Part shown: piece after piece, positions 1 through 64,000 of the stretch | Position numbering within the stretch: position 1 is the first letter of the stretch | Layout: the number at the start of each line of letters is the position of its first letter | Source: Lentzea tibetensis | Lineage (GTDB): Bacteria > Actinomycetota > Actinomycetes > Mycobacteriales > Pseudonocardiaceae | Direction: 5' to 3' | DNA: 64,000 nt | Assembly: GCF_007845675.1 (NCBI RefSeq) | Contig: NZ_VOBR01000010.1 | Span: 179,530 to 243,529 of the forward strand | Translations under genes and position numbers: made by a program | The notes under the pieces: generated by a model | The model's database searches: none | Seen by the model: the letters and a program-made list of their open reading frames with translations, nothing else | What the model was told of the DNA's origin: nothing

Positions 1-3000
1 GGCGGGCGCGGTGAGCGGCCCTCTGGTCTTGCTGGTGCTGAAGTACTGCGACGTGTAGCCGTACCGGCCTGCCGCGGTGTGGAACGACACCACGTAGGAC
101 GTCGCCGCGGTCACCGCGACGGGCGAGCTGAACGTCAGCGTCTGCCACCCGCTCGACGTCTCGTTGGTGAACGTCCCGGTCGCCAGCAGCTGACCGGTCG
201 CCGACCACAGCGAGCCCGTGTGGGTGCCGGGGTCGTTCGCGGTCTTGTAGAACCGGACACCCGTGATCGAACCGTTCTGCGACGGCGTGATCCGCATGCC
301 GAGCTCCACCGGCGAGTCCGTCGCCGTCACGGCAGGCGTGTCCACGGCCCGGAAGAGCGTGCACGGGCAGGCGCCCGATGCTCCGGTGGTGAACGACCAG
401 GTGTGCGGCGTGAACATCGTGTTGCCCTGCAGGTCCGTCGCGTTGACGGTGACCGAGTAGGTCGTGTTGCCCGCGAGGTCCGCGTTCGGCGCGAAGCTCA
501 CCGACCTGCCGTCCGGCGCGACCTGGCTGGCGCCGGCGACGGTGCCGCCACCGTTGACCGTGATGCTGACCGACTCGGCGTCAACGGGTTCGCTGAACGT
601 CGCGGTGATGCCGGTCCCGGTCGGGACGCCGGTGGCGTTGGCGGCCGGGGTGCGGTTGGTGACGCTCGGCGGCGTCACGTCGGCACCGTCGGTCGCGACG
701 ACCGCGTCGACCCAGTAGTTGGTGTCGTTGTACGAGCTGGCGGGGTAACCGCCGCCGTACTGGTAGACGCCCTGGCCGTTCGCGGCGATCGAGCTCGGTG
801 CCGTCACGACACCGCGGCCCGCGCCCTTGGTCGCGAAGTACCCGCCGTCGGCCGCGTAGTGGCCGGTCGGCGTCCGGTAGGACACGACGTACGTCTTGCC
901 GGCCTGGATCTGGACGCCTTCGCTGAACGTCAGCGTCTGCCAGCCCGTCGCCGTCTCGTTGACGAACGTGCCGTACGCGAGCCGCGTTCCGTTGGTCGAC
1001 CACAGCGAACCCGTGTGGGTGCCGGAGTTGGCCGCCGACTTGTAGTAGCGGACGCCGGTCACCACGGCGTTGGTGGAGCTGGTGAACTTCACGCCCAGCT
1101 CGACGTCACTGGGGTCGTTGGTGTCCGAGCTGTTCGGCGTCGCCTGCCCGAAGATCGTGCACGGGCACGGCGCCGGACCGGCACCGGTCGTGAAGCTCCA
1201 CACCCTGGGCTGCGCCAGCACGTTGCCGTAGCCGTCGGTCGCGTTGACCGTGGCGGTGTAGCTCGTGTTGGGCAGCAGCAGGTTCGTGGGCGTGAACCGC
1301 ACGACGTTGTCGTTGGTGCTGGTCGTGCCGGGCACCGAGGTCGAGCCCGAGGTGAGCGTGAACGTCACGCTCGACGGGTCGATCGGCTCCGAGAACGTCG
1401 TCGTGACGTCCTGGTCGGTGTAGGCACCAGTGCCGCCCGTCGGCGGGTTCGTCGAGCTGACCGTCGGCGGCGAGTTGTCCGCGCCTTCCGTGGTGATCAC
1501 CGCGTCGACCCAGTAGTTGCCGCCGTTGAACGTCGAGTCCGGGAACCCGGATCCGTAGCGGAACACACCGTTGCCACTGGACGACTCGGCCGACGGCGCC
1601 GTGATCGGCACGACACCCGCGCCCTTGCCGTTGAAGTAGGCGGCCGTGAAGGCGTAATGACCCGTCGTCGTGGTGTACGACGCGATGTAGGTCTGCCCGG
1701 CCCTGATCCCGACCGGCTGCGAGAACGTCAGCGTCTGCCAGCCCGACGCGGTGCCGCTGCCGAACGTGCCGGTGGCGATCCGCTGCCCGGCCGAGTTCCA
1801 CAGCGAACCCGTGTGGGTACCGGTGTTGGCGGCCGACTTGTAGAACCGCACGCCGGTCACGTTGGCGTTCACCGAGGTCTTGAACTTCATGCCGAGCTCG
1901 ATGGCCGACGTGTCGCCGGAGTCCACAGTGGTCGGCGTCTGGCTGCCGAACACGGTGCACGGGCACTGCTGCGCGCCGACGGTGACGTTCACCGTGACCG
2001 TCGAGCTCAGGTTGGCGTTGTCGTCGGACGCACGAACCTTGATGGAGGCGGGACCGAGGTTCGTGGGCGTCCAGGCGTAGTTCCACGTGTCCGTGCCGGT
2101 CGCGCGACGCCAGGTCGTGCCACCGTCCACCGACACCTCGACCGCGCCGATGCGGCCACCGCCGACGTCGGTCGCCGTACCGGAGATCGTGTGCTGGGTT
2201 CCGGCCGGAACCGTGGAGTTCGCGGCGGGCGACGTCACCACGACGTTGGGACCGATGATGTCCGTGCTCTTGGTGGCGAGCGTGAGCGGTGCGCGCAGGT
2301 TCTGCGGTTGCACGCTCATGTCCGCCAGCAGGTTCACGGTCGCCTGCTGCATCGGCTGGCTCGTCGGCGTGGTCGTCGGCGCGCCGTACGGGTAGAGGTG
2401 GTCACCGTCGAGGCCCCACGACCACTGCACGGTTCCCGCGCCCCACACCAGCGCGCGGCTGGTCTGGTCGCGGTAGAGCACCATCTTGTGGTTGGCCGGG
2501 CCACCGCCGTAGAAGTGGCCGTTGTCGAGCAGCAGCTGCCCGTCGTCGACCGTCACCGTCGTGTCCGACAGCGGGACCGCGCCCGCGGGCCGGAAGTTGT
2601 TGTCCGGATCGCTGTTCCACTCGTACCCCAGCGTGCCGGTCGGCAGCGTCGTCGTGGTCGACGCGGTCGCGAGCGGCGTGTTGCGCCAGAACCTCATGCG
2701 CCCGTAGGACGGCGGCACCTGCATCGCGTCCGCGCGGTAGCCGTTGACCATGAACAGGGTGCCGGTGATGGCGTTCTCCGGGCGACCGGCGTCGCTCGGC
2801 GGCGAGAAGCGCGGGTCGCGCCACGTGCCGGTCCACTCCGGACTCGGGTCGATCTTCGCGTTGGCCTTTGTCTCCTTGTAGCAGGCCATGGTCCGGTACG
2901 CGGTGTTCGACCCGTCGATGCTGGGCTCGAAGCGGGTCTTCCAGAACCACTCGTTGCCCGACATGAACATCATGTTGACGCCGACGGCACGCGCCTGCTC

Positions 3001-3921
3001 GATGCCGGTGCGCTGCGCCGCGTTGACGTACTCGTCGTGACCGGACGAGACGTAGACCTTGTGGTTGCGCACCAGAGCCGGGTTGCGGGTGACGTCCACA
3101 CCGGACAGGTAGCTGACGTCGTAGCCGTTCTTCTCCAGCCAGCGCACGAGCGGGTACTCCGCGTTGAGGAAGTTCGCGGTGCCACCGTTGCGGTACGGGC
3201 GGTTGTAGCTCACCTTGTACGCGCGGCCGTCGGACGAGCCCGCGAACCCACCCTCGTAGAGGTTGAACTCGTTGACGTTCGGCCGGTCGCCGTACTTGTT
3301 GTAGGCCTGCCAGGTCTGGTCCGAGGTCTGCACGACGATGTCCGAGTGGGACGCGTCATTGCGCACGACGAACGGGTACTGGCTCGCGCCCGCCTCGTTG
3401 TCGTCGCGGATGAAGTTCGCGATGTAGAAGCCGGGAACCGCGGTCGACGGCACGTTCCAGCGCGCCGAGACGGCCCACTTGCCGCAGTCGACGAGACCGG
3501 TCGCGGTCGAACCGGTCAGCTGCTGGTCGCACATCGGCTGGGTCTGCGGCAGCGACACGATCGGGTTCAGCGACGTGATGCGGCGAGCACCCTCGCCGTT
3601 CGCGTAGTACCCGAGCCGCAGGATCTCGACGTGGTAGGCGTTGCTCGGCGTCTTGATCTTGAAGTTGAGCTGCTCCCCCGGCTGCACGCTCGTCGCCGTC
3701 GCGAAACCCTCGATGTCGCCGTAGGGCGACTCGACCCACCACTCATCCTTGGGCGTACCCACCTGCGAGTTCTCGCAGACGATGATGTTGTTCGGTGGAT
3801 CGCACGGACCGGCGCTGGCACTGCCTGCCATCACCACGACGAACGTCGCGACCAGCGCACTCACGAGTGCGGCGGTCCAGACCCTTCTGGCTACACGAAA
3901 GTTGTGCAGCGGTCTGTCCAT
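1..3921 (-). CDS. Secreted N,N-dimethylformamidase-like protein with Ig and DUF4082 repeats (3' partial)
   Basis: The frame is open for 1307 codons from an ATG at 3921 to the window edge, so the C terminus is missing. GGAGG lies 7 nt before the ATG. Residues 1-37 form a signal peptide ending near AGSASA. Residues of about 40-500 resemble the large-subunit domain of N,N-dimethylformamidase (motifs SYNRPYRNGG, SSGHDEYV, MSGNEWFWKTRFEPS), a domain often found in big actinobacterial secreted proteins where no amidase activity is proven. An Ig-like domain follows at about 556-647. Then come repeated modules of about 264 residues, each beginning with a CPC motif (near residues 652, 918 and 1182) and containing a DUF4082 domain (VTGVRFYKSAANTGTHTGSLW) and a bacterial Ig-like domain with TFSEP and WSFTTG motifs. 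It lies 112 bp downstream of the sugar operon on the same strand. Role in surface or polysaccharide binding is inference. Confidence 0.88.
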   Translation of the reverse strand, partial: MDRPLHNFRVARRVWTAALVSALVATFVVVMAGSASAGPCDPPNNIIVCENSQVGTPKDEWWVESPYGDIEGFATATSVQPGEQLNFKIKTPSNAYHVEILRLGYYANGEGARRITSLNPIVSLPQTQPMCDQQLTGSTATGLVDCGKWAVSARWNVPSTAVPGFYIANFIRDDNEAGASQYPFVVRNDASHSDIVVQTSDQTWQAYNKYGDRPNVNEFNLYEGGFAGSSDGRAYKVSYNRPYRNGGTANFLNAEYPLVRWLEKNGYDVSYLSGVDVTRNPALVRNHKVYVSSGHDEYVNAAQRTGIEQARAVGVNMMFMSGNEWFWKTRFEPSIDGSNTAYRTMACYKETKANAKIDPSPEWTGTWRDPRFSPPSDAGRPENAITGTLFMVNGYRADAMQVPPSYGRMRFWRNTPLATASTTTTLPTGTLGYEWNSDPDNNFRPAGAVPLSDTTVTVDDGQLLLDNGHFYGGGPANHKMVLYRDQTSRALVWGAGTVQWSWGLDGDHLYPYGAPTTTPTSQPMQQATVNLLADMSVQPQNLRAPLTLATKSTDIIGPNVVVTSPAANSTVPAGTQHTISGTATDVGGGRIGAVEVSVDGGTTWRRATGTDTWNYAWTPTNLGPASIKVRASDDNANLSSTVTVNVTVGAQQCPCTVFGSQTPTTVDSGDTSAIELGMKFKTSVNANVTGVRFYKSAANTGTHTGSLWNSAGQRIATGTFGSGTASGWQTLTFSQPVGIRAGQTYIASYTTTTGHYAFTAAYFNGKGAGVVPITAPSAESSSGNGVFRYGSGFPDSTFNGGNYWVDAVITTEGADNSPPTVSSTNPPTGGTGAYTDQDVTTTFSEPIDPSSVTFTLTSGSTSVPGTTSTNDNVVRFTPTNLLLPNTSYTATVNATDGYGNVLAQPRVWSFTTGAGPAPCPCTIFGQATPNSSDTNDPSDVELGVKFTSSTNAVVTGVRYYKSAANSGTHTGSLWSTNGTRLAYGTFVNETATGWQTLTFSEGVQIQAGKTYVVSYRTPTGHYAADGGYFATKGAGRGVVTAPSSIAANGQGVYQYGGGYPASSYNDTNYWVDAVVATDGADVTPPSVTNRTPAANATGVPTGTGITATFSEPVDAESVSITVNGGGTVAGASQVAPDGRSVSFAPNADLAGNTTYSVTVNATDLQGNTMFTPHTWSFTTGASGACPCTLFRAVDTPAVTATDSPVELGMRITPSQNGSITGVRFYKTANDPGTHTGSLWSATGQLLATGTFTNETSSGWQTLTFSSPVAVTAATSYVVSFHTAAGRYGYTSQYFSTSKTRGPLTAPA

Positions 3922-3969
3922 CACGAGCCTCCACGGGGGCCATAAAGTAGGTTGTTCTATTTTCGGCCA

Positions 3970-4002
3970 TACACCTCGCATCGTTACTCGATTTGGTGTA
4001 TC
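3970..4002. promoter_or_regulatory. Perfect 7-bp inverted repeat upstream of the DMFase-like gene
   Basis: The arms ATACACC (3970-3976) and GGTGTAT (3996-4002) are perfect inverted repeats separated by 19 bp, in the only AT-richer patch between the sugar operon and the large secreted gene. Position and symmetry suit a repressor or activator site, or a stem in the leader. No regulator is identified. Confidence 0.35.
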
Positions 4003-4033
4003 CCAAGGGTTTTCACTGCAGGTGGTGGTCGGT

Positions 4034-4621
4034 TCAGCGCTGTGCAACCGATTCCTTCGCCGACGCGCGCAGACCGCGACCGTCAGGTGACGGTTCGTAT
4101 TCCGCGGCACAATCCGGACAGGACAGCTCGTCGGTCAGCTTCTCGCCGCAGACGCACGCCCAGCCCTTGTGACGGGCCGGGTTTCCGGCCACAAAGGAGT
4201 GTGCGGGAACGTCCTTGGTGACCACCGCTCCCGCCGCCACGAAGGCGTGCTCACCGATCTCGACACCACACACCACAACCGCTCCGGCACCCAGCGTGGC
4301 GCCACGCCGAACCGTTGTGGACAAAAGGGCTTCCGGCCCCTTGCGAATCGCCGCACGGGGGCGTAGGTCGTTCGTGAAGAGCATGTTCGGGCCGAGGAAC
4401 ACCTCGTCCTCGCACGTCACTCCGGAGAAGACCAGCGTGCCGTTCTTCACGGTGACCCGGTCGCCGAGCACCGCGCCGTCCTCGACGAACGCGCCGTCGC
4501 AGATGTTGCAGTCGCGGCCGATCCGCGCGCCGGGCAGCACGTGCGCGAACGCCCACACCCGCGTGCCGTCGCCGACCTGGTCGCTCTCGCACAGACCCTT
4601 CGGGTGCACGAAGACGCTCAT
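4034..4621 (-). CDS. WbpD-like hexapeptide-repeat acyltransferase with C-terminal zinc ribbon
   Basis: This 195-residue protein is a left-handed beta-helix acyltransferase. It shows GDGTRVWAFAHVLPGARIG, FLGPNMLFTNDLRPRA and GAVVTKDVPAHSFVAGNPAR, the pattern of UDP-2-acetamido-3-amino-2,3-dideoxyglucuronate N-acetyltransferases (WbpD/WlbB). Residues of about 155-178 add a small zinc ribbon (CVCGEKL followed by CPDC), a tail seen in some members. It would acetylate the amino group installed by the adjacent aminotransferase, using acetyl-CoA in the cytosol. The ATG at 4621 overlaps the stop of the upstream aminotransferase gene as ATGA, so translation is probably coupled. It is the last gene of the seven-gene operon. 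The acyl donor and exact sugar are inferred from the family. Confidence 0.9.
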   Translation of the reverse strand: MSVFVHPKGLCESDQVGDGTRVWAFAHVLPGARIGRDCNICDGAFVEDGAVLGDRVTVKNGTLVFSGVTCEDEVFLGPNMLFTNDLRPRAAIRKGPEALLSTTVRRGATLGAGAVVVCGVEIGEHAFVAAGAVVTKDVPAHSFVAGNPARHKGWACVCGEKLTDELSCPDCAAEYEPSPDGRGLRASAKESVAQR

Positions 4622-5727
4622 GCGTTCACCGCCTCGACGAGTGCTTCGACAACCCGCTCCTGCTGGTCCGGCGTGATCTCCGGGAACAGCGGCAGCGACA
4701 GGATCTCGCCCGCCGTCCGCTCGGCGACCGGGAAGTCACCGCACGCACCCAGGTGCTCGAACGCCTTGGTCAGGTGGAGCGGGAACGGGTAGTGCACACC
4801 CGCGCCGATCTTCTTCTCGTGCAACCGCTCGAGCACCGCGTCCCGATCGGACACCCGCACGACGTAGAGGTGCCACACCGGTTCGTTGCCGTCGGCGACC
4901 ACCGGCAGCGTGACGCCGGGAACCTCGTGGAGCAGCTTGCCGTAGCGCTGGGCGGCCAGGCGGCGCGCGTCGTTCCACGCCTCGAGCCTGCGCAGCTTCG
5001 CCGACAGCACCACGGCCTGCAGCGTGTCGAGCCTGCTGTTGAACCCGATCTCGGTGTGCACGTACTTGCTCGGCGAGCCGTGCTGGCCCAGCAGCCGCAC
5101 CCGCTCGGCGAGGTGCGCGTCGGCCGTCATGACCGCGCCGCCGTCGCCGTACGCGCCGAGGTTCTTGCCGGGGTAGAAGCTCGTTGCCGCGATGTCACCG
5201 AGCGATCCGGTGGTGCGTCCGTTGCGGCGCGCGCCCTGCGACTGCGCGGCGTCCTCGACGATCATCGCGCGAGCCCGGTCGGCGATCGGGCGGATCAGCT
5301 CGACCTGCGCGGCCTGCCCGTACAGGTGCACGGGGATGATCGCGGCGGTCCGCTCGGTGACGACGCCTTCCAGCGCCGCCACGTCGATGAGCCCGGTGTC
5401 CTCGACGCAGTCCACGAGCACCGGCGTCGCACCCGCCCGCACCACGGCCTCGGCCGTGGCGATGAAGGTGTTGGCCGGCAGGACGCACTCGTCGCCGGGG
5501 CCGATGCCGAGCGCCCGCAGCGCGAGCTCGATCGCGTCGGTGCCGTTGCCGACGCCGACGCAGTGCGGCACACCGACGTACTCAGCGAACTCCGACTCGA
5601 ACGCGGCGACCTGCGGGCCGCCGACGAAGGCGGTCCGCTCCAGCACGGCTGCCCAGCCCTCGGCGACCTCACCGGCCACCTGCGCGTGCTGCGCGGCGAG
5701 GTCGACGAGCGGGATGGGGATGTTCAC
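4618..5727 (-). CDS. DegT/DnrJ/EryC1/StrS-family sugar aminotransferase (WbpE-like)
   Basis: This is a PLP-dependent nucleotide-sugar aminotransferase of 369 residues. It has the family N terminus IPIPLVDLAAQ, the cofactor region GVGNGTDAIELALRALG, the aspartate motif IVEDAAQSQGA and the Schiff-base lysine in SFYPGKNLGAYGDGG. WbpE-type enzymes convert a 3-keto-UDP-sugar acid to its 3-amino form with glutamate, which fits the Gfo/Idh dehydrogenase and WbpD-like acyltransferase in the same operon. I chose GTG at 5727 because GGAGG sits 4 nt upstream and because family members begin close to PLVDL. An in-frame GTG at 5766 overlaps the stop of the previous gene as GTGA and would add 13 residues. 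Confidence 0.9.
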   Translation of the reverse strand: MNIPIPLVDLAAQHAQVAGEVAEGWAAVLERTAFVGGPQVAAFESEFAEYVGVPHCVGVGNGTDAIELALRALGIGPGDECVLPANTFIATAEAVVRAGATPVLVDCVEDTGLIDVAALEGVVTERTAAIIPVHLYGQAAQVELIRPIADRARAMIVEDAAQSQGARRNGRTTGSLGDIAATSFYPGKNLGAYGDGGAVMTADAHLAERVRLLGQHGSPSKYVHTEIGFNSRLDTLQAVVLSAKLRRLEAWNDARRLAAQRYGKLLHEVPGVTLPVVADGNEPVWHLYVVRVSDRDAVLERLHEKKIGAGVHYPFPLHLTKAFEHLGACGDFPVAERTAGEILSLPLFPEITPDQQERVVEALVEAVNA

Positions 5728-5762
5728 AAAGCCTCCAGACGCGGCGGGGTTCCTCGGCTCCG

Positions 5763-6428
5763 TCACAGAGCCTCCAGCCGCGGAACCGCGGCTGAGACGA
5801 GCTTGCGGGCCGGCAGGCCGACCCAGGTTTCTCCGGCGGGGACGTCGTCGAGCACGACGGCTCCCATGCCGATCACGGCTTCCGCACCGATCGTCACACC
5901 TTCTCGGACTGCGCAGGCCGACCCCAGATACGCGGAGTCCTCCACGCGGACCGCTCCGGCGAGCGTGGCGCGACCGGCCAGGGTCACGAAGTCACCGACC
6001 GAGTCGTCGTGCGTGAGCAGCACGTGCGGCATGGCGAGCACGTGCGCGCCGACCTCCTGCGGCGCGGTGATCACCACGCCGGCCAGCAGCACAGTGCCCT
6101 CGCCGAGCACGACGCCGTGCGCCACCGAGGCGTGCGGGTGCACGACCGTGCCGTACCGCGAGGCGGGCAGACCGAGCTTGCGCACGACCTCGCGCCTGCC
6201 GGTGGGCCGGTGCGCGTTCGCGACGCACACGACGACCTTCGCGTTCGGGTGCTCGTGCACGAGGTCCGTGCCACCGAGCACCGGAACGCGGTCGATCACC
6301 GAACCCGCCAGCGACGGGCGGTCGTCGAGCAGTCCGACGGGGTCCCAGCGGTCGCCGAGCCTGATCGCCGCGAGCACTTCACGGGCGAGGCCACCGGCGC
6401 CGACGAGCAGCAGTGGCGCCCGCGTCAC
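5763..6428 (-). CDS. NeuD/PglD-family sugar O- or N-acyltransferase
   Basis: This 221-residue protein begins with a small Rossmann-like sugar-nucleotide binding domain (PLLLVGAGGLAREVLAAI) and continues as a left-handed beta-helix with the acyltransferase signatures HPHASVAHGVVLGEGTVLLAG, AGRATLAGAVRVEDSAYLG and IGMGAVVLDDVP. PglD acetylates the 4-amino group of UDP-4-amino-sugars in bacillosamine synthesis, and NeuD acts on sialic acids. Next to a PglE-like aminotransferase the PglD role is more likely. The GTG at 6428 overlaps the upstream stop as GTGA, although the frame itself is open further upstream. Its own stop overlaps the alternative GTG at 5766 of the next gene. Confidence 0.88.
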   Translation of the reverse strand: MTRAPLLLVGAGGLAREVLAAIRLGDRWDPVGLLDDRPSLAGSVIDRVPVLGGTDLVHEHPNAKVVVCVANAHRPTGRREVVRKLGLPASRYGTVVHPHASVAHGVVLGEGTVLLAGVVITAPQEVGAHVLAMPHVLLTHDDSVGDFVTLAGRATLAGAVRVEDSAYLGSACAVREGVTIGAEAVIGMGAVVLDDVPAGETWVGLPARKLVSAAVPRLEAL

Positions 6429-7555
6429 GGCGATGTCACCCCCACCCCGGCCAGCACCTCGTTCAGCGACGAGGCGACCTGCTCCTGCTCCGCGTTCGTC
6501 ATGTCGTGGAACAGCGGGAGGATCAGGGTGCGTTGCGTGAAGGCCTCCGTCATCGGCAGCGGCCCGTGGGGGTGCCCGGCGTACGCGGGTTCCAGGTGCG
6601 ACGCCATGATCCCGCGCCGCGCGGACACGCCGCGGGCGGCGAGACCGGCGAGCACGTCGGTGCGGTCCGGCGCGCCCTCGGGCAGCCACACCCAGAACGA
6701 CTGGTAGTTCGTCGTCCCGTGCGCGGGGTCGCGCACGGTCGTGACGTCCGGCAGCAGCTCGTGGTACCGGGCGGCCAGCTCGCGGCGGCGCGCCACGATC
6801 AGGTCCAGTTTGGACAGTTGGACGAGTCCGACGGCGGCCTGGATGTCGGTCATCCGGTAGTTGAACGCGGTCTCCAGGTACTGCTCGACGACCGCGCTTC
6901 CACCGCTGTGCCGATCAGCGGCGCTGACGCTCATCCCGTGCTCCCGCAAGCGCTTGGCACGCACCGTCCACTCGGGATCATCGGTGGTGAGCATGCCGCC
7001 CTCGCCGGTGGTGAGCAGCTTGCGCGGGTGGAACGACCAGGCGGCCATCAGCGCGCCCGAGCCGACCGGCGCACCGCGGTAGGTCGAACCGGCGGCGCAC
7101 GCCGCGTCCTCGATCACCGGGATGCCGCGCGGCTCGCACAACGCCCGCAGCTCGGCCACGTCGGCGGGCACACCGGCCTGGTGCACCACCATCACGGCAC
7201 GCGTGCGCGCGGTGAGCACCCGCTCGACGGTGGCGGCCGTCAGGTTGCCGGTGGCGTCGACGTCCGCGAACACCGGCGTGGCGCCGGTGTACCGCACGGC
7301 GTTGGCGGTCGCGATGAACGACAGCGACGGCACGACGACCTCGTCGCCGGGACCGATGTCGAGCAGGTGCACGGCCAGGTGCAGCGCGGTCGTGCAGGAC
7401 GACACGGCGACGCCGTGCGAGGCTCCCACTCGCACGGCGAACGCCTCTTCGAACGAAGCGACGCGCGGTCCCTGGGCGACCCAGCCGGACCGGACGGCTT
7501 CTGCGGCGGCGGAAGCCTCCTCCTCACCGAGGAGAGGCCGCATGACGGGGATCAT
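6425..7555 (-). CDS. DegT/DnrJ/EryC1/StrS-family aminotransferase (PglE-like)
   Basis: This second PLP-dependent sugar aminotransferase of the operon has 376 residues. It starts MIPVMRPLLGEEEASA, the usual N terminus of the 4-keto-sugar aminotransferases (PglE, PseC, ArnB types). It carries SSCTTALHLA, the aspartate motif VIEDAACAAGS and the lysine motif SFHPRKLLTTGEGGML. The expected substrate is a UDP-4-keto-6-deoxy sugar, with glutamate as donor. The ATG at 7555 overlaps the epimerase stop as ATGA. It is distinct in sequence from the WbpE-like enzyme two genes downstream, so two different carbons of the sugar are probably aminated. Confidence 0.9.
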   Translation of the reverse strand: MIPVMRPLLGEEEASAAAEAVRSGWVAQGPRVASFEEAFAVRVGASHGVAVSSCTTALHLAVHLLDIGPGDEVVVPSLSFIATANAVRYTGATPVFADVDATGNLTAATVERVLTARTRAVMVVHQAGVPADVAELRALCEPRGIPVIEDAACAAGSTYRGAPVGSGALMAAWSFHPRKLLTTGEGGMLTTDDPEWTVRAKRLREHGMSVSAADRHSGGSAVVEQYLETAFNYRMTDIQAAVGLVQLSKLDLIVARRRELAARYHELLPDVTTVRDPAHGTTNYQSFWVWLPEGAPDRTDVLAGLAARGVSARRGIMASHLEPAYAGHPHGPLPMTEAFTQRTLILPLFHDMTNAEQEQVASSLNEVLAGVGVTSP

Positions 7556-8514
7556 CCGGCCACCTGTCCGCGCCACCACGCGACGAGGCCGCGGAGTCCT
7601 TCCGACAGGCCGATCTCCGGCTTCCAGCCCAGATCACGCGCGGCCAGGCTGATGTCGGCCAAGCGCCGGGTGACGCCGTTGACCTTGCGGTCCGGCCCGT
7701 GCTCCAGCGGCAGGTCCGAGTCCATCGCGCCGAGCAGCGCCAGCGCGAGGTCCTTCAGCGACGTCTCCTGCGCGGAGGCGATGTTGTAGACGGTGTCCGT
7801 GACGTTCGCCTTGGCCGCCAGGATGTTGGCGCGCGCGATGTCGTGCACGTGCACGAAGTCCATCGTCTGCGCACCGTCACCGAAGATCAGCGGCGACTCG
7901 CCCTTCGCGATGCGCTCCATCCAGCGGATGAGCACCTCGGTGTACAGGCCGTGGACGTCCATCCGCGGGCCGTAGACGTTGAAGTACCGCAGCGCCACGT
8001 AGTCCAGGTCGTACATCGCCTTGAAGCTGCGCAGCACGCCCTCGTTGAACGCCTTCGCGGCGCCGTAGAAGGTGTCGTTGTTGTACGGGTGGTGCCGTTC
8101 GTTGGTGGGGAACGACTCCGCGAGGCCGTACACCGACGCCGACGACGACGCGATGACCTTCTTGACGCCGGCCTGCGCCGCCGCCTCCAGCACGGTGAAC
8201 GTGCCGTCCACCAAGCACTCCAGCGCGAGCCGGGGTTCCTCGGCGCACTGCGTGATGCGGATGGCCGCGAGGTGGAAGACGAGGTCCTGGCCCTCGGTCA
8301 GCGACGCGACCAGCGAGCGGTCGTTGATGTCGCCGTCGACGATCGTGACGTTACCGCGTGCCACCGCGTCCGCGAGGTTCTCCCGGCGGCCGCGGACGAA
8401 GTTGTCCAGCACGACCACCTCGGCCGCTCCGGCGTCGACCAGCTGGTCCACCACGGCGGAGCCGATCGTGCCTGCTCCTCCGGTGACCAACGCGCGCTGA
8501 CCGGCGATCGTCAT
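7552..8514 (-). CDS. NAD-dependent epimerase/dehydratase
   Basis: This 320-residue extended SDR enzyme has the NAD-binding motif ALVTGGAGTIGSAVVD near the N terminus, the active-site YGAAK (YxxxK) near residue 155, and the family motifs HLAAIRITQC and RYFNVYGPRMD. Such enzymes epimerise or dehydrate UDP-sugars. In this operon it probably supplies the keto or epimerised sugar for the aminotransferases. I cannot tell 4-epimerase from 4,6-dehydratase by eye. The ATG at 8514 overlaps the upstream stop as ATGA. Confidence 0.9.
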   Translation of the reverse strand: MTIAGQRALVTGGAGTIGSAVVDQLVDAGAAEVVVLDNFVRGRRENLADAVARGNVTIVDGDINDRSLVASLTEGQDLVFHLAAIRITQCAEEPRLALECLVDGTFTVLEAAAQAGVKKVIASSSASVYGLAESFPTNERHHPYNNDTFYGAAKAFNEGVLRSFKAMYDLDYVALRYFNVYGPRMDVHGLYTEVLIRWMERIAKGESPLIFGDGAQTMDFVHVHDIARANILAAKANVTDTVYNIASAQETSLKDLALALLGAMDSDLPLEHGPDRKVNGVTRRLADISLAARDLGWKPEIGLSEGLRGLVAWWRGQVAG

Positions 8515-9545
8515 GAAACCCTGCTTTCCACTCGTTGAACGGGAACGAACGCACCGCCGTTGGCCAGGCTCTCCGAGGCCGCCTCCAGCACGGCGAGCAC
8601 GCGCAGTCCGGCGCGGCCGTCGGTGAGCGGCGGGCGGCCCTCGGTGATCGACGCGGCGAACTCGGCCATGACACCGCGCAGCGCCTCGCGCTCGGGCAAT
8701 GCAGGCGCGACCATGTCGCCGCTGCGGTAGGAGATGATCTTCTGCTCGCGACCGAGGTCGACGCCGCGGTCGTAGACCGACAGGCGCTGCGACGGGTTCA
8801 GGTCGTCCCACACGACCGTCCGCGCCGAGCCGCCGATCACCATCGTGCGGATCTTGGTGGGCGACAGCCAGTTCACGTGCACGTGCGAGATGGCGTCGTT
8901 GGACAGCCGCACGGTCAGGTGCGCGACGCACGCCTGCCCGGCGCCGATCGGGTCGGAGCCGTGCGCGGCGACCTCCACCGGCACCACGTGGTCCGGCAGG
9001 ATCGCCTCGAAGATCGACAGGTCGTGCGGGGCCAGGTCCCACAGCACGTCGACGTCCGGCTGCACCAAGCCGAGGTTGATGCGCACCGAGTCGATGAACT
9101 GGACCTCGCCGATCTCGCCGCCGCGCACCAGCGACCGCAGGTGCTGCACGGCGGGCGTGTAGCAGAACGTGTGGTCGAGCATCAGCGTCAGGCCGCGGCT
9201 GTCCGCGGCGTCGACGAGCTTGCGGCCGTCGGTGAAGTTCGCCGCGAGCGGCTTCTCCACCAGCACGTGCTTGCCCGCCTCCAGCGCGGCCATCGCGACC
9301 GTCAGGTGCGTCGCCGCCGGGGTGGCGATGGCGACGGCCTGCACCTCGGGGTCGGCGAGCACGTCGTCGAGCGACGGCGTGGCGCGGACGGTCGAGTACT
9401 CACCGAGCACGCGCTCGGCGCGGTCCACGTCGAGGTCGCACAGGTACTTGAGGTGCAGTCCCGGCGTCGCCTGGGCGTTGCGGACCAGGTTGGGGCCCCA
9501 GTAACCGGCGCCGACAACCGCGATTCCCACCACTTGGTTCTCCAT
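8511..9545 (-). CDS. Gfo/Idh/MocA-family oxidoreductase (WbpB-like)
   Basis: The 344-residue protein has the dinucleotide-binding motif IAVVGAGYWGPNLVRN at the N terminus and the conserved EKPLA segment (HVLVEKPLAANFTDG) near residue 100, typical of Gfo/Idh/MocA dehydrogenases. In amino-sugar pathways the WbpB/WlbA member oxidises C3 of UDP-GlcNAcA so that a WbpE aminotransferase can act. The pairing here with WbpE- and WbpD-like genes supports that role. The start ATG at 9545 shares one base with the stop of the sugar transferase (TGATG). Confidence 0.9.
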   Translation of the reverse strand: MENQVVGIAVVGAGYWGPNLVRNAQATPGLHLKYLCDLDVDRAERVLGEYSTVRATPSLDDVLADPEVQAVAIATPAATHLTVAMAALEAGKHVLVEKPLAANFTDGRKLVDAADSRGLTLMLDHTFCYTPAVQHLRSLVRGGEIGEVQFIDSVRINLGLVQPDVDVLWDLAPHDLSIFEAILPDHVVPVEVAAHGSDPIGAGQACVAHLTVRLSNDAISHVHVNWLSPTKIRTMVIGGSARTVVWDDLNPSQRLSVYDRGVDLGREQKIISYRSGDMVAPALPEREALRGVMAEFAASITEGRPPLTDGRAGLRVLAVLEAASESLANGGAFVPVQRVESRVS

Positions 9546-11035
9546 CAGTAGGCCCCCTGACCGCCGAACACGGCGCGGAAGGTCTTCCACAAGATCACTG
9601 CGTCGAGCGCGAGCGACCAGTCCTCGACGTAGCGCAGGTCGAGCCGGACGGCTTCCTCCCACGGGAGGTCGCTGCGGCCGCTGACCTGCCACAGGCCGGT
9701 GAGGCCCGGCTTGACGAGCAGCCTGCGCCGGACATCCGGTCCGTACTTCGCGCTCTCCTCGGGCAGCGGTGGCCGCGGGCCGACGAGCGACATGGAGCCG
9801 CCGAGCACGTTGAACAGCTGGGGCAGCTCGTCGACCGAGTAGCGCCGCAGGAACGCGCCGACCTTGGTGATGCGCGGGTCCCTGCGCATCTTGAACAGCA
9901 GGCCGGCGCCCTCGTTCAGGTTCGCGAGCTGGGAGCGCAGCCGGTCGGCGTTGGTGACCATGGTGCGGAACTTGATGATCGTGAACGGCGCGCCGTCCTT
10001 GCCGACCCTGCGCTGGCGGTAGAACACCGGCCCGCGGCTGTCGATCATGACGAACGCGGCGACGCCGAGCATGAACGGTGCGAGCACGATCAGCAGGAAC
10101 GCGGCGCCGACCCGGTCGACCGCGCCCTTGATGACGCGGCGGAAGCCGGTGAACGCGGGTTCGCTGACGCGCAGCAGCGGCATGCCGAGCACGGCGCTGA
10201 CGTGCAGGCGGGGTCCAGCGACCTCCATGAGGCCCGGAGAGACGACCATCTCGGTCCCGGTGCCCTCGAGGTGCCAGGCGAGCTCCTGCAGGCGCCTGGG
10301 CGTCCAGTAGGCGTCCGGGGTGATCGCGACGACGCGGTATCCACCGCGCCTGACCTGTTCGGCCAGTCCGCGCAGCCTGCCGACGACCGGTACTCCGTCT
10401 ACTTCGGGTCCCGCGGTACCTCGACCGTCGATGGTGCACACCGCGTCCACCCGCCACCCGAGGTGCGGGGCGCGGCGCGTGCGTTTGATCAGGTCTTGGA
10501 CGGTGTCGAGGTTGCCTGCGGCGAGTACGGAGAGGAGGCAGCGGCCCTCGTTGCGGGCGCGGTGCAGCGGGCGGCGGAGCAGGTAGCGCGACGGAAAGGC
10601 GACCAGAGCGATCACGGGAACGACGACGAACACCCAGAGACGGGCGCCGGGGATGCCGACTGCCAGCGCGCCCAGACCGAGCGCGACGACGGCTGCGAAC
10701 AATCCCCGCCCGAGTCTTCGAAACTCCTCCGCGCCCTGACCGAGGACGACGGGATTCCACACGCGGCCCATGGCGAGCGCACCGAGTACAACGGCGATGG
10801 TGACGAGATCGAGAACGGCGATCGAGAACGGAGCGAACGACGCGTGCCGGTGGTTCATCAACGCACCGACAGCGAGTACGACACAGAGAGTGGACAGAAC
10901 GTCACTGGCGATAACGGCATGGCGGTAGCGCACTTCCCATCGCGCTACCGGCGGATGGGTCTGTCTGTCTTCTGACAAGTCGAGCGTGGTGTGCATCACG
11001 CTCGTAGCGCGGACGGAACGCGCCTGCTCACTCAT
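9545..11035 (-). CDS. Polyprenyl-phosphate sugar-phosphate transferase (WcaJ/RfbP type)
   Basis: This 496-residue membrane enzyme has about four N-terminal transmembrane segments (roughly residues 40-150), a central nucleotide-binding-like domain, a fifth hydrophobic segment near residue 310 and a C-terminal bacterial sugar transferase domain. Key motifs are RRDPRITKVGAFLRRYSVDE, LPQLFNVLGGSMSLVGPRP and KPGLTGLWQVSGRSDL. It should move a sugar-1-phosphate from the UDP-sugar made by the downstream genes to undecaprenyl phosphate on the inner membrane face. It is the first gene of the operon. GGGGAG lies 8 nt before the ATG. No glycosyltransferase, flippase or polymerase gene follows in the window. 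Confidence 0.93.
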   Translation of the reverse strand: MSEQARSVRATSVMHTTLDLSEDRQTHPPVARWEVRYRHAVIASDVLSTLCVVLAVGALMNHRHASFAPFSIAVLDLVTIAVVLGALAMGRVWNPVVLGQGAEEFRRLGRGLFAAVVALGLGALAVGIPGARLWVFVVVPVIALVAFPSRYLLRRPLHRARNEGRCLLSVLAAGNLDTVQDLIKRTRRAPHLGWRVDAVCTIDGRGTAGPEVDGVPVVGRLRGLAEQVRRGGYRVVAITPDAYWTPRRLQELAWHLEGTGTEMVVSPGLMEVAGPRLHVSAVLGMPLLRVSEPAFTGFRRVIKGAVDRVGAAFLLIVLAPFMLGVAAFVMIDSRGPVFYRQRRVGKDGAPFTIIKFRTMVTNADRLRSQLANLNEGAGLLFKMRRDPRITKVGAFLRRYSVDELPQLFNVLGGSMSLVGPRPPLPEESAKYGPDVRRRLLVKPGLTGLWQVSGRSDLPWEEAVRLDLRYVEDWSLALDAVILWKTFRAVFGGQGAY

Positions 11036-11459
11036 CGTGTGATCTCCCCGGTTCCAGCGGCAGATTCAGGACGTGTTGCTACGCAGGTCGCCCCCGAGGG
11101 ACCTTTTTCGGTACGACTTTGACCGGTGATCGCGCGCTCCGGCCGAGGCTTGCATCCAGGGATTCGCCGAACTCCCCGCAGGCGTTACACGGCCCGTTAG
11201 GCGGTAAGGAAAAAAGTCCTGCCGACGTGGACCACTGGGAGGGAAACCCGTGCGGGCAAGACGATTTGGGTTCGTCCAATTGGGACGGTAATCACGATGC
11301 CACTAGCATCGAAAAAACGAACGACTCCGTTACACAGCGCATCCGTTTGTCTCAGCGCGGTCCACCATAATGGACCAAACAGAGGCTTATGGCCCTAGCG
11401 AACAATCAGCTAATACGCATCCGCGTACCGCCGTTCGGACTAATGTCCACACGCGACTT
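11036..11459 (-). promoter_or_regulatory. Long leader/promoter region of the amino-sugar operon
   Basis: This 424-bp stretch lies between the S4 gene end and the first sugar-operon gene and holds no convincing gene. Its distal half (about 11280-11440) is less GC-rich, with runs such as CGTTTTTTCG on the minus strand. The proximal half has several possible stems on the minus strand, for example GGGGA/TCCC around a GTTCGGCGAA loop near 11160-11180, followed by a purine-rich segment. It looks like a promoter plus structured 5' leader. I could not match it to a known riboswitch class. Confidence 0.45.
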
Positions 11460-11675
11460 TCAGCCGCGGATCGACACCGAGACCTCCTGGTCGCCGACCA
11501 CGATGACGTCGCCGACGCGCAGCTGAGCGCCCCTGCGGTTCTCGACGCGGCCGTTCACGTGGACCTCGCCGTCCTCGATGAGCTCCTTGGCGTGCACGCC
11601 GTCCTCGACGAGGCCGGCGAGCTTCAGGAACTGCCCGAGCCTGATCGGCTCCTCCGAGATCTCCACGGCGCGCAT
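11460..11675 (-). CDS. Small S4-domain RNA-binding protein
   Basis: This 71-residue protein is almost entirely an S4 domain: IRLGQFLKLAGLVEDGVHAK, then ELIEDGEVHVNGRVENRRG and LRVGDVIVVGDQEV. Single-domain S4 proteins of this YaaA/YbcJ type bind structured RNA. I chose ATG 11675, since the S4 motif follows within 13 residues. An ATG at 11693 would add six residues, and AGAGG lies just before it. It is divergent from the DUF2306 gene and ends at the far side of the sugar-operon leader. Confidence 0.8.
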   Translation of the reverse strand: MRAVEISEEPIRLGQFLKLAGLVEDGVHAKELIEDGEVHVNGRVENRRGAQLRVGDVIVVGDQEVSVSIRG

Positions 11676-11805
11676 GCGTCCATCTTCCAGCATCGGCCTC
11701 TTGACAGCGGGCGTGGGTGCCGTTCGCGGGTAGGGCTGACCCCACCGCCGGTTCGGGGGACGACACCAGCGATCAGCGGAGATCAGGCTGGCAACGTCCT
11801 CACCC

Positions 11806-12462
11806 ATGACAACCACCGCCGTCAAGCCCTCTGCGGGCACGCGCACACCGCGAAGAACATCGAGGGGCTACTTCGTCTGGCTGACCGTCGCGGGGCTGCT
11901 GTGCGCCGCCATGACGGCCTACGTCGCCGTCAGGTACCTACCGCCGGACCTCGACAGCACCGAGGGGATCGCGCGGGGCCTGGTGCACCACGTCCTGCTC
12001 GTGGCGCACATCCTCACCGCCACGATCGCGGTGGCGATCGGCCTGGCGCAGTTCTGGCCGTGGCTGCGCAACAACCACCCGCGGGTGCACCGACTGGTCG
12101 GCAGGCTGTACCTGTTCGCGGGTGTGCTGCCCTCGGCCGTGTTCGGCGTCGTGGTGGCGAACCTCTCGCTCAACGGGCTCGCGGCGTCCGCGCCGTTGTC
12201 GCTGCTGAGCGTGCTGTGGTTCGTCACGGCCGTGCAGGGCTTCCGGGCCGCCCGTGCGCGCGACTACCGCGCACACCGGGTCTGGATGATCCGCAACTTC
12301 GCGCTGACCGCCGCCGCCATCACCGGACGGCTCTGGGGGCTCACGCTGGCGGTCACGATCGGGGGTGAACTCGTCTTCGCCACGGCGAACTGGCTGTCGT
12401 TCGTCGTCAACCTGCTCGTGGCGGAGTGGTGGATCCAGCGACGCGGCCTGAAAGCGGCCTGA
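11806..12462 (+). CDS. DUF2306 membrane protein
   Basis: This 218-residue integral membrane protein has about six hydrophobic segments and the DUF2306 pattern: HILTATIAVAIGLAQFWPWL, then HRLVGRLYLFAG and a C-terminal RAHRVWMIRNFALTAAAITG. The conserved His residues in HPRVHRLVGR and YRAHRVWMIRN suggest a cofactor or metal site, but no function is established. It stands alone, divergent from the S4 gene, and faces the small gene at 12535 across a hairpin. Confidence 0.85.
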   Translation: MTTTAVKPSAGTRTPRRTSRGYFVWLTVAGLLCAAMTAYVAVRYLPPDLDSTEGIARGLVHHVLLVAHILTATIAVAIGLAQFWPWLRNNHPRVHRLVGRLYLFAGVLPSAVFGVVVANLSLNGLAASAPLSLLSVLWFVTAVQGFRAARARDYRAHRVWMIRNFALTAAAITGRLWGLTLAVTIGGELVFATANWLSFVVNLLVAEWWIQRRGLKAA

Positions 12463-12490
12463 GCTGGGAGAACTGGTTCGAACTGGGGGC

Positions 12491-12529
12491 GCGGCGGCGC
12501 CGGAGTGCTACGTCCGGCGCTACCGCCGC
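12491..12529. terminator. Hairpin between two convergent genes
   Basis: GCGCCGGA and TCCGGCGC form an 8-bp stem around a GTGCTACG loop, extended by GCGGCG/CGCCGC after a 3-nt bulge. It lies between the DUF2306 gene and the small minus-strand gene. There is no T tract, as is usual in actinomycetes. Confidence 0.5.
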
Positions 12530-12534
12530 CTTGG

Positions 12535-12744
12535 TCAGACTCGCTCGACCGTCTTGCCTTCCTCGGCCGTCAGACCGAGCATCTCCAGCAGGTCAGCGCA
12601 GTCCTGCGCGTCCCATGAGTGGCATGCGACGGTTCGGGCCGCCTTGCCGTTCTGGATGTCGGTGTGAACCTTCTCGAGAGCGCGTGCCTCGGCGAACCTG
12701 CCGGTTTCCGCTTCGGGGGAGAAAGCGGGTCGTGCCCAGGTCAT
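12535..12744 (-). CDS. Small conserved-looking hypothetical protein
   Basis: The 69-residue product (starting MTWARPAFSPEAETG and ending DLLEMLGLTAEEGKTVERV) has normal amino-acid composition with two cysteines around CHSWDAQDCADLLEMLGL, and AGGTAGG precedes the ATG. It has no recognised domain and no membrane segment. It could be a small regulator or a soluble binding protein. The call as a gene rests on composition, RBS and a terminator-like hairpin just past its stop. Confidence 0.6.
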   Translation of the reverse strand: MTWARPAFSPEAETGRFAEARALEKVHTDIQNGKAARTVACHSWDAQDCADLLEMLGLTAEEGKTVERV

Positions 12745-12969
12745 GTCCTACCTGCTTCCGCTCGGGGGATGCGGTCATCATTACAAGCGCAAACGGGAAA
12801 CACCAGCTTGAGTGCACTAGGTAGTCGCGCGTCTACGCGCAGTGCACCCCCTGTTTCGTGGTTCAGCGAACCCGTGACGGCCGTCCACAGTGGACTCCAT
12901 CGCCCGCTTCCGCCGACCGGCTGATAGCCTCACCCCCAGCCGCCGCAACGGCATTCGCTGGAGAGCGAC

Positions 12970-14523
12970 ATGAAACGTGCGGTTGTGCTGGCGGTGGCGA
13001 CACTCCTGATGACCACCGGAACCGCGGTCAGCGCGGAGAGCAAGTACATACATCTCGGTCCGGACGGCAAACTCGTCTACGTCCCCTATTCCAACGGGGA
13101 CCGAATCCCCGACTTCTCCCGCGCCGGATACGGCGGCGGAGGCGTCGCGCTGCCGGAGGCGCCTGTCAGGCAGACGGTCACCCCGGCGAGCGGCGACGAC
13201 GGCGCCCGCATCCAGCAGGCGATCAACGCGGTGAGCGCGCTGCAGCCGGACTCGTCCGGACTGCGCGGCGCGGTGCTGCTGAAAACGGGCGTGTACGAGG
13301 TGGCGGACGCCGTCACGATCAGGACGAGCGGTGTCGTCCTGCGCGGCGAGACCGGCACGGTGATCAAGGCGACCGGCACGAAGGTGCGCAGCCTGATCAA
13401 CCTCAGCGGCGTGGACAACCGCAAGGAGGTGGCGGGGACGCGCAAGGCCATCACGGCGAGCTACGTGCCCGTCGGCACGCACCGGATCAAGGTGTCCGAC
13501 GCGTCCGGGTTCAAGCCGGGTGACGACGTCGTGGTCGTGCGCACCCCGAACCAGCAGTGGGTGGACGCGACGGGCACGGACTCCTGCTCCACCAAGGGTA
13601 CGTCGTACGACACGTCCGATGTGGATGGTGTCACTTGCCTGTCCGGCACGGCGTGGACGCCTGCCGCGCGCACCATCCACTACGAGCGCCGCGTGACCGC
13701 CGTGTCCGGCAACGAGATCAGCGTCGACTCCCCTGTCGTCGAGGCGATCCAGTCCGAGTTCGGCGGCGGCGCGGTCTACCGGTACACCTTCGCGGGCCGC
13801 ATCCAGAACGTCGGCGTCGAGAAGATCGCGGCCGAGTCGGCGTTCTCGTCGGCCACCGACGAGAAGCACGCGGACAAGATGATCTCGCTGTCCGCCGTGG
13901 CGAACGCGTGGGTGCGCGACGTCAGCTCCCAGTACTTCAGCCAGGGCACGTTCTACGCGTCCGGCAAGTCGAAGCACGTGACGGTGCAGGACTCGAAGTC
14001 GCTGGACCACAAGTCGCGGATCACCGGCGGCCTGCGCTACCCGTTCCACCTGGGTGACGCCACTCACGTGCTGGTGATGCGCTCGCTCGCCAGCACCGGC
14101 AGGCACGACTTCGTGACCGGCTCGAACACCCCCGGCCCGAACGTGTTCCTCGACAGCCGCGGTGAGCAGTCGCACTCCGAGCTCGGGCCGCACCACCGGT
14201 GGGCGACCGGCGGCCTGTTCGACAACGTCGTGCACAGCAGCGTCAACGGCAACCAGATCCTCGGCGCCTACAACCGCGGCAACTACGGCAGCGGCCACGG
14301 CTGGTCAGGCGCCTACCAGCTCTTCTACAACTGCACGGGCGACAAGCACAAGCTGGCCAGCCCGCCGCACGCGCGGAACTGGTCCATCGGCACGAAGTCG
14401 AAGTCCCGCGAGGGCAACGGCGACTTCGACTCGCACAACACCCCGGTGACGCCGAGGAGCCTCTACCTGCAGCAGCTGCAGGACAGGTCGGGCCCCTCGG
14501 CGTTGCGCAACATCGGGTACTAG
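12970..14523 (+). CDS. Secreted right-handed beta-helix (pectate-lyase-like) protein
   Basis: This 517-residue protein has a signal peptide (MKRAVVLAVATLLMTTGTAVSA) with cleavage near residue 22. The N-terminal motif GDRIPDFSRAGYGGGGVALP is typical of one group of secreted parallel beta-helix proteins. Residues of about 75-460 carry the spaced I/V-rich turns of a pectin-lyase fold (for example LKTGVYEVADAVTIRTSGVV). It probably binds or cleaves an acidic polysaccharide outside the cell; I cannot identify catalytic residues. GGAGAG lies 6 nt before the ATG. Its stop overlaps the stop of the minus-strand SLATT gene in a shared CTAG. Confidence 0.82.
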   Translation: MKRAVVLAVATLLMTTGTAVSAESKYIHLGPDGKLVYVPYSNGDRIPDFSRAGYGGGGVALPEAPVRQTVTPASGDDGARIQQAINAVSALQPDSSGLRGAVLLKTGVYEVADAVTIRTSGVVLRGETGTVIKATGTKVRSLINLSGVDNRKEVAGTRKAITASYVPVGTHRIKVSDASGFKPGDDVVVVRTPNQQWVDATGTDSCSTKGTSYDTSDVDGVTCLSGTAWTPAARTIHYERRVTAVSGNEISVDSPVVEAIQSEFGGGAVYRYTFAGRIQNVGVEKIAAESAFSSATDEKHADKMISLSAVANAWVRDVSSQYFSQGTFYASGKSKHVTVQDSKSLDHKSRITGGLRYPFHLGDATHVLVMRSLASTGRHDFVTGSNTPGPNVFLDSRGEQSHSELGPHHRWATGGLFDNVVHSSVNGNQILGAYNRGNYGSGHGWSGAYQLFYNCTGDKHKLASPPHARNWSIGTKSKSREGNGDFDSHNTPVTPRSLYLQQLQDRSGPSALRNIGY

Positions 14524-16133
14524 CGCCCGTAGCGGAAGACGGTCTCGACCTCGGTGACGAACGTGACGAGCTGCTCGTCGTCCACGTCCTCCGGGGTCGG
14601 GCCGTCGGCCGCGAGCTTCTGCAACGAGGTGACCGTCGCCGAGTACTCGCGGGCGAGCCTGCGGAACCCGAACGTCGACTCGTAGGCGGCCACAGCCGTT
14701 GCCAGCGCGGCGAAAGCCGTGGCGAGGAACGCCCACAGTGGACGCCGCGGCCCGTCGGCCATGCCGATCGCCCCGAACGCGGCCGCGCTGATGAACAGCG
14801 TGGCCGTCATCGCGACCGTCCACGTGCGCGCCGCCGCGTACCGCGACCTGCCCCGCTCGAAGTGCTCGAGACGGTCGTGGAAGCGGTGCCTCAGGTAGGC
14901 CTGGACGAACTGGGCCTGCCGCTGCTTGGTGCCTCCCGCGGGCCTCGGTGCCTGCCTGCTGGGTGCCGGCGGGGCGGTGGTGTGCGGAGGTGCCACGTGG
15001 AAGCCGCCCGTGTGCGGGCCTGCGGCGTGCTGACCGGCCGCGTGCTGAGGCGTGTGCTGGCCGGGGGACTGACCGGCCGCGTGCTGCGGCGTGTACGGGG
15101 CGGTGGGCTGACCAGGTGCGGGGATGCCGCGCGGGGGCGTCCGGAGGTCGGTCGCCCTCGGGCCTGGTGCGTGGCCGCCGGTGGTGTGCGGGCCTGGGCC
15201 GCGGAGCTCCGCCCCGACGGGAGCGGATCCCGGGGTGCCGGCGGGAGCGCGGGTACCGGGGGCGCCAGGTCCGCGAGAGCCAGCGCCGGACGGACCCGCC
15301 CCAGTGGAGGCTGGCTCGGCAGGAGCAGCTCCGCGGGAGCCGGTCTCAGCAGCAACTCCGCGAGAGCTGGCCTCAGCAGCGCCAGATCCGCGGGAGCCGG
15401 CCTCGGAGGCGCCAGGACCACTGGTCCCAGCCTCAGAGGCACGTGAGCCGGCCTCGGCAGGAGCAGCTCCGCGGGAACCGGCCTCAGCAGCGCCAGGCCC
15501 ACGTGAGCCTGCCTCAGCGGCACCAGATCCACGAGAACCAGCGCCAGCAGGGCCAGATCCGCGGGAGCCGGTCTCAGCAGCGCCGGGCCCGCGGGACTCG
15601 GCTGCAGCCGAGCTGGTCGCCGAGGTGTCACCGGCTCGTCGAACACCGGACACCGGCCGGGTGATGACGGTCTTGGCCTCAGCCGCACTGGTCGCGGCCG
15701 CGGTGGCCCTGGTGGCCGGGGACTTGGTGTCAGCAGCCTTGGTCTGCGCGGGCTTGCTTTCGGCGGCCGCGGGCTTGGTGTCGGCAGCCTTGTTTGCGGA
15801 CTTGCTCTCGGCAGCCTTGGCCGCCGGCTTGGTGTCGGCAGCACTCGCGGCAGTCGTGGACTCGGCCTCGACGTCGTCGGCCTTGTCGGCGCCGTCGGCC
15901 TTGCTGTCCGAGACCTCGGCATCCGAGGTCTCGGTGCCGGAAGCCTCAGTCGCTTCGGTCTCCGCGGCCTTGGGGTCCGCGGCCTCCTTGCTCGCCGGCT
16001 TCGCGCCGAACGCCTTGGCCACAGCCCTCTTAGCAGCGGAGGCACGAGTCTTGGGCGCGCTCGTCTCCTCCGCACCAGCGGCGGCGTCCGCGTCCTGCGC
16101 GGCCTCCGCCGAGGTCCCCTTGCGCTCGCTCAC
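14520..16133 (-). CDS. SLATT/DUF4231-type membrane protein with long disordered repeat N terminus
   Basis: This 537-residue protein is bipartite. Residues 1-400 are low complexity, rich in Ala, Lys, Glu and then Ser-Arg-Gly. They include five consecutive 10-residue repeats at 181-230 (form RGxGAAEAGS) and a His/Gln/Pro-rich stretch near 340-390. The C-terminal 140 residues are a SLATT-like helical domain with two membrane segments (TVAMTATLFISAAAFGAIGM and LWAFLATAFAALATAVAAYE) and a cytoplasmic tail helix (REYSATVTSLQKLAADG). SLATT proteins are predicted to form membrane pores or sensors in nucleotide-signalled conflict systems. The GTG start at 16133 overlaps the upstream SLOG-SLATT stop as GTGA, so the two are one unit. 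Confidence 0.8.
   Translation of the reverse strand: MSERKGTSAEAAQDADAAAGAEETSAPKTRASAAKRAVAKAFGAKPASKEAADPKAAETEATEASGTETSDAEVSDSKADGADKADDVEAESTTAASAADTKPAAKAAESKSANKAADTKPAAAESKPAQTKAADTKSPATRATAAATSAAEAKTVITRPVSGVRRAGDTSATSSAAAESRGPGAAETGSRGSGPAGAGSRGSGAAEAGSRGPGAAEAGSRGAAPAEAGSRASEAGTSGPGASEAGSRGSGAAEASSRGVAAETGSRGAAPAEPASTGAGPSGAGSRGPGAPGTRAPAGTPGSAPVGAELRGPGPHTTGGHAPGPRATDLRTPPRGIPAPGQPTAPYTPQHAAGQSPGQHTPQHAAGQHAAGPHTGGFHVAPPHTTAPPAPSRQAPRPAGGTKQRQAQFVQAYLRHRFHDRLEHFERGRSRYAAARTWTVAMTATLFISAAAFGAIGMADGPRRPLWAFLATAFAALATAVAAYESTFGFRRLAREYSATVTSLQKLAADGPTPEDVDDEQLVTFVTEVETVFRYGR
15264..15593. repeat. 30-bp tandem repeats coding for 10-residue units
   Basis: Five units of exactly 30 bp (15444-15593) encode the repeating decapeptide RGxGxAxxGS in the SLATT gene. 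Less regular units of 27-30 bp continue to about 15264. The copies differ mainly by single substitutions and keep frame. Confidence 0.75.
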
Positions 16134-17365
16134 GGTCGCACCACCTCGTGCCTGCGGTCGGACACGGCAGTCTCCAGGTCGCGCACGTTGTCCTGCCGCT
16201 CCTCGTCATCAGCGGGAGCGGGAGCGGCGAGGTGCGCGAAGTACAGGGCACGCAACCGCTCCGCACGCGCGCGGGCGGTGAGGTACCGGTCGAGTGACTC
16301 GCGTTTGCGAGCCACGATCGTGATGACGGCGGCGAAAGCGCCGCCTGCGACGACGAGCACGCCAGGCCACGGTGTGTCGCGCAGCCACGTCTGCAGTGCG
16401 CCGAACGTGGTGGTCGCCAACCCGCCCGCGATGGCGAGAACGGTGAGCAGCCGGTACCGGTTCTGCTCGCGCTCGGCCTCGGCGTCGAGCTCGTGGAACA
16501 CCGGTGCGACGACCTGGTTGGCGTCGTGGATCGCGTCGGCCAGCGCCGGGTACGCGACGACGAAGCCGGGGTCGACGAGCGGGCGCTGCTCGGGGGTCCT
16601 GAAGCGCAGCCGCGGCCACACGGGTGGCGGGGGCGTGCGCGGGGAGTCCTTGCCCAGCAACCGTTCCAGCTCGCCGACGATCTTCTCGGCGCCCTCGTCG
16701 ACGTGCACGACGTGGACCTTGCCGCTGCGGACCAGCACGGCGAGGTCGCCGGTGATGTTGCCGGTCGCGATGCGGTCGGCGAGTCCCGTGGTGCCCGCGA
16801 TGACGAGCAGCGGGTTGTCGCCGCCGAGGTGGTCGACGACGCAGGTCTCGGCGATCGACTCACCGCCGACCAGTACCGCGACCACGGGACGCTTGCGGCG
16901 GATGGCGTCCACGGTGCGGAAGTAGACCGGTGTCGCGTCCGTCCACTCGGAACCGGGCACGACGATGGCGACGTCGTGATTGGACTCGAGTTTCACCTCG
17001 CCGTTCGCGGGTGGCGCGTCCTCCGTCGCCACCTTGCTCGACGGCACGACGCCGACGCTGAACGGCCAGCGCAGCTCGCACGCTTCGAGCGCCATGCCGA
17101 AGAGGTGCACGACGCCGCGGTCGGCGCCCTCCGTGACGAACGCCGCGTCGTGCCGGGACGCGCTGACGACGACGGATCTCAGCACTGGAAGTAGGTTCGC
17201 GGCGAGATCCGTCCCAATGTCCTCTGTGGTGCCGAACAACGCGACCACCGTGCGGCCTCGGGGAAGTCCGAGGGAGCGGGGCCGGATGTCGGCGTCCGGC
17301 TGGGCAAGCCGTTTGACCGTTGGGCCGCCTGCTTTGGGCATGGGGCGCACCATAACGGCCATCAT
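16130..17365 (-). CDS. SLOG (LSDAT-type) nucleotide-sensor fused to SLATT membrane domain
   Basis: This 411-residue protein has an N-terminal Rossmann-like SLOG/LSDAT domain, about residues 30-235: RGRTVVALFGTTEDIGTDLA, then FVTEGADRGVVHLFG and RKRPVVAVLVGGESI. LSDAT domains, related to TRPM and LOG proteins, are thought to bind NAD-derived or other nucleotide ligands. Residues of about 260-400 form a SLATT region with two membrane helices (LLTVLAIAGGLATTTFGALQ and GVLVVAGGAFAAVITIVARK) and a following charged helix. It is translationally coupled to a second SLATT gene. No clear SD precedes ATG 17365, and ATGs at 17353 and 17341 are alternatives. The function as nucleotide-gated membrane effector is a published prediction for the families, not shown here. 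Confidence 0.82.
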   Translation of the reverse strand: MMAVMVRPMPKAGGPTVKRLAQPDADIRPRSLGLPRGRTVVALFGTTEDIGTDLAANLLPVLRSVVVSASRHDAAFVTEGADRGVVHLFGMALEACELRWPFSVGVVPSSKVATEDAPPANGEVKLESNHDVAIVVPGSEWTDATPVYFRTVDAIRRKRPVVAVLVGGESIAETCVVDHLGGDNPLLVIAGTTGLADRIATGNITGDLAVLVRSGKVHVVHVDEGAEKIVGELERLLGKDSPRTPPPPVWPRLRFRTPEQRPLVDPGFVVAYPALADAIHDANQVVAPVFHELDAEAEREQNRYRLLTVLAIAGGLATTTFGALQTWLRDTPWPGVLVVAGGAFAAVITIVARKRESLDRYLTARARAERLRALYFAHLAAPAPADDEERQDNVRDLETAVSDRRHEVVRP

Positions 17366-17465
17366 GCTGGGAAACCAGAGCCGTTCAGTCCTCTGGTTCC
17401 TACATCAACTGAGACAAAGGGGCCCGCGGTCAAAACCAGCACGTCACTGCACGTAAAATCGGTCC

Positions 17466-18848
17466 ATGACCTCGATCGACCCCGGACAGTTGGACATCTG
17501 CCTGCGCGTGCTGGCGGAGGTCGAGGAGCTGCCTGCCGAACACCCGGACGCGGTCCGCGTGCGCCTCGCGACGGCGCGGATCTTCAAGGCCGCGAAGAAG
17601 TTCCGCAAGTCCGAACGGCGTGCGGCGGTCACCGAGGCCGACCGCGCTGTGACCGCGCTCACCGCCACCGGCTCGCCGGAGCGCATCGACGACGAGACCC
17701 AGGGCCTGCCACTGGTGTCGAACTCACCCGGCGCCTCCGCGGGCACGCTGCTGCGTGCGCGTTCCTGTTACACGTGCCGCAAGAGGTACGTCGAGGTCGA
17801 CGCGTTCTACCACCAGCTGTGCCCGGCGTGCGCGAAGTTCAACCACGCCAAACGAGACGCGCGCACCGACCTCTCCGGACGGCGGGCGCTGCTCACCGGT
17901 GGCCGCGCGAAGATCGGCATGTACATCGCGCTGCGGCTGCTGCGTGACGGTGCCCACACCACCATCACGACCCGCTTCCCGAAGGACGCCGCGCGCCGGT
18001 TCGCGTCGATGCCGGACGCGCCGGAGTGGCTCGACCGGCTGCGGATCGTCGGCATCGACCTGCGCGACCCGGCGCAGGTGCTGGCGCTGTCGGACTCGGT
18101 CGCCGAGCAGGGCCCGCTCGACATCCTCATCAACAACGCGGCGCAGACAGTGCGCCGCTCCCCCGGCGCGTACGCCCCGCTCGCGGCGGCCGAGTCGACG
18201 CCGCTGCCGTCCGGGCCGATGCCGGAGATGATCTCGTTCGGCGGCCTCGGCCAGCTCGCGCTGCCCGGCACGGCGGTTCCCGAGGCGCACGCGGTGACGA
18301 CGCTGGCGTTGATGGCGGGCTCGAAGGAGATCGACGCGGGCGGTCTGGTGCCGGACCTGCACGACGTGAACAGCTGGACGCAGCGGGTGGACGAGGTCGA
18401 CCCGGTCGAGCTGCTCGAGGTGCAGCTGTGCAACATGACGACGCCGTTCCTGCTGGTCTCGAAGCTGCGACCGGCCATGGCGGCGGCGAAGGCGCGCCGC
18501 AAGTACGTGGTGAACGTGTCCGCGATGGAAGGCCAGTTCAGTCGCGTCTACAAGGGCTCGGGGCACCCGCACACGAACATGGCGAAGGCCGCGCTGAACA
18601 TGCTGACCCGCACCAGCGCCGAGGAGATGCTGACGACCGACGGCATCCTGATGACCGCCGTCGACACCGGCTGGATCACCGACGAACGCCCGCACCCGCT
18701 CAAGATGCGGCTCGCCGACGAGGGCTTCCACGCGCCGCTGGACCTGGTCGACGGCGCCGCCCGCGTCTACGACCCGATCGTGCGCGGCGAGCTGGGCGAG
18801 GACGTGTTCGGCTGCTTCCTGAAGGACTACGCACCCGCCCCCTGGTGA
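17466..18848 (+). CDS. Zinc-ribbon SDR-family oxidoreductase lacking the catalytic tyrosine
   Basis: The 460-residue protein has an N-terminal helical part, a zinc-ribbon-like segment (CYTCRKRY near residue 101 and CPAC near 120), then an SDR Rossmann domain from about 137. The cofactor motif is LTGGRAKIGMYIA and the NNAAQT motif is intact. The usual active-site YxxxK is T370-N-M-A-K374, so tyrosine is replaced by threonine while lysine remains. It may be a binding protein or use a different catalytic residue. It starts 100 bp upstream-divergent from the SLOG gene and lies upstream of ku on the same strand, 95 bp apart. The substrate is unknown. Confidence 0.85.
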   Translation: MTSIDPGQLDICLRVLAEVEELPAEHPDAVRVRLATARIFKAAKKFRKSERRAAVTEADRAVTALTATGSPERIDDETQGLPLVSNSPGASAGTLLRARSCYTCRKRYVEVDAFYHQLCPACAKFNHAKRDARTDLSGRRALLTGGRAKIGMYIALRLLRDGAHTTITTRFPKDAARRFASMPDAPEWLDRLRIVGIDLRDPAQVLALSDSVAEQGPLDILINNAAQTVRRSPGAYAPLAAAESTPLPSGPMPEMISFGGLGQLALPGTAVPEAHAVTTLALMAGSKEIDAGGLVPDLHDVNSWTQRVDEVDPVELLEVQLCNMTTPFLLVSKLRPAMAAAKARRKYVVNVSAMEGQFSRVYKGSGHPHTNMAKAALNMLTRTSAEEMLTTDGILMTAVDTGWITDERPHPLKMRLADEGFHAPLDLVDGAARVYDPIVRGELGEDVFGCFLKDYAPAPW

Positions 18849-18860
18849 CACACGTGTGTC
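18847..18860. promoter_or_regulatory. 14-bp perfect palindrome upstream of ku
   Basis: GACACACGTGTGTC is a perfect palindrome that begins inside the SDR stop codon. A degraded relative (GTCACACATGGGTGCGACAC) lies at 18897-18916, closer to the ku start. The pair suggests a two-site operator for ku; it could also act as a weak terminator for the SDR gene. Confidence 0.45.
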
Positions 18861-18943
18861 GAACACTCACACGGCCGCACCCGTCTGAGTTGTTTCGTCA
18901 CACATGGGTGCGACACTGACCTGCACGGCGTACGAACAATGTC

Positions 18944-19675
18944 ATGAAGACTGTGTGGCGGGGGGCGCTGTGGCTGGGCGTCGCGAGAATCGCTGTCCGG
19001 ATGGTCACGGCGACGGAGGACCACCGGGTCCACTTCCACCTGGTGCACCGCGATGACGGCGGCCGGGTGCGGCACCACCAGGTGTGCGAGGTGTGCGGTG
19101 AGCGGCTGAGCGCGCCGGACATCGGACGCGGCTACCCGCTCGACGACGGCCGGATGGTCGTCATGGAGGACGCGGACTTCGCCGGACTGCCACCCGCCGC
19201 CGACCACGCGATCGAGGTGCGGCAGTTCGTGCCGGACGACGAGGTCGATCCGATCCTGCTGCGCCGCAGCTACTACCTCGAACCGGACGGCGCGGCCGTG
19301 CGCCCCTACATCGTGCTGCGCGAGACGCTCGCCAGGTCCGGCAAGGTCGCGGTGGCGAACATCGTGCTGCGGTCCCGCTCGACGCTGGCCGTGGTGCGCG
19401 CCCGCGGCGACCTGCTGGTGCTGCAGACGATGCTGTGGCCGGACGAGGTCCGCCCGCCCGAGTTCCCGTTCGTCGCACGGGACGTCGAGCTGCGGACCGC
19501 CGACCTGGCCTCCGCCGCGGCGCTGGTGGAGTCGATGACCAGGCCGTTCGAGCCCGCCGAGCACACCGACGACTACCGCGACGCTCTGCTGCGCACCATC
19601 GAGGCCAGGACGGCCGACCTGCCGATCCCCACCCAGTCGACCCGCTCGCCCGACCTGGTCCCCGACCCGAAGTAG
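18944..19675 (+). CDS. ku: Bacterial Ku-like DNA end-binding protein
   Basis: The 243-residue product matches the bacterial Ku core: MKTVWRGALWLGVARIAVRM, ATEDHRVHFHLVHRDDGGRV, VCEVCGERLSAPDIGRGYPL and the bridge/beta-barrel region ILLRRSYYLEPDG. Ku binds double-strand DNA ends in non-homologous end joining and normally recruits LigD. It is shorter than most bacterial Ku proteins, which have about 270-300 residues or more, and it ends with a Pro/Ser tail without the usual lysine-rich extension. No ligD is in the window. It may be one of several Ku paralogues, as is common in actinomycetes. Confidence 0.88.
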   Translation: MKTVWRGALWLGVARIAVRMVTATEDHRVHFHLVHRDDGGRVRHHQVCEVCGERLSAPDIGRGYPLDDGRMVVMEDADFAGLPPAADHAIEVRQFVPDDEVDPILLRRSYYLEPDGAAVRPYIVLRETLARSGKVAVANIVLRSRSTLAVVRARGDLLVLQTMLWPDEVRPPEFPFVARDVELRTADLASAAALVESMTRPFEPAEHTDDYRDALLRTIEARTADLPIPTQSTRSPDLVPDPK

Positions 19676-19676
19676 G

Positions 19677-20369
19677 TCACCAGTTGGCGGGCTCCGCCAG
19701 TGCGTAGCTCGACGCGATGCGGTGCTGGTCGTGGAAGATCGACAGCGTGCTCTGCCCGGCGGGCTTGCCGTTGCGCCACGCGGTGGCGTAGATGCCGGAC
19801 GACCAGCGCATCGTCTTCGACGTCTTGGGGAGCACGGTCTGCGTGCGCGAGACCTTGCGCTCGCCGTTGATCCACACCTCGAACTTGCCGGTGTCCTTCT
19901 CCAGCTTGAACCGGGTGACGACGCGGATCCACTCGCCGCGCTTGATCTTGCCGACGGTGCCGGAGATGCCGCCGGAGCCGCCGTAGCGGATCTCGTCGTT
20001 CTGCACGAACATCAGCAGCCACGGGCCTTCGGGGTCCTCGGGCGACCACTGCTGGAACGTGACGTTCTGGTTGTGGAACTGCCAGTTCGCGGGCAGGAAG
20101 ACCGCCTGACCGTAGTAGCGGTCCTGGCCGACGGACTGGGCGCCGCGGTCGATGGTCTCCGAGTGGTAGCCACCTGTCTCGCCGATGTAGGTCTGCTTCG
20201 ACTCGATGGACGTGGTGCCCTTGTACTTCACCGAGGTGACGTCGCGGATCGTGCCCTGCTTCTGCGTGTAGTGGTAGTCCCAGCCGGCGAGCTTGCCGTC
20301 GTTCTCGAAGTACACGCCGGGTGGCGCGGGCGCCAAAGCAGCCACCAGCGCAAGTGAGAGCGCGAACAT
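19677..20369 (-). CDS. Secreted polysaccharide-lyase-like protein (heparin lyase I / PL20-like fold)
   Basis: This 230-residue protein starts with a short signal peptide (MFALSLALVAALAPA). The body reads as a concanavalin-type jelly roll of the heparin-lyase-I/glucuronan-lyase group: GTTSIESKQTYIGETGGYHS, then YYGQAVFLPANWQF, IRYGGSGGISGTVGKIKRGE and FKLEKDTGKFEVWINGERK. Such enzymes cleave uronic-acid polysaccharides by beta-elimination. Assignment to PL20 is by overall resemblance only. It is convergent with ku, with one base between the two stop codons. Confidence 0.72.
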   Translation of the reverse strand: MFALSLALVAALAPAPPGVYFENDGKLAGWDYHYTQKQGTIRDVTSVKYKGTTSIESKQTYIGETGGYHSETIDRGAQSVGQDRYYGQAVFLPANWQFHNQNVTFQQWSPEDPEGPWLLMFVQNDEIRYGGSGGISGTVGKIKRGEWIRVVTRFKLEKDTGKFEVWINGERKVSRTQTVLPKTSKTMRWSSGIYATAWRNGKPAGQSTLSIFHDQHRIASSYALAEPANW

Positions 20370-20432
20370 GTTGCCTCCACTGTGGTCCGTGGCGGCGGCA
20401 CGTGCCCACCATAGACAGAAACGGCGTGGACG

Positions 20433-23303
20433 TCAGCCCGGCAGGCGCAGGACGCCCATCTCGGCGCACAGCTCGTCGGCCTGGCGCCGGTGGCGGCGTG
20501 CGACGGCGCCGTCGAGCAGGTCGGCGAGGCTGTCCAGCGCCCACGCCTGCTCGATCCGGTACTCGATGCGGGACGCGATCTCCAGCGCCCGCCGGTGCTG
20601 CACCACGGCCTCGTCGAGGCGGCCGTCGGCGCGTTCGATCGCACCGAGCACGTTGTGCGCGGTGCTCAGGTGATCGCGGCTCGCACCGTGGCCGAGCGCG
20701 GCGAACGCACGGCCCGCGAAGTCACGCGCACGCGGCAGGTCACCGGCCCTGCGCAAGGCGTCGGCGGTCTTGATCAGCCCCCGCATCGCGTAGTGCGTGT
20801 TGCCGATCGACTCGGCCAGCGCGACGCCCTCGTGCAGCAACGCCAGCGCCCGGTCGTGGTCACCGAGCCTGCTGAACGCCGCTCCCAGTCCACAGAGGAC
20901 GGATGCTTCCTCGCCGCGCTCGTTGATCTCCCTGCTGCGCACGAGCGCCGTCTCCAGCTCGACTCGCGCGGCCTCCGGATCGCCGAGTGCCAGGTGCACC
21001 CTGCCGACGTTGGCGATGCCGATGGCGACGAACCGGTGGGAGTGGATGCGCTGCTGGATCGCCAGCGCTGTGCGGTAGTGCTCCAGCGCGTCGCCGAACC
21101 GGCCGAGCCGGTGCGCCACCATGCCCAGCACGGCGAGCGTCGTGCTCTCCCGCAGCACGTCACCCAACTCCCGTGCGACGTCGAGCACCAGCCGGGCGTT
21201 CGCCTGCGCCTCCCGGTACCGGCAGCGGCTGTAGCCGATCACCGTCATGTTGTGCAGGCACGCCATCTCGGCCACCCGGTCGCCGAGCCTGCGGGCCGCC
21301 GCGAGCGCGGGTTCCTGCAGCTCGACGAGGTCGTCGAGGTGCTCACCGATGATCAGGCTGTGCCCGATGTCGCGCAGGAGCCCGCAGGTGTGCCGGTCCG
21401 ACCCCGACTCGGCGGCGTACCTGGACGCCGCGACCAGGTTCTCCCGCTCGGCGGTGAACCACGCCATCGCGGTGACGTCGTCGGGCAACGGCGGCACGTC
21501 GCCCGGCACGTCGTCGACGTCCGGCGGAATGGACTCCCTGCCCGGTTGCACGAGGTCGGCGGCGAGGTGCGCGACGTGCAGGTAGTAGTCGAGCAGCCGG
21601 TGCACACCCGGCTCCGGCCCGAGCGAGCGGGCGTACTCGCGCACCAGGTCGTGGAACGAGTAGCGGTCGCGCACGCGCCGCACCAGCAGGTGGTGGTCGA
21701 GCAGGTCCTCCAGCACTTCGCGCGCGTCGTGGAACGCGGTCCCGGCGAGCGCCGCCGCGGCGTAGAGGTCGAAGTCGACGCCGGGGTGCTGCCCGAGCAG
21801 CCGGAACATCGACTGCTGCTCGGATGTCAGGTGGTCGTACGACACCGCGAACGCGGCCAGCACGTCCCGGTCGCCCGCCTTGAGCTCCACGAGCCTGCGC
21901 AGCTGGGCACCGAGCCGCTCCACCAGGTCACCGACCGTCCATCGTGGACGGTGGGCGAGCCGGGCGGCTGCGATGCGCAGCGCGAGCGGCAGCCGTCCGC
22001 ACAGCTCGACGAGCGACGCCACCTCGTCCGGCTCCTCCGCGGCCCGCGCGCCGAGGATCTCCGCGACCAGGTCGCGCGCCTCGGACTCGGTCAGCACGTC
22101 CAGCGACAGCTGCGCGGCGCCGTCGATGACGAGCCTGCGCCTGCTCGTGACCACGGTCAGGCAGCCGGGCGCGCCGGTCAGCAGGGGGACGACCTGCTCG
22201 GCGTCCACCGCGTTGTCGAGCACCACGACCGCCCTGCGCGCGGCCATCTCGGCGCGCCAGGCGGTGATCCGCTGGTCGAGCTCGCCGGGCACGTCGGCGG
22301 GCGGCACGCCGATCGCGCGCAGCAACGTGTCCAGCGCGGCGAACGGCGACACCGGTCCACGGCCGGGAGTGAACCCGTGCAGGTCGACGAACACACGCGC
22401 GTCCGGGTAGCGATCGCCCAGCCGGTGCACGGCGTGCACGGCCAGCGCGGTCTTGCCGACACCCGCCATGCCGTCGACCACGACGACGACGGCCTCCGCA
22501 CCCAGCCGCGCCAGCTCGCCGGTCCGGCCGGTGAAGTCCGGCACGTCGAACGGCAGCGCCACCCGCGGCCGCACCGGCCGCTCGGCGGGAGTCGTTGCCG
22601 GCGAAGGAGTATCGGTGCGCAGGATGCGCTCGTGCAGCGCCCGCAGCCGCGGACCGGGGCCGATGCCCAGCTCGTCCGCGAGCAGCGCGCGGGTCTCCTC
22701 GTAGCGGCGCACCGCGTCGGCCTGGCGCCCGCAGCGGTGGAGCGCGAGCACCTCCAGCGCGACCAGTTCCTCCCGCAACGGGTGCTCCGCGACCACGGCG
22801 GACAGCTCGTCGGGCACCTCGTGGTGGCGACCGAGGTCCAGCGACTCGGCCGCCCACTTCTCCGCGACGGTCAGCCGTTCCGCGTCGACATCGGTGCCGA
22901 TGCGCAACAGCACCTCCGAGTCGCCGACACCGGACAAAGCGGACCCGCGCCACAGCCGGAGCGCGTCACGCAGTTCCTCGGGAGCGGTCGCGGCGCGCAC
23001 CAGCGCGCGGAACTCGTGCAGGTCCACGACGGACGGGTCGACGTCCAGCGCGTAGCCCGCGGAGCGACGGCTGATCGGGAACCCGGCCGGCCCCAGCACC
23101 TCGCGCAGCCGCGAGACGTGCTCGTGCACGTCATCCGGCCCAGCGTCGCCCCGCAGCGCGCCGGCCAGGCGCTCCACCGGAACGGCCTCACCCGCGTCGA
23201 GCGCGAGCATCGCCAGCAGACCTCGCCGCACCGGCGGCCCGATGGGCAGGCGCTCTCCGTCGAGCCACACCTCGACCGAACCGAGCACCCCCACACCCCG
23301 CAC
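20433..23303 (-). CDS. SARP-type regulator with NB-ARC ATPase and TPR domains (AfsR-like)
   Basis: This protein of about 956 residues has three parts. Residues 1-90 are a winged-helix OmpR-like DNA-binding domain, and residues 95-235 are a bacterial transcriptional activator domain with LREELVALEVLALHRCGRQA. Residues of about 265-600 are an NB-ARC ATPase with Walker A DGMAGVGKTALAVHAV, Walker B RAVVVLDNAVDAEQV and GRLPLALRIAA. The C-terminal 350 residues are TPR repeats (ALEHYRTALAIQQRIHSHRF). SARPs activate secondary-metabolism or stress genes. The start is taken as GTG 23303, since the domain begins within 5 residues; there is no strong SD. It is divergent from the nuclease-helicase gene across about 90 bp. 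Confidence 0.9.
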   Translation of the reverse strand: MRGVGVLGSVEVWLDGERLPIGPPVRRGLLAMLALDAGEAVPVERLAGALRGDAGPDDVHEHVSRLREVLGPAGFPISRRSAGYALDVDPSVVDLHEFRALVRAATAPEELRDALRLWRGSALSGVGDSEVLLRIGTDVDAERLTVAEKWAAESLDLGRHHEVPDELSAVVAEHPLREELVALEVLALHRCGRQADAVRRYEETRALLADELGIGPGPRLRALHERILRTDTPSPATTPAERPVRPRVALPFDVPDFTGRTGELARLGAEAVVVVVDGMAGVGKTALAVHAVHRLGDRYPDARVFVDLHGFTPGRGPVSPFAALDTLLRAIGVPPADVPGELDQRITAWRAEMAARRAVVVLDNAVDAEQVVPLLTGAPGCLTVVTSRRRLVIDGAAQLSLDVLTESEARDLVAEILGARAAEEPDEVASLVELCGRLPLALRIAAARLAHRPRWTVGDLVERLGAQLRRLVELKAGDRDVLAAFAVSYDHLTSEQQSMFRLLGQHPGVDFDLYAAAALAGTAFHDAREVLEDLLDHHLLVRRVRDRYSFHDLVREYARSLGPEPGVHRLLDYYLHVAHLAADLVQPGRESIPPDVDDVPGDVPPLPDDVTAMAWFTAERENLVAASRYAAESGSDRHTCGLLRDIGHSLIIGEHLDDLVELQEPALAAARRLGDRVAEMACLHNMTVIGYSRCRYREAQANARLVLDVARELGDVLRESTTLAVLGMVAHRLGRFGDALEHYRTALAIQQRIHSHRFVAIGIANVGRVHLALGDPEAARVELETALVRSREINERGEEASVLCGLGAAFSRLGDHDRALALLHEGVALAESIGNTHYAMRGLIKTADALRRAGDLPRARDFAGRAFAALGHGASRDHLSTAHNVLGAIERADGRLDEAVVQHRRALEIASRIEYRIEQAWALDSLADLLDGAVARRHRRQADELCAEMGVLRLPG

Positions 23304-23392
23304 CCCGACACAATAGGTCGTGCGCCCCCGGCGACATCCCGGTGCGGGCCCAATGCGCGGCCGGCCGGGGCTCATCGTGTAAGCACCTGAGC

Positions 23393-26300
23393 ATGCTCAT
23401 GAGCTCCGACGGCCTCGTGGTCTCCCCGACGGACCTCGTCGACCTGCTCGAGTGCGAGCACCGCAGCGCGCTCACGCATGCGCTGGCCTGCAACGTTCCC
23501 GACGCGCCCCGGCCGGGCTCCAGGCCGGACGCGGTGGTGACCAAGCACGGCGTCCAGCACGAGCAGAACGTCCTCGAGCAGCTCAAGGCCACCTACGACG
23601 TCGTCGAGATCGGGCAGCCCGCCCCGCACCCCGACGCGCTGCGGGCGGCCGCGAAGCAGACGCTCGACGCGTTGAACAGCGGCGCACAGGCCGTCTACCA
23701 GGCCGTCTTCTTCGACGGCAGCTTCTACGGCCGGGCGGACTTCCTCATCGCGGGCGCCGACGGCCGGTTCGAGCCGTACGACACGAAGCTGGCGCGGCGG
23801 GCGAGCCCGTCGGCCGTGCTCCAGCTGACCGCGTACGCGAGCGCGCTCGGCGAGTACGCGGGCCCGGACATGCACCTGCTGCTCGGCGACGGCACCCAGC
23901 ACACCTACCGGGTCAACGACTTCCGCCCGCTGCTGACCAGGCTGCGGCGCAGGCTCGACGAGCGGCTGGCCAAGCCCGCCCGGTTGCCGGACCGGCTGTG
24001 GGACGACGAGCGCCCGGCGTGCGCGACGTGCCGGTTCGCCCAGCACTGCGCGACCGGCCGCGACACCGGCCGCGATCTGTCCCTGGTCGCGGGCATGCGG
24101 TCCGACCAGCGGCGCAAGCTGGTGTCCGCGGGCATCGCGACGATCGACGACCTGGCCGTCGCCGAGACGCGGCCGCAGAACCTCTCCCCCAGCAGCTTCG
24201 AGTCGTTGCGCGCGCAGGCGAAGCTCCAGGTCCAGCAGGACCGCACGAACAAGATCAGCTACGAGGTCATCGGCCCGGACGCGCTGGCCGAACTGCCCGC
24301 GCCGAGCGAGGGCGACGTCTTCTTCGACATGGAGGGCGACCCGTACGTCGGGCTGGAGTACCTGTTCGGCGCGCTGACGCCGGACCGGGTGTTCACGCCG
24401 TTCTGGGCGCACGACCACGCCGAGGAGAAGAAGGCTTTCGAGTCGTTCGTCGACCTCGCGGTCGGCAGGCTCGCCGAGCACCCCGGCGCGCACATCTACC
24501 ACTACGCGCCGTACGAGCTGAGCGCGTTGAAGCGCCTCGCGGCCGTGCACGGCACGCGTGAGTCCGAAGTGGACGACCTGCTGCGCGCGGGAGCGCTGGT
24601 GGACCTGTACGCGGTGGTGCGCAAGGCGTTGCGCGTGTCGCAGCGGTCGTACTCGATCAAGTACCTCGAACCGCTGTACATGCCGTCCCAGCGCGAGGGT
24701 GACGTGAAGACGGCCGTGTCGAGCATCGAGGCGTACGAGAACTACCTCACGACGCGCGATCCCGCCGTGCTGGACGAGATCGCGGACTACAACGAGTACG
24801 ACTGCGTGTCCACCCTGGAGCTGTACCGGTTCCTGCTGCGGGTCAGGGACGAGCAAGGCATCGAGCCCGTGGTCGTCGTGCCCGACGTCGCGGTGGACGA
24901 GGTGGCGAAGCAGAAGGCGCTGGAACGCGCCGAGCAGATCGCCGCGCTGGTCGAACCGCTGATGGACGCGGGCCACGACCTGCTCGCCGCGTCCGTCGGC
25001 TACCACCGCCGCGAGACGAGCCCGGCGTGGTGGGACTTCTTCCGACAGGCCAACGCGCCGCTGTCCGATCTCGAGACCGACAGCGCGTGCGCGGTGCCGC
25101 TGTCCGTGCGGGCCGACGAGTGGGTCGAGCCGACCGGGCGGGCGAGGACCACCAAGCGCGCGCTGACGTTGCGCTGCGACCCGGACCGCCCGCACCCGTT
25201 CACGAGCGGCGAGGAGATCCGCCTCCTCTACCCCGGTCACGTCACCAGGTCCGCGAAGGTCAGCGACGACGGCCCGAGCGAGCTCGTGCTGACCGAGAGC
25301 GTCAAGCCCGGTGAGACCACCACCGAACTGCCGATCGCGGTCCTGCCCGGTCCGCCGGTGCGCCCCCAGCCGAAGGACGAGGCGGTGGCGGAGCTGGCGG
25401 AACAGGCGGTCGCGCTGCTGCCGCTGCTCCCCCAGAACCCCGGCATCGACCTGCTGCTGCGCACCCCGCCGAGGCGCGCGCTCCCTCAGGACGACGACCT
25501 GGTGCAGGCGGTGATCAAGGCGGTCGACCAGCTCGACGGCGGCACGCTCGCCGTGCAGGGACCGCCCGGCGCGGGCAAGACCTACCTCGCGGGCAGGCTG
25601 ATCACGCACCTGGTCGCGCGGGGCAAGACGGTCGGCGTCACGTCGAACAGCCACAAAGCCATCGAGAACGTGCTGGGCAGCGTCGACCCCGGCATCCCGA
25701 TCGCCAAGCGTCCCAAGGGAAAGGCCGTCGAGGACTGCGCCTGGGAACAGCCGAAGGACAACGGCGCGCTGGTCCGCTGGCGCGCCGAGCACCCCGGCGG
25801 GCACCTGGTCGGCGGCACCGCGTGGACGTTCGCGAACGCGACCCTGCGCGCCGAGCCGTTCGACGTGCTGATCATCGACGAGGCCGGCCAGTTCGCGCTG
25901 GCGGACGCCGTCGCCGTGTCGACCTGCGCGCACAACCTGGTCCTGCTGGGTGATCCGCAGCAGCTGCCGCAGGTCGTGCAGGGCACCCACCCGGCCGGTG
26001 CGGACGCGTCCGCGCTCGGGCACCTGCTCGGTGACGCGGACGTCATCCCGCCGCACCTCGGCTACTTCCTGGACGAGACCAGACGCATGCACCCTGCCGT
26101 GTGCGGGCCGGTGTCCGAGCTGTCGTACCAGGGCCTGCTGCACTCGCACCCCGTCGCGTCCACGCGCGGCGTCTCCGGCATCGACTCGGGGATCTACCTG
26201 CGCGAGGTCGACCACGAGCACAACATCACGTCGTCGGCCGAGGAGGCCGACGCCGTGGTCGACACGGTCCGCGCCCTGATGGGTCGCGAGTGGACGGACG

Positions 26301-26680
26301 GTTCGGTCACTCGCGAACTGACCGACGCCGACGTGCTCGTCGTGGCGCCCTACAACCTCCAGGTGCGGGTGACCAGGCGACGGCTGCAGAAGGCCGGGTA
26401 CGGCGACGTGCGCGTCGGCACCGTCGACCGGTTCCAGGGCCAGGAGGCACCGGTCGTGATCATGACCATGACCTCGTCGTCCGCCGTCGACCTGCCGCGC
26501 GGGCTGGACTTCCTGCTGTCGCGGAACCGCCTCAACGTCGCGATCTCACGGGCGCAGTCGGTCGCGGTGATGATCTGCTCACCGCGACTGCTGGACGCCG
26601 ACATCCGCGGAGTCGACCAGATGCGTCTGGTGGCCGGAACCATAGGCCTGATCGACCACATGCGACCGTGGCCGTTCTGA
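23393..26680 (+). CDS. TM0106-family RecB-like nuclease fused to SF1 helicase
   Basis: This 1095-residue protein combines several parts. The N terminus is a RecB-like PD-(D/E)xK nuclease (GRADFLIAGADGRFEPYDTK, about residues 115-135) followed by a cysteine cluster (CATCRFAQHC near 210). Next is an RNase-H-like exonuclease domain starting VFFDMEGDP (about 306) and ending in YNEYDCVSTLELY. The C terminus is a Dna2/Upf1-like SF1 helicase with Walker A VQGPPGAGKTYLAG near 723, DEAGQF near 828, GDPQQLPQV and TVDRFQGQEAPVVI. It likely acts in DNA repair or end processing. ATG 23393 was chosen; an upstream in-frame start at 23342 would extend into the promoter shared with the SARP gene. Confidence 0.9.
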   Translation: MLMSSDGLVVSPTDLVDLLECEHRSALTHALACNVPDAPRPGSRPDAVVTKHGVQHEQNVLEQLKATYDVVEIGQPAPHPDALRAAAKQTLDALNSGAQAVYQAVFFDGSFYGRADFLIAGADGRFEPYDTKLARRASPSAVLQLTAYASALGEYAGPDMHLLLGDGTQHTYRVNDFRPLLTRLRRRLDERLAKPARLPDRLWDDERPACATCRFAQHCATGRDTGRDLSLVAGMRSDQRRKLVSAGIATIDDLAVAETRPQNLSPSSFESLRAQAKLQVQQDRTNKISYEVIGPDALAELPAPSEGDVFFDMEGDPYVGLEYLFGALTPDRVFTPFWAHDHAEEKKAFESFVDLAVGRLAEHPGAHIYHYAPYELSALKRLAAVHGTRESEVDDLLRAGALVDLYAVVRKALRVSQRSYSIKYLEPLYMPSQREGDVKTAVSSIEAYENYLTTRDPAVLDEIADYNEYDCVSTLELYRFLLRVRDEQGIEPVVVVPDVAVDEVAKQKALERAEQIAALVEPLMDAGHDLLAASVGYHRRETSPAWWDFFRQANAPLSDLETDSACAVPLSVRADEWVEPTGRARTTKRALTLRCDPDRPHPFTSGEEIRLLYPGHVTRSAKVSDDGPSELVLTESVKPGETTTELPIAVLPGPPVRPQPKDEAVAELAEQAVALLPLLPQNPGIDLLLRTPPRRALPQDDDLVQAVIKAVDQLDGGTLAVQGPPGAGKTYLAGRLITHLVARGKTVGVTSNSHKAIENVLGSVDPGIPIAKRPKGKAVEDCAWEQPKDNGALVRWRAEHPGGHLVGGTAWTFANATLRAEPFDVLIIDEAGQFALADAVAVSTCAHNLVLLGDPQQLPQVVQGTHPAGADASALGHLLGDADVIPPHLGYFLDETRRMHPAVCGPVSELSYQGLLHSHPVASTRGVSGIDSGIYLREVDHEHNITSSAEEADAVVDTVRALMGREWTDGSVTRELTDADVLVVAPYNLQVRVTRRRLQKAGYGDVRVGTVDRFQGQEAPVVIMTMTSSSAVDLPRGLDFLLSRNRLNVAISRAQSVAVMICSPRLLDADIRGVDQMRLVAGTIGLIDHMRPWPF

Positions 26681-26790
26681 GTTCCGCTACTCGCATACGT
26701 TTGTTCCGAGCGTGCGGTTCAAGTTTGTTTGCATTCGATCATGACGTTCGCAAGTGGACGAACCTCGCTGATCAACATACATAGAACGCG

Positions 26791-26870
26791 ACCTGAGTGT
26801 TGCCAGACGGTGACCTTCCGGAACCTGAGCGTTGCTAGCGTGCCGTGATCCGATTCACCCTTACGGGTGA
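26791..26870. promoter_or_regulatory. Direct and inverted repeats upstream of the LAxTG surface gene
   Basis: Two 16-bp direct repeats (ACCTGAGTGTTGCCAG at 26791 and ACCTGAGCGTTGCTAG at 26823; 14 of 16 identical) are spaced 32 bp apart, three helical turns. They are followed by an inverted repeat TCACCC-TTAC-GGGTGA at 26855-26870. All lie in the 244-bp gap before the surface-protein gene. They look like regulator sites; the regulator is unknown. Confidence 0.5.
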
Positions 26871-26924
26871 TTCGGTTTCTTTGTGCTCGATCCGCCATGC
26901 GACAACCAGAGCAGGAGATCACCT

Positions 26925-27500
26925 ATGCCAGGCAGAGTTCTCGGCGCCATCGCGGTCGCGGCGACCGCGGGCCTGACCGTCCTGGCGCTCGCCATCCCGG
27001 CGAGTGCGCACACACCGGACGTGAAGGCCAGCTGCGTCAAGGACGAGGCTGTGCTGACAGTCAATTTCAAGGCCTACGCCCCGAAGGAGCAGAACACGAT
27101 CCTCGTCAAGGACGGGGAGACGGTGCTCGAGGAGGCGAAGTTCGGCGAGAAGTTCTCCAAGACCTTCAAGAAGCCGGGCGACGTCGAGCACACGTTCACC
27201 ATCGTGGTGAAGGCGTACGACAGCAGCAAGTACGACTACAAGAACACGGTCAAGACCGAGAAGTGCGTCAAGACGCCGCCTCAGACGGTCTCGACTCCGC
27301 CGTCGCAGACCAGCAGCAGTGTCCCGGTGCCCTCGTCCGAGACCACTGCTCCGAGCACGACCGTTCCCGCTCCCCCCGCCGGCGCCGAGCCCCCGCTCGC
27401 CGCGACCGGCGCGTCCACCACGTGGACGCTGCTGGCCGGACTCGGCCTCGTCGGCGCAGGTGCTGCGGCGCTGATCCTCGTGCGCCGCAAGCGCGCCTGA
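26925..27500 (+). CDS. Secreted surface protein with C-terminal LAxTG sortase signal
   Basis: The 191-residue product has a signal peptide (VAATAGLTVLALAIPASAHT). A compact domain of about residues 25-115 follows, with two cysteines (ASCVKDEAVLTVNF and KTEKCVK). Then comes a Thr/Ser/Pro-rich stalk and a cell-wall sorting signal LAATGAST, a hydrophobic helix and RRKRA. The LAxTG form is the substrate type of class E sortases common in actinomycetes. AGGAG lies 7 nt before ATG 26925. It is a predicted wall-anchored protein; the ligand of the N-terminal domain is unknown. Confidence 0.85.
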   Translation: MPGRVLGAIAVAATAGLTVLALAIPASAHTPDVKASCVKDEAVLTVNFKAYAPKEQNTILVKDGETVLEEAKFGEKFSKTFKKPGDVEHTFTIVVKAYDSSKYDYKNTVKTEKCVKTPPQTVSTPPSQTSSSVPVPSSETTAPSTTVPAPPAGAEPPLAATGASTTWTLLAGLGLVGAGAAALILVRRKRA

Positions 27501-27502
27501 CG

Positions 27503-27562
27503 CAGTTGATCTGCAGCAGTCGATCTGCGGCAGGACGCAGTTGAACTGCAGCAGTTGAACTG
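27503..27562. repeat. Four phased copies of CAGTYGAWCTG
   Basis: Eleven-base hyphenated palindromes occur at 27503 (CAGTTGATCTG), 27517 (CAGTCGATCTG), 27538 and 27552 (both CAGTTGAACTG). Their spacings are 14, 21 and 14 bp. They fill the gap between the surface-protein stop and the terminator. Confidence 0.7.
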
Positions 27563-27571
27563 AAGCAGCAC

Positions 27572-27611
27572 CCGGAGGGGGCGTTCCCAGCCAACGGAAC
27601 GCCCCCTCCGG
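27572..27611. terminator. Strong bidirectional hairpin terminator
   Basis: CCGGAGGGGGCGTTCC and GGAACGCCCCCTCCGG form a perfect 16-bp stem with an 8-nt loop between two convergent genes. There is no long T tract. Confidence 0.9.
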
Positions 27612-27669
27612 CGTGTCACAGCGACAGTTGGGCGCACGAGCCGGGGTGTCCGGAACGCACGGCACGAGC

Positions 27670-28446
27670 TCACAACTGCAGTTCGGTCTCCCTCGTGCCG
27701 GTGGGCACCGCCCCCACGCGGATGAAGCATTCGGTGCCGAACGCGAAGGTGAACGCCTCGTCGGGCATCGAGAGGAACATCGACTCCTCGCCGATCTGGC
27801 TGGCGTGTGCGCGCATCGCCGCGCGCTTCGGGCCGAGGAACCCCGTCACGTCCACGGCCGTCGTGATCTCCGCGCCGGGCTTGCCGAACTCCGTGACGTC
27901 GTCCGGCACCTCCTCGCCGTGTTCCTCGGCGTAGCGCAGGATGCCCTCGCGCATGCGGTCGCGGTCCATCGTCGCCTGGTACACGGCGGGCGTCCCGGCC
28001 AGCTCGGCCGCGCGCACGCCGACCCGGTGCACCTGGATGTGGTCCGGGTGCCCGTATCCGCCGTTGTCGTCGTAGACGGTCAGCGCCGCCGCGTTCTCCT
28101 CGCGCAGGATCGCGGCCAGCTTCTCGGCCGCCTCGTCGACGGGCGCGGTCCAGAACGAGCCCTCCCGCGAGTTCGTCGGCTCCCCCATCATCCCCGAGTC
28201 GAGGTAGTCCAGGTACTCCACGCGGGCGACTCCGAGCAGGTCAGCGGCCTTCTGGGTCTCCACGACCCGGCGTTCCCACAGCTCTTCGCCCTCGTCGAGG
28301 AACCCGTCCGGCACCTCGCCGACCTCACCCCGCGTGGCGACCACCAGCACCACCCGGTGCCCCTCCTCGTACGCCTTGCGCATCACGCCACCGGTGTTGA
28401 TGCACTCGTCGTCCGGGTGGGCGTGAAACGTGACCAAAGTTGCCAT
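27670..28446 (-). CDS. PIG-L family zinc deacetylase (Mca/MshB-like)
   Basis: This 258-residue protein has the zinc motif FHAHPDDECINTGG at the N terminus and the third-ligand segment GYGHPDHIQVHRVG near 120. In actinomycetes this family includes MshB and Mca, which act in mycothiol synthesis and detoxification, and other N-acyl-sugar deacetylases. The length and C terminus do not settle which one this is. ATG 28446 is chosen because the zinc motif begins 8 residues later. There is no strong SD. It is downstream of the subtilase gene on the same strand, after hairpins that probably separate the units. Confidence 0.85.
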   Translation of the reverse strand: MATLVTFHAHPDDECINTGGVMRKAYEEGHRVVLVVATRGEVGEVPDGFLDEGEELWERRVVETQKAADLLGVARVEYLDYLDSGMMGEPTNSREGSFWTAPVDEAAEKLAAILREENAAALTVYDDNGGYGHPDHIQVHRVGVRAAELAGTPAVYQATMDRDRMREGILRYAEEHGEEVPDDVTEFGKPGAEITTAVDVTGFLGPKRAAMRAHASQIGEESMFLSMPDEAFTFAFGTECFIRVGAVPTGTRETELQL

Positions 28447-28548
28447 GCGTTCGACGTTACGCCCGAGCACCGACAGAAAATCGGCCCCGGCGGGTCCGCG
28501 CCCGTCGGGGCTGGGGCGCGAACTCGCCGGGGCCGAAGTGGTGGGAGC

Positions 28549-28609
28549 GAGGGAGCTGCCGCTGTCGCAGGCCGGCGGCAGCCCCCTCACATCACGCTCG
28601 GCAGCGTGA
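28549..28609 (-). terminator. Two hairpins downstream of the subtilase gene
   Basis: A hairpin at 28592-28609 (TCACGCT-CGGC-AGCGTGA on the + strand) starts 5 nt past the subtilase stop. A longer one at 28549-28588 (GAGGG-A-GCTGCCGC paired with GCGGCAGC-C-CCCTC) follows. Together they probably terminate the subtilase transcript. Confidence 0.65.
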
Positions 28610-28614
28610 GGTTC

Positions 28615-30405
28615 CTAGAGGGTGAGGTTCCAGGAGTCGATGTACCCGGTGTCACCGGAGTAGACGTCCTGCACCCGCAGGGTCCACGTGCCCGCGGCGA
28701 CCTCCGAGGAGGCGTTCACGGTGTACGTGGCGAGCACGTCGTCCGCCGAGTCCGAAGTGGACGAGTTCTTCACCCGGTACGCGGTGCCGTCCGGCGCCAC
28801 GAGGTCGATCACCAGGTCGCCGCGGTAGGTGTGCTTGATGTCCACACCGACCTTCAGCGCGGCGGAGGCGTTGCCGGACGCGGTGACCGCGATGGTCGAC
28901 GACACCGTGCCGCGGTCGACGATCGTCACGTCCGCGGTGTTCTCCAGCGCGCCACCGGGCGGCGTGGTGCCCACGGCCGCGACGGTCTTGGCGGCGTCAG
29001 CCAGGCCGGTGCCGCAGCTGTTGCAGGTGCCGGGGATCGGGCGCGTGTTGTTCTTGATCAGCGTCTCGATCTGGGCCGGCGTGAGCGACGCGTCCTTGGC
29101 CTTGACCAGTGCGGCGAGACCGGCGATGTGCGGCGCGGCCATCGAGGTGCCCTGGTAGGGCTCGTAGTTCTCGGCACCGGGCGTGGTCGCGCCGTTGTTC
29201 AGCGTGGACCAGATGCCGTTCTGCGGCGTCGTGATGGTGCCGGGCGTGTCGGTGCCGCGGCGGGTCTCGCCGCCGGGAGCCGCCACGTCGATCTTGGCGC
29301 CGTAGTTGGAGTAGAACGCCTTGTTGCCCTCGCGGCCGAGCGCCGCGACGGTGATCACGTTGTTGCAGTTGGCAGGCGTGAAGTTCGCGACGTCCGCGTT
29401 CGAGTTGCCCGCTGCCACGACGACGGTCGTACCCCGCGAAACGGCCGCGTTGATGGCGTTCTGGTAGGTGGACGAGCAGGCCGCCTGACCGCCCAGCGAC
29501 ATGTTGATCACGCGCGCCGGGGTGGCGTTGGCCGGGACACCGGACACGGTGCCGCCGGACGCCCAGTTGATGGCGTCGGCGATGTCGGACGTCGCGCCAC
29601 CGCACTGCGCGAGCACGCGCAGCGGCTGGATCTTCGCGTTGTACGCGATGCCCGCGATGCCCTTGGAGTTGTTCGTCGCCGCGGCGATCGTGCCCGCGAC
29701 GTGCGTGCCGTGCCAGGACGAGTCCTGGTCCTGCGCCGGGATCGGGTTGCCGAGCAGGTCGGTGCCGCAGTCGCCGCGCTTCATCCAGTCGCCCGCGTCG
29801 GCCGGGTTGTCGTCCCGGCCGCCGCCGTCACGAGCCCGCGCGGCGTCGGACACGAAGTCGTAGCCCGCCACCACGTTGGGCGCGACGTCGGAGTGCGCGA
29901 CGTAGCCGGTGTCGATGACGGCGACGGTCACGCCGGTGCCGGTCGACGAGCTCCACGCGCCAGGGACGTTCATGCCGGCGGTGGCCTCGAAGAGGTCCCA
30001 CTGGCGCGAGTACTCGGTGTCGTTCGGGTCGGCGAACGGCTGCATCAGCAGGTCCGGCTCGACGTAGGCGACGTCCGGGTCGTTCTTGAACGCCTGGATC
30101 ACCGAGTCGGCCGAGGTGGTCTTGCCACCCAGGTCGACGACCGCAGCGCCGGTGGACATGCGGCGGTTCAGGGTCTTGCCCTTCGCGCGGGCGTCGTCCG
30201 CGGCAGCGGAATCGGACGAAGCCTCGGCGGTCCCCGGCTTGTAGCCGACGATGAGCCGCTCGAACGGGCGAGCGGTACCGGACTGGGCCGCGGAGGTGGT
30301 CGCGTCCGGTTGTCCAGAAGGCGTAGCGGTGGCGGGTAACACCACGCTGAGCACGGCGGCGGAAACAGCCGCGGCGCACAGGCACGTGCGTCGCAATGCG
30401 TTCAC
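28615..30405 (-). CDS. Secreted S8 subtilase with inhibitor propeptide and P domain
   Basis: The 596-residue preproprotein has a signal peptide (residues 1-28, ending ATATPS) and an I9-type propeptide (RFERLIV-like start at PFERLIVGYKPG, to about 125). The S8 catalytic domain carries the triad in VAVIDTGYV (Asp), HGTHVAGTIAA (His) and GTSMAAPHIAG (Ser). The last 115 residues are a proprotein-convertase P domain (VDIKHTYRGDLVIDLVAPDG, DSWNLTL end). The GTG at 30405 gives the signal peptide its normal start. It is exported and probably self-processing; its target is unknown. It is divergent from the HTH gene across 167 bp. Confidence 0.92.
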   Translation of the reverse strand: MNALRRTCLCAAAVSAAVLSVVLPATATPSGQPDATTSAAQSGTARPFERLIVGYKPGTAEASSDSAAADDARAKGKTLNRRMSTGAAVVDLGGKTTSADSVIQAFKNDPDVAYVEPDLLMQPFADPNDTEYSRQWDLFEATAGMNVPGAWSSSTGTGVTVAVIDTGYVAHSDVAPNVVAGYDFVSDAARARDGGGRDDNPADAGDWMKRGDCGTDLLGNPIPAQDQDSSWHGTHVAGTIAAATNNSKGIAGIAYNAKIQPLRVLAQCGGATSDIADAINWASGGTVSGVPANATPARVINMSLGGQAACSSTYQNAINAAVSRGTTVVVAAGNSNADVANFTPANCNNVITVAALGREGNKAFYSNYGAKIDVAAPGGETRRGTDTPGTITTPQNGIWSTLNNGATTPGAENYEPYQGTSMAAPHIAGLAALVKAKDASLTPAQIETLIKNNTRPIPGTCNSCGTGLADAAKTVAAVGTTPPGGALENTADVTIVDRGTVSSTIAVTASGNASAALKVGVDIKHTYRGDLVIDLVAPDGTAYRVKNSSTSDSADDVLATYTVNASSEVAAGTWTLRVQDVYSGDTGYIDSWNLTL

Positions 30406-30572
30406 TGGAGCAGTCCTTCCACGCAGGGCCTCCGCGGTGCCGTCAAGGGCGTCAGGGATCTGATCCGGCTGCGGAAGTGCGCAGAAAGTAGGCAGGTGTG
30501 AACGGTGATTAACAGAGCTGAACGCGGCAGTTTCGCGACAGTTGCGTGTTCCCGCCACGCCCGCTGAGCCGA

Positions 30573-31520
30573 ATGGCCCAGAATGTTGCGGTGTTCGAGC
30601 ACCTGGGCGTCACCGCCGAGCAGTCCGCCGTTTACGAGCTCCTGGTAACGGGAGGCAGCCGCACCACCGACGAGTTGTCCGGTTTCGCGCCCGAGACGCT
30701 GGCCGCGCTGCACGACCGCGGACTCGTGCAGCAGCGCGCGGGCGACGTGTGGCAGGCGGTCGCACCGGACCTCGCCGTCGAGATGCTCATCGCGGCGCGC
30801 GAGGAGCAGCACCAGAAGGCCCGCGCCGCGGCCGGTCCGCTCATGGAGCTGTACCTGCGCAACCGCGACGAGGACCGGGAGGAGAGCGGCGTCGTCGAGG
30901 TCGTCACCGGGGTCGACGCGGTGCTGGACCTGTGGCGCACGCTGCTGTCCGGCGCGCGCAGCGAGGTCTGCGTGCTCGACCAGCCGCCGTACCTGTCGCC
31001 GCAGGAGCAGCACGTGGCGCTGGAGGACGAGACGCGCAGCCGCGACGTGGAGTGGCGGGTCGTGTACGACCGGTCATCGGTCGACCTGCCCGGCCGGGTC
31101 GCGGAGATCGTCGAGCTCGTCGCGTCCGGCGAACGGGCCCGCGTCACGCCGACCCTGCCGTTCAAGCTCGCGGTCATCGACGCGCGCGTGGCGGTGCTGC
31201 CGATCGCGGCCGACGGCAAGATCGACAAAGTGCTGCTGATCCGGCCGTCGCCGCTGCTGGACGTGCTGCTGTCGACGTTCGAGCTGTACTGGGACAAGGG
31301 AATCCCGTTCAGCCCCGGCGGCATCTACGCGACCGTCGAAGACGTGGACCCGCACCTGCTGGCGCTGCTCGCGGCCGGGCTCACCGACGAGGCGATCGCG
31401 CGTCAGCTCCGGCTCGCGCCGCGCACCGTGCAGCGCCGCGTCCGGCAGCTGATGGACCGCTGCGGCGCGCAGACGCGTTTCCAGGCAGGCGTCCAAGCCA
31501 TGCGCCGCGGCTGGTTGTGA
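30573..31520 (+). CDS. TrmB-like / LuxR-type HTH transcriptional regulator
   Basis: This 315-residue protein has an N-terminal winged-helix TrmB-like domain (EHLGVTAEQSAVYELLVTGG) and a middle ligand-like region. The C terminus is a LuxR/GerE-type HTH (LLAAGLTDEAIARQLRLAPR, TVQRRVRQLMDRCGAQTRFQ). This architecture is frequent in Streptomyces-like genomes, often beside secreted-protease genes. It is divergent from the subtilase and may control it, which is inference from position. ATG 30573 is preferred to an upstream GTG at 30546, which lacks an SD. Confidence 0.85.
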   Translation: MAQNVAVFEHLGVTAEQSAVYELLVTGGSRTTDELSGFAPETLAALHDRGLVQQRAGDVWQAVAPDLAVEMLIAAREEQHQKARAAAGPLMELYLRNRDEDREESGVVEVVTGVDAVLDLWRTLLSGARSEVCVLDQPPYLSPQEQHVALEDETRSRDVEWRVVYDRSSVDLPGRVAEIVELVASGERARVTPTLPFKLAVIDARVAVLPIAADGKIDKVLLIRPSPLLDVLLSTFELYWDKGIPFSPGGIYATVEDVDPHLLALLAAGLTDEAIARQLRLAPRTVQRRVRQLMDRCGAQTRFQAGVQAMRRGWL

Positions 31521-31533
31521 CCAACAGCAGCGA

Positions 31534-31560
31534 AGGGGAGCCCGGCGCGGGGGCTCCCCT
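31534..31560. terminator. Hairpin terminator between convergent genes
   Basis: AGGGGAGCCC and GGGCTCCCCT form a 10-bp perfect stem with a 7-nt loop, 14 nt after the HTH stop and 5 nt before the S41 peptidase stop. Confidence 0.85.
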
Positions 31561-31565
31561 CCACC

Positions 31566-33440
31566 TCAGCCGGTGACCTTGCGCGCGGCCACCAGCTTTC
31601 CGCTCGAGAAACCCTCGACGCGGAGTTCTTGACCGGTCCGGACCTCGACGGTGTGCGCGCCGTCGGTCACGTCCTGGGTCGCGACTGGCCTGCCGTCGAC
31701 GTACAGGTCGACCCGGTCCAGGTTCACGGTGTCCAGCGACGCCGTGGTGCCCGACCACGCGACGCCCAGCCGCCGCACGGGAAGCGCCTTGAGCAGCTCA
31801 CCCGCCTTGTTCAGCAGGTCGACGTTGCCGTGCAGCACGTCGTCGCCGGTCATCTCGTGCACGTCGGTCGGCCGGACGCCGAGGTCCTCGACCGGTGTGC
31901 CCGCCAGCTTGCCGACGCGCAGCGTGCGCCGGATCGACACCCGCATGTTCGCCTTCGCGGGCAGTTCCTTGTACGGGGACAACGGATCCGGCGCCGGGAT
32001 CTTCATCAGCGTGGCGAGCAGCCCGTGCGTCCACACGTTCGCGCCGCCCGCTCCGGTGTTGTCGTCGACGCCGAGGATCGGACCGATCTCGTGGTCCGCC
32101 CAGCCCGCCGCGAAGATGTCCGTCGCCGAGTAGCAGCGCGCGTCGGTGACCAGGACGACCGGGCCGTGGTAGGTCTGCCCCACCGAGTTCGCGTCCTCCT
32201 CGGGCGTGATCGAGTGGGCGCAGGAGAACGTCGCGCCGGTCTCGGTCGACTCGTCGAGCGACGGGAACCACGGGCCGAGGTCGAGCTGCTTGGTCGGGTT
32301 CTTCGCGTGCCGCTGGCACACCTTCAGGTTCAGGGGTGTGCTGAGGAACTGCACGGGCTCGGGCTGGATCCGGCGCGGTGTCATGGTCTGCAGCGTCATC
32401 TCGCTCGCGAAGATGTGCCCACCGCCGTTGCCGCGCACGTCGACGATCAAACCGTTCTGGGGCAGCAACGCCGCCAGGCGCACGAACTCGTCGCGGAACG
32501 CGTCCGGGTCGTTGACGCTGAACGTGAAGATCCGCAGGTGCCCGAACGTGCCGTGCGGCGTGATCACCGGGCGGGCCCGGAACACCCGCGGCATGGTCGT
32601 CGGCACGTCCGCGTCGGCGACGGCCACCGGCTCGGCGCCTTCCTCCATCTCCGCCACGACCGGTGTGTACAGCAGGATCTTGGCGCGGCCCTTCTCGTCC
32701 GAGTCGATGTCCACGCCCTGCGCGGCCGACGACATCGTGAGCTCGTTCGGGTCGGTGAGCGGCGGCGGGTTCGCCGCGACCTTCCACTCCTCCTGCAACG
32801 TGTGCTTCTTGCCGTCCAGACCGCGGTAGGTGACGGTCACCCAGTCCTCGTCCGGCGGCAGCTGGATGACCAGCGGCCGCAACGTCAGCGACTCGAGGCC
32901 GCGCGCCAGGTTCGCCGCGCTGTTGCTGCCCGCGAACCGCGCGCCGTTCACCGCGACGGCGCGGTCGATGGGCGTGCCGTTCCAGTGCGTGACCTCGGCG
33001 CCCGGCTCGAACCCCGGCGCCTTGAAGCCGTCGACCAGGCGGGCCACGAGGTACTTCTCCTTGCCGCCGACGAGGCACTTCTCGAACTGGAACGGCAGGA
33101 ACGCGCTCTTGCCCGCGAACGGCGCGGGCAGCAGGTAGTTGGTGTGCAGGTCGCGAACCGAGTGGAAGGTGGTCGACATCTCGCGGTGGAAGAGCCACTC
33201 GTCTTCCATGGTCTCGTCGGTGAGGCGCTCCAGCCGGGTGCGCAGAACTCTCAGCCGCTGCACCGGGTTCACCGCGTGCATGGCGATCTTCAGCGGCAGG
33301 TGCGCGTAGTTCTGCTCGATCAGCACGAGCGCCTGCTCGACGATGAGCTTGCGCTGGGCGAGCGTCAGCGTGCCCTCGGTCGCGCGGAACTCGGCGAGTC
33401 CGACGGAGTCGGCCAGGACGGGGTTGATGGTTGCGGTCAT
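31566..33440 (-). CDS. S41-family (C-terminal processing type) serine peptidase
   Basis: The 624-residue protein has an S41 peptidase core at about residues 305-480: GLIVDVRGNGGGHIFASE, then the nucleophile region VLVTDARCYSATDIFAAGWA. Upstream, SFHSVRDLHTNYLLPAPFAG-like sequence (TFHSVRDLHTNYLLP) matches the N-terminal domain of large tricorn-like S41 peptidases. No signal peptide is visible, so it may be cytosolic. A perfect AAAGGAGG lies 7 nt before ATG 33440. The C-terminal 80 residues form a beta-rich domain of unknown role (LDRVDLYVDGRPVATQDVTD). It is divergent from the membrane lipase-like gene across 123 bp. Confidence 0.85.
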   Translation of the reverse strand: MTATINPVLADSVGLAEFRATEGTLTLAQRKLIVEQALVLIEQNYAHLPLKIAMHAVNPVQRLRVLRTRLERLTDETMEDEWLFHREMSTTFHSVRDLHTNYLLPAPFAGKSAFLPFQFEKCLVGGKEKYLVARLVDGFKAPGFEPGAEVTHWNGTPIDRAVAVNGARFAGSNSAANLARGLESLTLRPLVIQLPPDEDWVTVTYRGLDGKKHTLQEEWKVAANPPPLTDPNELTMSSAAQGVDIDSDEKGRAKILLYTPVVAEMEEGAEPVAVADADVPTTMPRVFRARPVITPHGTFGHLRIFTFSVNDPDAFRDEFVRLAALLPQNGLIVDVRGNGGGHIFASEMTLQTMTPRRIQPEPVQFLSTPLNLKVCQRHAKNPTKQLDLGPWFPSLDESTETGATFSCAHSITPEEDANSVGQTYHGPVVLVTDARCYSATDIFAAGWADHEIGPILGVDDNTGAGGANVWTHGLLATLMKIPAPDPLSPYKELPAKANMRVSIRRTLRVGKLAGTPVEDLGVRPTDVHEMTGDDVLHGNVDLLNKAGELLKALPVRRLGVAWSGTTASLDTVNLDRVDLYVDGRPVATQDVTDGAHTVEVRTGQELRVEGFSSGKLVAARKVTG

Positions 33441-33563
33441 CGCGGGGCCTCCTTTCCCAGTAGAGGCCTCAGAACACCGCTGGATACAACAAACTTCACC
33501 CGAATGGCCGCTAACTGGTGGCTCCGTATGCGCGACTACCTGGTAAGACCAAGGGGGAACGCG

Positions 33564-35816
33564 ATGAGTCCACGGGCCTTGGAATTGCGCATCCACGGCG
33601 TCAACAACACACCACCGCACGCGATGCTGGCCCTGCCGAAGGAGGAGACCCAGCGGACGCGCGGTGACGACCTCGGCGGCTTCTGGTCCGGTACGGCCCC
33701 GAACGAGGAGCTGCTCACGGAGGCCTACTCGTGGGGCGGCATGGCGCGCTCGTCGGTCAGCCTGCCCGGCGGCAACCCGGTCGTGAACGCGTTGTGCCGC
33801 ATCGGGTGGGCGTTGCTGCTGCCGTTCGGGCTGGCGAACGTCGCCTACTGGAGCCGGAAACTGCCCACCGGCGCGAAACGCCCCGACTGGCGCTGCGGCA
33901 GCGGCGCGGCGACGACCCGGCTGTTCGGGTTGGGGCTGACGGTGCTGCTGGTGCTGGCGGCGTGCGAGATCACGCTGGACCTGTTCGCGATCCAGTGCGC
34001 GCCCGCGAACGCGTGCCCGCGGCTGCCGAGCGCGTTCGGCTGGTTCAGCGGTCAGGACGTGGCGACGCGCATGGCGATCTCCTCGGCCGGGCCCGTGTTG
34101 TTGTTGCTGGGGCTGTGGTTGCTCGCCCGCCGCTCGCGCGTCCGGTACGAGCAGAAGACCACCGAGGCCGGGCGCACCGACCGCGGCCCCGTGATGCTCG
34201 CCGACCCCGGGCTGTGGCGCGGTGACGTGATGCTGCGCGAGCTCACCCGCGTGCACCTCGCCGCCGGTTTCGCCGTCGTCGCGCTGGTGTCCTCTGTGGA
34301 CGCCTGGGCCGCCGCGCCGGAGTTCCGGGTGATCGCCGTGGTGTCGGCGGCGCTGGTGCTCGCGGCGTGCGCGCTGGCGTCGCGGCGGGTCGGCGACGCG
34401 CCGGACGTGGCGACCGAGGCGCACGGGCCGCGCGACTCGTGGCTCCTCCTGGGGTTCGCGATGGCCGTGTTCGCCGCCGAGACGGTGTCCCTGCTCGTCG
34501 TGCGGCCCGCGTTCACCGGCCGGTTGCTCGTCGCGACGTGGCTGCCGCCGGTGCTGCTCGCGTGCCTGCTCGGCATCGTGGCGTCGGCGTACGCGTGGCG
34601 AGCCAACCCGAGGCGGATCCCGCTGCTGCTCGGGCTCCTCGTCGCGGCGGGGCTCGTCGCGGGGTACTCGCACTGGGCCGGTCCGGTGGTCGCGGTGCTC
34701 GCCACGGCGACGCTGATGTGGCACGCGCGCAAGGACGACACGCGCGAGTGGGAGGCGTGGTCCGGCATGGGACCCGGTGTGCTGCTGGGGATCTCGCTGG
34801 CGTCGTCGATGACGCTGTCGACCATCGCGGTCGTGGCGACCGGCAACTGGTTGCTGGGTCTCACCACCGTTCCGCCGGTGTACGCGTGGTTCAGCGGCTC
34901 GTTCACGGTCGCGCTGGCCGCGTTCGTCGCCGTCGCACTCGTGCTCGGTGGGCTCGTGGGCACCCGGTTGGTCAAGCCCTCCCTGCTGCTCGGCGCGGAC
35001 GACGAACCGGGACCGTCGAAGAACGTGCGCGCACGCCACCTGGCCGCACTGGCGCACCGGGCCGAGAAGGCCGTAGGGCTGCTGTCGATCCTCAGCGTCC
35101 TCGCGGTCGCGCTGGCCGTGGACGCGGCGCTGTCCGCACGACGCGACCTGCCCGAGTGGGTCGTCGACCGCGGCCTGTGGTTCACCGTCCTCACCGGCGG
35201 CGCGGTCGTCGCCGCGTTCGCGGGCGGCCGGGCGACCCGCCCGCTCGGCCTGGTGTGGGACCTGATCTGCTTCCTGCCGCGCACCGCCCACCCGTTCGCG
35301 CCGCCGTGCTACGCCGAGCGCGCCGTGCCGGAGCTGGTGCAGCGCACGCGGGAGTGGCTCGACGGCGGCGCCGACCGGCGCGTGGTGCTCTCCGCGCACA
35401 GCCTCGGCTCGGTGCTCGCGACGGCGACGATCTACGCGCTGCCCGAGCGGGACCTGCCGAGGCTGCGGCTGATCACCTACGGCAGCCAGCTGCGGCCGTA
35501 CTTCGGGCGGATCTTCCCCGAGCTGCTGGGCGGCGGGGTGCTCGGCACACCGCCCACCCGCGGCGGCAGGCTGTGGTCGACCGATCCGTGGCGCTGGCCG
35601 GCCACCGAACCTTCGCAGGGCGGTCTGTCCACAATGGTCCCCTGGACGAACCTGTGGCGGCGCACGGACTTCCTGGGCTTCCCCGTGCACGGCTACGCGG
35701 CGAACGCGTGCGACCGCCCGGCGCCCGAGTCGAACGGCTCGGGACGCATCGAACGGCATTCGGACTACCAGACCACATCGGCCTACCGGGAGGCGCTCGC
35801 GTCTCATTTGGAGTGA
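33564..35816 (+). CDS. Polytopic membrane protein with lipase-type serine motif
   Basis: This 750-residue protein starts LELRIHGVNNTPPHAMLALP, a motif found at the start of a family of actinobacterial membrane proteins with an alpha/beta-hydrolase end. Roughly a dozen transmembrane helices follow (about residues 75-580). The C-terminal soluble part contains a nucleophile elbow RRVVLSAHSLGSVLATATIY (Ser near residue 613). A lipase or esterase acting at the membrane is likely, but no substrate is known. GGGGG lies 7 nt before ATG 33564. A longer upstream open frame exists but is antisense to the S41 peptidase gene. Confidence 0.8.
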   Translation: MSPRALELRIHGVNNTPPHAMLALPKEETQRTRGDDLGGFWSGTAPNEELLTEAYSWGGMARSSVSLPGGNPVVNALCRIGWALLLPFGLANVAYWSRKLPTGAKRPDWRCGSGAATTRLFGLGLTVLLVLAACEITLDLFAIQCAPANACPRLPSAFGWFSGQDVATRMAISSAGPVLLLLGLWLLARRSRVRYEQKTTEAGRTDRGPVMLADPGLWRGDVMLRELTRVHLAAGFAVVALVSSVDAWAAAPEFRVIAVVSAALVLAACALASRRVGDAPDVATEAHGPRDSWLLLGFAMAVFAAETVSLLVVRPAFTGRLLVATWLPPVLLACLLGIVASAYAWRANPRRIPLLLGLLVAAGLVAGYSHWAGPVVAVLATATLMWHARKDDTREWEAWSGMGPGVLLGISLASSMTLSTIAVVATGNWLLGLTTVPPVYAWFSGSFTVALAAFVAVALVLGGLVGTRLVKPSLLLGADDEPGPSKNVRARHLAALAHRAEKAVGLLSILSVLAVALAVDAALSARRDLPEWVVDRGLWFTVLTGGAVVAAFAGGRATRPLGLVWDLICFLPRTAHPFAPPCYAERAVPELVQRTREWLDGGADRRVVLSAHSLGSVLATATIYALPERDLPRLRLITYGSQLRPYFGRIFPELLGGGVLGTPPTRGGRLWSTDPWRWPATEPSQGGLSTMVPWTNLWRRTDFLGFPVHGYAANACDRPAPESNGSGRIERHSDYQTTSAYREALASHLE

Positions 35817-35906
35817 TCATGGGTGAACCATCGCCCGATCGTGCACGTGCCGTGTCTGGGAACCTGGAACGCCGAAGTGCCCAGTGGCACGTGACCAAGG
35901 AGAAGC

Positions 35907-36500
35907 ATGCGTACGACTGTGTCGGTCCTCGTGGGAACCGTCCTGCTCGCTGGTGGACTGGCCGCCTGCTCGTCCGGTGAGCAGCAGGCGGCGCCCGCGC
36001 CGACCTCGGCCGCCGTCGTGCCGATCGCCGAGACCGCGGTCGCCGAGCCCGCCGCGTCCGGCGACCAGCCGAAGGGCATCACCTACGACGCCAAGCGCAT
36101 CCCGGTCGGTGCCAAGCTCGCGGTGGCGTCGAAGTCCGATGGCGGTCAGACCAAGGTGGACCTGACGGTCAGCGGCCTGCTGCCGAACACCAAGTACGGC
36201 TCGCACGTGCACACCAAGCCGTGCGGTGCCAAGCCGGCGGACGCGGGTCCGCACTACCAGAACACCAAGGACCCGGTGTCGCCGTCGGTCGACCCGAAGT
36301 TCGCGAACACGGAGAACGAGATCTGGCTGGACTTCACCACCGACGACAAGGGTGCCGCGACCGGCACCGCGACGGTGAAGTGGGAGTTCCGCAAGGGCGA
36401 CGCGAACGCGATCATCGTGCACGCCGCGCACACCAGCACCGAGCACGGCAAGGCCGGCACCGCTGGCGACCGGCTGGCGTGCCTCACGGCCGCTTTCTGA
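35907..36500 (+). CDS. Cu/Zn-superoxide-dismutase-family lipoprotein
   Basis: The 197-residue product has a lipoprotein signal peptide (LVGTVLLAGGLAAC, lipidation at Cys 21). The SOD fold carries copper ligands in YGSHVHTKPC, AGPHYQN and AIIVHAAHTS, and the guiding arginine in AGDRLACLTA. The loop after AGPHY has no further histidines, so the canonical zinc site of Cu/Zn SOD is absent. It may be a copper-only SOD or a copper-binding protein on the outer face of the membrane. AAGGAG precedes ATG 35907. A strong hairpin follows. Confidence 0.82.
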   Translation: MRTTVSVLVGTVLLAGGLAACSSGEQQAAPAPTSAAVVPIAETAVAEPAASGDQPKGITYDAKRIPVGAKLAVASKSDGGQTKVDLTVSGLLPNTKYGSHVHTKPCGAKPADAGPHYQNTKDPVSPSVDPKFANTENEIWLDFTTDDKGAATGTATVKWEFRKGDANAIIVHAAHTSTEHGKAGTAGDRLACLTAAF

Positions 36501-36512
36501 CCGACCCGGTGG

Positions 36513-36550
36513 CCGAAGGCGGGAACGCGATCACGCGTTCCCGCCTTCGG
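36513..36550 (+). terminator. Strong hairpin terminator after the SOD-like gene
   Basis: CCGAAGGCGGGAACGCG and its exact complement form a 17-bp stem with an ATCA loop, 12 nt past the stop codon. Confidence 0.9.
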
Positions 36551-36606
36551 TGGTTTGAAGGGTGACGGCGGTGGGTACCCCTCGACGCTCCCGACTCGAG
36601 GGCGAG

Positions 36607-37617
36607 GTGAGCACCTTGGTCGGTGTGCGACCCCCTGAACCCGTCAGCGTCGCCGAGGAGTTCCTGCTCGTGGACCCCACGAGCGGCCGGCCGTCGGGGC
36701 GCGCCGGTGCCGTGCTGGCCCGGCTGCGCGACACCGGGCTGACCTCGTTCCGCGGTGAGCTGGCCACCACGCAGGTGACCGCGACGACCGGGCCGTGCAC
36801 GAGCCTCGGCGATCTGCGCGCGACCATGGACGCGGCGCGCCACCGGGTCCGGGACGCCGCGCGGGCGGTCGGGGTCGGGGTGCTGTCGCTCGGCGTGCCC
36901 TACTGGAGCTCCGAGCACCCGCTGCTGGGGCGCGGCGAACGGTTCCAGCAGCTGCTGCGCACGTACGCGGGCGCGATGGCCGATCACGAGGCGTGCGTCT
37001 GCCAGGTGCACGTCGCCGTGCCGGACCGCGAGACCGGGGTCGCCGTCCTCAACCACCTGCGGCCGTGGCTGCCGACGCTGCTGGCGCTGTCCGCGAACTC
37101 GCCGTGCCACGAGGGCCGCGACACCGGCTACGCGAGCTGGCGCACCGTGCAGCGGTCCCGCTTCCCCGGCTCGGGTGTGCCGCCGTGGTTCTCGTCGGCG
37201 GCCGACTACGACGAGCACGTCGAGCGGATGGCCGAGTGCGGCACGCTCGTCGACGAGGCGCCGTTCTGGCTCGCCAGGCTGGCCTCGCACGGTCCCGTGG
37301 TCGAGATCCACGCGGCGGACGCCGTGCCCGCGGTCGAGGACGCGGTCGTGCAGGCCGCGCTGTCGCGGGCACTCGTCCGCACCGCCCTCACCGATCTGGC
37401 CGACGGCCTGGAGGCACCGCAGGTCCGCGACGACGTGTGCGCGGCCGCGCTGTGGTCGGCCGCGCGGCACGGACTCGGCGGAGCGGCCGTGCACATCGTG
37501 CGGGAACAGCAGGTCACCGCGACCAAACTGCTCCGCGAGCTCGTCGAGCACGTCACCGGCGCGCTGGAGGAGACCGGCGACACCGACGTCCTCGCGTGGT
37601 TGGAGTCGTGCCGCTAG
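36607..37617 (+). CDS. YbdK-like glutamate-cysteine ligase family (carboxylate-amine ligase)
   Basis: The product of about 336 residues belongs to the GCS2/YbdK family: SVAEEFLLVDPTSGRPSGRA, LTSFRGELATTQVTATTGPC, LSLGVPYWSSEHPLLGRGER and LLALSANSPCHEGRDTGYAS. YbdK-type enzymes have weak or unknown gamma-glutamyl-cysteine ligase activity. The canonical GxEEEF start of the family reads SVAEEF here. GAGGG lies about 4 nt before GTG 36607; an in-frame GTG at 36562 would add 15 residues. It is convergent with the GH13 gene and shares CTAG as overlapping stop codons. Confidence 0.82.
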   Translation: MSTLVGVRPPEPVSVAEEFLLVDPTSGRPSGRAGAVLARLRDTGLTSFRGELATTQVTATTGPCTSLGDLRATMDAARHRVRDAARAVGVGVLSLGVPYWSSEHPLLGRGERFQQLLRTYAGAMADHEACVCQVHVAVPDRETGVAVLNHLRPWLPTLLALSANSPCHEGRDTGYASWRTVQRSRFPGSGVPPWFSSAADYDEHVERMAECGTLVDEAPFWLARLASHGPVVEIHAADAVPAVEDAVVQAALSRALVRTALTDLADGLEAPQVRDDVCAAALWSAARHGLGGAAVHIVREQQVTATKLLRELVEHVTGALEETGDTDVLAWLESCR

Positions 37618-39134
37618 TCGTCACCGACGACCCGCAGCCAGCGGCACTCGTAAGGCCCCAGCCGCAGGCTCACCACACCGTCCGCCGACACCGGCTCGGT
37701 CTCGCCTGTCAGCACGTCGCGCGGCTCCCGCATCCCGTCGAGCCGCAGCTCCACCTCCCCGGAACCGAGGTTGTGCACGGCGACGACGCACCCGCCGTCG
37801 GCCGTGCTGCGGTGCGCGAGCACCGCGGGCTCCCCGGTGTCCAGCACCTCGTAGGTGCCCCACGCGAACTCGGGGCATTCGCGGTAGCGGCGCGCCAGCA
37901 ACCTGATCCAGGTCAGCAGCTCGTTGTCGTCCGAGACGCGGTCCCACTCCATCGGCGTGCGCACGGCCAGCCTGCCCTCGCGGCTGAGGTCCTCCTCCAT
38001 GCCGATCTCCTCGCCGTAGAAGAGAACAGGCGTACCGGGCAACGAGAACAGCAGGCTGTAGACCATCTTGATGCGCCGCAGGTCGTGGCCGAGCATCCCG
38101 GGCAGCCTCCGCCGCAGCCCGCGTCCGTAGAGCTGCATGTCCTTCGACGGCCCGAACGCGGCGAACACCTCCTGGCGCTCCGGCTCGCTCAGCTTGTCCA
38201 GCGTCAGCTCGTCGTGGTTGCGCACGAACGTCGCCCAGTGCGCGTCCCTCGGCGGGTACGGGCGTTCGCGCAACGCCTCCGCCAGCGGTCCGGCGTCCTC
38301 ACGGGCCAGCGAGAGGTACATCTTCTGCATGCCGATGAAGTCGAAGCACATCGTCAGCTCGTCGCCGGTGTCCCCCGGATCGCCGAAGAACCTCGTCGTC
38401 TGGTCGTACGGCAGGTTCACCTCGCCCAGCAGCACCGCCGATCCGGCCCGGCGGGAGAGGAACGCGCGCAGGTCCGCGAGGAAGTCGTGCGGGTCGGGCA
38501 ACGCCGCCGACTCGGTCTCCAGCAGGAAGGGCACGGCGTCCACGCGGTACCCGGACAGGCCGAGCTCGAGCCACAGGCCCATGGTGCGGGCGATCTCGTC
38601 GCGCACCGCCGGGTTGGCGACGTTCAGGTCCGGCTGGTGCTTGTAGAACACGTGCTGGTAGTACTGGTCGGTCTTGGCGTCGTGCTCCCACACCGACTTC
38701 TCCTTGTCGGGGAACACCACGCCCTCGGCGGCGTCGGCAGGCGGCTCGTCGCGCCACACGTACCAGTCCCGGTACGGGTTGTCCCTGCTGGAACGCGCTT
38801 CGACGAACCACGGGTGCTGGTCCGACGTGTGGTTGACGACGAGGTCGGCGATGACGCGGATGCCCCGCTCGCGTGCGGTGCGCACGAACTCGACGAAGTC
38901 GCCGAGCGTGCCCAGCCGGTGGTCGACGGCCTGGAAGTCGGTGATGTCGTAGCCGTCGTCGCGGTCCGGCGACGGGTAGTACGGCATCAGCCAGACGCAC
39001 GTGACGCCGAGCGAGGAGAGGTAGTCGACCTTCTGCGCCAGACCGGCGAACCCGTTGGCGCAGAACGTCTCCACGTCGAGGCAGTAGATGAGGGCGGTCT
39101 TCCACCACAGGTCGGAGGTGCGGGTCCGTTTCAC
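37614..39134 (-). CDS. GH13 alpha-amylase-family protein (trehalose-synthase-like)
   Basis: The 506-residue protein is a GH13 (beta/alpha)8 barrel: VTCVWLMPYYPSPDRDDGYD, DLVVNHTSDQHPWF, the nucleophile region GLSGYRVDAVPFLL, the acid/base region VLLGEVNLPYDQ and the third carboxylate region FVRNHDELTLDKLS. It resembles the TreS/GH13 subfamily 16 type enzymes, but the substrate is not certain. The GTG at 39134 overlaps the stop of the LLM oxidoreductase gene as GTGA. This tight pairing of a GH13 enzyme with a TIGR03885-like flavin oxidoreductase is a recurring one to my knowledge. Confidence 0.88.
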   Translation of the reverse strand: MKRTRTSDLWWKTALIYCLDVETFCANGFAGLAQKVDYLSSLGVTCVWLMPYYPSPDRDDGYDITDFQAVDHRLGTLGDFVEFVRTARERGIRVIADLVVNHTSDQHPWFVEARSSRDNPYRDWYVWRDEPPADAAEGVVFPDKEKSVWEHDAKTDQYYQHVFYKHQPDLNVANPAVRDEIARTMGLWLELGLSGYRVDAVPFLLETESAALPDPHDFLADLRAFLSRRAGSAVLLGEVNLPYDQTTRFFGDPGDTGDELTMCFDFIGMQKMYLSLAREDAGPLAEALRERPYPPRDAHWATFVRNHDELTLDKLSEPERQEVFAAFGPSKDMQLYGRGLRRRLPGMLGHDLRRIKMVYSLLFSLPGTPVLFYGEEIGMEEDLSREGRLAVRTPMEWDRVSDDNELLTWIRLLARRYRECPEFAWGTYEVLDTGEPAVLAHRSTADGGCVVAVHNLGSGEVELRLDGMREPRDVLTGETEPVSADGVVSLRLGPYECRWLRVVGDD

Positions 39135-40096
39135 GATGCGCCCTTCAGCTGCGGCAGCACGTGTTCGCCGAACGCGTCGACGAACTCGTCCTGTTCCTGA
39201 CCGACGTGGTGCAGGTTGATCTCGTCGAAGCCGAGCTCGGCGAACTCGTGCAGCCACGCCGTGTGCTGCCCCAGGTCCGACGACACGTTGACGACCTTCA
39301 CGACCTGCTCCGGCGACACCTGCTCGGCGATGACGTCGAAGTGCTGCGGCAGCTCGAGGTCCCAGCACACCGGTGGCGGGAACACGTTGCCGCGCCACTG
39401 CTCGTGCGCGATCCGCCCGGCCGTCTCGTCGTCGTGCGCCCAGCTCAGGTGCACCTGCAGGTGCAGCGGCCCGCGGCCGCCGGCGTCGCGGTACGCGTCG
39501 GTCACCCGGCGCAGCTGGGCGGGCGGCGCGTTGACGGTGACGAGACCGTCGGCCCACTCCGCGCACCAGCCCGCGGTCTCGGGGCTCACCGCGGCGCCCA
39601 CCAGCGGTGGCGGCTCGTCGGGCAACGTCCACAGCCGGGCCCGGTCGACCGTCACCAGCCCGTCGTGGCTGACCTCCTCGCCGCGCAGCAACGCCTTGAT
39701 GACGTCGACGCACTCGCGCAGCCTGCGCGCCCGGACGTCCTTGCGCGGCCAGCCTCCCCCGGTGATGTGCTCGTTGCTCGCCTCGCCGGTGCCGAGCGCG
39801 GCCCAGAACCGGCCTGGGTACATCGCGGCGAGGGTGCCGATGGCCTGCGCGGTGATCGCCGGGTGGTAGCGCTGCCCCGGTGCGGTGACCACGCCGAACG
39901 GCAGCGAGGTCGCCTCCAGCGCGGCGCCGAGCCACGACCACGCGTAGCCGGACTGGCCCTGCCGGGAGCTCCACGGCGAGAAGTGGTCCGAGGACATGGC
40001 GCACCGGAACCCGGCTTCCTCGGCGCGGCGCACGGTCGCGAGCAATACCGACGGATGGATCTGCTCGTGTGAAGCGTGAATGCCGTACCTGGTCAT
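39131..40096 (-). CDS. LLM-class flavin-dependent oxidoreductase (TIGR03885-like)
   Basis: The 321-residue protein is a luciferase-like monooxygenase family TIM barrel of the F420-dependent glucose-6-phosphate dehydrogenase subgroup: SSDHFSPWSSRQGQSGYAWS, FGVVTAPGQRYHPAITAQAI, ALGTGEASNEHITGGGWP and RARRLRECVDVIKALLRGEE. It resembles TIGR03885, described as a probable non-F420 flavin enzyme. Its substrate is unknown; a sugar product of the coupled GH13 enzyme is possible. ATG 40096 is divergent from the ABC adaptor gene across 95 bp. Confidence 0.85.
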   Translation of the reverse strand: MTRYGIHASHEQIHPSVLLATVRRAEEAGFRCAMSSDHFSPWSSRQGQSGYAWSWLGAALEATSLPFGVVTAPGQRYHPAITAQAIGTLAAMYPGRFWAALGTGEASNEHITGGGWPRKDVRARRLRECVDVIKALLRGEEVSHDGLVTVDRARLWTLPDEPPPLVGAAVSPETAGWCAEWADGLVTVNAPPAQLRRVTDAYRDAGGRGPLHLQVHLSWAHDDETAGRIAHEQWRGNVFPPPVCWDLELPQHFDVIAEQVSPEQVVKVVNVSSDLGQHTAWLHEFAELGFDEINLHHVGQEQDEFVDAFGEHVLPQLKGAS

Positions 40097-40191
40097 CCTC
40101 GGGGGCTACCCGAAGCAACCTTGATCCACCCACAGGAGTCATTACCTGTAGGTTGACCGGACCGGTTGAAAAGACATTGGGGGTTTTCCCG

Positions 40192-41178
40192 GTGAGCAGC
40201 AAACATCTCGCGCTGCTGTGCGCGCTCGCGGCGATGGCCGCGACGGCGTGCAGCGCGTCGGGGCCTGGGGAGACCAATCCCGACCTCGCGCCGCGCGGCA
40301 CGACCATGACCACGGTGAAGCCCTCGCGGCAGGACCTCACGAACAAGATGAGCCTCACCGGCAAGGTGACGATGAACCCGATGTTCGGGCTGGTCGCGCC
40401 GATCGCGGGCCAGGTGCGGTTCTTCGACGTGAAAGCGCCTTCCGGCACACCGACCAAGCCGACGCGCGTCGCGACGATCTGGGCGAACGGCACGCCGACG
40501 TACGTCGAGGTGCCCGCGGGCGCGGTGCCCGGCGCGCGGCTCGTCGACGACAAGGCGACGGTGTCGGCGGGCATGCCGATCTATTCCGCGAAGCACGGTG
40601 CCTACGGCATCGTCGCGGACGTCGCGGGCGACCAGGCGTACAAGATCACCGACGCGCTGGCCGAGGTGCAGGCGCAGATCAAGAACGGGCCCGGCCCGTT
40701 CCCGTGCGCCGTGCTCGGCACGATCGCCGCGCTGCCCGCGGGCACCGTTCCCGAGGTGCCGACGCCGACCGAGCCCAAGCCCGGCACGGACCAGCCGAAG
40801 CAGCCCGGTCCGCCGACGCAGCAGCAGGAGCAGCCGAAGCCGACCGAGCCGACCGGCCTGCGCGTCGTGTGCACGGCGCCCGCCGACGTGAAGCTGATCA
40901 ACGGTGCGGCCGCGACGCTGGAGCTGGTGACGGGCAAGGCCGCGAACGCACTGGTCGTGCCGGTCGAGGCCGTCGCCGGCACGCAGGGCAAGGGCAAGGT
41001 CGACGTGCTGAAGAACGGCACGCGCACGACCACCGACGTCGTGCTCGGCCTCACCGACGGCAAGGTCGTCGAGGTGAAGTCGGGGCTCAACGGCGACGAG
41101 GAGCTGGCCGTCCCCGGCCCGAACCTGCCGGACGGCCCGCAGCAGAACCAGGACGGCGTGAAGCCGACGGGACCGTGA
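40192..41178 (+). CDS. MacA-like periplasmic adaptor lipoprotein of an ABC system
   Basis: This 328-residue protein has a lipoprotein signal (LCALAAMAATACSAS). An adaptor-like core includes LTNKMSLTGKVTMNPMFGLV and IAGQVRFFDVKAPSG. A Pro/Gln-rich insertion (PTEPKPGTDQPKQPGPP) is followed by a C-terminal HlyD-like region AANALVVPVEAVAGTQGKGK and DVVLGLTDGKVVEVKSGLNG. With the next two genes it forms a MacAB-type export or envelope-maintenance complex. The GTG at 40192 starts the signal peptide; its stop overlaps the ATPase start by one base. Confidence 0.85.
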   Translation: MSSKHLALLCALAAMAATACSASGPGETNPDLAPRGTTMTTVKPSRQDLTNKMSLTGKVTMNPMFGLVAPIAGQVRFFDVKAPSGTPTKPTRVATIWANGTPTYVEVPAGAVPGARLVDDKATVSAGMPIYSAKHGAYGIVADVAGDQAYKITDALAEVQAQIKNGPGPFPCAVLGTIAALPAGTVPEVPTPTEPKPGTDQPKQPGPPTQQQEQPKPTEPTGLRVVCTAPADVKLINGAAATLELVTGKAANALVVPVEAVAGTQGKGKVDVLKNGTRTTTDVVLGLTDGKVVEVKSGLNGDEELAVPGPNLPDGPQQNQDGVKPTGP

Positions 41179-41897
41179 TGACGATCCCCATGTCTGCCGC
41201 ACCGATTGCCGCACCACCGATCCAGACACCGCTCATCCGCTTGTCCGGCATCACGAAGACGTTGAAGGGGCAGGACGAGCCGCGCACGATCCTCGACGGC
41301 GTGAACCTGACCGTCCACAGCGGACAGAGCATCGCGATCCTCGGCCGTTCGGGTTCCGGCAAGAGCACGCTGCTGTCGCTCATCGGGCTGTTCGACCGCG
41401 CGGACGGCGGCCAGTACCTGCTCGGCGAGCGGGACATCACGAAGCTGCCCGAGCGCAAGGCGGCCGCGTTGCGCAGCGCCGAGTTCGGGTTCGTGTTCCA
41501 GCGGTTCTTCCTGCTCAAGCACCTCTCGGCCGCGCAGAACGTGGCCATGGCGCTGGTCAACGGCCAGGGCTGGCTGCCGCGACGCAAGCGCAAGACGCAG
41601 GTGATGGAGGCGCTGGACCAGGTCGGCATCGCGCACCTGGCGAAGCACAAGCCACCACGGCTGTCCGGCGGTGAGCAGCAACGCGTCGCCATCGCCCGCG
41701 CACTGGTGCGGCAGCCGCGCGTGCTGCTGGCCGACGAGCCGACCGGTGCGCTCGACACCGAGACCGGCAACCTCGTGGTGGACGTGCTGCTGAAGGCGAC
41801 CCACCGCGGCTGCGGGCTCGTGCTGGTGACGCACGACCACGACCACGCGGCCAAGATGGGCAGCGTGCTGTCCCTGCACGACGGGCGGCTCGGATGA
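41178..41897 (+). CDS. MacB/LolD-type ABC transporter ATPase
   Basis: The 239-residue ATPase has Walker A LGRSGSGKSTLLSLIG, the signature LSGGEQQRVAIARALVRQPR, Walker B VLLADEPTGALD and the H-loop LVTHDHDHA. It is most like ATPases paired with FtsX/MacB permeases. The start ATG 41178 shares a base with the upstream stop, and the stop overlaps the permease start as ATGA. Confidence 0.93.
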   Translation: MTIPMSAAPIAAPPIQTPLIRLSGITKTLKGQDEPRTILDGVNLTVHSGQSIAILGRSGSGKSTLLSLIGLFDRADGGQYLLGERDITKLPERKAAALRSAEFGFVFQRFFLLKHLSAAQNVAMALVNGQGWLPRRKRKTQVMEALDQVGIAHLAKHKPPRLSGGEQQRVAIARALVRQPRVLLADEPTGALDTETGNLVVDVLLKATHRGCGLVLVTHDHDHAAKMGSVLSLHDGRLG

Positions 41898-43225
41898 TGG
41901 CGCCAAGAAATTCAATACTGTCAGGCAGGCTGCGCTCCGCCGTGATCATCGGCGGCCAGGGCATCAGGGCCCGCAAGCTGCGCACGTTCCTGTCCATGAT
42001 CAGCCTGTTCATGGGTGTGCTCGCGGTCGTCACCGTGCAGGCGGGCGCGGAGATCGCCCAGCGCGCGATGCTCAGCGACGTCGAGCTGCAGCAGGGCAAG
42101 GACGGCACGCGCGTGATGTACGTGCCGGACACCGGCGCGTCGATCATCGAGGACGCGATGCGCGGCCGCACCGACGCGGTGGCGTCACTGGGCATGAACG
42201 CGATCATCGGCGAACCCGGTGTGCGCCCGGTGAACGAGGGCGGGATGTCGTTCGAGAACGCCGGCCGCGGGCCGCGTGGTGGCGACATGTGGTGCGACGA
42301 GCGCGGCTGCTACCCGATGGAGCAGAAGGGGCCGGAGAAGCCGGCGGGCCAGGCGATCGAGGTGCGGATGCAGGCGCTGACCGGTGACGTGCGGTCGTTC
42401 CGCCCGTTCCGGCCGGTGACCGGTCAGTGGCTGGACTTCGGCTCCGCGCCGTCGCTCGCGCCGAGGATCGTGCTGAACCGCGAGGCGGCCAAGGGTTTCC
42501 GGATGTACCAGGTGCCCGCCGAGATGTCGGTCCAGGGCGCCACCGCGCACATGACGCCGCAGATCGTCGGCGTGATCGACGACGGCGGCTACGAGCCCAC
42601 CGCGTACATCCGGATCGACGAGCTGCGGTCGTGGTTGCCCAGCGGCACCGCCCAGGCCGCCGACCCGTACCGCGGTGGCGGCGGCCTGCAGCTGATGATG
42701 TCCCCCGGCACCGACGACCTCGAGCAGACGCTGAAGGCCAAGCTCGCAGGCACCGGCCTGAAGGCGGAACAACTCCAGTCGAACGTGATCAACTCGCGGG
42801 CTCGCATGCTGGAGGAGCTCGCGATCATGCGGTGGATCTTCCTCGGGATGGCCGCGCTGGTGCTGCTGATCGGTGTCGCGGGCATCCTCAACGTCGGTCT
42901 GGCGACCGTCGGTGAACGGGTCGAGGAGTTCGCGCTGCGGCGTGCGGTCGGCACGTCGCGGATGCTGCTGGCGGGCATCGTGCTGTCCGAGACGTTGCTG
43001 ACCGGCCTGCTGACGGCCGGTGCCGCGATCGGCGTCGGCGTGGTCGGCCTGAAGGTCGGCTCGCAGATCATCGGAGGCAAGTACCCGTCGCTGCAGGGCA
43101 TCGAGTTCCCCTGGCAGGCAGGCGTGGCAGGGGTGATCGCGGGTCTCGTCGCCGGCATCCTGGGTGGCCTGATCCCGGCCGTCCGGGCGGCGCGCATCCC
43201 GATCGCGACCGTGATGCGCGCCTGA
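41894..43225 (+). CDS. MacB/FtsX-type ABC transporter permease
   Basis: The 443-residue permease has one N-terminal membrane helix (LRTFLSMISLFMGVLAVVTV), an extracytoplasmic domain of about 250 residues, and three C-terminal helices with the FtsX motif VGERVEEFALRRAVGTSRMLL. Proteins of this architecture work mechanically on the envelope or on secreted substrates with an adaptor. The substrate is unknown. ATG 41894 overlaps the ATPase stop. Confidence 0.92.
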   Translation: MMAPRNSILSGRLRSAVIIGGQGIRARKLRTFLSMISLFMGVLAVVTVQAGAEIAQRAMLSDVELQQGKDGTRVMYVPDTGASIIEDAMRGRTDAVASLGMNAIIGEPGVRPVNEGGMSFENAGRGPRGGDMWCDERGCYPMEQKGPEKPAGQAIEVRMQALTGDVRSFRPFRPVTGQWLDFGSAPSLAPRIVLNREAAKGFRMYQVPAEMSVQGATAHMTPQIVGVIDDGGYEPTAYIRIDELRSWLPSGTAQAADPYRGGGGLQLMMSPGTDDLEQTLKAKLAGTGLKAEQLQSNVINSRARMLEELAIMRWIFLGMAALVLLIGVAGILNVGLATVGERVEEFALRRAVGTSRMLLAGIVLSETLLTGLLTAGAAIGVGVVGLKVGSQIIGGKYPSLQGIEFPWQAGVAGVIAGLVAGILGGLIPAVRAARIPIATVMRA

Positions 43226-43231
43226 CCCCGG

Positions 43232-44055
43232 TCAGGCCTGGTTGAACTCGTCCGGGTCGGGGCCGATGCGGCCGTTGCGGTCCAGGGTGGACAGTGCGGC
43301 TACGTCGGCGTCGGTGAGGGTGAAGTCGAAGACCGCGATGTTCTCCCTGATGCGGGACGGCGTCACGGACTTCGGGATCACGACGTTGCCGAGCTGCAGG
43401 TGCCAGCGCAGCACGATCTGCGCGGGCGTGCGGCCGTGGCGCGCGGCGAGCTCGGTGACCACGGGGTCGCTGAGCAGCTCGCCGCCCTGGCCGAGCGGGC
43501 TCCACGCCTCGGTGCGGATGCCGTGCCGCTCGTGGAACGCGCGGAGCTCGGCCTGCTGCAGGTACGGGTGCAGCCATCACAAGACCCGAGGTTGATCGCG
43601 GGGGTGACGCCGAGGTCGATGACCCGCTCCAGGTGCGCGGGCTGGAAGTTGGACACGCCGATCGCGCGCACCCGGCCGTCTTCGAGCAGCTTCGCGAACG
43701 CGCGCCAGGTGTCGACGTAGAGGTCGCGCGCGGGCGTCGGCCAGTGGATCAGGTACAGGTCGAGCACGTCGAGCTTGAGCTTGTTGAGCGACTCGTCGAA
43801 CGCGCGGAGCGTCGAGTCGTAGCCCTGGTCGGCGTTCCACAGCTTGGTGGTGACGAACAGGTCGTCGGCGCCGGACGCCGCGATCGCCTCGCCGACGCCG
43901 CGCTCGTTGCCGTAGATCGCGGCGGTGTCGATGCTGCGGTAGCCGTACTCGATGGCCGTCGCGACCGCCTTCGCCGACTCGTCGTCCGGCACCTGCCAGA
44001 CGCCGAAGCCGAGCTGGGGCATGGTGACGCCGTTGTTCAGGGTGATGCTGTTCAA
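43232..44055 (-). pseudogene. Aldo/keto reductase with a frameshift
   Basis: The N-terminal 155 residues are a normal aldo/keto reductase with the full tetrad: Asp and Tyr in SIDTAAIYGNE, Lys in VTTKLWN and His in LIHWPTP. After VTPAIN the frame changes: at 43572-43589 there are 18 nt where about 10 nt are expected before the codons for HPYLQQAEL. The rest of the enzyme continues in another frame to a stop at 43232, including AQIVLRWHLQLGNVVIPKS. So the gene is interrupted by a net +8-nt change, or there is a sequencing error. The in-frame product would be 225 residues with an unrelated tail. It lies just downstream of the SDR gene, probably in one transcript. Confidence 0.85.
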
Positions 44056-44067
44056 GGGAAATACCTC

Positions 44068-44871
44068 TCAGGGGATGAGCGTGGGTGCGGTGCCGCCGTC
44101 GACGCGCAGCGCCGCGCCGGTGGTCGCGGACGCGAGGTCGGACGACACGTAGGTGATGAGGTTCGCGACCTCCTGCGGGCGGATCAGCCTGCCCAGCAAC
44201 AGGGTCGGGCGTTCGGTGCGGACGAACTCGGCCTCGCCGCCGTCGCCGACGCGGTCGCGGATGAACTCCTCGACGCCGGGCGTCAAGGTCGAGCCGGGCA
44301 GCACGGAGTTGACCGTGACGCCGGTGCCCGCGACCGCCTGGGCCATGCCGCGCGCGACGGACAGCTGCGCGGTCTTCGTCATGCCGTAGTGCACCATCTC
44401 GGTCGGCACGAACACCGCGGACTCGCTGGACACGAAGATCACCCGGCCCCAGCCGCGCTCGACCATCCGCGGCGCGTGGTGCGTGGACAACCGCACGCCG
44501 GACATCACGTTGGTCTCGAAGAACCGCAGCCACTCGGTGTCGGGGATCTCGAAGACCGGTGCGGCCTCGAAGATCCCCAGGTTGTTGACCAGCACGTCGA
44601 CGTCGGGCTCGGCGGCGACCAGTGCCGCCACTCCTTCGGCGGTGGACACGTCGGCGGCGACACCGCGGACGTCGCCGGCGATCTTGGCGACGGCCTCGTC
44701 GACGCGGTCCTGCGAGCGGCCGTTCACGATGACCGTCGCGCCCGCCTCGGCGAGTGCCTGCGCGGTGGCGAAGCCGATGCCGGACGTGGACCCGGTGACG
44801 AGGGCTGTGCGGCCGGACAGCCCGGCGAAGTACGTGACCCCCCTGAGGCGGCGTTCAGGTCCGCTGTTCAT
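44068..44871 (-). CDS. SDR-family oxidoreductase
   Basis: The 267-residue protein is a classical short-chain dehydrogenase: TALVTGSTSGIGFATAQALA, VLVNNLGIFEA, Ser in FVSSESAVFV and the active site YGMTK. It ends with the usual ALRVDGGTAPT. It is divergent from a MarR gene, with a strong palindromic operator between, so it is probably a MarR-regulated detoxification enzyme. GGGGAG precedes ATG 44871. Confidence 0.9.
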   Translation of the reverse strand: MNSGPERRLRGVTYFAGLSGRTALVTGSTSGIGFATAQALAEAGATVIVNGRSQDRVDEAVAKIAGDVRGVAADVSTAEGVAALVAAEPDVDVLVNNLGIFEAAPVFEIPDTEWLRFFETNVMSGVRLSTHHAPRMVERGWGRVIFVSSESAVFVPTEMVHYGMTKTAQLSVARGMAQAVAGTGVTVNSVLPGSTLTPGVEEFIRDRVGDGGEAEFVRTERPTLLLGRLIRPQEVANLITYVSSDLASATTGAALRVDGGTAPTLIP

Positions 44872-44905
44872 CTCTCTCCCCGCTAGACTTGCCTAAGACG
44901 ATAAC

Positions 44906-44932
44906 CAGCGTATGCAATAGTTGCAGACGCTG
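44906..44932. promoter_or_regulatory. Near-perfect 27-bp inverted repeat: probable MarR operator
   Basis: The 12-bp arms CAGCGTATGCAA and TTGCAGACGCTG, separated by TAG, match at 11 of 12 positions. The site lies in the 78-bp gap between the divergent SDR and MarR genes, where autoregulatory MarR operators are found. Confidence 0.8.
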
Positions 44933-44949
44933 TCTATTAGGAGTTGGCC

Positions 44950-45387
44950 ATGTCACTGGACGACGACGCCGTGCAGGCACGTGCCCAGGGGTGGCGGACG
45001 CTCGCCGCGCTGCACGCCCGCATCGAGGACCGCCTGGAGAAGGCGCTGCAGCGGGAGCACGAGCTGTCCGTCAGCGAGTACACCGTTCTCGACGTGCTCA
45101 ACCGCCAGGACGGCTTCCACCTTCGGATGAACCAGCTCGCGGCCGCCGTGGTGCTGAGCCAGTCGGCGACGACGCGCCTGGTCACGCGACTGGAAGACCG
45201 GGGACTGCTGCAGCGCTACCTGTGCCCGACCGACCGGCGCGGCATCTACACCGAGGTCACCGACAAGGGCGACGACCTGCTCGCGCGGGCGCGTCCGACG
45301 CACGACGCCGTGCTCGGCGAGGCGCTGGACGAGGCGGCGGCGCTGCCGGAGCTCGCACCACTCGTGAGGGTGCTTTCAGGGCGGTGA
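44950..45387 (+). CDS. MarR-family transcriptional regulator
   Basis: The 145-residue protein has the MarR winged helix: LSVSEYTVLDVLNRQDG, LRMNQLAAAVVLSQSATTRL and VTRLEDRGLLQRYLCPTDRR. The wing contains the DRR motif. AGGAG lies 7 nt before ATG 44950. It most likely represses itself and the divergent SDR gene through the operator at 44906. Confidence 0.92.
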   Translation: MSLDDDAVQARAQGWRTLAALHARIEDRLEKALQREHELSVSEYTVLDVLNRQDGFHLRMNQLAAAVVLSQSATTRLVTRLEDRGLLQRYLCPTDRRGIYTEVTDKGDDLLARARPTHDAVLGEALDEAAALPELAPLVRVLSGR

Positions 45388-45408
45388 ACTTCCGAGCATG
45401 ATCAGCGC

Positions 45409-46503
45409 GTGACCGACCTCATCGCCCTCATCCGCGCCGAAGCCCCCGAGGCCGAAGCACGCCGCGCGCTCACCGAGCCGGTCGTCGCCGCGATCGTGGA
45501 CGGCGGGCTGCACCGGCTGGTCAGCCCGAAGCGCTACGGCGGCGCGGAGATGGGCCTGCCGGAGTGGAGCCGGACGATCCAGGAACTGTCCCGTGCGGAC
45601 GGTTCCACCGGGTGGACCGTCATGACGACCTGCATCTCCGCGGCGCTCGCGTGGTACCTGCGCGCGGAGGGCGCGGACGAGGTGTTCGCCGACCCCCGTG
45701 CGGTCATCGCGGGCACGGCGGCGCCGGTCGGCCGCGGCGAGGTCGCGCCCGACGGCTACGTGATCAGCGGCCGCTGGGGCTGGGGCAGCGCGACGCCGCA
45801 CAGCCAGTGGATCATCGGCAGCGCGCTCACCCCCGACGGCCCCCGGATGGCGGTCTACCGGCGCTCGGAGGTCGAGATACACGACACGTGGGACGCGGCG
45901 GGGCTGTGCGCGACGGGTTCGCACGAGTTCTCCGTCTCCGACGTGTTCGTCCCCGGTCATCGCGCCGTCTGGCCCGCCACCGACGCGCCGGGCATCGACG
46001 GCCCCATCCCCGCCTTCCCGTACTTCGGTTTCCTCGCCGTCGGCGTCGCGTCGGTCGGACTCGGCATCGCCCGCCGTGCCGTCGACGAGATCGAGGCGCT
46101 CGCGCTCGCGAAGACCCCTCAGCACACGACCACCCGCCTCGCCGAACAAACCGGCGCGCAGATCGACGTCGCGCTGGCCGAGGCCAGGCTGTCGTCGGCG
46201 CGGGCGTTCCTGCGCGAGGAGCTGGAACGCTGCTGGGAGCTCGCGGTTTCGGGACAGCAAGTGCCGGCCGAGCCCCGCGGCAGGCTGCGGCTGGCATGCT
46301 CGCACGCGGCGGCGGAGGCCACCGAGGTCACCAGAACGGCGTTCGCGCTCGGCGGCGGCAGCGCGGTGTTCGCGTCGTCCGGGCTGCAGCGCTGCCTGCG
46401 CGACGCGGCCGTCGCGGCGCAGCACACCATCGTGTCGCGCCGGCTGTTCGAGACCTATGCCAAGGTCCGGTTCGGCTTCGGACCCGACACGGCCCGATTC
46501 TGA
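45409..46503 (+). CDS. Acyl-CoA-dehydrogenase-like flavoprotein (flavin monooxygenase type)
   Basis: The 364-residue product has the acyl-CoA dehydrogenase fold: LVSPKRYGGAEMGLPEWSRT, ELSRADGSTGWTVMTTC, ISGRWGWGSATPHSQWIIG and FALGGGSAVFASSGLQRCLR. The lack of an obvious catalytic glutamate and the WGWGSA motif fit the HsaA/DszC-like flavin-dependent monooxygenases more than true dehydrogenases. It lies 22 nt after the marR stop and 23 nt before a nitroreductase gene, which could supply reduced flavin (inference). Confidence 0.83.
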   Translation: MTDLIALIRAEAPEAEARRALTEPVVAAIVDGGLHRLVSPKRYGGAEMGLPEWSRTIQELSRADGSTGWTVMTTCISAALAWYLRAEGADEVFADPRAVIAGTAAPVGRGEVAPDGYVISGRWGWGSATPHSQWIIGSALTPDGPRMAVYRRSEVEIHDTWDAAGLCATGSHEFSVSDVFVPGHRAVWPATDAPGIDGPIPAFPYFGFLAVGVASVGLGIARRAVDEIEALALAKTPQHTTTRLAEQTGAQIDVALAEARLSSARAFLREELERCWELAVSGQQVPAEPRGRLRLACSHAAAEATEVTRTAFALGGGSAVFASSGLQRCLRDAAVAAQHTIVSRRLFETYAKVRFGFGPDTARF

Positions 46504-46525
46504 TCCTGATCCTGGGAAGGTTCTG

Positions 46526-47128
46526 ATGGACGCACTCGACGCGATCATGACGACGCGGGCGATCCGCAGGTTCACCACCGTCCCCGTCTCCGACGAGGAC
46601 ATCTGGACGTGCCTGCGCGCGGCCCAGCAGGCGCCGTCGGGTGGCAACCGCCAGGTGACGAGGTACCTGGTCGTCACCGATCCGGACCTGCGCCGCGAGA
46701 TCGGCGAGTACTACCGCAAGTCCTACGACACGTACACGGGCTCGCGCGTCGACACGAGCACGGACGCGACGTGGACGCGGATCAAGGCGTCAGCGCGGCA
46801 CCTCGCGGACCACCTGGCGGACGTGCCGGTGCTGGTGTTCTTCCTCATGCCCGCCGACCGGCCGGGCAACGCCGTCGACATCGGCCCGCTGACCGCGTCG
46901 GTGTACCCGGCGGTGCAGAACTTCTGCCTGGCCGCCAGGACGCTGGGCCTCGGGACGACGCTGACCACGGTGATCCGGGCGCACCACGCGGAGGTGCTCG
47001 AACTGCTCGGCGTACCGGACGGCTACGAGGTCGCGGCGATGGTGCCGCTCGGTCATCCGACCGGCAGTTTCGGCGTGGCGAAGCGACGCGACGTCGCGGA
47101 TGTCACCCGTTGGAACCAGTGGAGCTAG
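46526..47128 (+). CDS. Nitroreductase-family FMN protein
   Basis: The 200-residue protein has the nitroreductase start [20 protein letters not shown], the FMN-binding [17 protein letters not shown] and the C-terminal [20 protein letters not shown] precedes ATG 46526. It may reduce flavin or nitro/quinone compounds. It precedes thyA by only 10 nt, but folate synthesis is not its likely role. Confidence 0.9.
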
Positions 47129-47138
47129 GCTCGCGGGC

Positions 47139-47936
47139 ATGCCGGACACGCAGTACGAAGACCTGCTCCGCCACGTGCTGGACACGGGTACGCGCAAGGA
47201 GGACCGCACCGGGACCGGGACGCGGTCGATCTTCGGCCACCAGCTGCGCTACCGGTTGTCCGACGGTTTTCCGCTGATCACGACCAAGAAGGTGCACTTC
47301 AAGTCGATCGCGTACGAGCTGCTGTGGTTCCTGCGCGGCGAGAGCAACGTGAAGTGGCTGCGGGACCAGGGCGTGACGATCTGGGACGAGTGGGCGTCGC
47401 CGTCCGGTGAGCTCGGCCCGGTGTACGGGGTGCAGTGGCGGTCGTGGCCCACCCCCGACGGCGGGCACGTCGACCAGATCAGCGAGGTGCTGCACGCGTT
47501 GCGCACCAACCCGGACTCGCGGCGGATCATCGTGTCCGCGTGGAACGTCGGCGAGATCGCGCAGATGGCGCTGCCGCCGTGCCACGCGTTCTTCCAGTTC
47601 TACGTCGCCGACGGGCGGCTGTCGTGCCAGCTGTACCAGCGCAGCGCGGACCTGTTCCTCGGCGTGCCGTTCAACATCGCGTCGTACGCGCTGCTGACGC
47701 ACATGATCGCCCAGCAGGTCGGGCTCGAGGTCGGCGACTTCATCTGGACCGGCGGCGACTGCCACGTCTACGACAACCACCAGGAGCAGGTGCGCGAGCA
47801 GCTGAGCCGCTCGGCGTACGAGTTCCCCCAGCTGAGGCTGCGTCAGGCCGCCACGCTGTTCGACTACTCCTACGAGGACTTCTCGGTCGAGGGCTACCGG
47901 CACCACCCGGCGATCAAGGCTCCGGTGGCGGTGTGA
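47139..47936 (+). CDS. thyA: Thymidylate synthase
   Basis: The 265-residue enzyme has all ThyA hallmarks: [39 protein letters not shown], the catalytic cysteine in [34 protein letters not shown] and the GDCHVYDNH motif. It methylates dUMP with methylene-tetrahydrofolate, producing dihydrofolate that the coupled folA product recycles. The stop overlaps the folA GTG as GTGA. Confidence 0.97.
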
Positions 47937-48397
47937 TCGGCCTGATTTGGGCGCAGTCCGCGAACGGCGTCATCGGCCGCGACGGCGCGATGCCGTGGCA
48001 CCTGCCGGAGGACATGAAGCACTTCCGCGCGCTGACGAGCGGCACGACGGTGATCATGGGCCGCCGCACGTGGGACTCGCTGCCTTCTCGTTTCCGCCCG
48101 CTGCCTGACCGCCGCAACATCGTGCTGACCCGGCAGAAGCGCCTGTTCGAGGGCGCTGACGCGTTCTCGTCGCTGGACGAGGCGCTGGCGTCGGTGACCG
48201 GCGACGTCTGGGTGATCGGCGGCGCGGCCGTGTACGAGGCGGCACTGCCGTTCGCGGACACCGTCGTCGTCACCGAGCTGAAGGAGTCCTTCGAGGGCGA
48301 CACCTTCGCGCCCGCTGTCTCACGGCCGGTCGAGTCCGAGTCCGAGTGGCTGGAGTCGAAGACCGGCCTGCACTACCGGTTCGTCAGGTACTCCTGA
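47933..48397 (+). CDS. folA: Dihydrofolate reductase
   Basis: The 154-residue enzyme has [48 protein letters not shown] and [15 protein letters not shown], the complete DHFR pattern including the substrate-binding acidic residue. It reduces dihydrofolate with NADPH and is coupled to thyA. Its 3' end overlaps the convergent MmcQ/YjbR gene by 25 bp. Confidence 0.97.
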
Positions 48398-48744
48398 GCC
48401 AGCCGCTTCGGCGCGCGGTGCAGCCAGGCCTCGATGATCAGCTCCTCCAGGTCACCGACCGCGATCTCGTCCAGCCACACCAGCACCGCCGGGTAGCCGT
48501 CGAAGTGCGGCGTGGTGAAGCAGCCCGTGATCTCGGCGAGCGCGGCCTCCTTGGCGCCCAGGTCGGGCACCCAGAGGCCGAGCACCGGCCCGCCCTGCTC
48601 GGTCAGCCCGAGCGCCTTCAGGTCGGACTTGCGCAGCGGGCGTTCCCAGGCGAGCGACTTCTTCCTGACCGCCCACTTGCCGTCCTGCTCCGTCACGTCC
48701 GGCAGGCCGGTCGCGATGCGGCTCACGTCGTCCCAGGTGGCCAT
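48373..48744 (-). CDS. MmcQ/YjbR-family protein
   Basis: The 123-residue protein has the MmcQ/YjbR fold pattern: MATWDDVSRIATGLPDVTE, KWAVRKKSLAWERPL and FTTPHFDGYPAVLVWLDEI. The family has a DNA-binding-like double-wing fold with no established role. AAAGGTG precedes ATG 48744. It follows the PAC2 gene by 10 nt and overlaps folA at the 3' ends. Confidence 0.88.
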   Translation of the reverse strand: MATWDDVSRIATGLPDVTEQDGKWAVRKKSLAWERPLRKSDLKALGLTEQGGPVLGLWVPDLGAKEAALAEITGCFTTPHFDGYPAVLVWLDEIAVGDLEELIIEAWLHRAPKRLAQEYLTNR

Positions 48745-48754
48745 GGGGCACCTT

Positions 48755-49645
48755 TCAGAGGTGGTCCGGCGGGCGCTGCTGCTCGGCGAGGAACCGCTCG
48801 AACTCGGCGCCCAGCTCGTCGGCGCTCGGGATGTCCGTCCCGACGGTCTGGATGAACGCGTCGTACTGCCGCTCCAGCGCCTCGACGACCTGGGCGACCT
48901 CCTCCGACTCCGCGACCTGCCGGTGGATCTCGGCGTCGGTGCGCTGCGCGGCGGTGAGCAGCGGGTCCGCGGTGAGCGACAGCCCGGACGCCCGCGACAC
49001 CGCGTCCAGCAGCGTCACCGCGGCCGTCGGGTAGTTCGACTGCGCCAGGTAGTGCGGCACCTGCGCGGCGAAGCCCATCGCGTCCTGGCCGGCCTCGCCG
49101 AGCCGCATCTCCAGCAGCCCGGCGATGTTGCCCGGCACCTGCACCCGGTTGAAGAACGGCTGGTACTCGGCCACCAGCTCGGTGCGCGTGGCGTGCCCGA
49201 TGACGCTGAGCGGCCGCGTGTGCGGCACGCCCATCGGCACGCCGTGGAACCCGACGGTGAGGCGCACGCCCCACCGTTCGACCAGCGACCGGACCGCCAG
49301 CACGAACCGCTCCCACTGCCGGTCCGGCTCGGGGCCGGTCATCAGCAGGAACGGGGTGCCCGCGGTGTCGTGCAGCAGGTGGACCACCAGCTGCGGCGTC
49401 GCGTAGTCCTCCCAGTGGTCCGTCGCGTAGGTCATCAGCGGCCTGCGGGACCGGTAGTCGATGAGGTCGTCGACGTCGAACCGGGCGATCACCCGGTGCT
49501 CGTGCGTCGCGAGCAGGTGCTCGGCGAGCAGCCGCCCGGCCGCCCCGGCGTCCATGAACCCGTCGAAGTGATGCAGCAGCACCGATCCGGTCAGGTCAGG
49601 GACCTCGGAGTCGACCTCGTACAGGTTCTCCGGATCGTGCACCAT
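48755..49645 (-). CDS. PAC2-family proteasome-assembly-chaperone-like protein
   Basis: The 296-residue protein has the PAC2 pattern: VLLHHFDGFMDAGAAGRLLA, IARFDVDDLIDYRSRRPLMT, FLLMTGPEPDRQWERFVLAV and VPGNIAGLLEMRLGEAGQDA. In proteasome-bearing actinomycetes these proteins resemble eukaryotic PAC2 chaperones, though a proteasome role is unproven. AGGAGG lies just before ATG 49645. It is divergent from the DUF4230 gene. Confidence 0.88.
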   Translation of the reverse strand: MVHDPENLYEVDSEVPDLTGSVLLHHFDGFMDAGAAGRLLAEHLLATHEHRVIARFDVDDLIDYRSRRPLMTYATDHWEDYATPQLVVHLLHDTAGTPFLLMTGPEPDRQWERFVLAVRSLVERWGVRLTVGFHGVPMGVPHTRPLSVIGHATRTELVAEYQPFFNRVQVPGNIAGLLEMRLGEAGQDAMGFAAQVPHYLAQSNYPTAAVTLLDAVSRASGLSLTADPLLTAAQRTDAEIHRQVAESEEVAQVVEALERQYDAFIQTVGTDIPSADELGAEFERFLAEQQRPPDHL

Positions 49646-49745
49646 GCCTCCTACTTCGTTCGCCTTCGTACCAAGCCAACCAGATGAGGGCCGGATTCCT
49701 TCCGAGCGGGGTGTCGGAACTCAGGTTCGAGGGTATTCCGCCGAC

Positions 49746-50360
49746 ATGAGTCGGCGCTGGGTCAAGCTCGCGTTGGTGTTCACCGCTGTGCTGGTTCTGC
49801 TCGCAGGGACCTTGCAGCTGACCGTCGGACTTCCCCAGTTCGGCACCGAGACCGTCGACCGCAGCCAGCCAGCCGTGCTGAAGGCGCTGCGCGACCTCAG
49901 CCAGTTCCACGCGGCGGCGGGTGACTACCAGGTCGTGCTGGACATCGAGCAGGACGTGAAGTGGGTGCCCGCCGCGCTGGCAGGCTCGCGCACGCTGTTC
50001 GTCGCCGCCGGGTCGGTCAACGCCTACGTCGACTTCGGGTCGCTGGCCGAGGACGGGCTGGTGATGTCGCCGGACCGCAAGTCCGTCGAGGTGCGGCTGC
50101 CTCCGGCGCGGCTGGACAAGCCGAACATCGACCACGAGCGCAGCTACGTGTTCAGCCAGGAGCGCGGTCTGGTCGACCGGCTCAACGCGGTCGTCGAGAC
50201 ACCGGACCAGGGCCGGTTCTACGTGGCGGCCGAGGAACGGATCGCGCGGGCGGCCACCGAGTCCGGGCTCACCGACCGCGCGCGGGACAACACGCGGTCG
50301 ATGCTCACCGGAATGCTCCAGGCGCTGGGTTTCCAAGTGACGATCAAGACTGAAGACTGA
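49746..50360 (+). CDS. DUF4230 single-pass membrane protein
   Basis: The 204-residue protein has one N-terminal membrane helix (LALVFTAVLVLLAGTLQLTV) and a DUF4230 domain: LRDLSQFHAAAGDYQVVLDI, RTLFVAAGSVNAYVDFG and LDKPNIDHERSYVFSQERGL. The domain lies outside the membrane if topology is N-in. Its function is unknown. The next gene starts 4 nt after its stop. Confidence 0.85.
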   Translation: MSRRWVKLALVFTAVLVLLAGTLQLTVGLPQFGTETVDRSQPAVLKALRDLSQFHAAAGDYQVVLDIEQDVKWVPAALAGSRTLFVAAGSVNAYVDFGSLAEDGLVMSPDRKSVEVRLPPARLDKPNIDHERSYVFSQERGLVDRLNAVVETPDQGRFYVAAEERIARAATESGLTDRARDNTRSMLTGMLQALGFQVTIKTED

Positions 50361-50364
50361 TCCG

Positions 50365-51444
50365 GTGAGCAAACTCCTGGGGGTCAAGGCGTACGGCTAC
50401 GACTGGTGTTCCTCGATGAGCGTTGCCGAAGCCGCGGACACCATGGTGCGCCAGGGCATCGACTGGGCGTTGGTGCAGAACCAGATCGACCCGCTGCCCG
50501 GTAGCGCCGTCTCCCAGTTGCCGCCCGCCGGTTCGTACACGGACAGCGCTTTCCGCGACGCGCTCGGGTCGCGCGGTGTGCGCGTCTTCCAGTCGACGTC
50601 GGTGTTCTTCGACCCCGCCGGGTTCGCCTCACGTCCTGACCTGCGGCCCGTGGACCAGCACGGGCGGGTGTTCGAGCCGTTCGGGTGGTACGTCGGCGTG
50701 TGCCCGTCGGACCAGTCCTACCTGGCGCGCAAGGCCGATCTCATCGCGTCCGTGGTGTCGTCGTTGCGGCCGGACGGGATCTTCCTGTCGTTCATCAGGT
50801 TTCCGGGGTTCTGGGAGCTGTGGATGCCCGACACCCCGCGTTCGTCGGTTGCGGAGTACTGCTTCTGCGCTCGCTGCCTGGACCGGTTCGCGGTGGAGAC
50901 GGGGCACGACACCCGTGACGTGCGCACGATTCTCCACGAGCTGCGGGATGCTTGGACCTCGTGGAAGTGCTCGCTGATCGCTTCCGCTGCCGGGGTGTTG
51001 CGTTCGGCCGCTCTCGAGGTGGATCCGACGATCACGGTGGTGCTCAACGGTTTCGGCCTGGGTTCCGGCGACTTCGGGAACGCCGTCGAGGAGGTGCTGG
51101 GCCAGCGGTTCGCCGACCTGGACCCGTACATCGACCACTACGAGCTGATGTTCTACTTCCAGATCCAGCGGCGCTCGCCGTACTCGTACGTCGCCGACCG
51201 GATCGCCGAGGCGCGGGCTTCGACCTCACGCACCCTGCTGGCCTGTTTGCAGGGTGGTGCCGAGTACCTGGAGCCTTCGTACGCTTCTGGCGGGCGGAAG
51301 CGTTCGATCACCGACGAGGACTTCCGCGCCGCTCTGCGAGGCAGCGCGGAAGCCGACGGTGTGCTCGTGTACTCGTGGCCGGACCTGCTGGCTGATCCCT
51401 CGCGGGTGGTCGCGTTGCTGGACTACAAGAACGGCCTGCTCTAG
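50365..51444 (+). CDS. Unrecognised protein, probable TIM-barrel glycosidase-like
   Basis: I do not recognise this 359-residue protein. It starts VKAYGYDWCSSMSVAEAADT and has strand-like blocks IDWALVQNQID, GVRVFQSTSVFFDPAG, GIFLSFIRFPGFWELW, TITVVLNGFGLGSG and LACLQGGAEYLEPS, which read like successive strands of a (beta/alpha)8 barrel. A cysteine pair lies in CFCARC. There is no signal peptide, although neighbours are membrane or secreted. A GTG start 4 nt after the DUF4230 gene suggests an operon. It shares CTAG as overlapping stop codons with the next minus gene. Confidence 0.7.
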   Translation: MSKLLGVKAYGYDWCSSMSVAEAADTMVRQGIDWALVQNQIDPLPGSAVSQLPPAGSYTDSAFRDALGSRGVRVFQSTSVFFDPAGFASRPDLRPVDQHGRVFEPFGWYVGVCPSDQSYLARKADLIASVVSSLRPDGIFLSFIRFPGFWELWMPDTPRSSVAEYCFCARCLDRFAVETGHDTRDVRTILHELRDAWTSWKCSLIASAAGVLRSAALEVDPTITVVLNGFGLGSGDFGNAVEEVLGQRFADLDPYIDHYELMFYFQIQRRSPYSYVADRIAEARASTSRTLLACLQGGAEYLEPSYASGGRKRSITDEDFRAALRGSAEADGVLVYSWPDLLADPSRVVALLDYKNGLL

Positions 51445-52295
51445 AGATCTTTGAGTGAGAAGTCGACCCAGACCGTGCCCCAGGTGGTCTGCCGCGTCAC
51501 CTGCGCCATGGCGTCGCCGATGGTCTTGGCGTAGGGCTTGGCGAGCTTGCCCCACCACTTCTTGTCCGACTGGTAGCCGTACTGGTAGAGCACCGGGCTC
51601 GGGTAGAACGTGTCCGCCCAGATCTTGAACTCGGCGACGAACCCCTCCAGCGTCTCGAAGAACTGGCTGTCGTTGGTGAACCTGATGTCACCGCGGTAGG
51701 TGGGCGGCATCCACTTGGGGTCGTAGTGCTTGAGCATCAGGCTCAGCCTCTGGTCGTGCCCCTTGATCTTCTGCTCCCACCGCTGGGCCACGTCATCCGG
51801 TACCGGCTGCCCGCAGTCCTCGCAGACGCCCTGGTACCACTCGACGTCGACCTGGATCCCCTGGACGCTCGGGTGGCGCTTGTAGCGGTTCAGCGCGAGG
51901 TCGACGAGCTGGTCGACGCTGGCGAAGCCGGGTTCGAGGCTGAGCCACACCTTCATGCCGGTGTCGTCGAAGTGCTTCAGGTACTTCTCGTGCTTGTCCG
52001 AGCTCTGGAAGGTGATGTTCGGGTAGCTCTGGTTGTCCGGCTTGGGGAACTCGACCTTCATGCCGCGCCCGTTGAGCGCGCCGACGTTCCACAGCCCGAT
52101 GCCGGTGGCACCGGGGAAGTAGCCCTTCATCTTGTTCATGTAGCCCGACCAGGTGCCCGGCTGCGGGAATCCGCCACCGGGCCCGTACGGCGACGACCGC
52201 ACACCCGCCCACGTGGGGCCTGCCGGCTCTTGGGCTTGGGCTGGTGTGCAGATCAGGCTCGTGAGAAGGAGGACCACCGAGAGGATCACACGCAT
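51441..52295 (-). CDS. Secreted protein, probable glycoside-hydrolase-like barrel
   Basis: The 284-residue protein has a clear signal peptide (VVLLLTSLICTPAQAQ). The mature part has blocks such as GATGIGLWNVGALNG, GMKVWLSLEPGFASVDQL and VQGIQVDVEWYQGVCEDCGQ, resembling strands of a TIM barrel with DVEW as a possible acidic active-site pair. Two Cys in CEDC may form a disulfide. No family is assigned. AGGAG lies 6 nt before ATG 52295. A palindrome sits 23 bp upstream, suggesting regulated expression, as for extracellular glycan enzymes. Confidence 0.78.
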   Translation of the reverse strand: MRVILSVVLLLTSLICTPAQAQEPAGPTWAGVRSSPYGPGGGFPQPGTWSGYMNKMKGYFPGATGIGLWNVGALNGRGMKVEFPKPDNQSYPNITFQSSDKHEKYLKHFDDTGMKVWLSLEPGFASVDQLVDLALNRYKRHPSVQGIQVDVEWYQGVCEDCGQPVPDDVAQRWEQKIKGHDQRLSLMLKHYDPKWMPPTYRGDIRFTNDSQFFETLEGFVAEFKIWADTFYPSPVLYQYGYQSDKKWWGKLAKPYAKTIGDAMAQVTRQTTWGTVWVDFSLKDL

Positions 52296-52317
52296 CTCGA
52301 TCTCCTAGCGCAGGTTT

Positions 52318-52332
52318 GTAAAGACTCTTTAC
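52318..52332. promoter_or_regulatory. 15-bp perfect palindrome upstream of the secreted gene
   Basis: GTAAAGA-C-TCTTTAC is symmetric around its central base. It is flanked by CGCAGG and CCTGCG, so the symmetry extends with a small gap. It lies 23 bp upstream of the secreted gene ATG, an ideal position for a repressor of the LacI, GntR or ROK kind. Confidence 0.65.
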
Positions 52333-52566
52333 CTGCGGCGGTGTCCCGAACGTACCGCTTCGTCTGGTTCAGGGGAATGGCCGGGACGTTTTCCCAGGTC
52401 GGCTTCGTTTTGGTGTGATCAACGGCCCGTTCACGCGACTTGTCGTGGCACCGGAAGCAACCTCGTGCGTCCCGCAAAAAGGAAGCGCGGGGAGGCGGCC
52501 GGCGAGTTGTCCACAGGTTCACGCTCGAACCCGAACCGGATCTCCCGGCCCGGCTAATATCCGGAT

Positions 52567-54420
52567 GTGGAGGACGAGTTACTGGCCTGGGCGCCGCAAC
52601 CCGGCGACCAGCCGGCCGCACCGGTGCGCCTGCCGGGCTACAGCGACTTCCGGTTGGTCACGCACGGCGGAGAGGGGGCGATCTACCGAGCACGACAGGA
52701 CGGCCTCGGCCGCGACGTGGCCGTCAAGGTGCTGTCTTGCGGGGACGATCCCGCCACGCTCGCCCGTTTCCGCCGCGAGCTGGCGATCACCGTGGAGCTG
52801 GGCCGCCAGCACCCGCACATCGTCACCGTCCTGGACACCGGCACCCTGCCCGACGGCCGCCCGTGCATCGTCATGGAGTACTACGAGCGCGGCTCGCTGC
52901 ACGACCTCCTGCGGGCCACCGGTCCCCTGCCGGTCGCCGACGTGGTCGCCGCAGGCACCGCCGTGGCCGACGCACTGGCCTTCGCCCACGCACAGGGCAT
53001 CCTGCACCGCGACGTGAAGCCGCAGAACGTGCTGCTGCTGCCGACCTCGTACGTGCTGGCCGACTTCGGCATCGCCCGCGGCTTCGACGCCGAGCACTCG
53101 GCGTCACTCGAGATGGTCAGCTACCGCCACGCCGCCCCGCAGATGCTGGACGGCGACCGGCCTGCCGCGTCCGACGACCTGTGGTCGCTCGGCTCGACCC
53201 TGTTCACCCTGCTCGAGGGCAAGCCACCGTTCGCGTCCGACAACCCCGACGAGGACACCCTCCTGTCGTACGTCGGGCGGGTCCGCTCGTCATCGCCGCG
53301 GCCGCTGACCCGTGCCGACGTGCCGCCCGGTTTGGCCGCCGTGATCGCGCGGTGCCTGCAGAAGGACCGCGGTGACCGGTTCGCGGATGGCGCCGCGGTG
53401 CGTTCGGCTTTGGCGGGGCCGTTGAACAGTCCTTTGTCCACTGTAGATCCGGACAGCACGTTCCTGTTCCGCTCGCGGGCCGAGGTCGTGCCTGAGGGGC
53501 CGACTTCCGCGCCGGGGTTCGGGCCCGTGCCCACGCCCGAGGAGCCCACCGCCGTCGTCGAGGCGGTGGAGGAGGAGCGGGACGACTCCTGGCTGGCGCA
53601 GCTCGACGACCTCACTCGGCGGCAGAACTCGGTCGTCGTGGAGACGATCGGGCCTGGGGTTGCCCCTCCCCCAGCGGTTCCGGGTTCGTCCGGTTCCGCA
53701 CCGGCTTCGGGTCTGTCCGGGTCCGCGCCTGCTTCGGGTTTCGGCCCGGCGCCAAGCGCGGGTTCGGGTTTCGGCTCGGCGCCAGACGCAGGGTCCGGGT
53801 TCGGCCCAACACCAGGCGCGGGGTCAGGCTTCAGCCCAGCACCAGGCGCGGGTTCGAGTTTCGGCCCAACACCAACCGCAGGCCCAGGCGCGGCCTCGGG
53901 TTTCAGCTCAACGTCAGGCGTGAGCTCAGTCGACACCGAGCCCCGAACCGACCGAGTCCCAGCGCGCCGAAAGCGCCGCGGCCCGGTGCTGACCCTGCTG
54001 GCCCTGGCCACCGTGGTGATCGGCATCGTGCTGGGTGTGGCGTTCAACCGCCCAGACCAGCCACCGGTGACCCAACCAACGACCACCACCACCACGACTT
54101 TGGCGGTACCGGAGACCACCGCGAGCGTGCCCCAGGGCAGCGACCCGCGGTTCGCGCCGGTGTTGAAGCGGGCCGAGTTCGACGGCGGCGCCATCGAGCT
54201 CGAGTGGACCGACCCGAGTGGCGGCAAGGCGCAGTTCGTGGTCGTGGACGTGTCGGGCGCGAAGCCCGACCCGTTGCTGACGGTCGCCGCCGGCGGCACC
54301 AAGCACACGATCGAGCAAGCCGGTGAGCGGCAGCGGTGCTTCCAGATCCTCGCCATCGGCCTCGACGATCCGACCACGCAGCGCGGCTCGTCCGCCAAGG
54401 TGTGCGCGGTCAAGAACTGA
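52567..54420 (+). CDS. Membrane Ser/Thr protein kinase with repeat linker
   Basis: The 617-residue protein has a kinase domain at about residues 20-285: glycine-loop region RLVTHGGEGAIYRARQDG, VK lysine in DVAVKVLS, HRDVKPQNVLLL, ADFGIARGFD and SYRHAAPQMLDG. A Pro/Ala/Gly linker includes five 10-residue repeats. One membrane helix follows near residue 480 (PVLTLLALATVVIGIVLGVA), then an extracellular domain of about 115 residues with a cysteine pair. GTG 52567 is the start. It faces the MoxR/DUF58/transglutaminase operon, with contiguous stop codons (TGA then TCA), and may regulate it. Confidence 0.92.
   Translation: MEDELLAWAPQPGDQPAAPVRLPGYSDFRLVTHGGEGAIYRARQDGLGRDVAVKVLSCGDDPATLARFRRELAITVELGRQHPHIVTVLDTGTLPDGRPCIVMEYYERGSLHDLLRATGPLPVADVVAAGTAVADALAFAHAQGILHRDVKPQNVLLLPTSYVLADFGIARGFDAEHSASLEMVSYRHAAPQMLDGDRPAASDDLWSLGSTLFTLLEGKPPFASDNPDEDTLLSYVGRVRSSSPRPLTRADVPPGLAAVIARCLQKDRGDRFADGAAVRSALAGPLNSPLSTVDPDSTFLFRSRAEVVPEGPTSAPGFGPVPTPEEPTAVVEAVEEERDDSWLAQLDDLTRRQNSVVVETIGPGVAPPPAVPGSSGSAPASGLSGSAPASGFGPAPSAGSGFGSAPDAGSGFGPTPGAGSGFSPAPGAGSSFGPTPTAGPGAASGFSSTSGVSSVDTEPRTDRVPARRKRRGPVLTLLALATVVIGIVLGVAFNRPDQPPVTQPTTTTTTTLAVPETTASVPQGSDPRFAPVLKRAEFDGGAIELEWTDPSGGKAQFVVVDVSGAKPDPLLTVAAGGTKHTIEQAGERQRCFQILAIGLDDPTTQRGSSAKVCAVKN
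53740..53889. repeat. Five 30-bp tandem repeats in the kinase linker
   Basis: Five in-frame units encode FGPAPSAGSG-like decapeptides (residues 392-441). Units differ by a few substitutions and keep exact 30-bp length. Confidence 0.8.
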
Positions 54421-56421
54421 TCAGCGGCGCCACAGTGGGCGCGGGTCCAGCGACCAGAACACCTTGCGGTACCAGGGAACCGTGCGCCGCACGACCTTGC
54501 GCGTCTCCCGCGCCAACGACCACGCGTCGGCGACGGGTGCGGGATCCGGCGCGAAAGCTGCGCGGTCGGCCAGCACCGCCAGGCGCGCCGCGGCCGAGCC
54601 CAGCCCGCGCGCCACGTCCGGAGCTGTCTGATGCACCGAAGGCGAACGCCCCGCCAAGAGAAGCACGTCGAGCACGTACGACCACGCGCCAGGAGCACCA
54701 CCGAAACGCAGGCGCAGCCGACGGCCGAAACGCAAGCCCCACAACAGGAGTGGCACCAACAGGACAGCCAGGAACCACAACGGCTTGAAACCCGATGCGA
54801 CAACAGGAGCGGCTACCGGAGGGGCCACGGAAGGCAAAGCGAGCGGTGGCAGGGAAGCCTGGGTGGTCGGCGGCTTCGCGGTGGTGGAGGCGAGCCGGTT
54901 CAGCACCTCGCGCTTCGAGGCGGCGCTCGGGCCGCTTCCGTTGCCCGACACCGGATCGAACGGCACCCAGCCCCAGCCGGTGAAGTACACCTCGGGCCAC
55001 GCGGTCGCGTCGGCGGCGCGGACCACGCGGTCACCGGACGCGTCGGCCGGCACGGGCTGGAAGCCGACCACCACGCGCGACGGCAGGCCGACCGCGCGGG
55101 CCAGCACCGCATAGGCGGAGGCGAACTGCTCCGCGGTGCCCGCCTGGGCGCCCGCGTCACCGTTGGTGCCGAACAGGAAGGTCTCCAGGCGGGCGTAGGA
55201 AGAGCCGACAGGCGCTTCGGCGTCGGGGCGGCGGTCCAGGCGCACCACCTGTTCGATCGCGACGGCCTTCTCGTACGGGGTCTGGGCGTTCACGACGATC
55301 TGGCGCGCGTACTCGGCCAGTGAGAACGGCAGGCGCGGCAGTGCCAGGTAGCGGCGGACCGACGGGTCGGCAGGCACCGAAGCGACGGCCAGTTCCTCGT
55401 CGGACGGGGTCTCGAGTGCGCCGCGCACGGTGTAGCGCAGGCCGGTGCGGACGCCGTCCGCCAGCACCAGTGAGCCCGAGTTCGGGTCGACCATGGCGTC
55501 GCTCAGGCTCACCGCCCGCGGCCTGCCCACTGCGGGCACCCACTCGCCGGACAGGGCACCGATCTGGACGTCCACCGACGTCTCGTCGAGCCGGTTGCCC
55601 ACCGGCAGGTCCGGCGGTGCGACGACGCCCAGCGGGCCGTAGGTCGACGCGGCCTCCCACGACGCACCCGTGTAGTCCGACAGGGTCGCCAGGCGGAGCG
55701 GCACCTCGGGGCCTCGGGTGCGGAACAGTTCGGTGTCGCCCATGGCTGCCCAGGAAGCCAGCTGCGGCAACGGGTTCGCGATCTCCACGTCGGTGACCGG
55801 CGGGCGGACCAGCTTGCGCGGTTCGAACGCGTCCACCGAAGGCAGCACCACCGCCAGCAGAGCGAGGCACGCCAGAACCACACCGACGGGCGGTGCGACG
55901 GGGCCGCGCCGCTCCAGGAGAAGCCATCCTCCTGCGAGCAAACCCAGCAGCAGCAACGCGACCAGTCCGTGCGGGTCGATGCGGCCCGCGGTCAGCAGTG
56001 CGCCGGACATGTACAGCACCGCCGCGCCCACGGCCGGAGCGAAGAGGGAGTTTCCCTTGCGGGCAACGGAAACCGACACGACCACCGACACGCCGAACAC
56101 CAGCAGCAGGCCCGGTGTCAGCAGCTCCGGTGTCGCCGGAGCCGGACGGGCCGCGGTGAGCAGGCGCGGCACGGTGTCCAGCAGCACCTGGGTCGGATCG
56201 GTCCGGCCGGGCACGGCGTCACGCGCGGCGAAGAAGCCGCCGGTGAAGCCGAGGATGAGCATCGTCAGCACCGCGAGACCGGCGGGCATCTTCTGCTTCA
56301 ACAGCACGGCGACGAACCCCAGCAGCACGCACAGTCCGAAGAGGACCAGCATGCCGTCCCACGCCCGGCCGAAGTGCAGTGCGGCGACGAGCAGGACGAG
56401 TGCGGACCACAGAAGTTTCAC
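54421..56421 (-). CDS. Membrane transglutaminase-like protein (TgpA type)
   Basis: The 666-residue protein has about six N-terminal membrane helices. An extracytoplasmic transglutaminase-like core follows with GTAEQFASAYAVLARAVGLP, SRVVVGFQPVPADA and WPEVYFTGWGWVPFDP. A further helix lies near residue 555 and a cytoplasmic tail follows. The catalytic cysteine expected in the Q-C-x-x-F motif region reads EQFAS here, so a canonical Cys is not obvious. The GTG at 56421 overlaps the DUF58 stop as GTGA. TgpA-like proteins act with DUF58 and MoxR proteins in the envelope. Confidence 0.88.
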   Translation of the reverse strand: MKLLWSALVLLVAALHFGRAWDGMLVLFGLCVLLGFVAVLLKQKMPAGLAVLTMLILGFTGGFFAARDAVPGRTDPTQVLLDTVPRLLTAARPAPATPELLTPGLLLVFGVSVVVSVSVARKGNSLFAPAVGAAVLYMSGALLTAGRIDPHGLVALLLLGLLAGGWLLLERRGPVAPPVGVVLACLALLAVVLPSVDAFEPRKLVRPPVTDVEIANPLPQLASWAAMGDTELFRTRGPEVPLRLATLSDYTGASWEAASTYGPLGVVAPPDLPVGNRLDETSVDVQIGALSGEWVPAVGRPRAVSLSDAMVDPNSGSLVLADGVRTGLRYTVRGALETPSDEELAVASVPADPSVRRYLALPRLPFSLAEYARQIVVNAQTPYEKAVAIEQVVRLDRRPDAEAPVGSSYARLETFLFGTNGDAGAQAGTAEQFASAYAVLARAVGLPSRVVVGFQPVPADASGDRVVRAADATAWPEVYFTGWGWVPFDPVSGNGSGPSAASKREVLNRLASTTAKPPTTQASLPPLALPSVAPPVAAPVVASGFKPLWFLAVLLVPLLLWGLRFGRRLRLRFGGAPGAWSYVLDVLLLAGRSPSVHQTAPDVARGLGSAAARLAVLADRAAFAPDPAPVADAWSLARETRKVVRRTVPWYRKVFWSLDPRPLWRR

Positions 56422-57536
56422 CTGGCCACCACCGCGTTCCACTCGTCGAGCAGGTCCTCGGCGCGCGGGCCGCGCAGCACCAGCACGGAACCGGCGGCCG
56501 ACACCGAGCGCGCGTCATCGATCGCCAGCAGCACGCCGACAGCGGCACGCGAGGCCTCCAGCAGCAACGGCGGCAGCTCGGCGCGACCGCCCGTCACCAC
56601 CGACACCACGTCCAGGTCGCGCACGGGAACCGAAGCGACAGCGGAGGAATCGGCCGACTTGAGGTCGGCCAGCGCGGCCAGTGCGACGTCCGAGTCGGTG
56701 TTCTCCAGGTCGAGCGAACCCGACGTCGTCAGCAGGCGGACGGGGTGGCCGGAGCCGAGCGCGGACGTCACCAGCGACGCGGCGACCTCCACGGCGTGCT
56801 CGAACGCGCCGGCGTCCTGGTAGTGGGCGGAAGCGTCGTCCAGCACCACGGCGAGGTGCGGGCGGGCCGGGTCCGCGTCCTCGCGGATCATCAGCGTGCC
56901 GGTGCGGGCCGACGTCGCCCAGTGCAGGCGGCGCAGGTCGTCGCCGGGGACGTACTCGCGCAGACCGACCAGGTCCGTGCCGCCGCGTTCGACGCGTTCG
57001 TCCGCGCCGACCTGGCCCCGGCGGGCGCCGGACGGGAGGCCGCGCACCGGCAGGACGCGCGGCACGACGCGCACCCGCACGACCTCGCCCAGCACGGTGC
57101 GGGCCACGGCGAGGCCGGCCAAACCCTTGCGGTGCAACGTGAGCGGGCCGACGTCCAGCACACCGCGCACGTCCGTCGGGATCGGGTACTCGACGGACGT
57201 CCGCTCCCCCGGCGCCAGCACGGGAACGTCGACCGCCACCGGAGATCCGGCGACCAGGTCCGTCGCGTCCAGCGCGATCGGCCAGCGGGTGCCCGAACTC
57301 GCGAGCTCGAGACGTCCGGCGCAGCGGCCGAGGCGGTGCACGGTGCGCGGACGCACCGTGCGGGTCGGGACCACCGGCGCGGCGCGCAGCACCGACACCA
57401 GCGCCGCGACCACCAGGCCGCACAGCCCGAGGCCGAGGCCCGCCACGCCCGGATAGCGCCACCACAGGCCCAATGCGACCAAGACCAGGCCCAGCACCAG
57501 CGATCCGGTGCCGCGCAGAGTCAGCCGGACTCTCAC
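56418..57536 (-). CDS. DUF58-domain membrane protein
   Basis: The 372-residue protein has two N-terminal membrane helices and a DUF58 domain with GLREYVPGDDLRRLHWATSA, TGTLMIREDADPARPHLAVV and HPVRLLTTSGSLDLEN. The domain is related to von Willebrand factor A domains and is typically driven by a MoxR ATPase encoded next to it. GTG 57536 is preceded by GGGGG. A 244-bp gap separates it from moxR upstream. Confidence 0.9.
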   Translation of the reverse strand: MRVRLTLRGTGSLVLGLVLVALGLWWRYPGVAGLGLGLCGLVVAALVSVLRAAPVVPTRTVRPRTVHRLGRCAGRLELASSGTRWPIALDATDLVAGSPVAVDVPVLAPGERTSVEYPIPTDVRGVLDVGPLTLHRKGLAGLAVARTVLGEVVRVRVVPRVLPVRGLPSGARRGQVGADERVERGGTDLVGLREYVPGDDLRRLHWATSARTGTLMIREDADPARPHLAVVLDDASAHYQDAGAFEHAVEVAASLVTSALGSGHPVRLLTTSGSLDLENTDSDVALAALADLKSADSSAVASVPVRDLDVVSVVTGGRAELPPLLLEASRAAVGVLLAIDDARSVSAAGSVLVLRGPRAEDLLDEWNAVVAR

Positions 57537-57780
57537 GTCAGCCCCCGGAACTGTCGGGGGTCGTCGGTACGCTCGGAACGGGACTGCGTCGTACTCACGC
57601 CGACGACTGGGAACCCCCCGAATCCGAGCCTAGCGGCGCCCCCTGACAAAACCGCGCCGGACTGGACGACGCCGCACAGATCAGTCCCGCGCCGAGCAGT
57701 CCCGCGCACCGCAGGATCTCGCGGAGCAGCACCTGTCCCAGCCGCGACCGGCCGAGCGGAGGCCGGGCAGTGCGCGCGTC

Positions 57781-58761
57781 TCATGCCGGCTTCGGGACCG
57801 CTACGTCCGACACGACGTCCGCGAGGACCTCCTCGGTCGTCACGCCGGACAGCACGGCCTCGCGCGTCAGCACAAGGCGGTGGGCCAGCACGGGCAGAGC
57901 GAGGTCCTGCACGTCACCCGGCACGGCGAAGTGGCGTCCGCGAGAGGCGGCGTACACCTGCACGCAGCGCACCAGCGTCCGCAGGCCTCGGGTCGACGCG
58001 CCGAGCCGCAGGCGCGAGTCGGAGCGGGTGGCCGCCCCCAGCGCGCTCACGTAGCGCAGGATCGGGTCGGCCACGTGCAGCAGCGACAGGCGGCGGCTGT
58101 ACTCGCTCACCTCGCGCGGCGACGACACGGTCTGCACCGCGCTGATCCGCCCGGCGCCGGAACCCGGACGCAGGACGTCCAGCTCGTCGTCCACCGAGGG
58201 ATAGCCGATGGACGTGCGCAACATGAAGCGGTCGAGCTGCGCCTCGGGCAGGCGGTACGTGCCGTCCAGGTCGATCGGGTTCTGCGTCGCCACGACCAGG
58301 AACGGGTCCGGGACGGCGTGGCCGACGCCGTCGACGGTGACGGTGCGCTCCTCCATCACCTCGAGCATCGCGGACTGGGTCTTCGCCGCCGCGCGGTTGA
58401 TCTCGTCCGCCAGCACGATGTTCGCGAACACCGGGCCGGGGCGGAAGCGGATCTGGCCGGTCTGCGGGTCGTACACCGAGGTGCCGGTGACGTCGGACGG
58501 CAGCAGGTCCGGCGTGAACTGCACACGCCGCGACACACCGCCCAGCGCACCGGCCACGGCACGCGCCAACGTCGTCTTTCCCGTACCCGGCACGTCTTCC
58601 AGCAGCACGTGGCCGCCCGCGAACATCGCCACCAGCACCAGGTCGATCACGTCGCGCTTGCCGCGCACCGCGATCTCGACCGCGTCACCCAGGCGCGTGT
58701 GCAGGTCGCGGAACGCCGCGACGTCGCCTTCGCCGATCGCGGCGCCCATCGTGGTCGTCAC
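57781..58761 (-). CDS. MoxR-family AAA+ ATPase
   Basis: The 326-residue ATPase has Walker A VLLEDVPGTGKTTLARAV, Walker B ANIVLADEINRAAAKTQSAM, sensor VATQNPIDLDGTYRLPEAQL and LDRFMLRTSIGYPS. MoxR proteins act as chaperones for vWA/DUF58 partners. I prefer GTG 58761, which overlaps the upstream stop as GTGA with an AGAGGAA before it; ATG 58749 is the alternative. Confidence 0.93.
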   Translation of the reverse strand: MTTTMGAAIGEGDVAAFRDLHTRLGDAVEIAVRGKRDVIDLVLVAMFAGGHVLLEDVPGTGKTTLARAVAGALGGVSRRVQFTPDLLPSDVTGTSVYDPQTGQIRFRPGPVFANIVLADEINRAAAKTQSAMLEVMEERTVTVDGVGHAVPDPFLVVATQNPIDLDGTYRLPEAQLDRFMLRTSIGYPSVDDELDVLRPGSGAGRISAVQTVSSPREVSEYSRRLSLLHVADPILRYVSALGAATRSDSRLRLGASTRGLRTLVRCVQVYAASRGRHFAVPGDVQDLALPVLAHRLVLTREAVLSGVTTEEVLADVVSDVAVPKPA

Positions 58762-60860
58762 TCTTCCTCTTCTCTGCGACGGATCCGCAACAGGTACGCG
58801 CACGCCAGCAGGCCGAGGCCGCCGACGCCGGCCGGTGCCGTGTTGCTCTCGATGCTGCGCGGGATCTGGCACGGCTTGGTGCCGCACATGTCCGGGTCGC
58901 GCATCATGACGGTCTTGGCCGCCGAGTCGACCTGGCCCGAAGGTCCGAACGCGCGCACCACGATCCGGTTCGAACCGAAGTCCACGTCGATGTTCGCCAG
59001 CGTCGCGTTGCACGCGATGGCCGTCGACGTGCCCATCGTGGTGTTCACGACCTCGCACCGGCCGGTGTGGTTCGCCCACGCCGCTGGCGGCGCCATGTTC
59101 ACCTTGCGCGTGTACGACGTCTGCACACCGGTGATCGACGTGATCACCACGGCGCCTGCCGGAGGCAGCGGAGGCGGCGGCGGCGGTGTGGTCGTCGTCG
59201 GCACCACCGGAGGCGGCGTCGTGGTGGTGGGAACGACCGGAGGCGGAGTGGTCGTGGTCGGCACGACCGGCGGCTTGGTCGTCGTCGTGACCGGCGCACC
59301 ACCCGTCACGGTCCACGACCCGACACCCGCCGGTCCGGTGGCCGACCCCGACGACGCGGCGACCGAAACGTCCACCCGGCCGTTGGTGCAGAACGTGGTG
59401 CCACCGCAGGGCAACGCCAGGTCGGTCGACGTCCCCGCCACCTGGGAGGACACCGACCCGCCGGTGAACGCGCCGGACGCCGTCACGACGTAGCCCACCA
59501 CGGTTCCCGCGGGCGCCGTCCAGCTGACGGTGACCGTCAACGCCGAGGCGTTCCGCGACTTCTCCCTGATCGAGATGCCGGAAGGTGCTGCCAGCGCACC
59601 GGGAGGCGCAGCCGACGAAGAAGGCGGTGGCACACCAACAGAGGAGCTCGGGGTGTCACCGCGCGGCGGCTTGATCGGCTCGTTCGGGCGCGGGGGCGGC
59701 GGCGTGGGCACCGACGGGATCGGCGATCGGTCCGGGTTCGTCACCTGGAGCTCGGGGCTGCGGATGGTCAGCGTGCGGGTGCTGCCGTCCGCGTCGACCA
59801 GGACGCCGGTCGACGAGCCGGGCACGTTCACGAACAGCCTGCCGTCGTCGAACACGAGCTCGGGGTCGCCGCCGCCGGACGTCTGCACGTCGTCACCGCC
59901 GCGCTTGCCGCTGCGGTCGAGCACGATCACCTTGCCTGACCCGCGGCACGGCACGTACACCTTGTCCCTGAACACGGCCGGACGGCCGGGCTTGGGGCAC
60001 CCCAGCGCATCCACGTCGACGCGCACGACCTGGCCGTCGACGACCAGCACGACGGTTCCCGCGGAAGGCACCGACGCGGGCACGAGGTTGTCCGGCGACG
60101 TCTGCGCTGCGATCACCTCGCCCGACAGCGACACCGTGGTGGCCGAGCGGTCCGCACCGGTGCCGTCCTGCACCACGACACCCGCGTCCAGCCCGATCAG
60201 CGTCACGCCCGCGTCGTGCGGGACGAGCACCGTGCGCGGACCGGCCCCGGAGATGGGCTTGTGCGACCGCTCGACGAAGCGCTCCTCCTCGTCGGACCAC
60301 TCGAGTGCGCGCAGCGTGCCGCCGTGGTCGACGAGCCACACCACGCCGCGGTCGTCCACGACGACGTCGGCGAGCGGCTGACCGGCCTGCCACGCGGTGC
60401 CCACGTCTGCCAGCGTCACCGGGTCGGCGGTGTGCACGGTGCCCGCGGCGCGGTCGACGACGAACACGTGGCCGTTCGCGACCAGCACCTTCGACGACGG
60501 ACCGGCGGGCGCCTGACGGCGGCCGGACGCCAGCAGCGTCGACAGGTCGATCACCGTGATCTGACCGGTGCGCCGGTCGAGCACGATCAGCCTGCCGTCC
60601 TCCTGCGCGATCTCCAGCTGCGCGTCGGCACCGCTGATCTGCAACCGGGTCTGCGGCTTCCCCGAAGCGGGGTTGACCTGCACGACCTCGCCGCGCTGGT
60701 CGTCACCGAGCCAGGTGAGCCCGTCGGACACCTCGACCGAGGTGCGCGCGATCCCGTTGCCGAATGCGGCGCCCGCGAGCAGCAGGACACCGAGCAGAGC
60801 GGCGCCGAAGCTGGCCGACTCCCTGCCCCCGTTGCCGATCAACCGTCTGAGCACCCGCAT
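58758..60860 (-). CDS. Membrane-anchored beta-propeller and fibronectin-III protein
   Basis: The 700-residue protein has an N-terminal membrane anchor (AALLGVLLLAGAAFGNGIA). An extracellular seven-bladed-type beta-propeller follows, to about residue 370 (repeated blocks such as RLIVLDRRTGQITVIDLSTL and KVIVLDRSG). Next are a proline-rich linker, an Fn3 domain (ALTVTVSWTAPAGTVVGYVV), three PPPVVPTTTT repeats, an Ig-like domain with four cysteines and a C-terminal membrane helix with an acidic tail. It heads the MoxR-DUF58-transglutaminase operon and is probably the surface component. Confidence 0.87.
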   Translation of the reverse strand: MRVLRRLIGNGGRESASFGAALLGVLLLAGAAFGNGIARTSVEVSDGLTWLGDDQRGEVVQVNPASGKPQTRLQISGADAQLEIAQEDGRLIVLDRRTGQITVIDLSTLLASGRRQAPAGPSSKVLVANGHVFVVDRAAGTVHTADPVTLADVGTAWQAGQPLADVVVDDRGVVWLVDHGGTLRALEWSDEEERFVERSHKPISGAGPRTVLVPHDAGVTLIGLDAGVVVQDGTGADRSATTVSLSGEVIAAQTSPDNLVPASVPSAGTVVLVVDGQVVRVDVDALGCPKPGRPAVFRDKVYVPCRGSGKVIVLDRSGKRGGDDVQTSGGGDPELVFDDGRLFVNVPGSSTGVLVDADGSTRTLTIRSPELQVTNPDRSPIPSVPTPPPPRPNEPIKPPRGDTPSSSVGVPPPSSSAAPPGALAAPSGISIREKSRNASALTVTVSWTAPAGTVVGYVVTASGAFTGGSVSSQVAGTSTDLALPCGGTTFCTNGRVDVSVAASSGSATGPAGVGSWTVTGGAPVTTTTKPPVVPTTTTPPPVVPTTTTPPPVVPTTTTPPPPPPLPPAGAVVITSITGVQTSYTRKVNMAPPAAWANHTGRCEVVNTTMGTSTAIACNATLANIDVDFGSNRIVVRAFGPSGQVDSAAKTVMMRDPDMCGTKPCQIPRSIESNTAPAGVGGLGLLACAYLLRIRRREEEE
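59182..59271. repeat. Three 30-bp tandem repeats
   Basis: Three contiguous 30-bp units encode the decapeptide PPPVVPTTTT on the minus strand, and a degenerate fourth follows. They form the stalk between the Fn3 and Ig-like domains. Confidence 0.85.
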
Positions 60861-60980
60861 GCGTGAACCTCCTCCACCCGGCGGGGATGCTAACCCGGCC
60901 CTATGACAAATTCGGTCGCCGCACGGTTCCCGGATCGCCTCTTACGACAAACGCGTATTGAGATAGGGCAGAGTGGACGC

Positions 60981-61589
60981 ATGGAGATCCCTGGGCTGGG
61001 TCTGGCCAAGTCCGCCGTCAGCTGGGCCGTCGATTCGGCCGTCACCGTCGCCTCCGTGCCCAGCCGCGTCGCCGGGCTGCTGGACGAGGTCGAGTCGCTC
61101 GTGCAGCGCGTGAACAAGGTCGTCACCAACGCCGACGAGCTGGTCAACCGCACCGCGCACATCGTGGACGACGCGGAGAAGACCGTCGACGAGGTCCGCG
61201 CGCTCACCGCCGCCGCGGGTGAGGTCGCGGACGGCGCGTCGCGCGTCGTGCACATCGCGGACGGGACGGCCCGCACCGCGAACGAGCTGATCACGTTGTA
61301 CGAGCCGGTCGCGAAGACCGCGCACCCGCTCGCGACGCGGTTCGTGGAGGAGCTGTCGCCGCACGAGATCGAGGCGGCCATCCGCCTGGTCGACGAGCTG
61401 CCCGCGCTCACCGACCGGCTGGTCACCGACATCCTGCCGATACTCGAGACGCTCAACCGGGTCGGCCCGGACGTGCACCAGCTGCTGGAGGTCACGAACG
61501 ACGTCCGGCAGGCCATCCTCGGCATCCCCGGCTTCGGCTTCATGCGCCGAAGGGGTGAAACGAAAGAAATCGAGAACAACGACGATTAG
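60981..61589 (+). CDS. Helical hypothetical protein
   Basis: This 202-residue protein is nearly all helical, with heptad-like stretches rich in V, L, A, D and T (VESLVQRVNKVVTNADELVN, VRALTAAAGEVADGASRVVH), consistent with a long coiled coil. It has no signal peptide or membrane helix. Similar actinobacterial proteins exist with no known role. ATG 60981 is chosen; ATG 60903 would add 26 residues but lacks an SD, and the AT-richer DNA between them looks like promoter. A hairpin follows the stop at once. Confidence 0.75.
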   Translation: MEIPGLGLAKSAVSWAVDSAVTVASVPSRVAGLLDEVESLVQRVNKVVTNADELVNRTAHIVDDAEKTVDEVRALTAAAGEVADGASRVVHIADGTARTANELITLYEPVAKTAHPLATRFVEELSPHEIEAAIRLVDELPALTDRLVTDILPILETLNRVGPDVHQLLEVTNDVRQAILGIPGFGFMRRRGETKEIENNDD

Positions 61590-61590
61590 A

Positions 61591-61620
61591 TGCCGCCGGG
61601 AGTGGGTACTCCCGGCGGCA
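61591..61620 (+). terminator. 13-bp perfect hairpin directly after the helical-protein gene
   Basis: TGCCGCCGGGAGT-GGGT-ACTCCCGGCGGCA begins 2 nt past the stop. The last base is the A of the next ORF's ATG, so this hairpin would also block a leadered ribosome-binding site for that ORF. Confidence 0.75.
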
Positions 61621-61889
61621 TGACTTCGCCTCTTGACCAGGCCGCCCGCCCCTGGTGGCTGCTGACCAGCGTGTTCGCGCTGCTCGCCGTCGTGAACGCC
61701 AGCATCGGGGTCAGCGAGAACACCGCGTGGTCCTACGCCGTGTCGTTATCACTGTTCGCCGCCGCCGTGTGGTGCGGGCGAAGAGCTACGAGACCGACTT
61801 CCCGGTCGTCTCGTGCACCAGGTTCGACGGATCTCCGAACCGGTACGCCCGCACCCGATAGGTCGCCTGCTTCTCGTCCGGCAGCGTGA
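61620..61889 (+). CDS. Small membrane protein (possible)
   Basis: The 89-residue ORF has two hydrophobic helices (WWLLTSVFALLAVVNASIGV and WSYAVSLSLFAAAVWCGRRA) and a basic/Pro-rich tail. The first 55 residues look like a real small membrane protein. The last 35 overlap the convergent Fn3 lipoprotein gene by 104 bp and look like antisense readthrough, so the true C terminus may have been lost by mutation. It contains one TTA codon (61746-61748). The ATG sits at the foot of a strong hairpin and has no SD. Confidence 0.45.
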   Translation: MTSPLDQAARPWWLLTSVFALLAVVNASIGVSENTAWSYAVSLSLFAAAVWCGRRATRPTSRSSRAPGSTDLRTGTPAPDRSPASRPAA

Positions 61890-62472
61890 TCAGCCCGAAC
61901 GACACGACGTTCGGGTCGAGCTGCGCGGCGATCCGGTAGTCGGTGGCACCGGACGGCTTGATCTCCAGCAGGTAGCCCTGCTCGTCGGAGGCGTTGTCCG
62001 TCCAGGTGAACAGGATCCCGTTCGCGTGCTTGACCTCGGCCTTCAGGCCGGTCGGTGCGGCGTCCGGACTGGACGACGAGTGCGTGCCCTTGCCGTCCGC
62101 CTTGGGCGGACCCCACTCGTGACCGTCCGTTTCGGACACCTCGTCGCCCGGTGGCAGCGCGACGTCGACCGTCGCCGACACCGGTCCTGTGTACGGCCTG
62201 ACCCGGTAGAAGAAGTTCGTCTCCGGGATCAGGTCCGGGTGCGTGAACGACGTCTGTCCGGGTGGGACGAAACCGAGGATCGTGTACTGGCCGTCCTTCT
62301 CGTTCGAGTACTCGACGATCTGGCCCGCGGCGCCCGCCTGAGGCCGCCACTCCAGCTTGACGTCCGTCGGGGACGTCAAAGTGGACTCGAGCTGGTTTCC
62401 GGCTTGGTCCTGCTGTTCCTGCCCACAGGCCGTCAGGAACAGCAGGACCACGAGCAGTAGTGCTCGGATCAC
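61786..62472 (-). CDS. Fibronectin-III-like lipoprotein
   Basis: The 228-residue product has a lipobox (LLLVVLLFLTACGQEQ). Two Fn3-like beta domains follow: SPTDVKLEWRPQAGAAGQIV to VALPPGD, and APTGLKAEVKHANGILFTWT to YRVRAYRFGDPSN. It should be anchored on the outer membrane face. The GTG at 62472 overlaps the stop of the secreted gene as GTGA, so the two are one transcript and may cooperate. Confidence 0.85.
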   Translation of the reverse strand: MIRALLLVVLLFLTACGQEQQDQAGNQLESTLTSPTDVKLEWRPQAGAAGQIVEYSNEKDGQYTILGFVPPGQTSFTHPDLIPETNFFYRVRPYTGPVSATVDVALPPGDEVSETDGHEWGPPKADGKGTHSSSSPDAAPTGLKAEVKHANGILFTWTDNASDEQGYLLEIKPSGATDYRIAAQLDPNVVSFGLITLPDEKQATYRVRAYRFGDPSNLVHETTGKSVS

Positions 62473-63071
62473 TTGCGCCAGAACCGGATGTTGCTCCACT
62501 CGACCGTCGCCGGTCCCTTGCCGCTGGCGGTCCGGTACGCGCCGAACTTGTCGTAGAAGCTGCCGCCGGAGCTCGACACGCTGTGCTTCTGCGATCCGTT
62601 GATGTACGTGCGGTGCGTGCTGCCGACGACGTGCACGGTGTTCACGCGCACGGTCGTGCCGACGGTGGCGCCGGTGGCGATGGTGTTGCCACCGTGCACG
62701 GCGTAGAGCCGTCCGCCCTTCTCCACGGCGAGCATGAAGTACGGGCCCGCACCGGGGTTGTCCTTGAACGTCTGCTTGAGACTGACTCGGGAACCGCCGA
62801 GACTCGTGATCCGGAAGCTGCCCTCGAACTGCCGCGTGCCACCGGTGTACGTGGCGTAACGGCGCTCGGCGCGCTGGTCACCGCTGCCGGTGGAGCAGGT
62901 GAGCGTGAAGGTCAGGTCGCTGACCTTGCCGCAACCGCGCTGCTGCACGCTGAACGTCGGCGAGACGCTGGTCCACGGGCCCGCTTCCACCTGTGCGTGA
63001 GCGGGTTGGGCCGTGAGCAGCAGACCGGTGGCGAGCGCGAACCCCGTTAGAGCACGGAGTTGTTTGGCCAT
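62469..63071 (-). CDS. Secreted beta-jelly-roll protein, possible polysaccharide lyase
   Basis: The 200-residue protein has a signal peptide ending TAQPAHAQ. The mature part reads as a beta-sandwich: RYATYTGGTRQFEGSFRITS, LGGSRVSLKQTFKDN and GPYFMLAVEKGGRLYAVHGG, ending GPATVEWSNIRFWRK. This resembles alginate/uronate lyase-like or carbohydrate-binding proteins, but I cannot name the family with confidence. GGAGG lies 8 nt before ATG 63071. A LacI-type operator lies 25 bp upstream, as expected for a sugar-induced glycan enzyme. Confidence 0.75.
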   Translation of the reverse strand: MAKQLRALTGFALATGLLLTAQPAHAQVEAGPWTSVSPTFSVQQRGCGKVSDLTFTLTCSTGSGDQRAERRYATYTGGTRQFEGSFRITSLGGSRVSLKQTFKDNPGAGPYFMLAVEKGGRLYAVHGGNTIATGATVGTTVRVNTVHVVGSTHRTYINGSQKHSVSSSGGSFYDKFGAYRTASGKGPATVEWSNIRFWRK

Positions 63072-63095
63072 GAAAAAAGCCTCCTCTACGCGCTT

Positions 63096-63110
63096 TGGCA
63101 AGCGCTTTCA
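63096..63110. promoter_or_regulatory. LacI-family-type operator
   Basis: TGGCAAGCGCTTTCA is centred on the palindrome AAGCGCTT and matches the LacI/CcpA-type consensus TGNNANCGNTNNCA closely. An extra CGCTTT half-site lies just beside it at 63091-63096. It sits 25 bp upstream of the secreted lyase-like gene. Confidence 0.75.
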
Positions 63111-63146
63111 GGGGGCGGCTTTCACAGCGTAGCGGATACTTGACAG

Positions 63147-64000
63147 GTGTTCGACCTTCATCGCCTGCGTTTGTTGCGGGAACTCAAGCACCGGGGCACT
63201 CTCGCCGCTGTCGCGTCCGCGTTGTCGTACAGCCCGTCGTCGGTCTCGCAGCAGCTGTCCCAGCTGGAACAGGAGGTCGGCGTCCGACTGCTGGAACCGG
63301 TCGGGCGCAGGGTGAAGCTGACCCCGCAGGCCGAGATACTCGTCGCGCACACCGAGGCGGTGCTGGCCAGGCTGGAGCAGGCCGAGGCGGACATCGCCGC
63401 GTCGTTGCACGAGATCAGCGGAACGTTGCGCGTCGCGACGTTCCAGACCGCGACGCTGGCGCTCATCCCCGCGACTCTCGCACGCATGCGCGACGAACAC
63501 CCGTCGTTGCGCATCGAATTCACGGTCGCCGATCCGGAAGTGGCGCTGTCCGCTCTCATCGCGCGCGACTTCGACCTGGTGTTCAGCGAGGAGTATCCGG
63601 GACAACCGGAACCGAGATTCGCTCAACTCGAATACGCGGAGCTGTTCCACGACCCGATTCAGCTTGCCGTGCCACCGGGAATGGACACCACGTCCATCGC
63701 CGAACTGCCGTGGATCATGGAGCCGGAGGGCTACCCGCAGCGCAAGTGGGCGACCGCGCTGTGCCGCAACCACGGCTTCGAGCCGGACGTCCGGTTCGAG
63801 TCGACCGACGTGCTGGTGAAGCTGCGGTTCGTCGAGCACGGGCTGGCGGCCGCGCTGATCCCCCGGCTGATCTGGCACGACCGCGACGTCACGCTGCCGC
63901 TGCACGACCCGCCCGGCGGACCCCAGTCGCGCAGACTGTTCACCGCGGCACGGGCCGGGCGGGGCCAGCATCCCGCGGTGCGGGCGTTCCGTCAGGCGCT
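63147..64000 (+). CDS. LysR-family transcriptional regulator (3' partial)
   Basis: The frame from GTG 63147 runs to the window end (284 complete codons). The N-terminal HTH reads FDLHRLRLLRELKHRGTLAA and SPSSVSQQLSQLEQEVGVRL, followed by the LysR effector domain (ISGTLRVATFQTATLALIPA, LPWIMEPEGY). This form with RLRLLRELKHRGT is common in actinomycetes. It is divergent from the secreted lyase-like gene, and the LacI-type operator lies between them. The target is unknown. Confidence 0.92.
   Translation, partial: MFDLHRLRLLRELKHRGTLAAVASALSYSPSSVSQQLSQLEQEVGVRLLEPVGRRVKLTPQAEILVAHTEAVLARLEQAEADIAASLHEISGTLRVATFQTATLALIPATLARMRDEHPSLRIEFTVADPEVALSALIARDFDLVFSEEYPGQPEPRFAQLEYAELFHDPIQLAVPPGMDTTSIAELPWIMEPEGYPQRKWATALCRNHGFEPDVRFESTDVLVKLRFVEHGLAAALIPRLIWHDRDVTLPLHDPPGGPQSRRLFTAARAGRGQHPAVRAFRQA

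Follow-up and report, generated by a model that had tools for sequence, protein, structure and literature searches.

In this study, we report a pair of overlapping genes, J and I, located in a 64 kb stretch of DNA (the whole of the stretch analysed, hereafter the window), and propose that their products are two subunits of one chromosome-resident, nucleotide-gated membrane module with the composition LSDAT - SLATT_3-like - SLATT_1. The probability of this reading is put at about 0.55. The two products probably work together as a single membrane gate under signal control, and there is strong reason to expect the two proteins to form a complex. SLATT proteins are predicted signal-gated pores, and in this pair the sensor lies on one subunit and a SLATT region on both. 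The original prediction that two SLATT proteins make up one unit is upheld by their co-occurrence, their shared absence in 3/25 genomes of a sister group, the conserved overlap of the genes, and the existence of fused and otherwise split versions. At the level of sequence comparison, the recurrence of the domains in three gene arrangements appears to be the strongest evidence that both SLATT proteins form one unit.

Profile searches detected SLOG and SLATT domains over their cut-offs, and the predicted fusion of an LSDAT-type SLOG domain to a SLATT region in J was borne out, each domain exceeding at least one curated cut-off (Pfam, NCBIfam). The Pfam LSDAT_prok match was full-length, covering positions 1-192 of 195 (E 2.9e-50, 170.7 bits vs cut-off 25.4). 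The SLATT region exceeded the curated cut-offs of Pfam DUF4231 (29 bits vs 24.7) and NCBIfam SLATT_1 (42 bits vs 41), fell marginally under that of Pfam SLATT_3 (26.1 vs 26.3), and was under those of NCBIfam SLATT_3 (29 vs 45) and, clearly, Pfam SLATT_1 (19.6 vs 26.3). Two hydrophobic segments were placed in it, one at 333-353 and a weaker one at about 304-326; the position of the latter comes from the profile match and from visual inspection, and in no window sampled along it did mean hydropathy exceed 1.6. Candidate start codons of J are M1, M2, M5 and M9. The Pfam listing for J, nine families down to a limit of E 1, included no ion-channel family and no TRP channel domain. Coordinates of all features are given in the table.

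Table. Features of the J-I locus and its neighbourhood, in positions of the window
Feature	Position	Strand	Basis
Gene J, LSDAT-type SLOG plus SLATT (DUF4231/SLATT_3-like) two-helix membrane domain, 411 aa	16130..17365	-	profile matches, orthologues
LSDAT_prok domain of J, residues 38-228	16682..17254	-	170.7 bits
SLATT region of J, residues 288-404	16154..16504	-	profile matches
GTGA overlap, 4 bases, J stop / I start	16130..16133	-	sequence; relatives
Gene I, second SLATT protein, 537 aa	14520..16133	-	profile matches
Low-complexity arm of I, about 400 residues, species-specific	14919..16121	-	sequence, relatives
SLATT_1 domain of I, residues 413-533, C-terminal	14535..14897	-	Pfam + NCBIfam
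SDR-type oxidoreductase, divergent neighbour of J; site marker, outside the module	17466..18848	+	Pfam, relatives
BTAD/NB-ARC/TPR regulator in the neighbourhood	20433-23375		matches three TPR-type PADLOC models, best E 4.1e-14

A second SLATT protein starting in the stop codon of J as GTGA had also been predicted, and was found as described. SLATT_1 was the only domain detected in I by Pfam and NCBIfam and exceeded the cut-off in both (36.2 bits vs 26.3 and 49.8 vs 41, respectively), with hydrophobic segments at 440-458 and 466-484. On the minus strand the junction reads GCGACC-GTGA-GCG, with the GTG of I lying in the TGA of J, and J precedes I. Neighbourhood comparison showed the start of I overlapping the stop of J in 29/29 relatives (offset -4 in 27 and -1 in 2) and in 37/37 of a second set consisting of named loci (offset -4 in 35 and -1 in 2), the two sets overlapping each other. 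We infer that the 4-base overlap would couple translation of the two subunits.

Judged by its named relatives, the window belongs to Lentzea, with Lentzea sp. NBRC 105346 (87%) as the closest of them. The other 36 named loci came from Lentzea, Umezawaea, Saccharothrix and Actinosynnema, together with one record named Nocardia sp. NRRL S-836, which at 76% to the window is as near as Lentzea. Among 150 related genomes, a J orthologue was found in 30, including the window's own, and I was found in the same 30; five further genomes gave weak J matches only, one of which (G120) lay in an ORF that by eye was transporter-like and was excluded from later counts. Both genes were present in 25/25 Lentzea genomes. 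J was present in 3/3 Umezawaea genomes, and I in both of those searched for it. In the Saccharothrix/Actinosynnema group both were present in 22/25, and the remaining three genomes (G891, G892 and G900) had neither, G892 and G900 carrying a distant LSDAT gene only. No genome searched for both J and I contained just one of them. Chance neighbourhood of the two genes is ruled out by this shared absence together with the linkage in 29/29 and 37/37 relatives. Elsewhere LSDAT_prok is rare, being found in 4/394 genomes of the class, the own genome included, with three of the four over the cut-off.

The site of the pair is marked by the SDR gene, which adjoins J in 29/29 relatives and in 36/37 named loci, the exception being L106, whose contig starts before the SDR. 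A nuclease-helicase gene lies beyond the SDR in most loci, and a sugar-transferase gene lies on the other side of the pair in most Lentzea. The SDR occurs also in genomes without J and I. Comparison of the site in nine loci of other genera found the SDR as the sole neighbour from the window in 9/9; therefore only the absences within the Saccharothrix/Actinosynnema group are informative on the empty site. In G891, G892 and G900 the SDR was kept, as were far-side genes named by eye as LysR-like and aldolase-like, and the gap where the pair is missing holds other genes in G892 and G900 and about 390 bases in G891. The SDR proteins of these three genomes are 92-93% identical to each other, and that of G892 is also 92% identical to those of two genomes possessing the pair; because it is equally close to pair-bearing genomes, one or more losses of the pair in this group are possible.

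Protein distances of J and I were closely correlated (r 0.983), as were those of J and SDR (0.985) and of I and SDR (0.974), in 37/38 rows, L106 with its contig lacking the SDR being left out; the partial J-I correlation given SDR was 0.60, a value that has no null for comparison. Median dN/dS was 0.139 for J and 0.131 for I (276 pairs from 24 Lentzea-group rows each, none dropped as saturated). Descent of the pair is vertical and selection on it is purifying. The presence in 25/25 genomes of the genus, the same flanks and the distances tracking those of the SDR are not the behaviour of a mobile cassette, and the pair looks like a stable chromosomal resident of Lentzea, Umezawaea, Saccharothrix and Actinosynnema. 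It seems from this that a type of module encountered mostly in conflict systems is able to settle permanently in the chromosome.

The original prediction regarded two SLATTs in one unit as unusual, and this did not hold as a peculiarity of the locus, LSDAT with tandem SLATTs being found elsewhere. Fused LSDAT_prok - DUF4231 - SLATT_1 proteins, both plasmid-borne and annotated as 'DUF4231 domain-containing protein', were found in Hymenobacter tibetensis (669 aa) and Ca. Chlorohelix allophototropha (625 aa), and in these two proteins only. Their domain order is the same as that of J and I taken together, but they are single polypeptides, whereas J and I are two overlapping chromosomal genes. One scan of viral contigs gave no relative of the Chlorohelix fused protein. 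A third arrangement was found beside the second, distant LSDAT gene of the Saccharothrix/Actinosynnema group, whose surroundings were examined in 16 genomes. In four of these (G899, G910 and G904, which also carry J and I, and G900, which does not) a gene of 294-296 aa starts at -4 of the LSDAT stop and encodes a tandem SLATT_3 - SLATT_1, both domains far over cut-off. These loci share the three domains and the -4 overlap with J and I, but are split after LSDAT, whereas J and I are split between the two SLATTs. Since the same three domains occur fused or otherwise split elsewhere, J and I look, from their sequences, like one three-domain machine with a shifted gene boundary, no direction of change being implied. 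An LSDAT-DUF4231 protein of the actinobacterium G543 has the same architecture as J, but its gene sits between two TIR-PASTA genes, without a SLATT_1-type partner on the 9 kb stretch examined.

The SLATT regions of J and I were also compared with profiles of the first and second SLATT positions, built by adding the four tandem proteins to the two fused ones. The J SLATT fits the first-position (SLATT_3) profile better than the second in 38/38 rows. The I SLATT fits the second-position profile better in 29/38 rows and the first in 8/38, with one tie, at an hhalign probability of 50%; an earlier test that used only the two fused proteins gave no significant result for I. The match of I to the second SLATT position may thus be called moderate. 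BLAST also finds the two SLATTs similar to each other (25.9% over 116 residues, E 7.4e-5), so that I might have arisen instead by duplication of the J SLATT.

In the mechanism that we propose, the LSDAT domain of J would face the cytoplasm and bind a nucleotide or an NAD-derived ligand, an ADP-ribose-like ligand being the best guess from the TRPM relatives of LSDAT. Binding would alter the packing of the two-helix SLATT of J against the SLATT of I in the membrane, and the altered packing would open or close a permeability path. Confidence is weak for an NAD-derived or nucleotide ligand and weak to moderate for a pore built by the J and I SLATTs, the pore-forming effector role of SLATT being a prediction in passages of PMC9503650 and PMC7159879. 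Complex formation and gating are directly testable, with the fused and alternatively split forms serving as controls.

Passages of PMC13143021 describe LSDAT as the family of the TRPM MHR1/2 domain, and ADP-ribose is reported bound in MHR1/2 of TRPM2 (passages of PMC7555694 and PMC13143021). TRPM channels resemble J in having an LSDAT-type domain linked to a membrane part, but they carry a TRP channel domain and further MHR regions (in part of PMC13143021), whereas J carries the SLATT two-helix unit. Pfam LSDAT_euk matched J under its cut-off (E 3.3e-4, 20.6 bits vs 25.7). Matches of the J profile to TRPM2, TRPM4 and TRPM5 in the PDB were weak, the best TRPM match (E 0.015) standing behind an unrelated regulator at the top of the search (E 0.0073); a TRPM-like stretch in the J profile, 'vteGadrGvvhllGlal', aligned with 'LTGGTHAGVMKHVGMAV' in TRPM2 within matches that are individually weak. 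We consider it possible, and hold it only tentatively, that J and I form a hetero-oligomeric channel that is gated by nucleotides, resident in one actinobacterial clade and not part of immunity. It would be a bacterial, SLATT-built counterpart of TRPM and would couple NAD/ADP-ribose state to membrane permeability in ordinary physiology or development.

A defence role, raised in the original prediction, is possible, and nothing found beside the pair supports it. J and I would then form an anti-phage (abortive-infection) system, in which phage-triggered nucleotide signals would open the SLATT pore and growth would stop, the core location representing retention within the clade. We regard this as rather unlikely, even though a SLATT protein is needed in DRT10 anti-phage defence (in part of PMC12632851), SLATTs have been predicted to serve as effectors in conflict systems (passages of PMC7159879 and PMC9503650), Pfam-confirmed TIR_2 genes lie beside two other actinobacterial LSDAT loci (L069 and L194), and the absence of J and I in 3/25 genomes of the Saccharothrix/Actinosynnema group shows the pair to be dispensable. 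DRT10 and other SLATT-linked defence systems share with J and I a SLATT membrane protein as the likely effector, but DRT10 combines it with a reverse transcriptase and an ncRNA (passages of PMC12632851), whereas J and I have LSDAT instead; the SLATT beside UG17 (DRT10) is SLATT_5 (in part of PMC8934634). Thoeris-like systems pair TIR with SLOG, whereas a small five-sequence TIR profile at E 1e-4 detected no TIR gene in the 64 kb window or at any of the 38 J-I loci, most of which spanned 16-20 kb. The idea that LSDAT genes are generally linked to TIR was rejected as well: TIR genes were seen at 4/8 distant loci, but three of these four had trained the profile (one of them, L070, having been assigned by eye and being absent from the 25 Pfam matches shown), and at 1/16 paralogue loci, weakly. 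Neither J nor I nor six of their seven neighbours matched a PADLOC model; the remaining neighbour, the BTAD/NB-ARC/TPR regulator, matched TPR-type models only. The phage collection gave no match to the pair and the plasmid collection only two distant proteins; the presence in every Lentzea genome at the same site, with distances tracking those of the SDR, also speaks against the defence role.

A further alternative is that LSDAT is catalytic, acting as a nucleotide N-glycosidase or hydrolase, with SLATT helices that serve solely as membrane anchor and dimerisation scaffold. The string GGxGT, which we take to be the LOG-type motif, was not seen in 12 aligned J proteins, and the two SLATTs staying with LSDAT in three gene arrangements would suggest more than an anchor. 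The pore function of SLATT is itself a prediction, and the LOG clade of SLOG domains consists of enzymes (passages of PMC9503650), but we judge this alternative improbable, and prefer the nucleotide-gated module of two subunits.

In the literature searched, no single paper was found in which LSDAT and SLATT appear together; the arrangement may still be published, for example in Burroughs et al. 2015, which is said to be the founding SLOG/SLATT paper.

The protein I of this species carries a long low-complexity arm, which is Ala/Lys/Glu-rich, then built of Gly/Ser/Arg repeats, then Pro/His-rich, with tandem repeats of periods 14-81 bp. Ahead of the arm, I has a conserved start, which reads VSERK here and MSDKQ in many of the relatives. 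This start shares its frame with the sequence that follows the arm, which is also conserved, and translation of the arm is therefore probable. The open frame itself is weak evidence for translation: a second same-strand frame is likewise open across the arm, and one given frame stays open in 9/2000 shuffles of the arm. In its middle third, the arm has an odd codon-position composition.

The original prediction took this arm as a feature of the system, and a role as a working tether or spacer defining a special gate could be argued from its size, its being kept in frame behind the conserved start of I, and the shorter arms of sister genera. We regard such a role as very improbable. The arm is missing from the nearest relative, in which I has 140 aa, and in the other named Lentzea-group loci only 1-34 residues stand ahead of the I SLATT, which rules the arm out as a system feature; the corresponding leaders are of 2-137 residues in Umezawaea, Saccharothrix and Actinosynnema. 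The long arm is a quirk of this one species. Low-complexity inserts come and go and are no mark of the J-I system, and they occur in J too, where the LSDAT domain of five Saccharothrix proteins contains 59-179 extra low-complexity residues. A rule that a disordered segment occurs in J or in I and never in both was true in 38 rows and was broken by 2/22 Saccharothrix/Actinosynnema genomes (G909 and G913); in these 22 genomes the insert was in J only in ten, the arm was in I only in seven, and both were present in two.

Of the 38 loci carrying J, the gene for the LSDAT-SLATT protein, and its partner I, the second SLATT gene, 22 have a HAD-family hydrolase gene upstream of J and in the same orientation. 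These comprised every named Lentzea-group locus except L072; the gene was found neither in the window nor in the sister-genus loci among the 38 compared, and it may be a lineage-specific third member of the operon. On the other side of the pair, a gene encoding a 517-aa protein is convergent with I, the two sharing stop bases. Its match to the hyaluronate-lyase family is weak (34.9 bits against a cut-off of 1100), and no homologue was found when one was sought in the loci of relatives.

Positions of genes lying around the pair or related to it
Gene	Location	Strand	Remarks
SLATT-family gene no. 3	L177:8487-8996 = G000:C2 158487-158996	-	Own genome; unlinked to pair; genome search
HAD-family hydrolase	Between SDR (divergent oxidoreductase gene) and J; L073-L092, L099, L102; e.g. 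L085:5257-5961	+
517-aa protein	Window 12970-14523	+	Weak hyaluronate-lyase family match
LSDAT-DUF4231, actinobacterial	L194:478-5410		TIR-PASTA neighbours
Ku-domain	Window 18944-19675	+
Large RNase_H_2/AAA helicase-type	Window 23342-26680	+

The LSDAT domain of J carries low-complexity inserts of 59-179 residues in loci L101, L104, L105, L106 and L108, and inserts of at least 40 residues were present in J of 12 of 22 Saccharothrix/Actinosynnema genomes. Genome G905 yielded a second, partial but close match to J (C54:221136-221750; 332.7 bits, positions 3-205), while the complete J of this genome sits close to the beginning of a different contig; the second match is either a duplicate or an assembly overlap.

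The third SLATT-family gene of the L. tibetensis genome, about 21 kb ahead of the window, encodes a 169-aa product that scored 70.6 bits with NCBIfam SLATT_1 in the genome search and did not reach the Pfam DUF4231 cut-off; ORFs near it, assigned by eye, include acetyltransferase-like and enoyl-CoA hydratase-like ones. In L216, L217, L223 and L228, four Saccharothrix/Actinosynnema paralogue loci, the LSDAT gene of a second system overlaps a tandem SLATT_3-SLATT_1 gene. At L194, the LSDAT-DUF4231 gene is adjoined by two TIR-PASTA genes, one of which additionally encodes a solute-binding domain. The Ku-domain and helicase-type genes near the pair give its surroundings a DNA-repair flavour.
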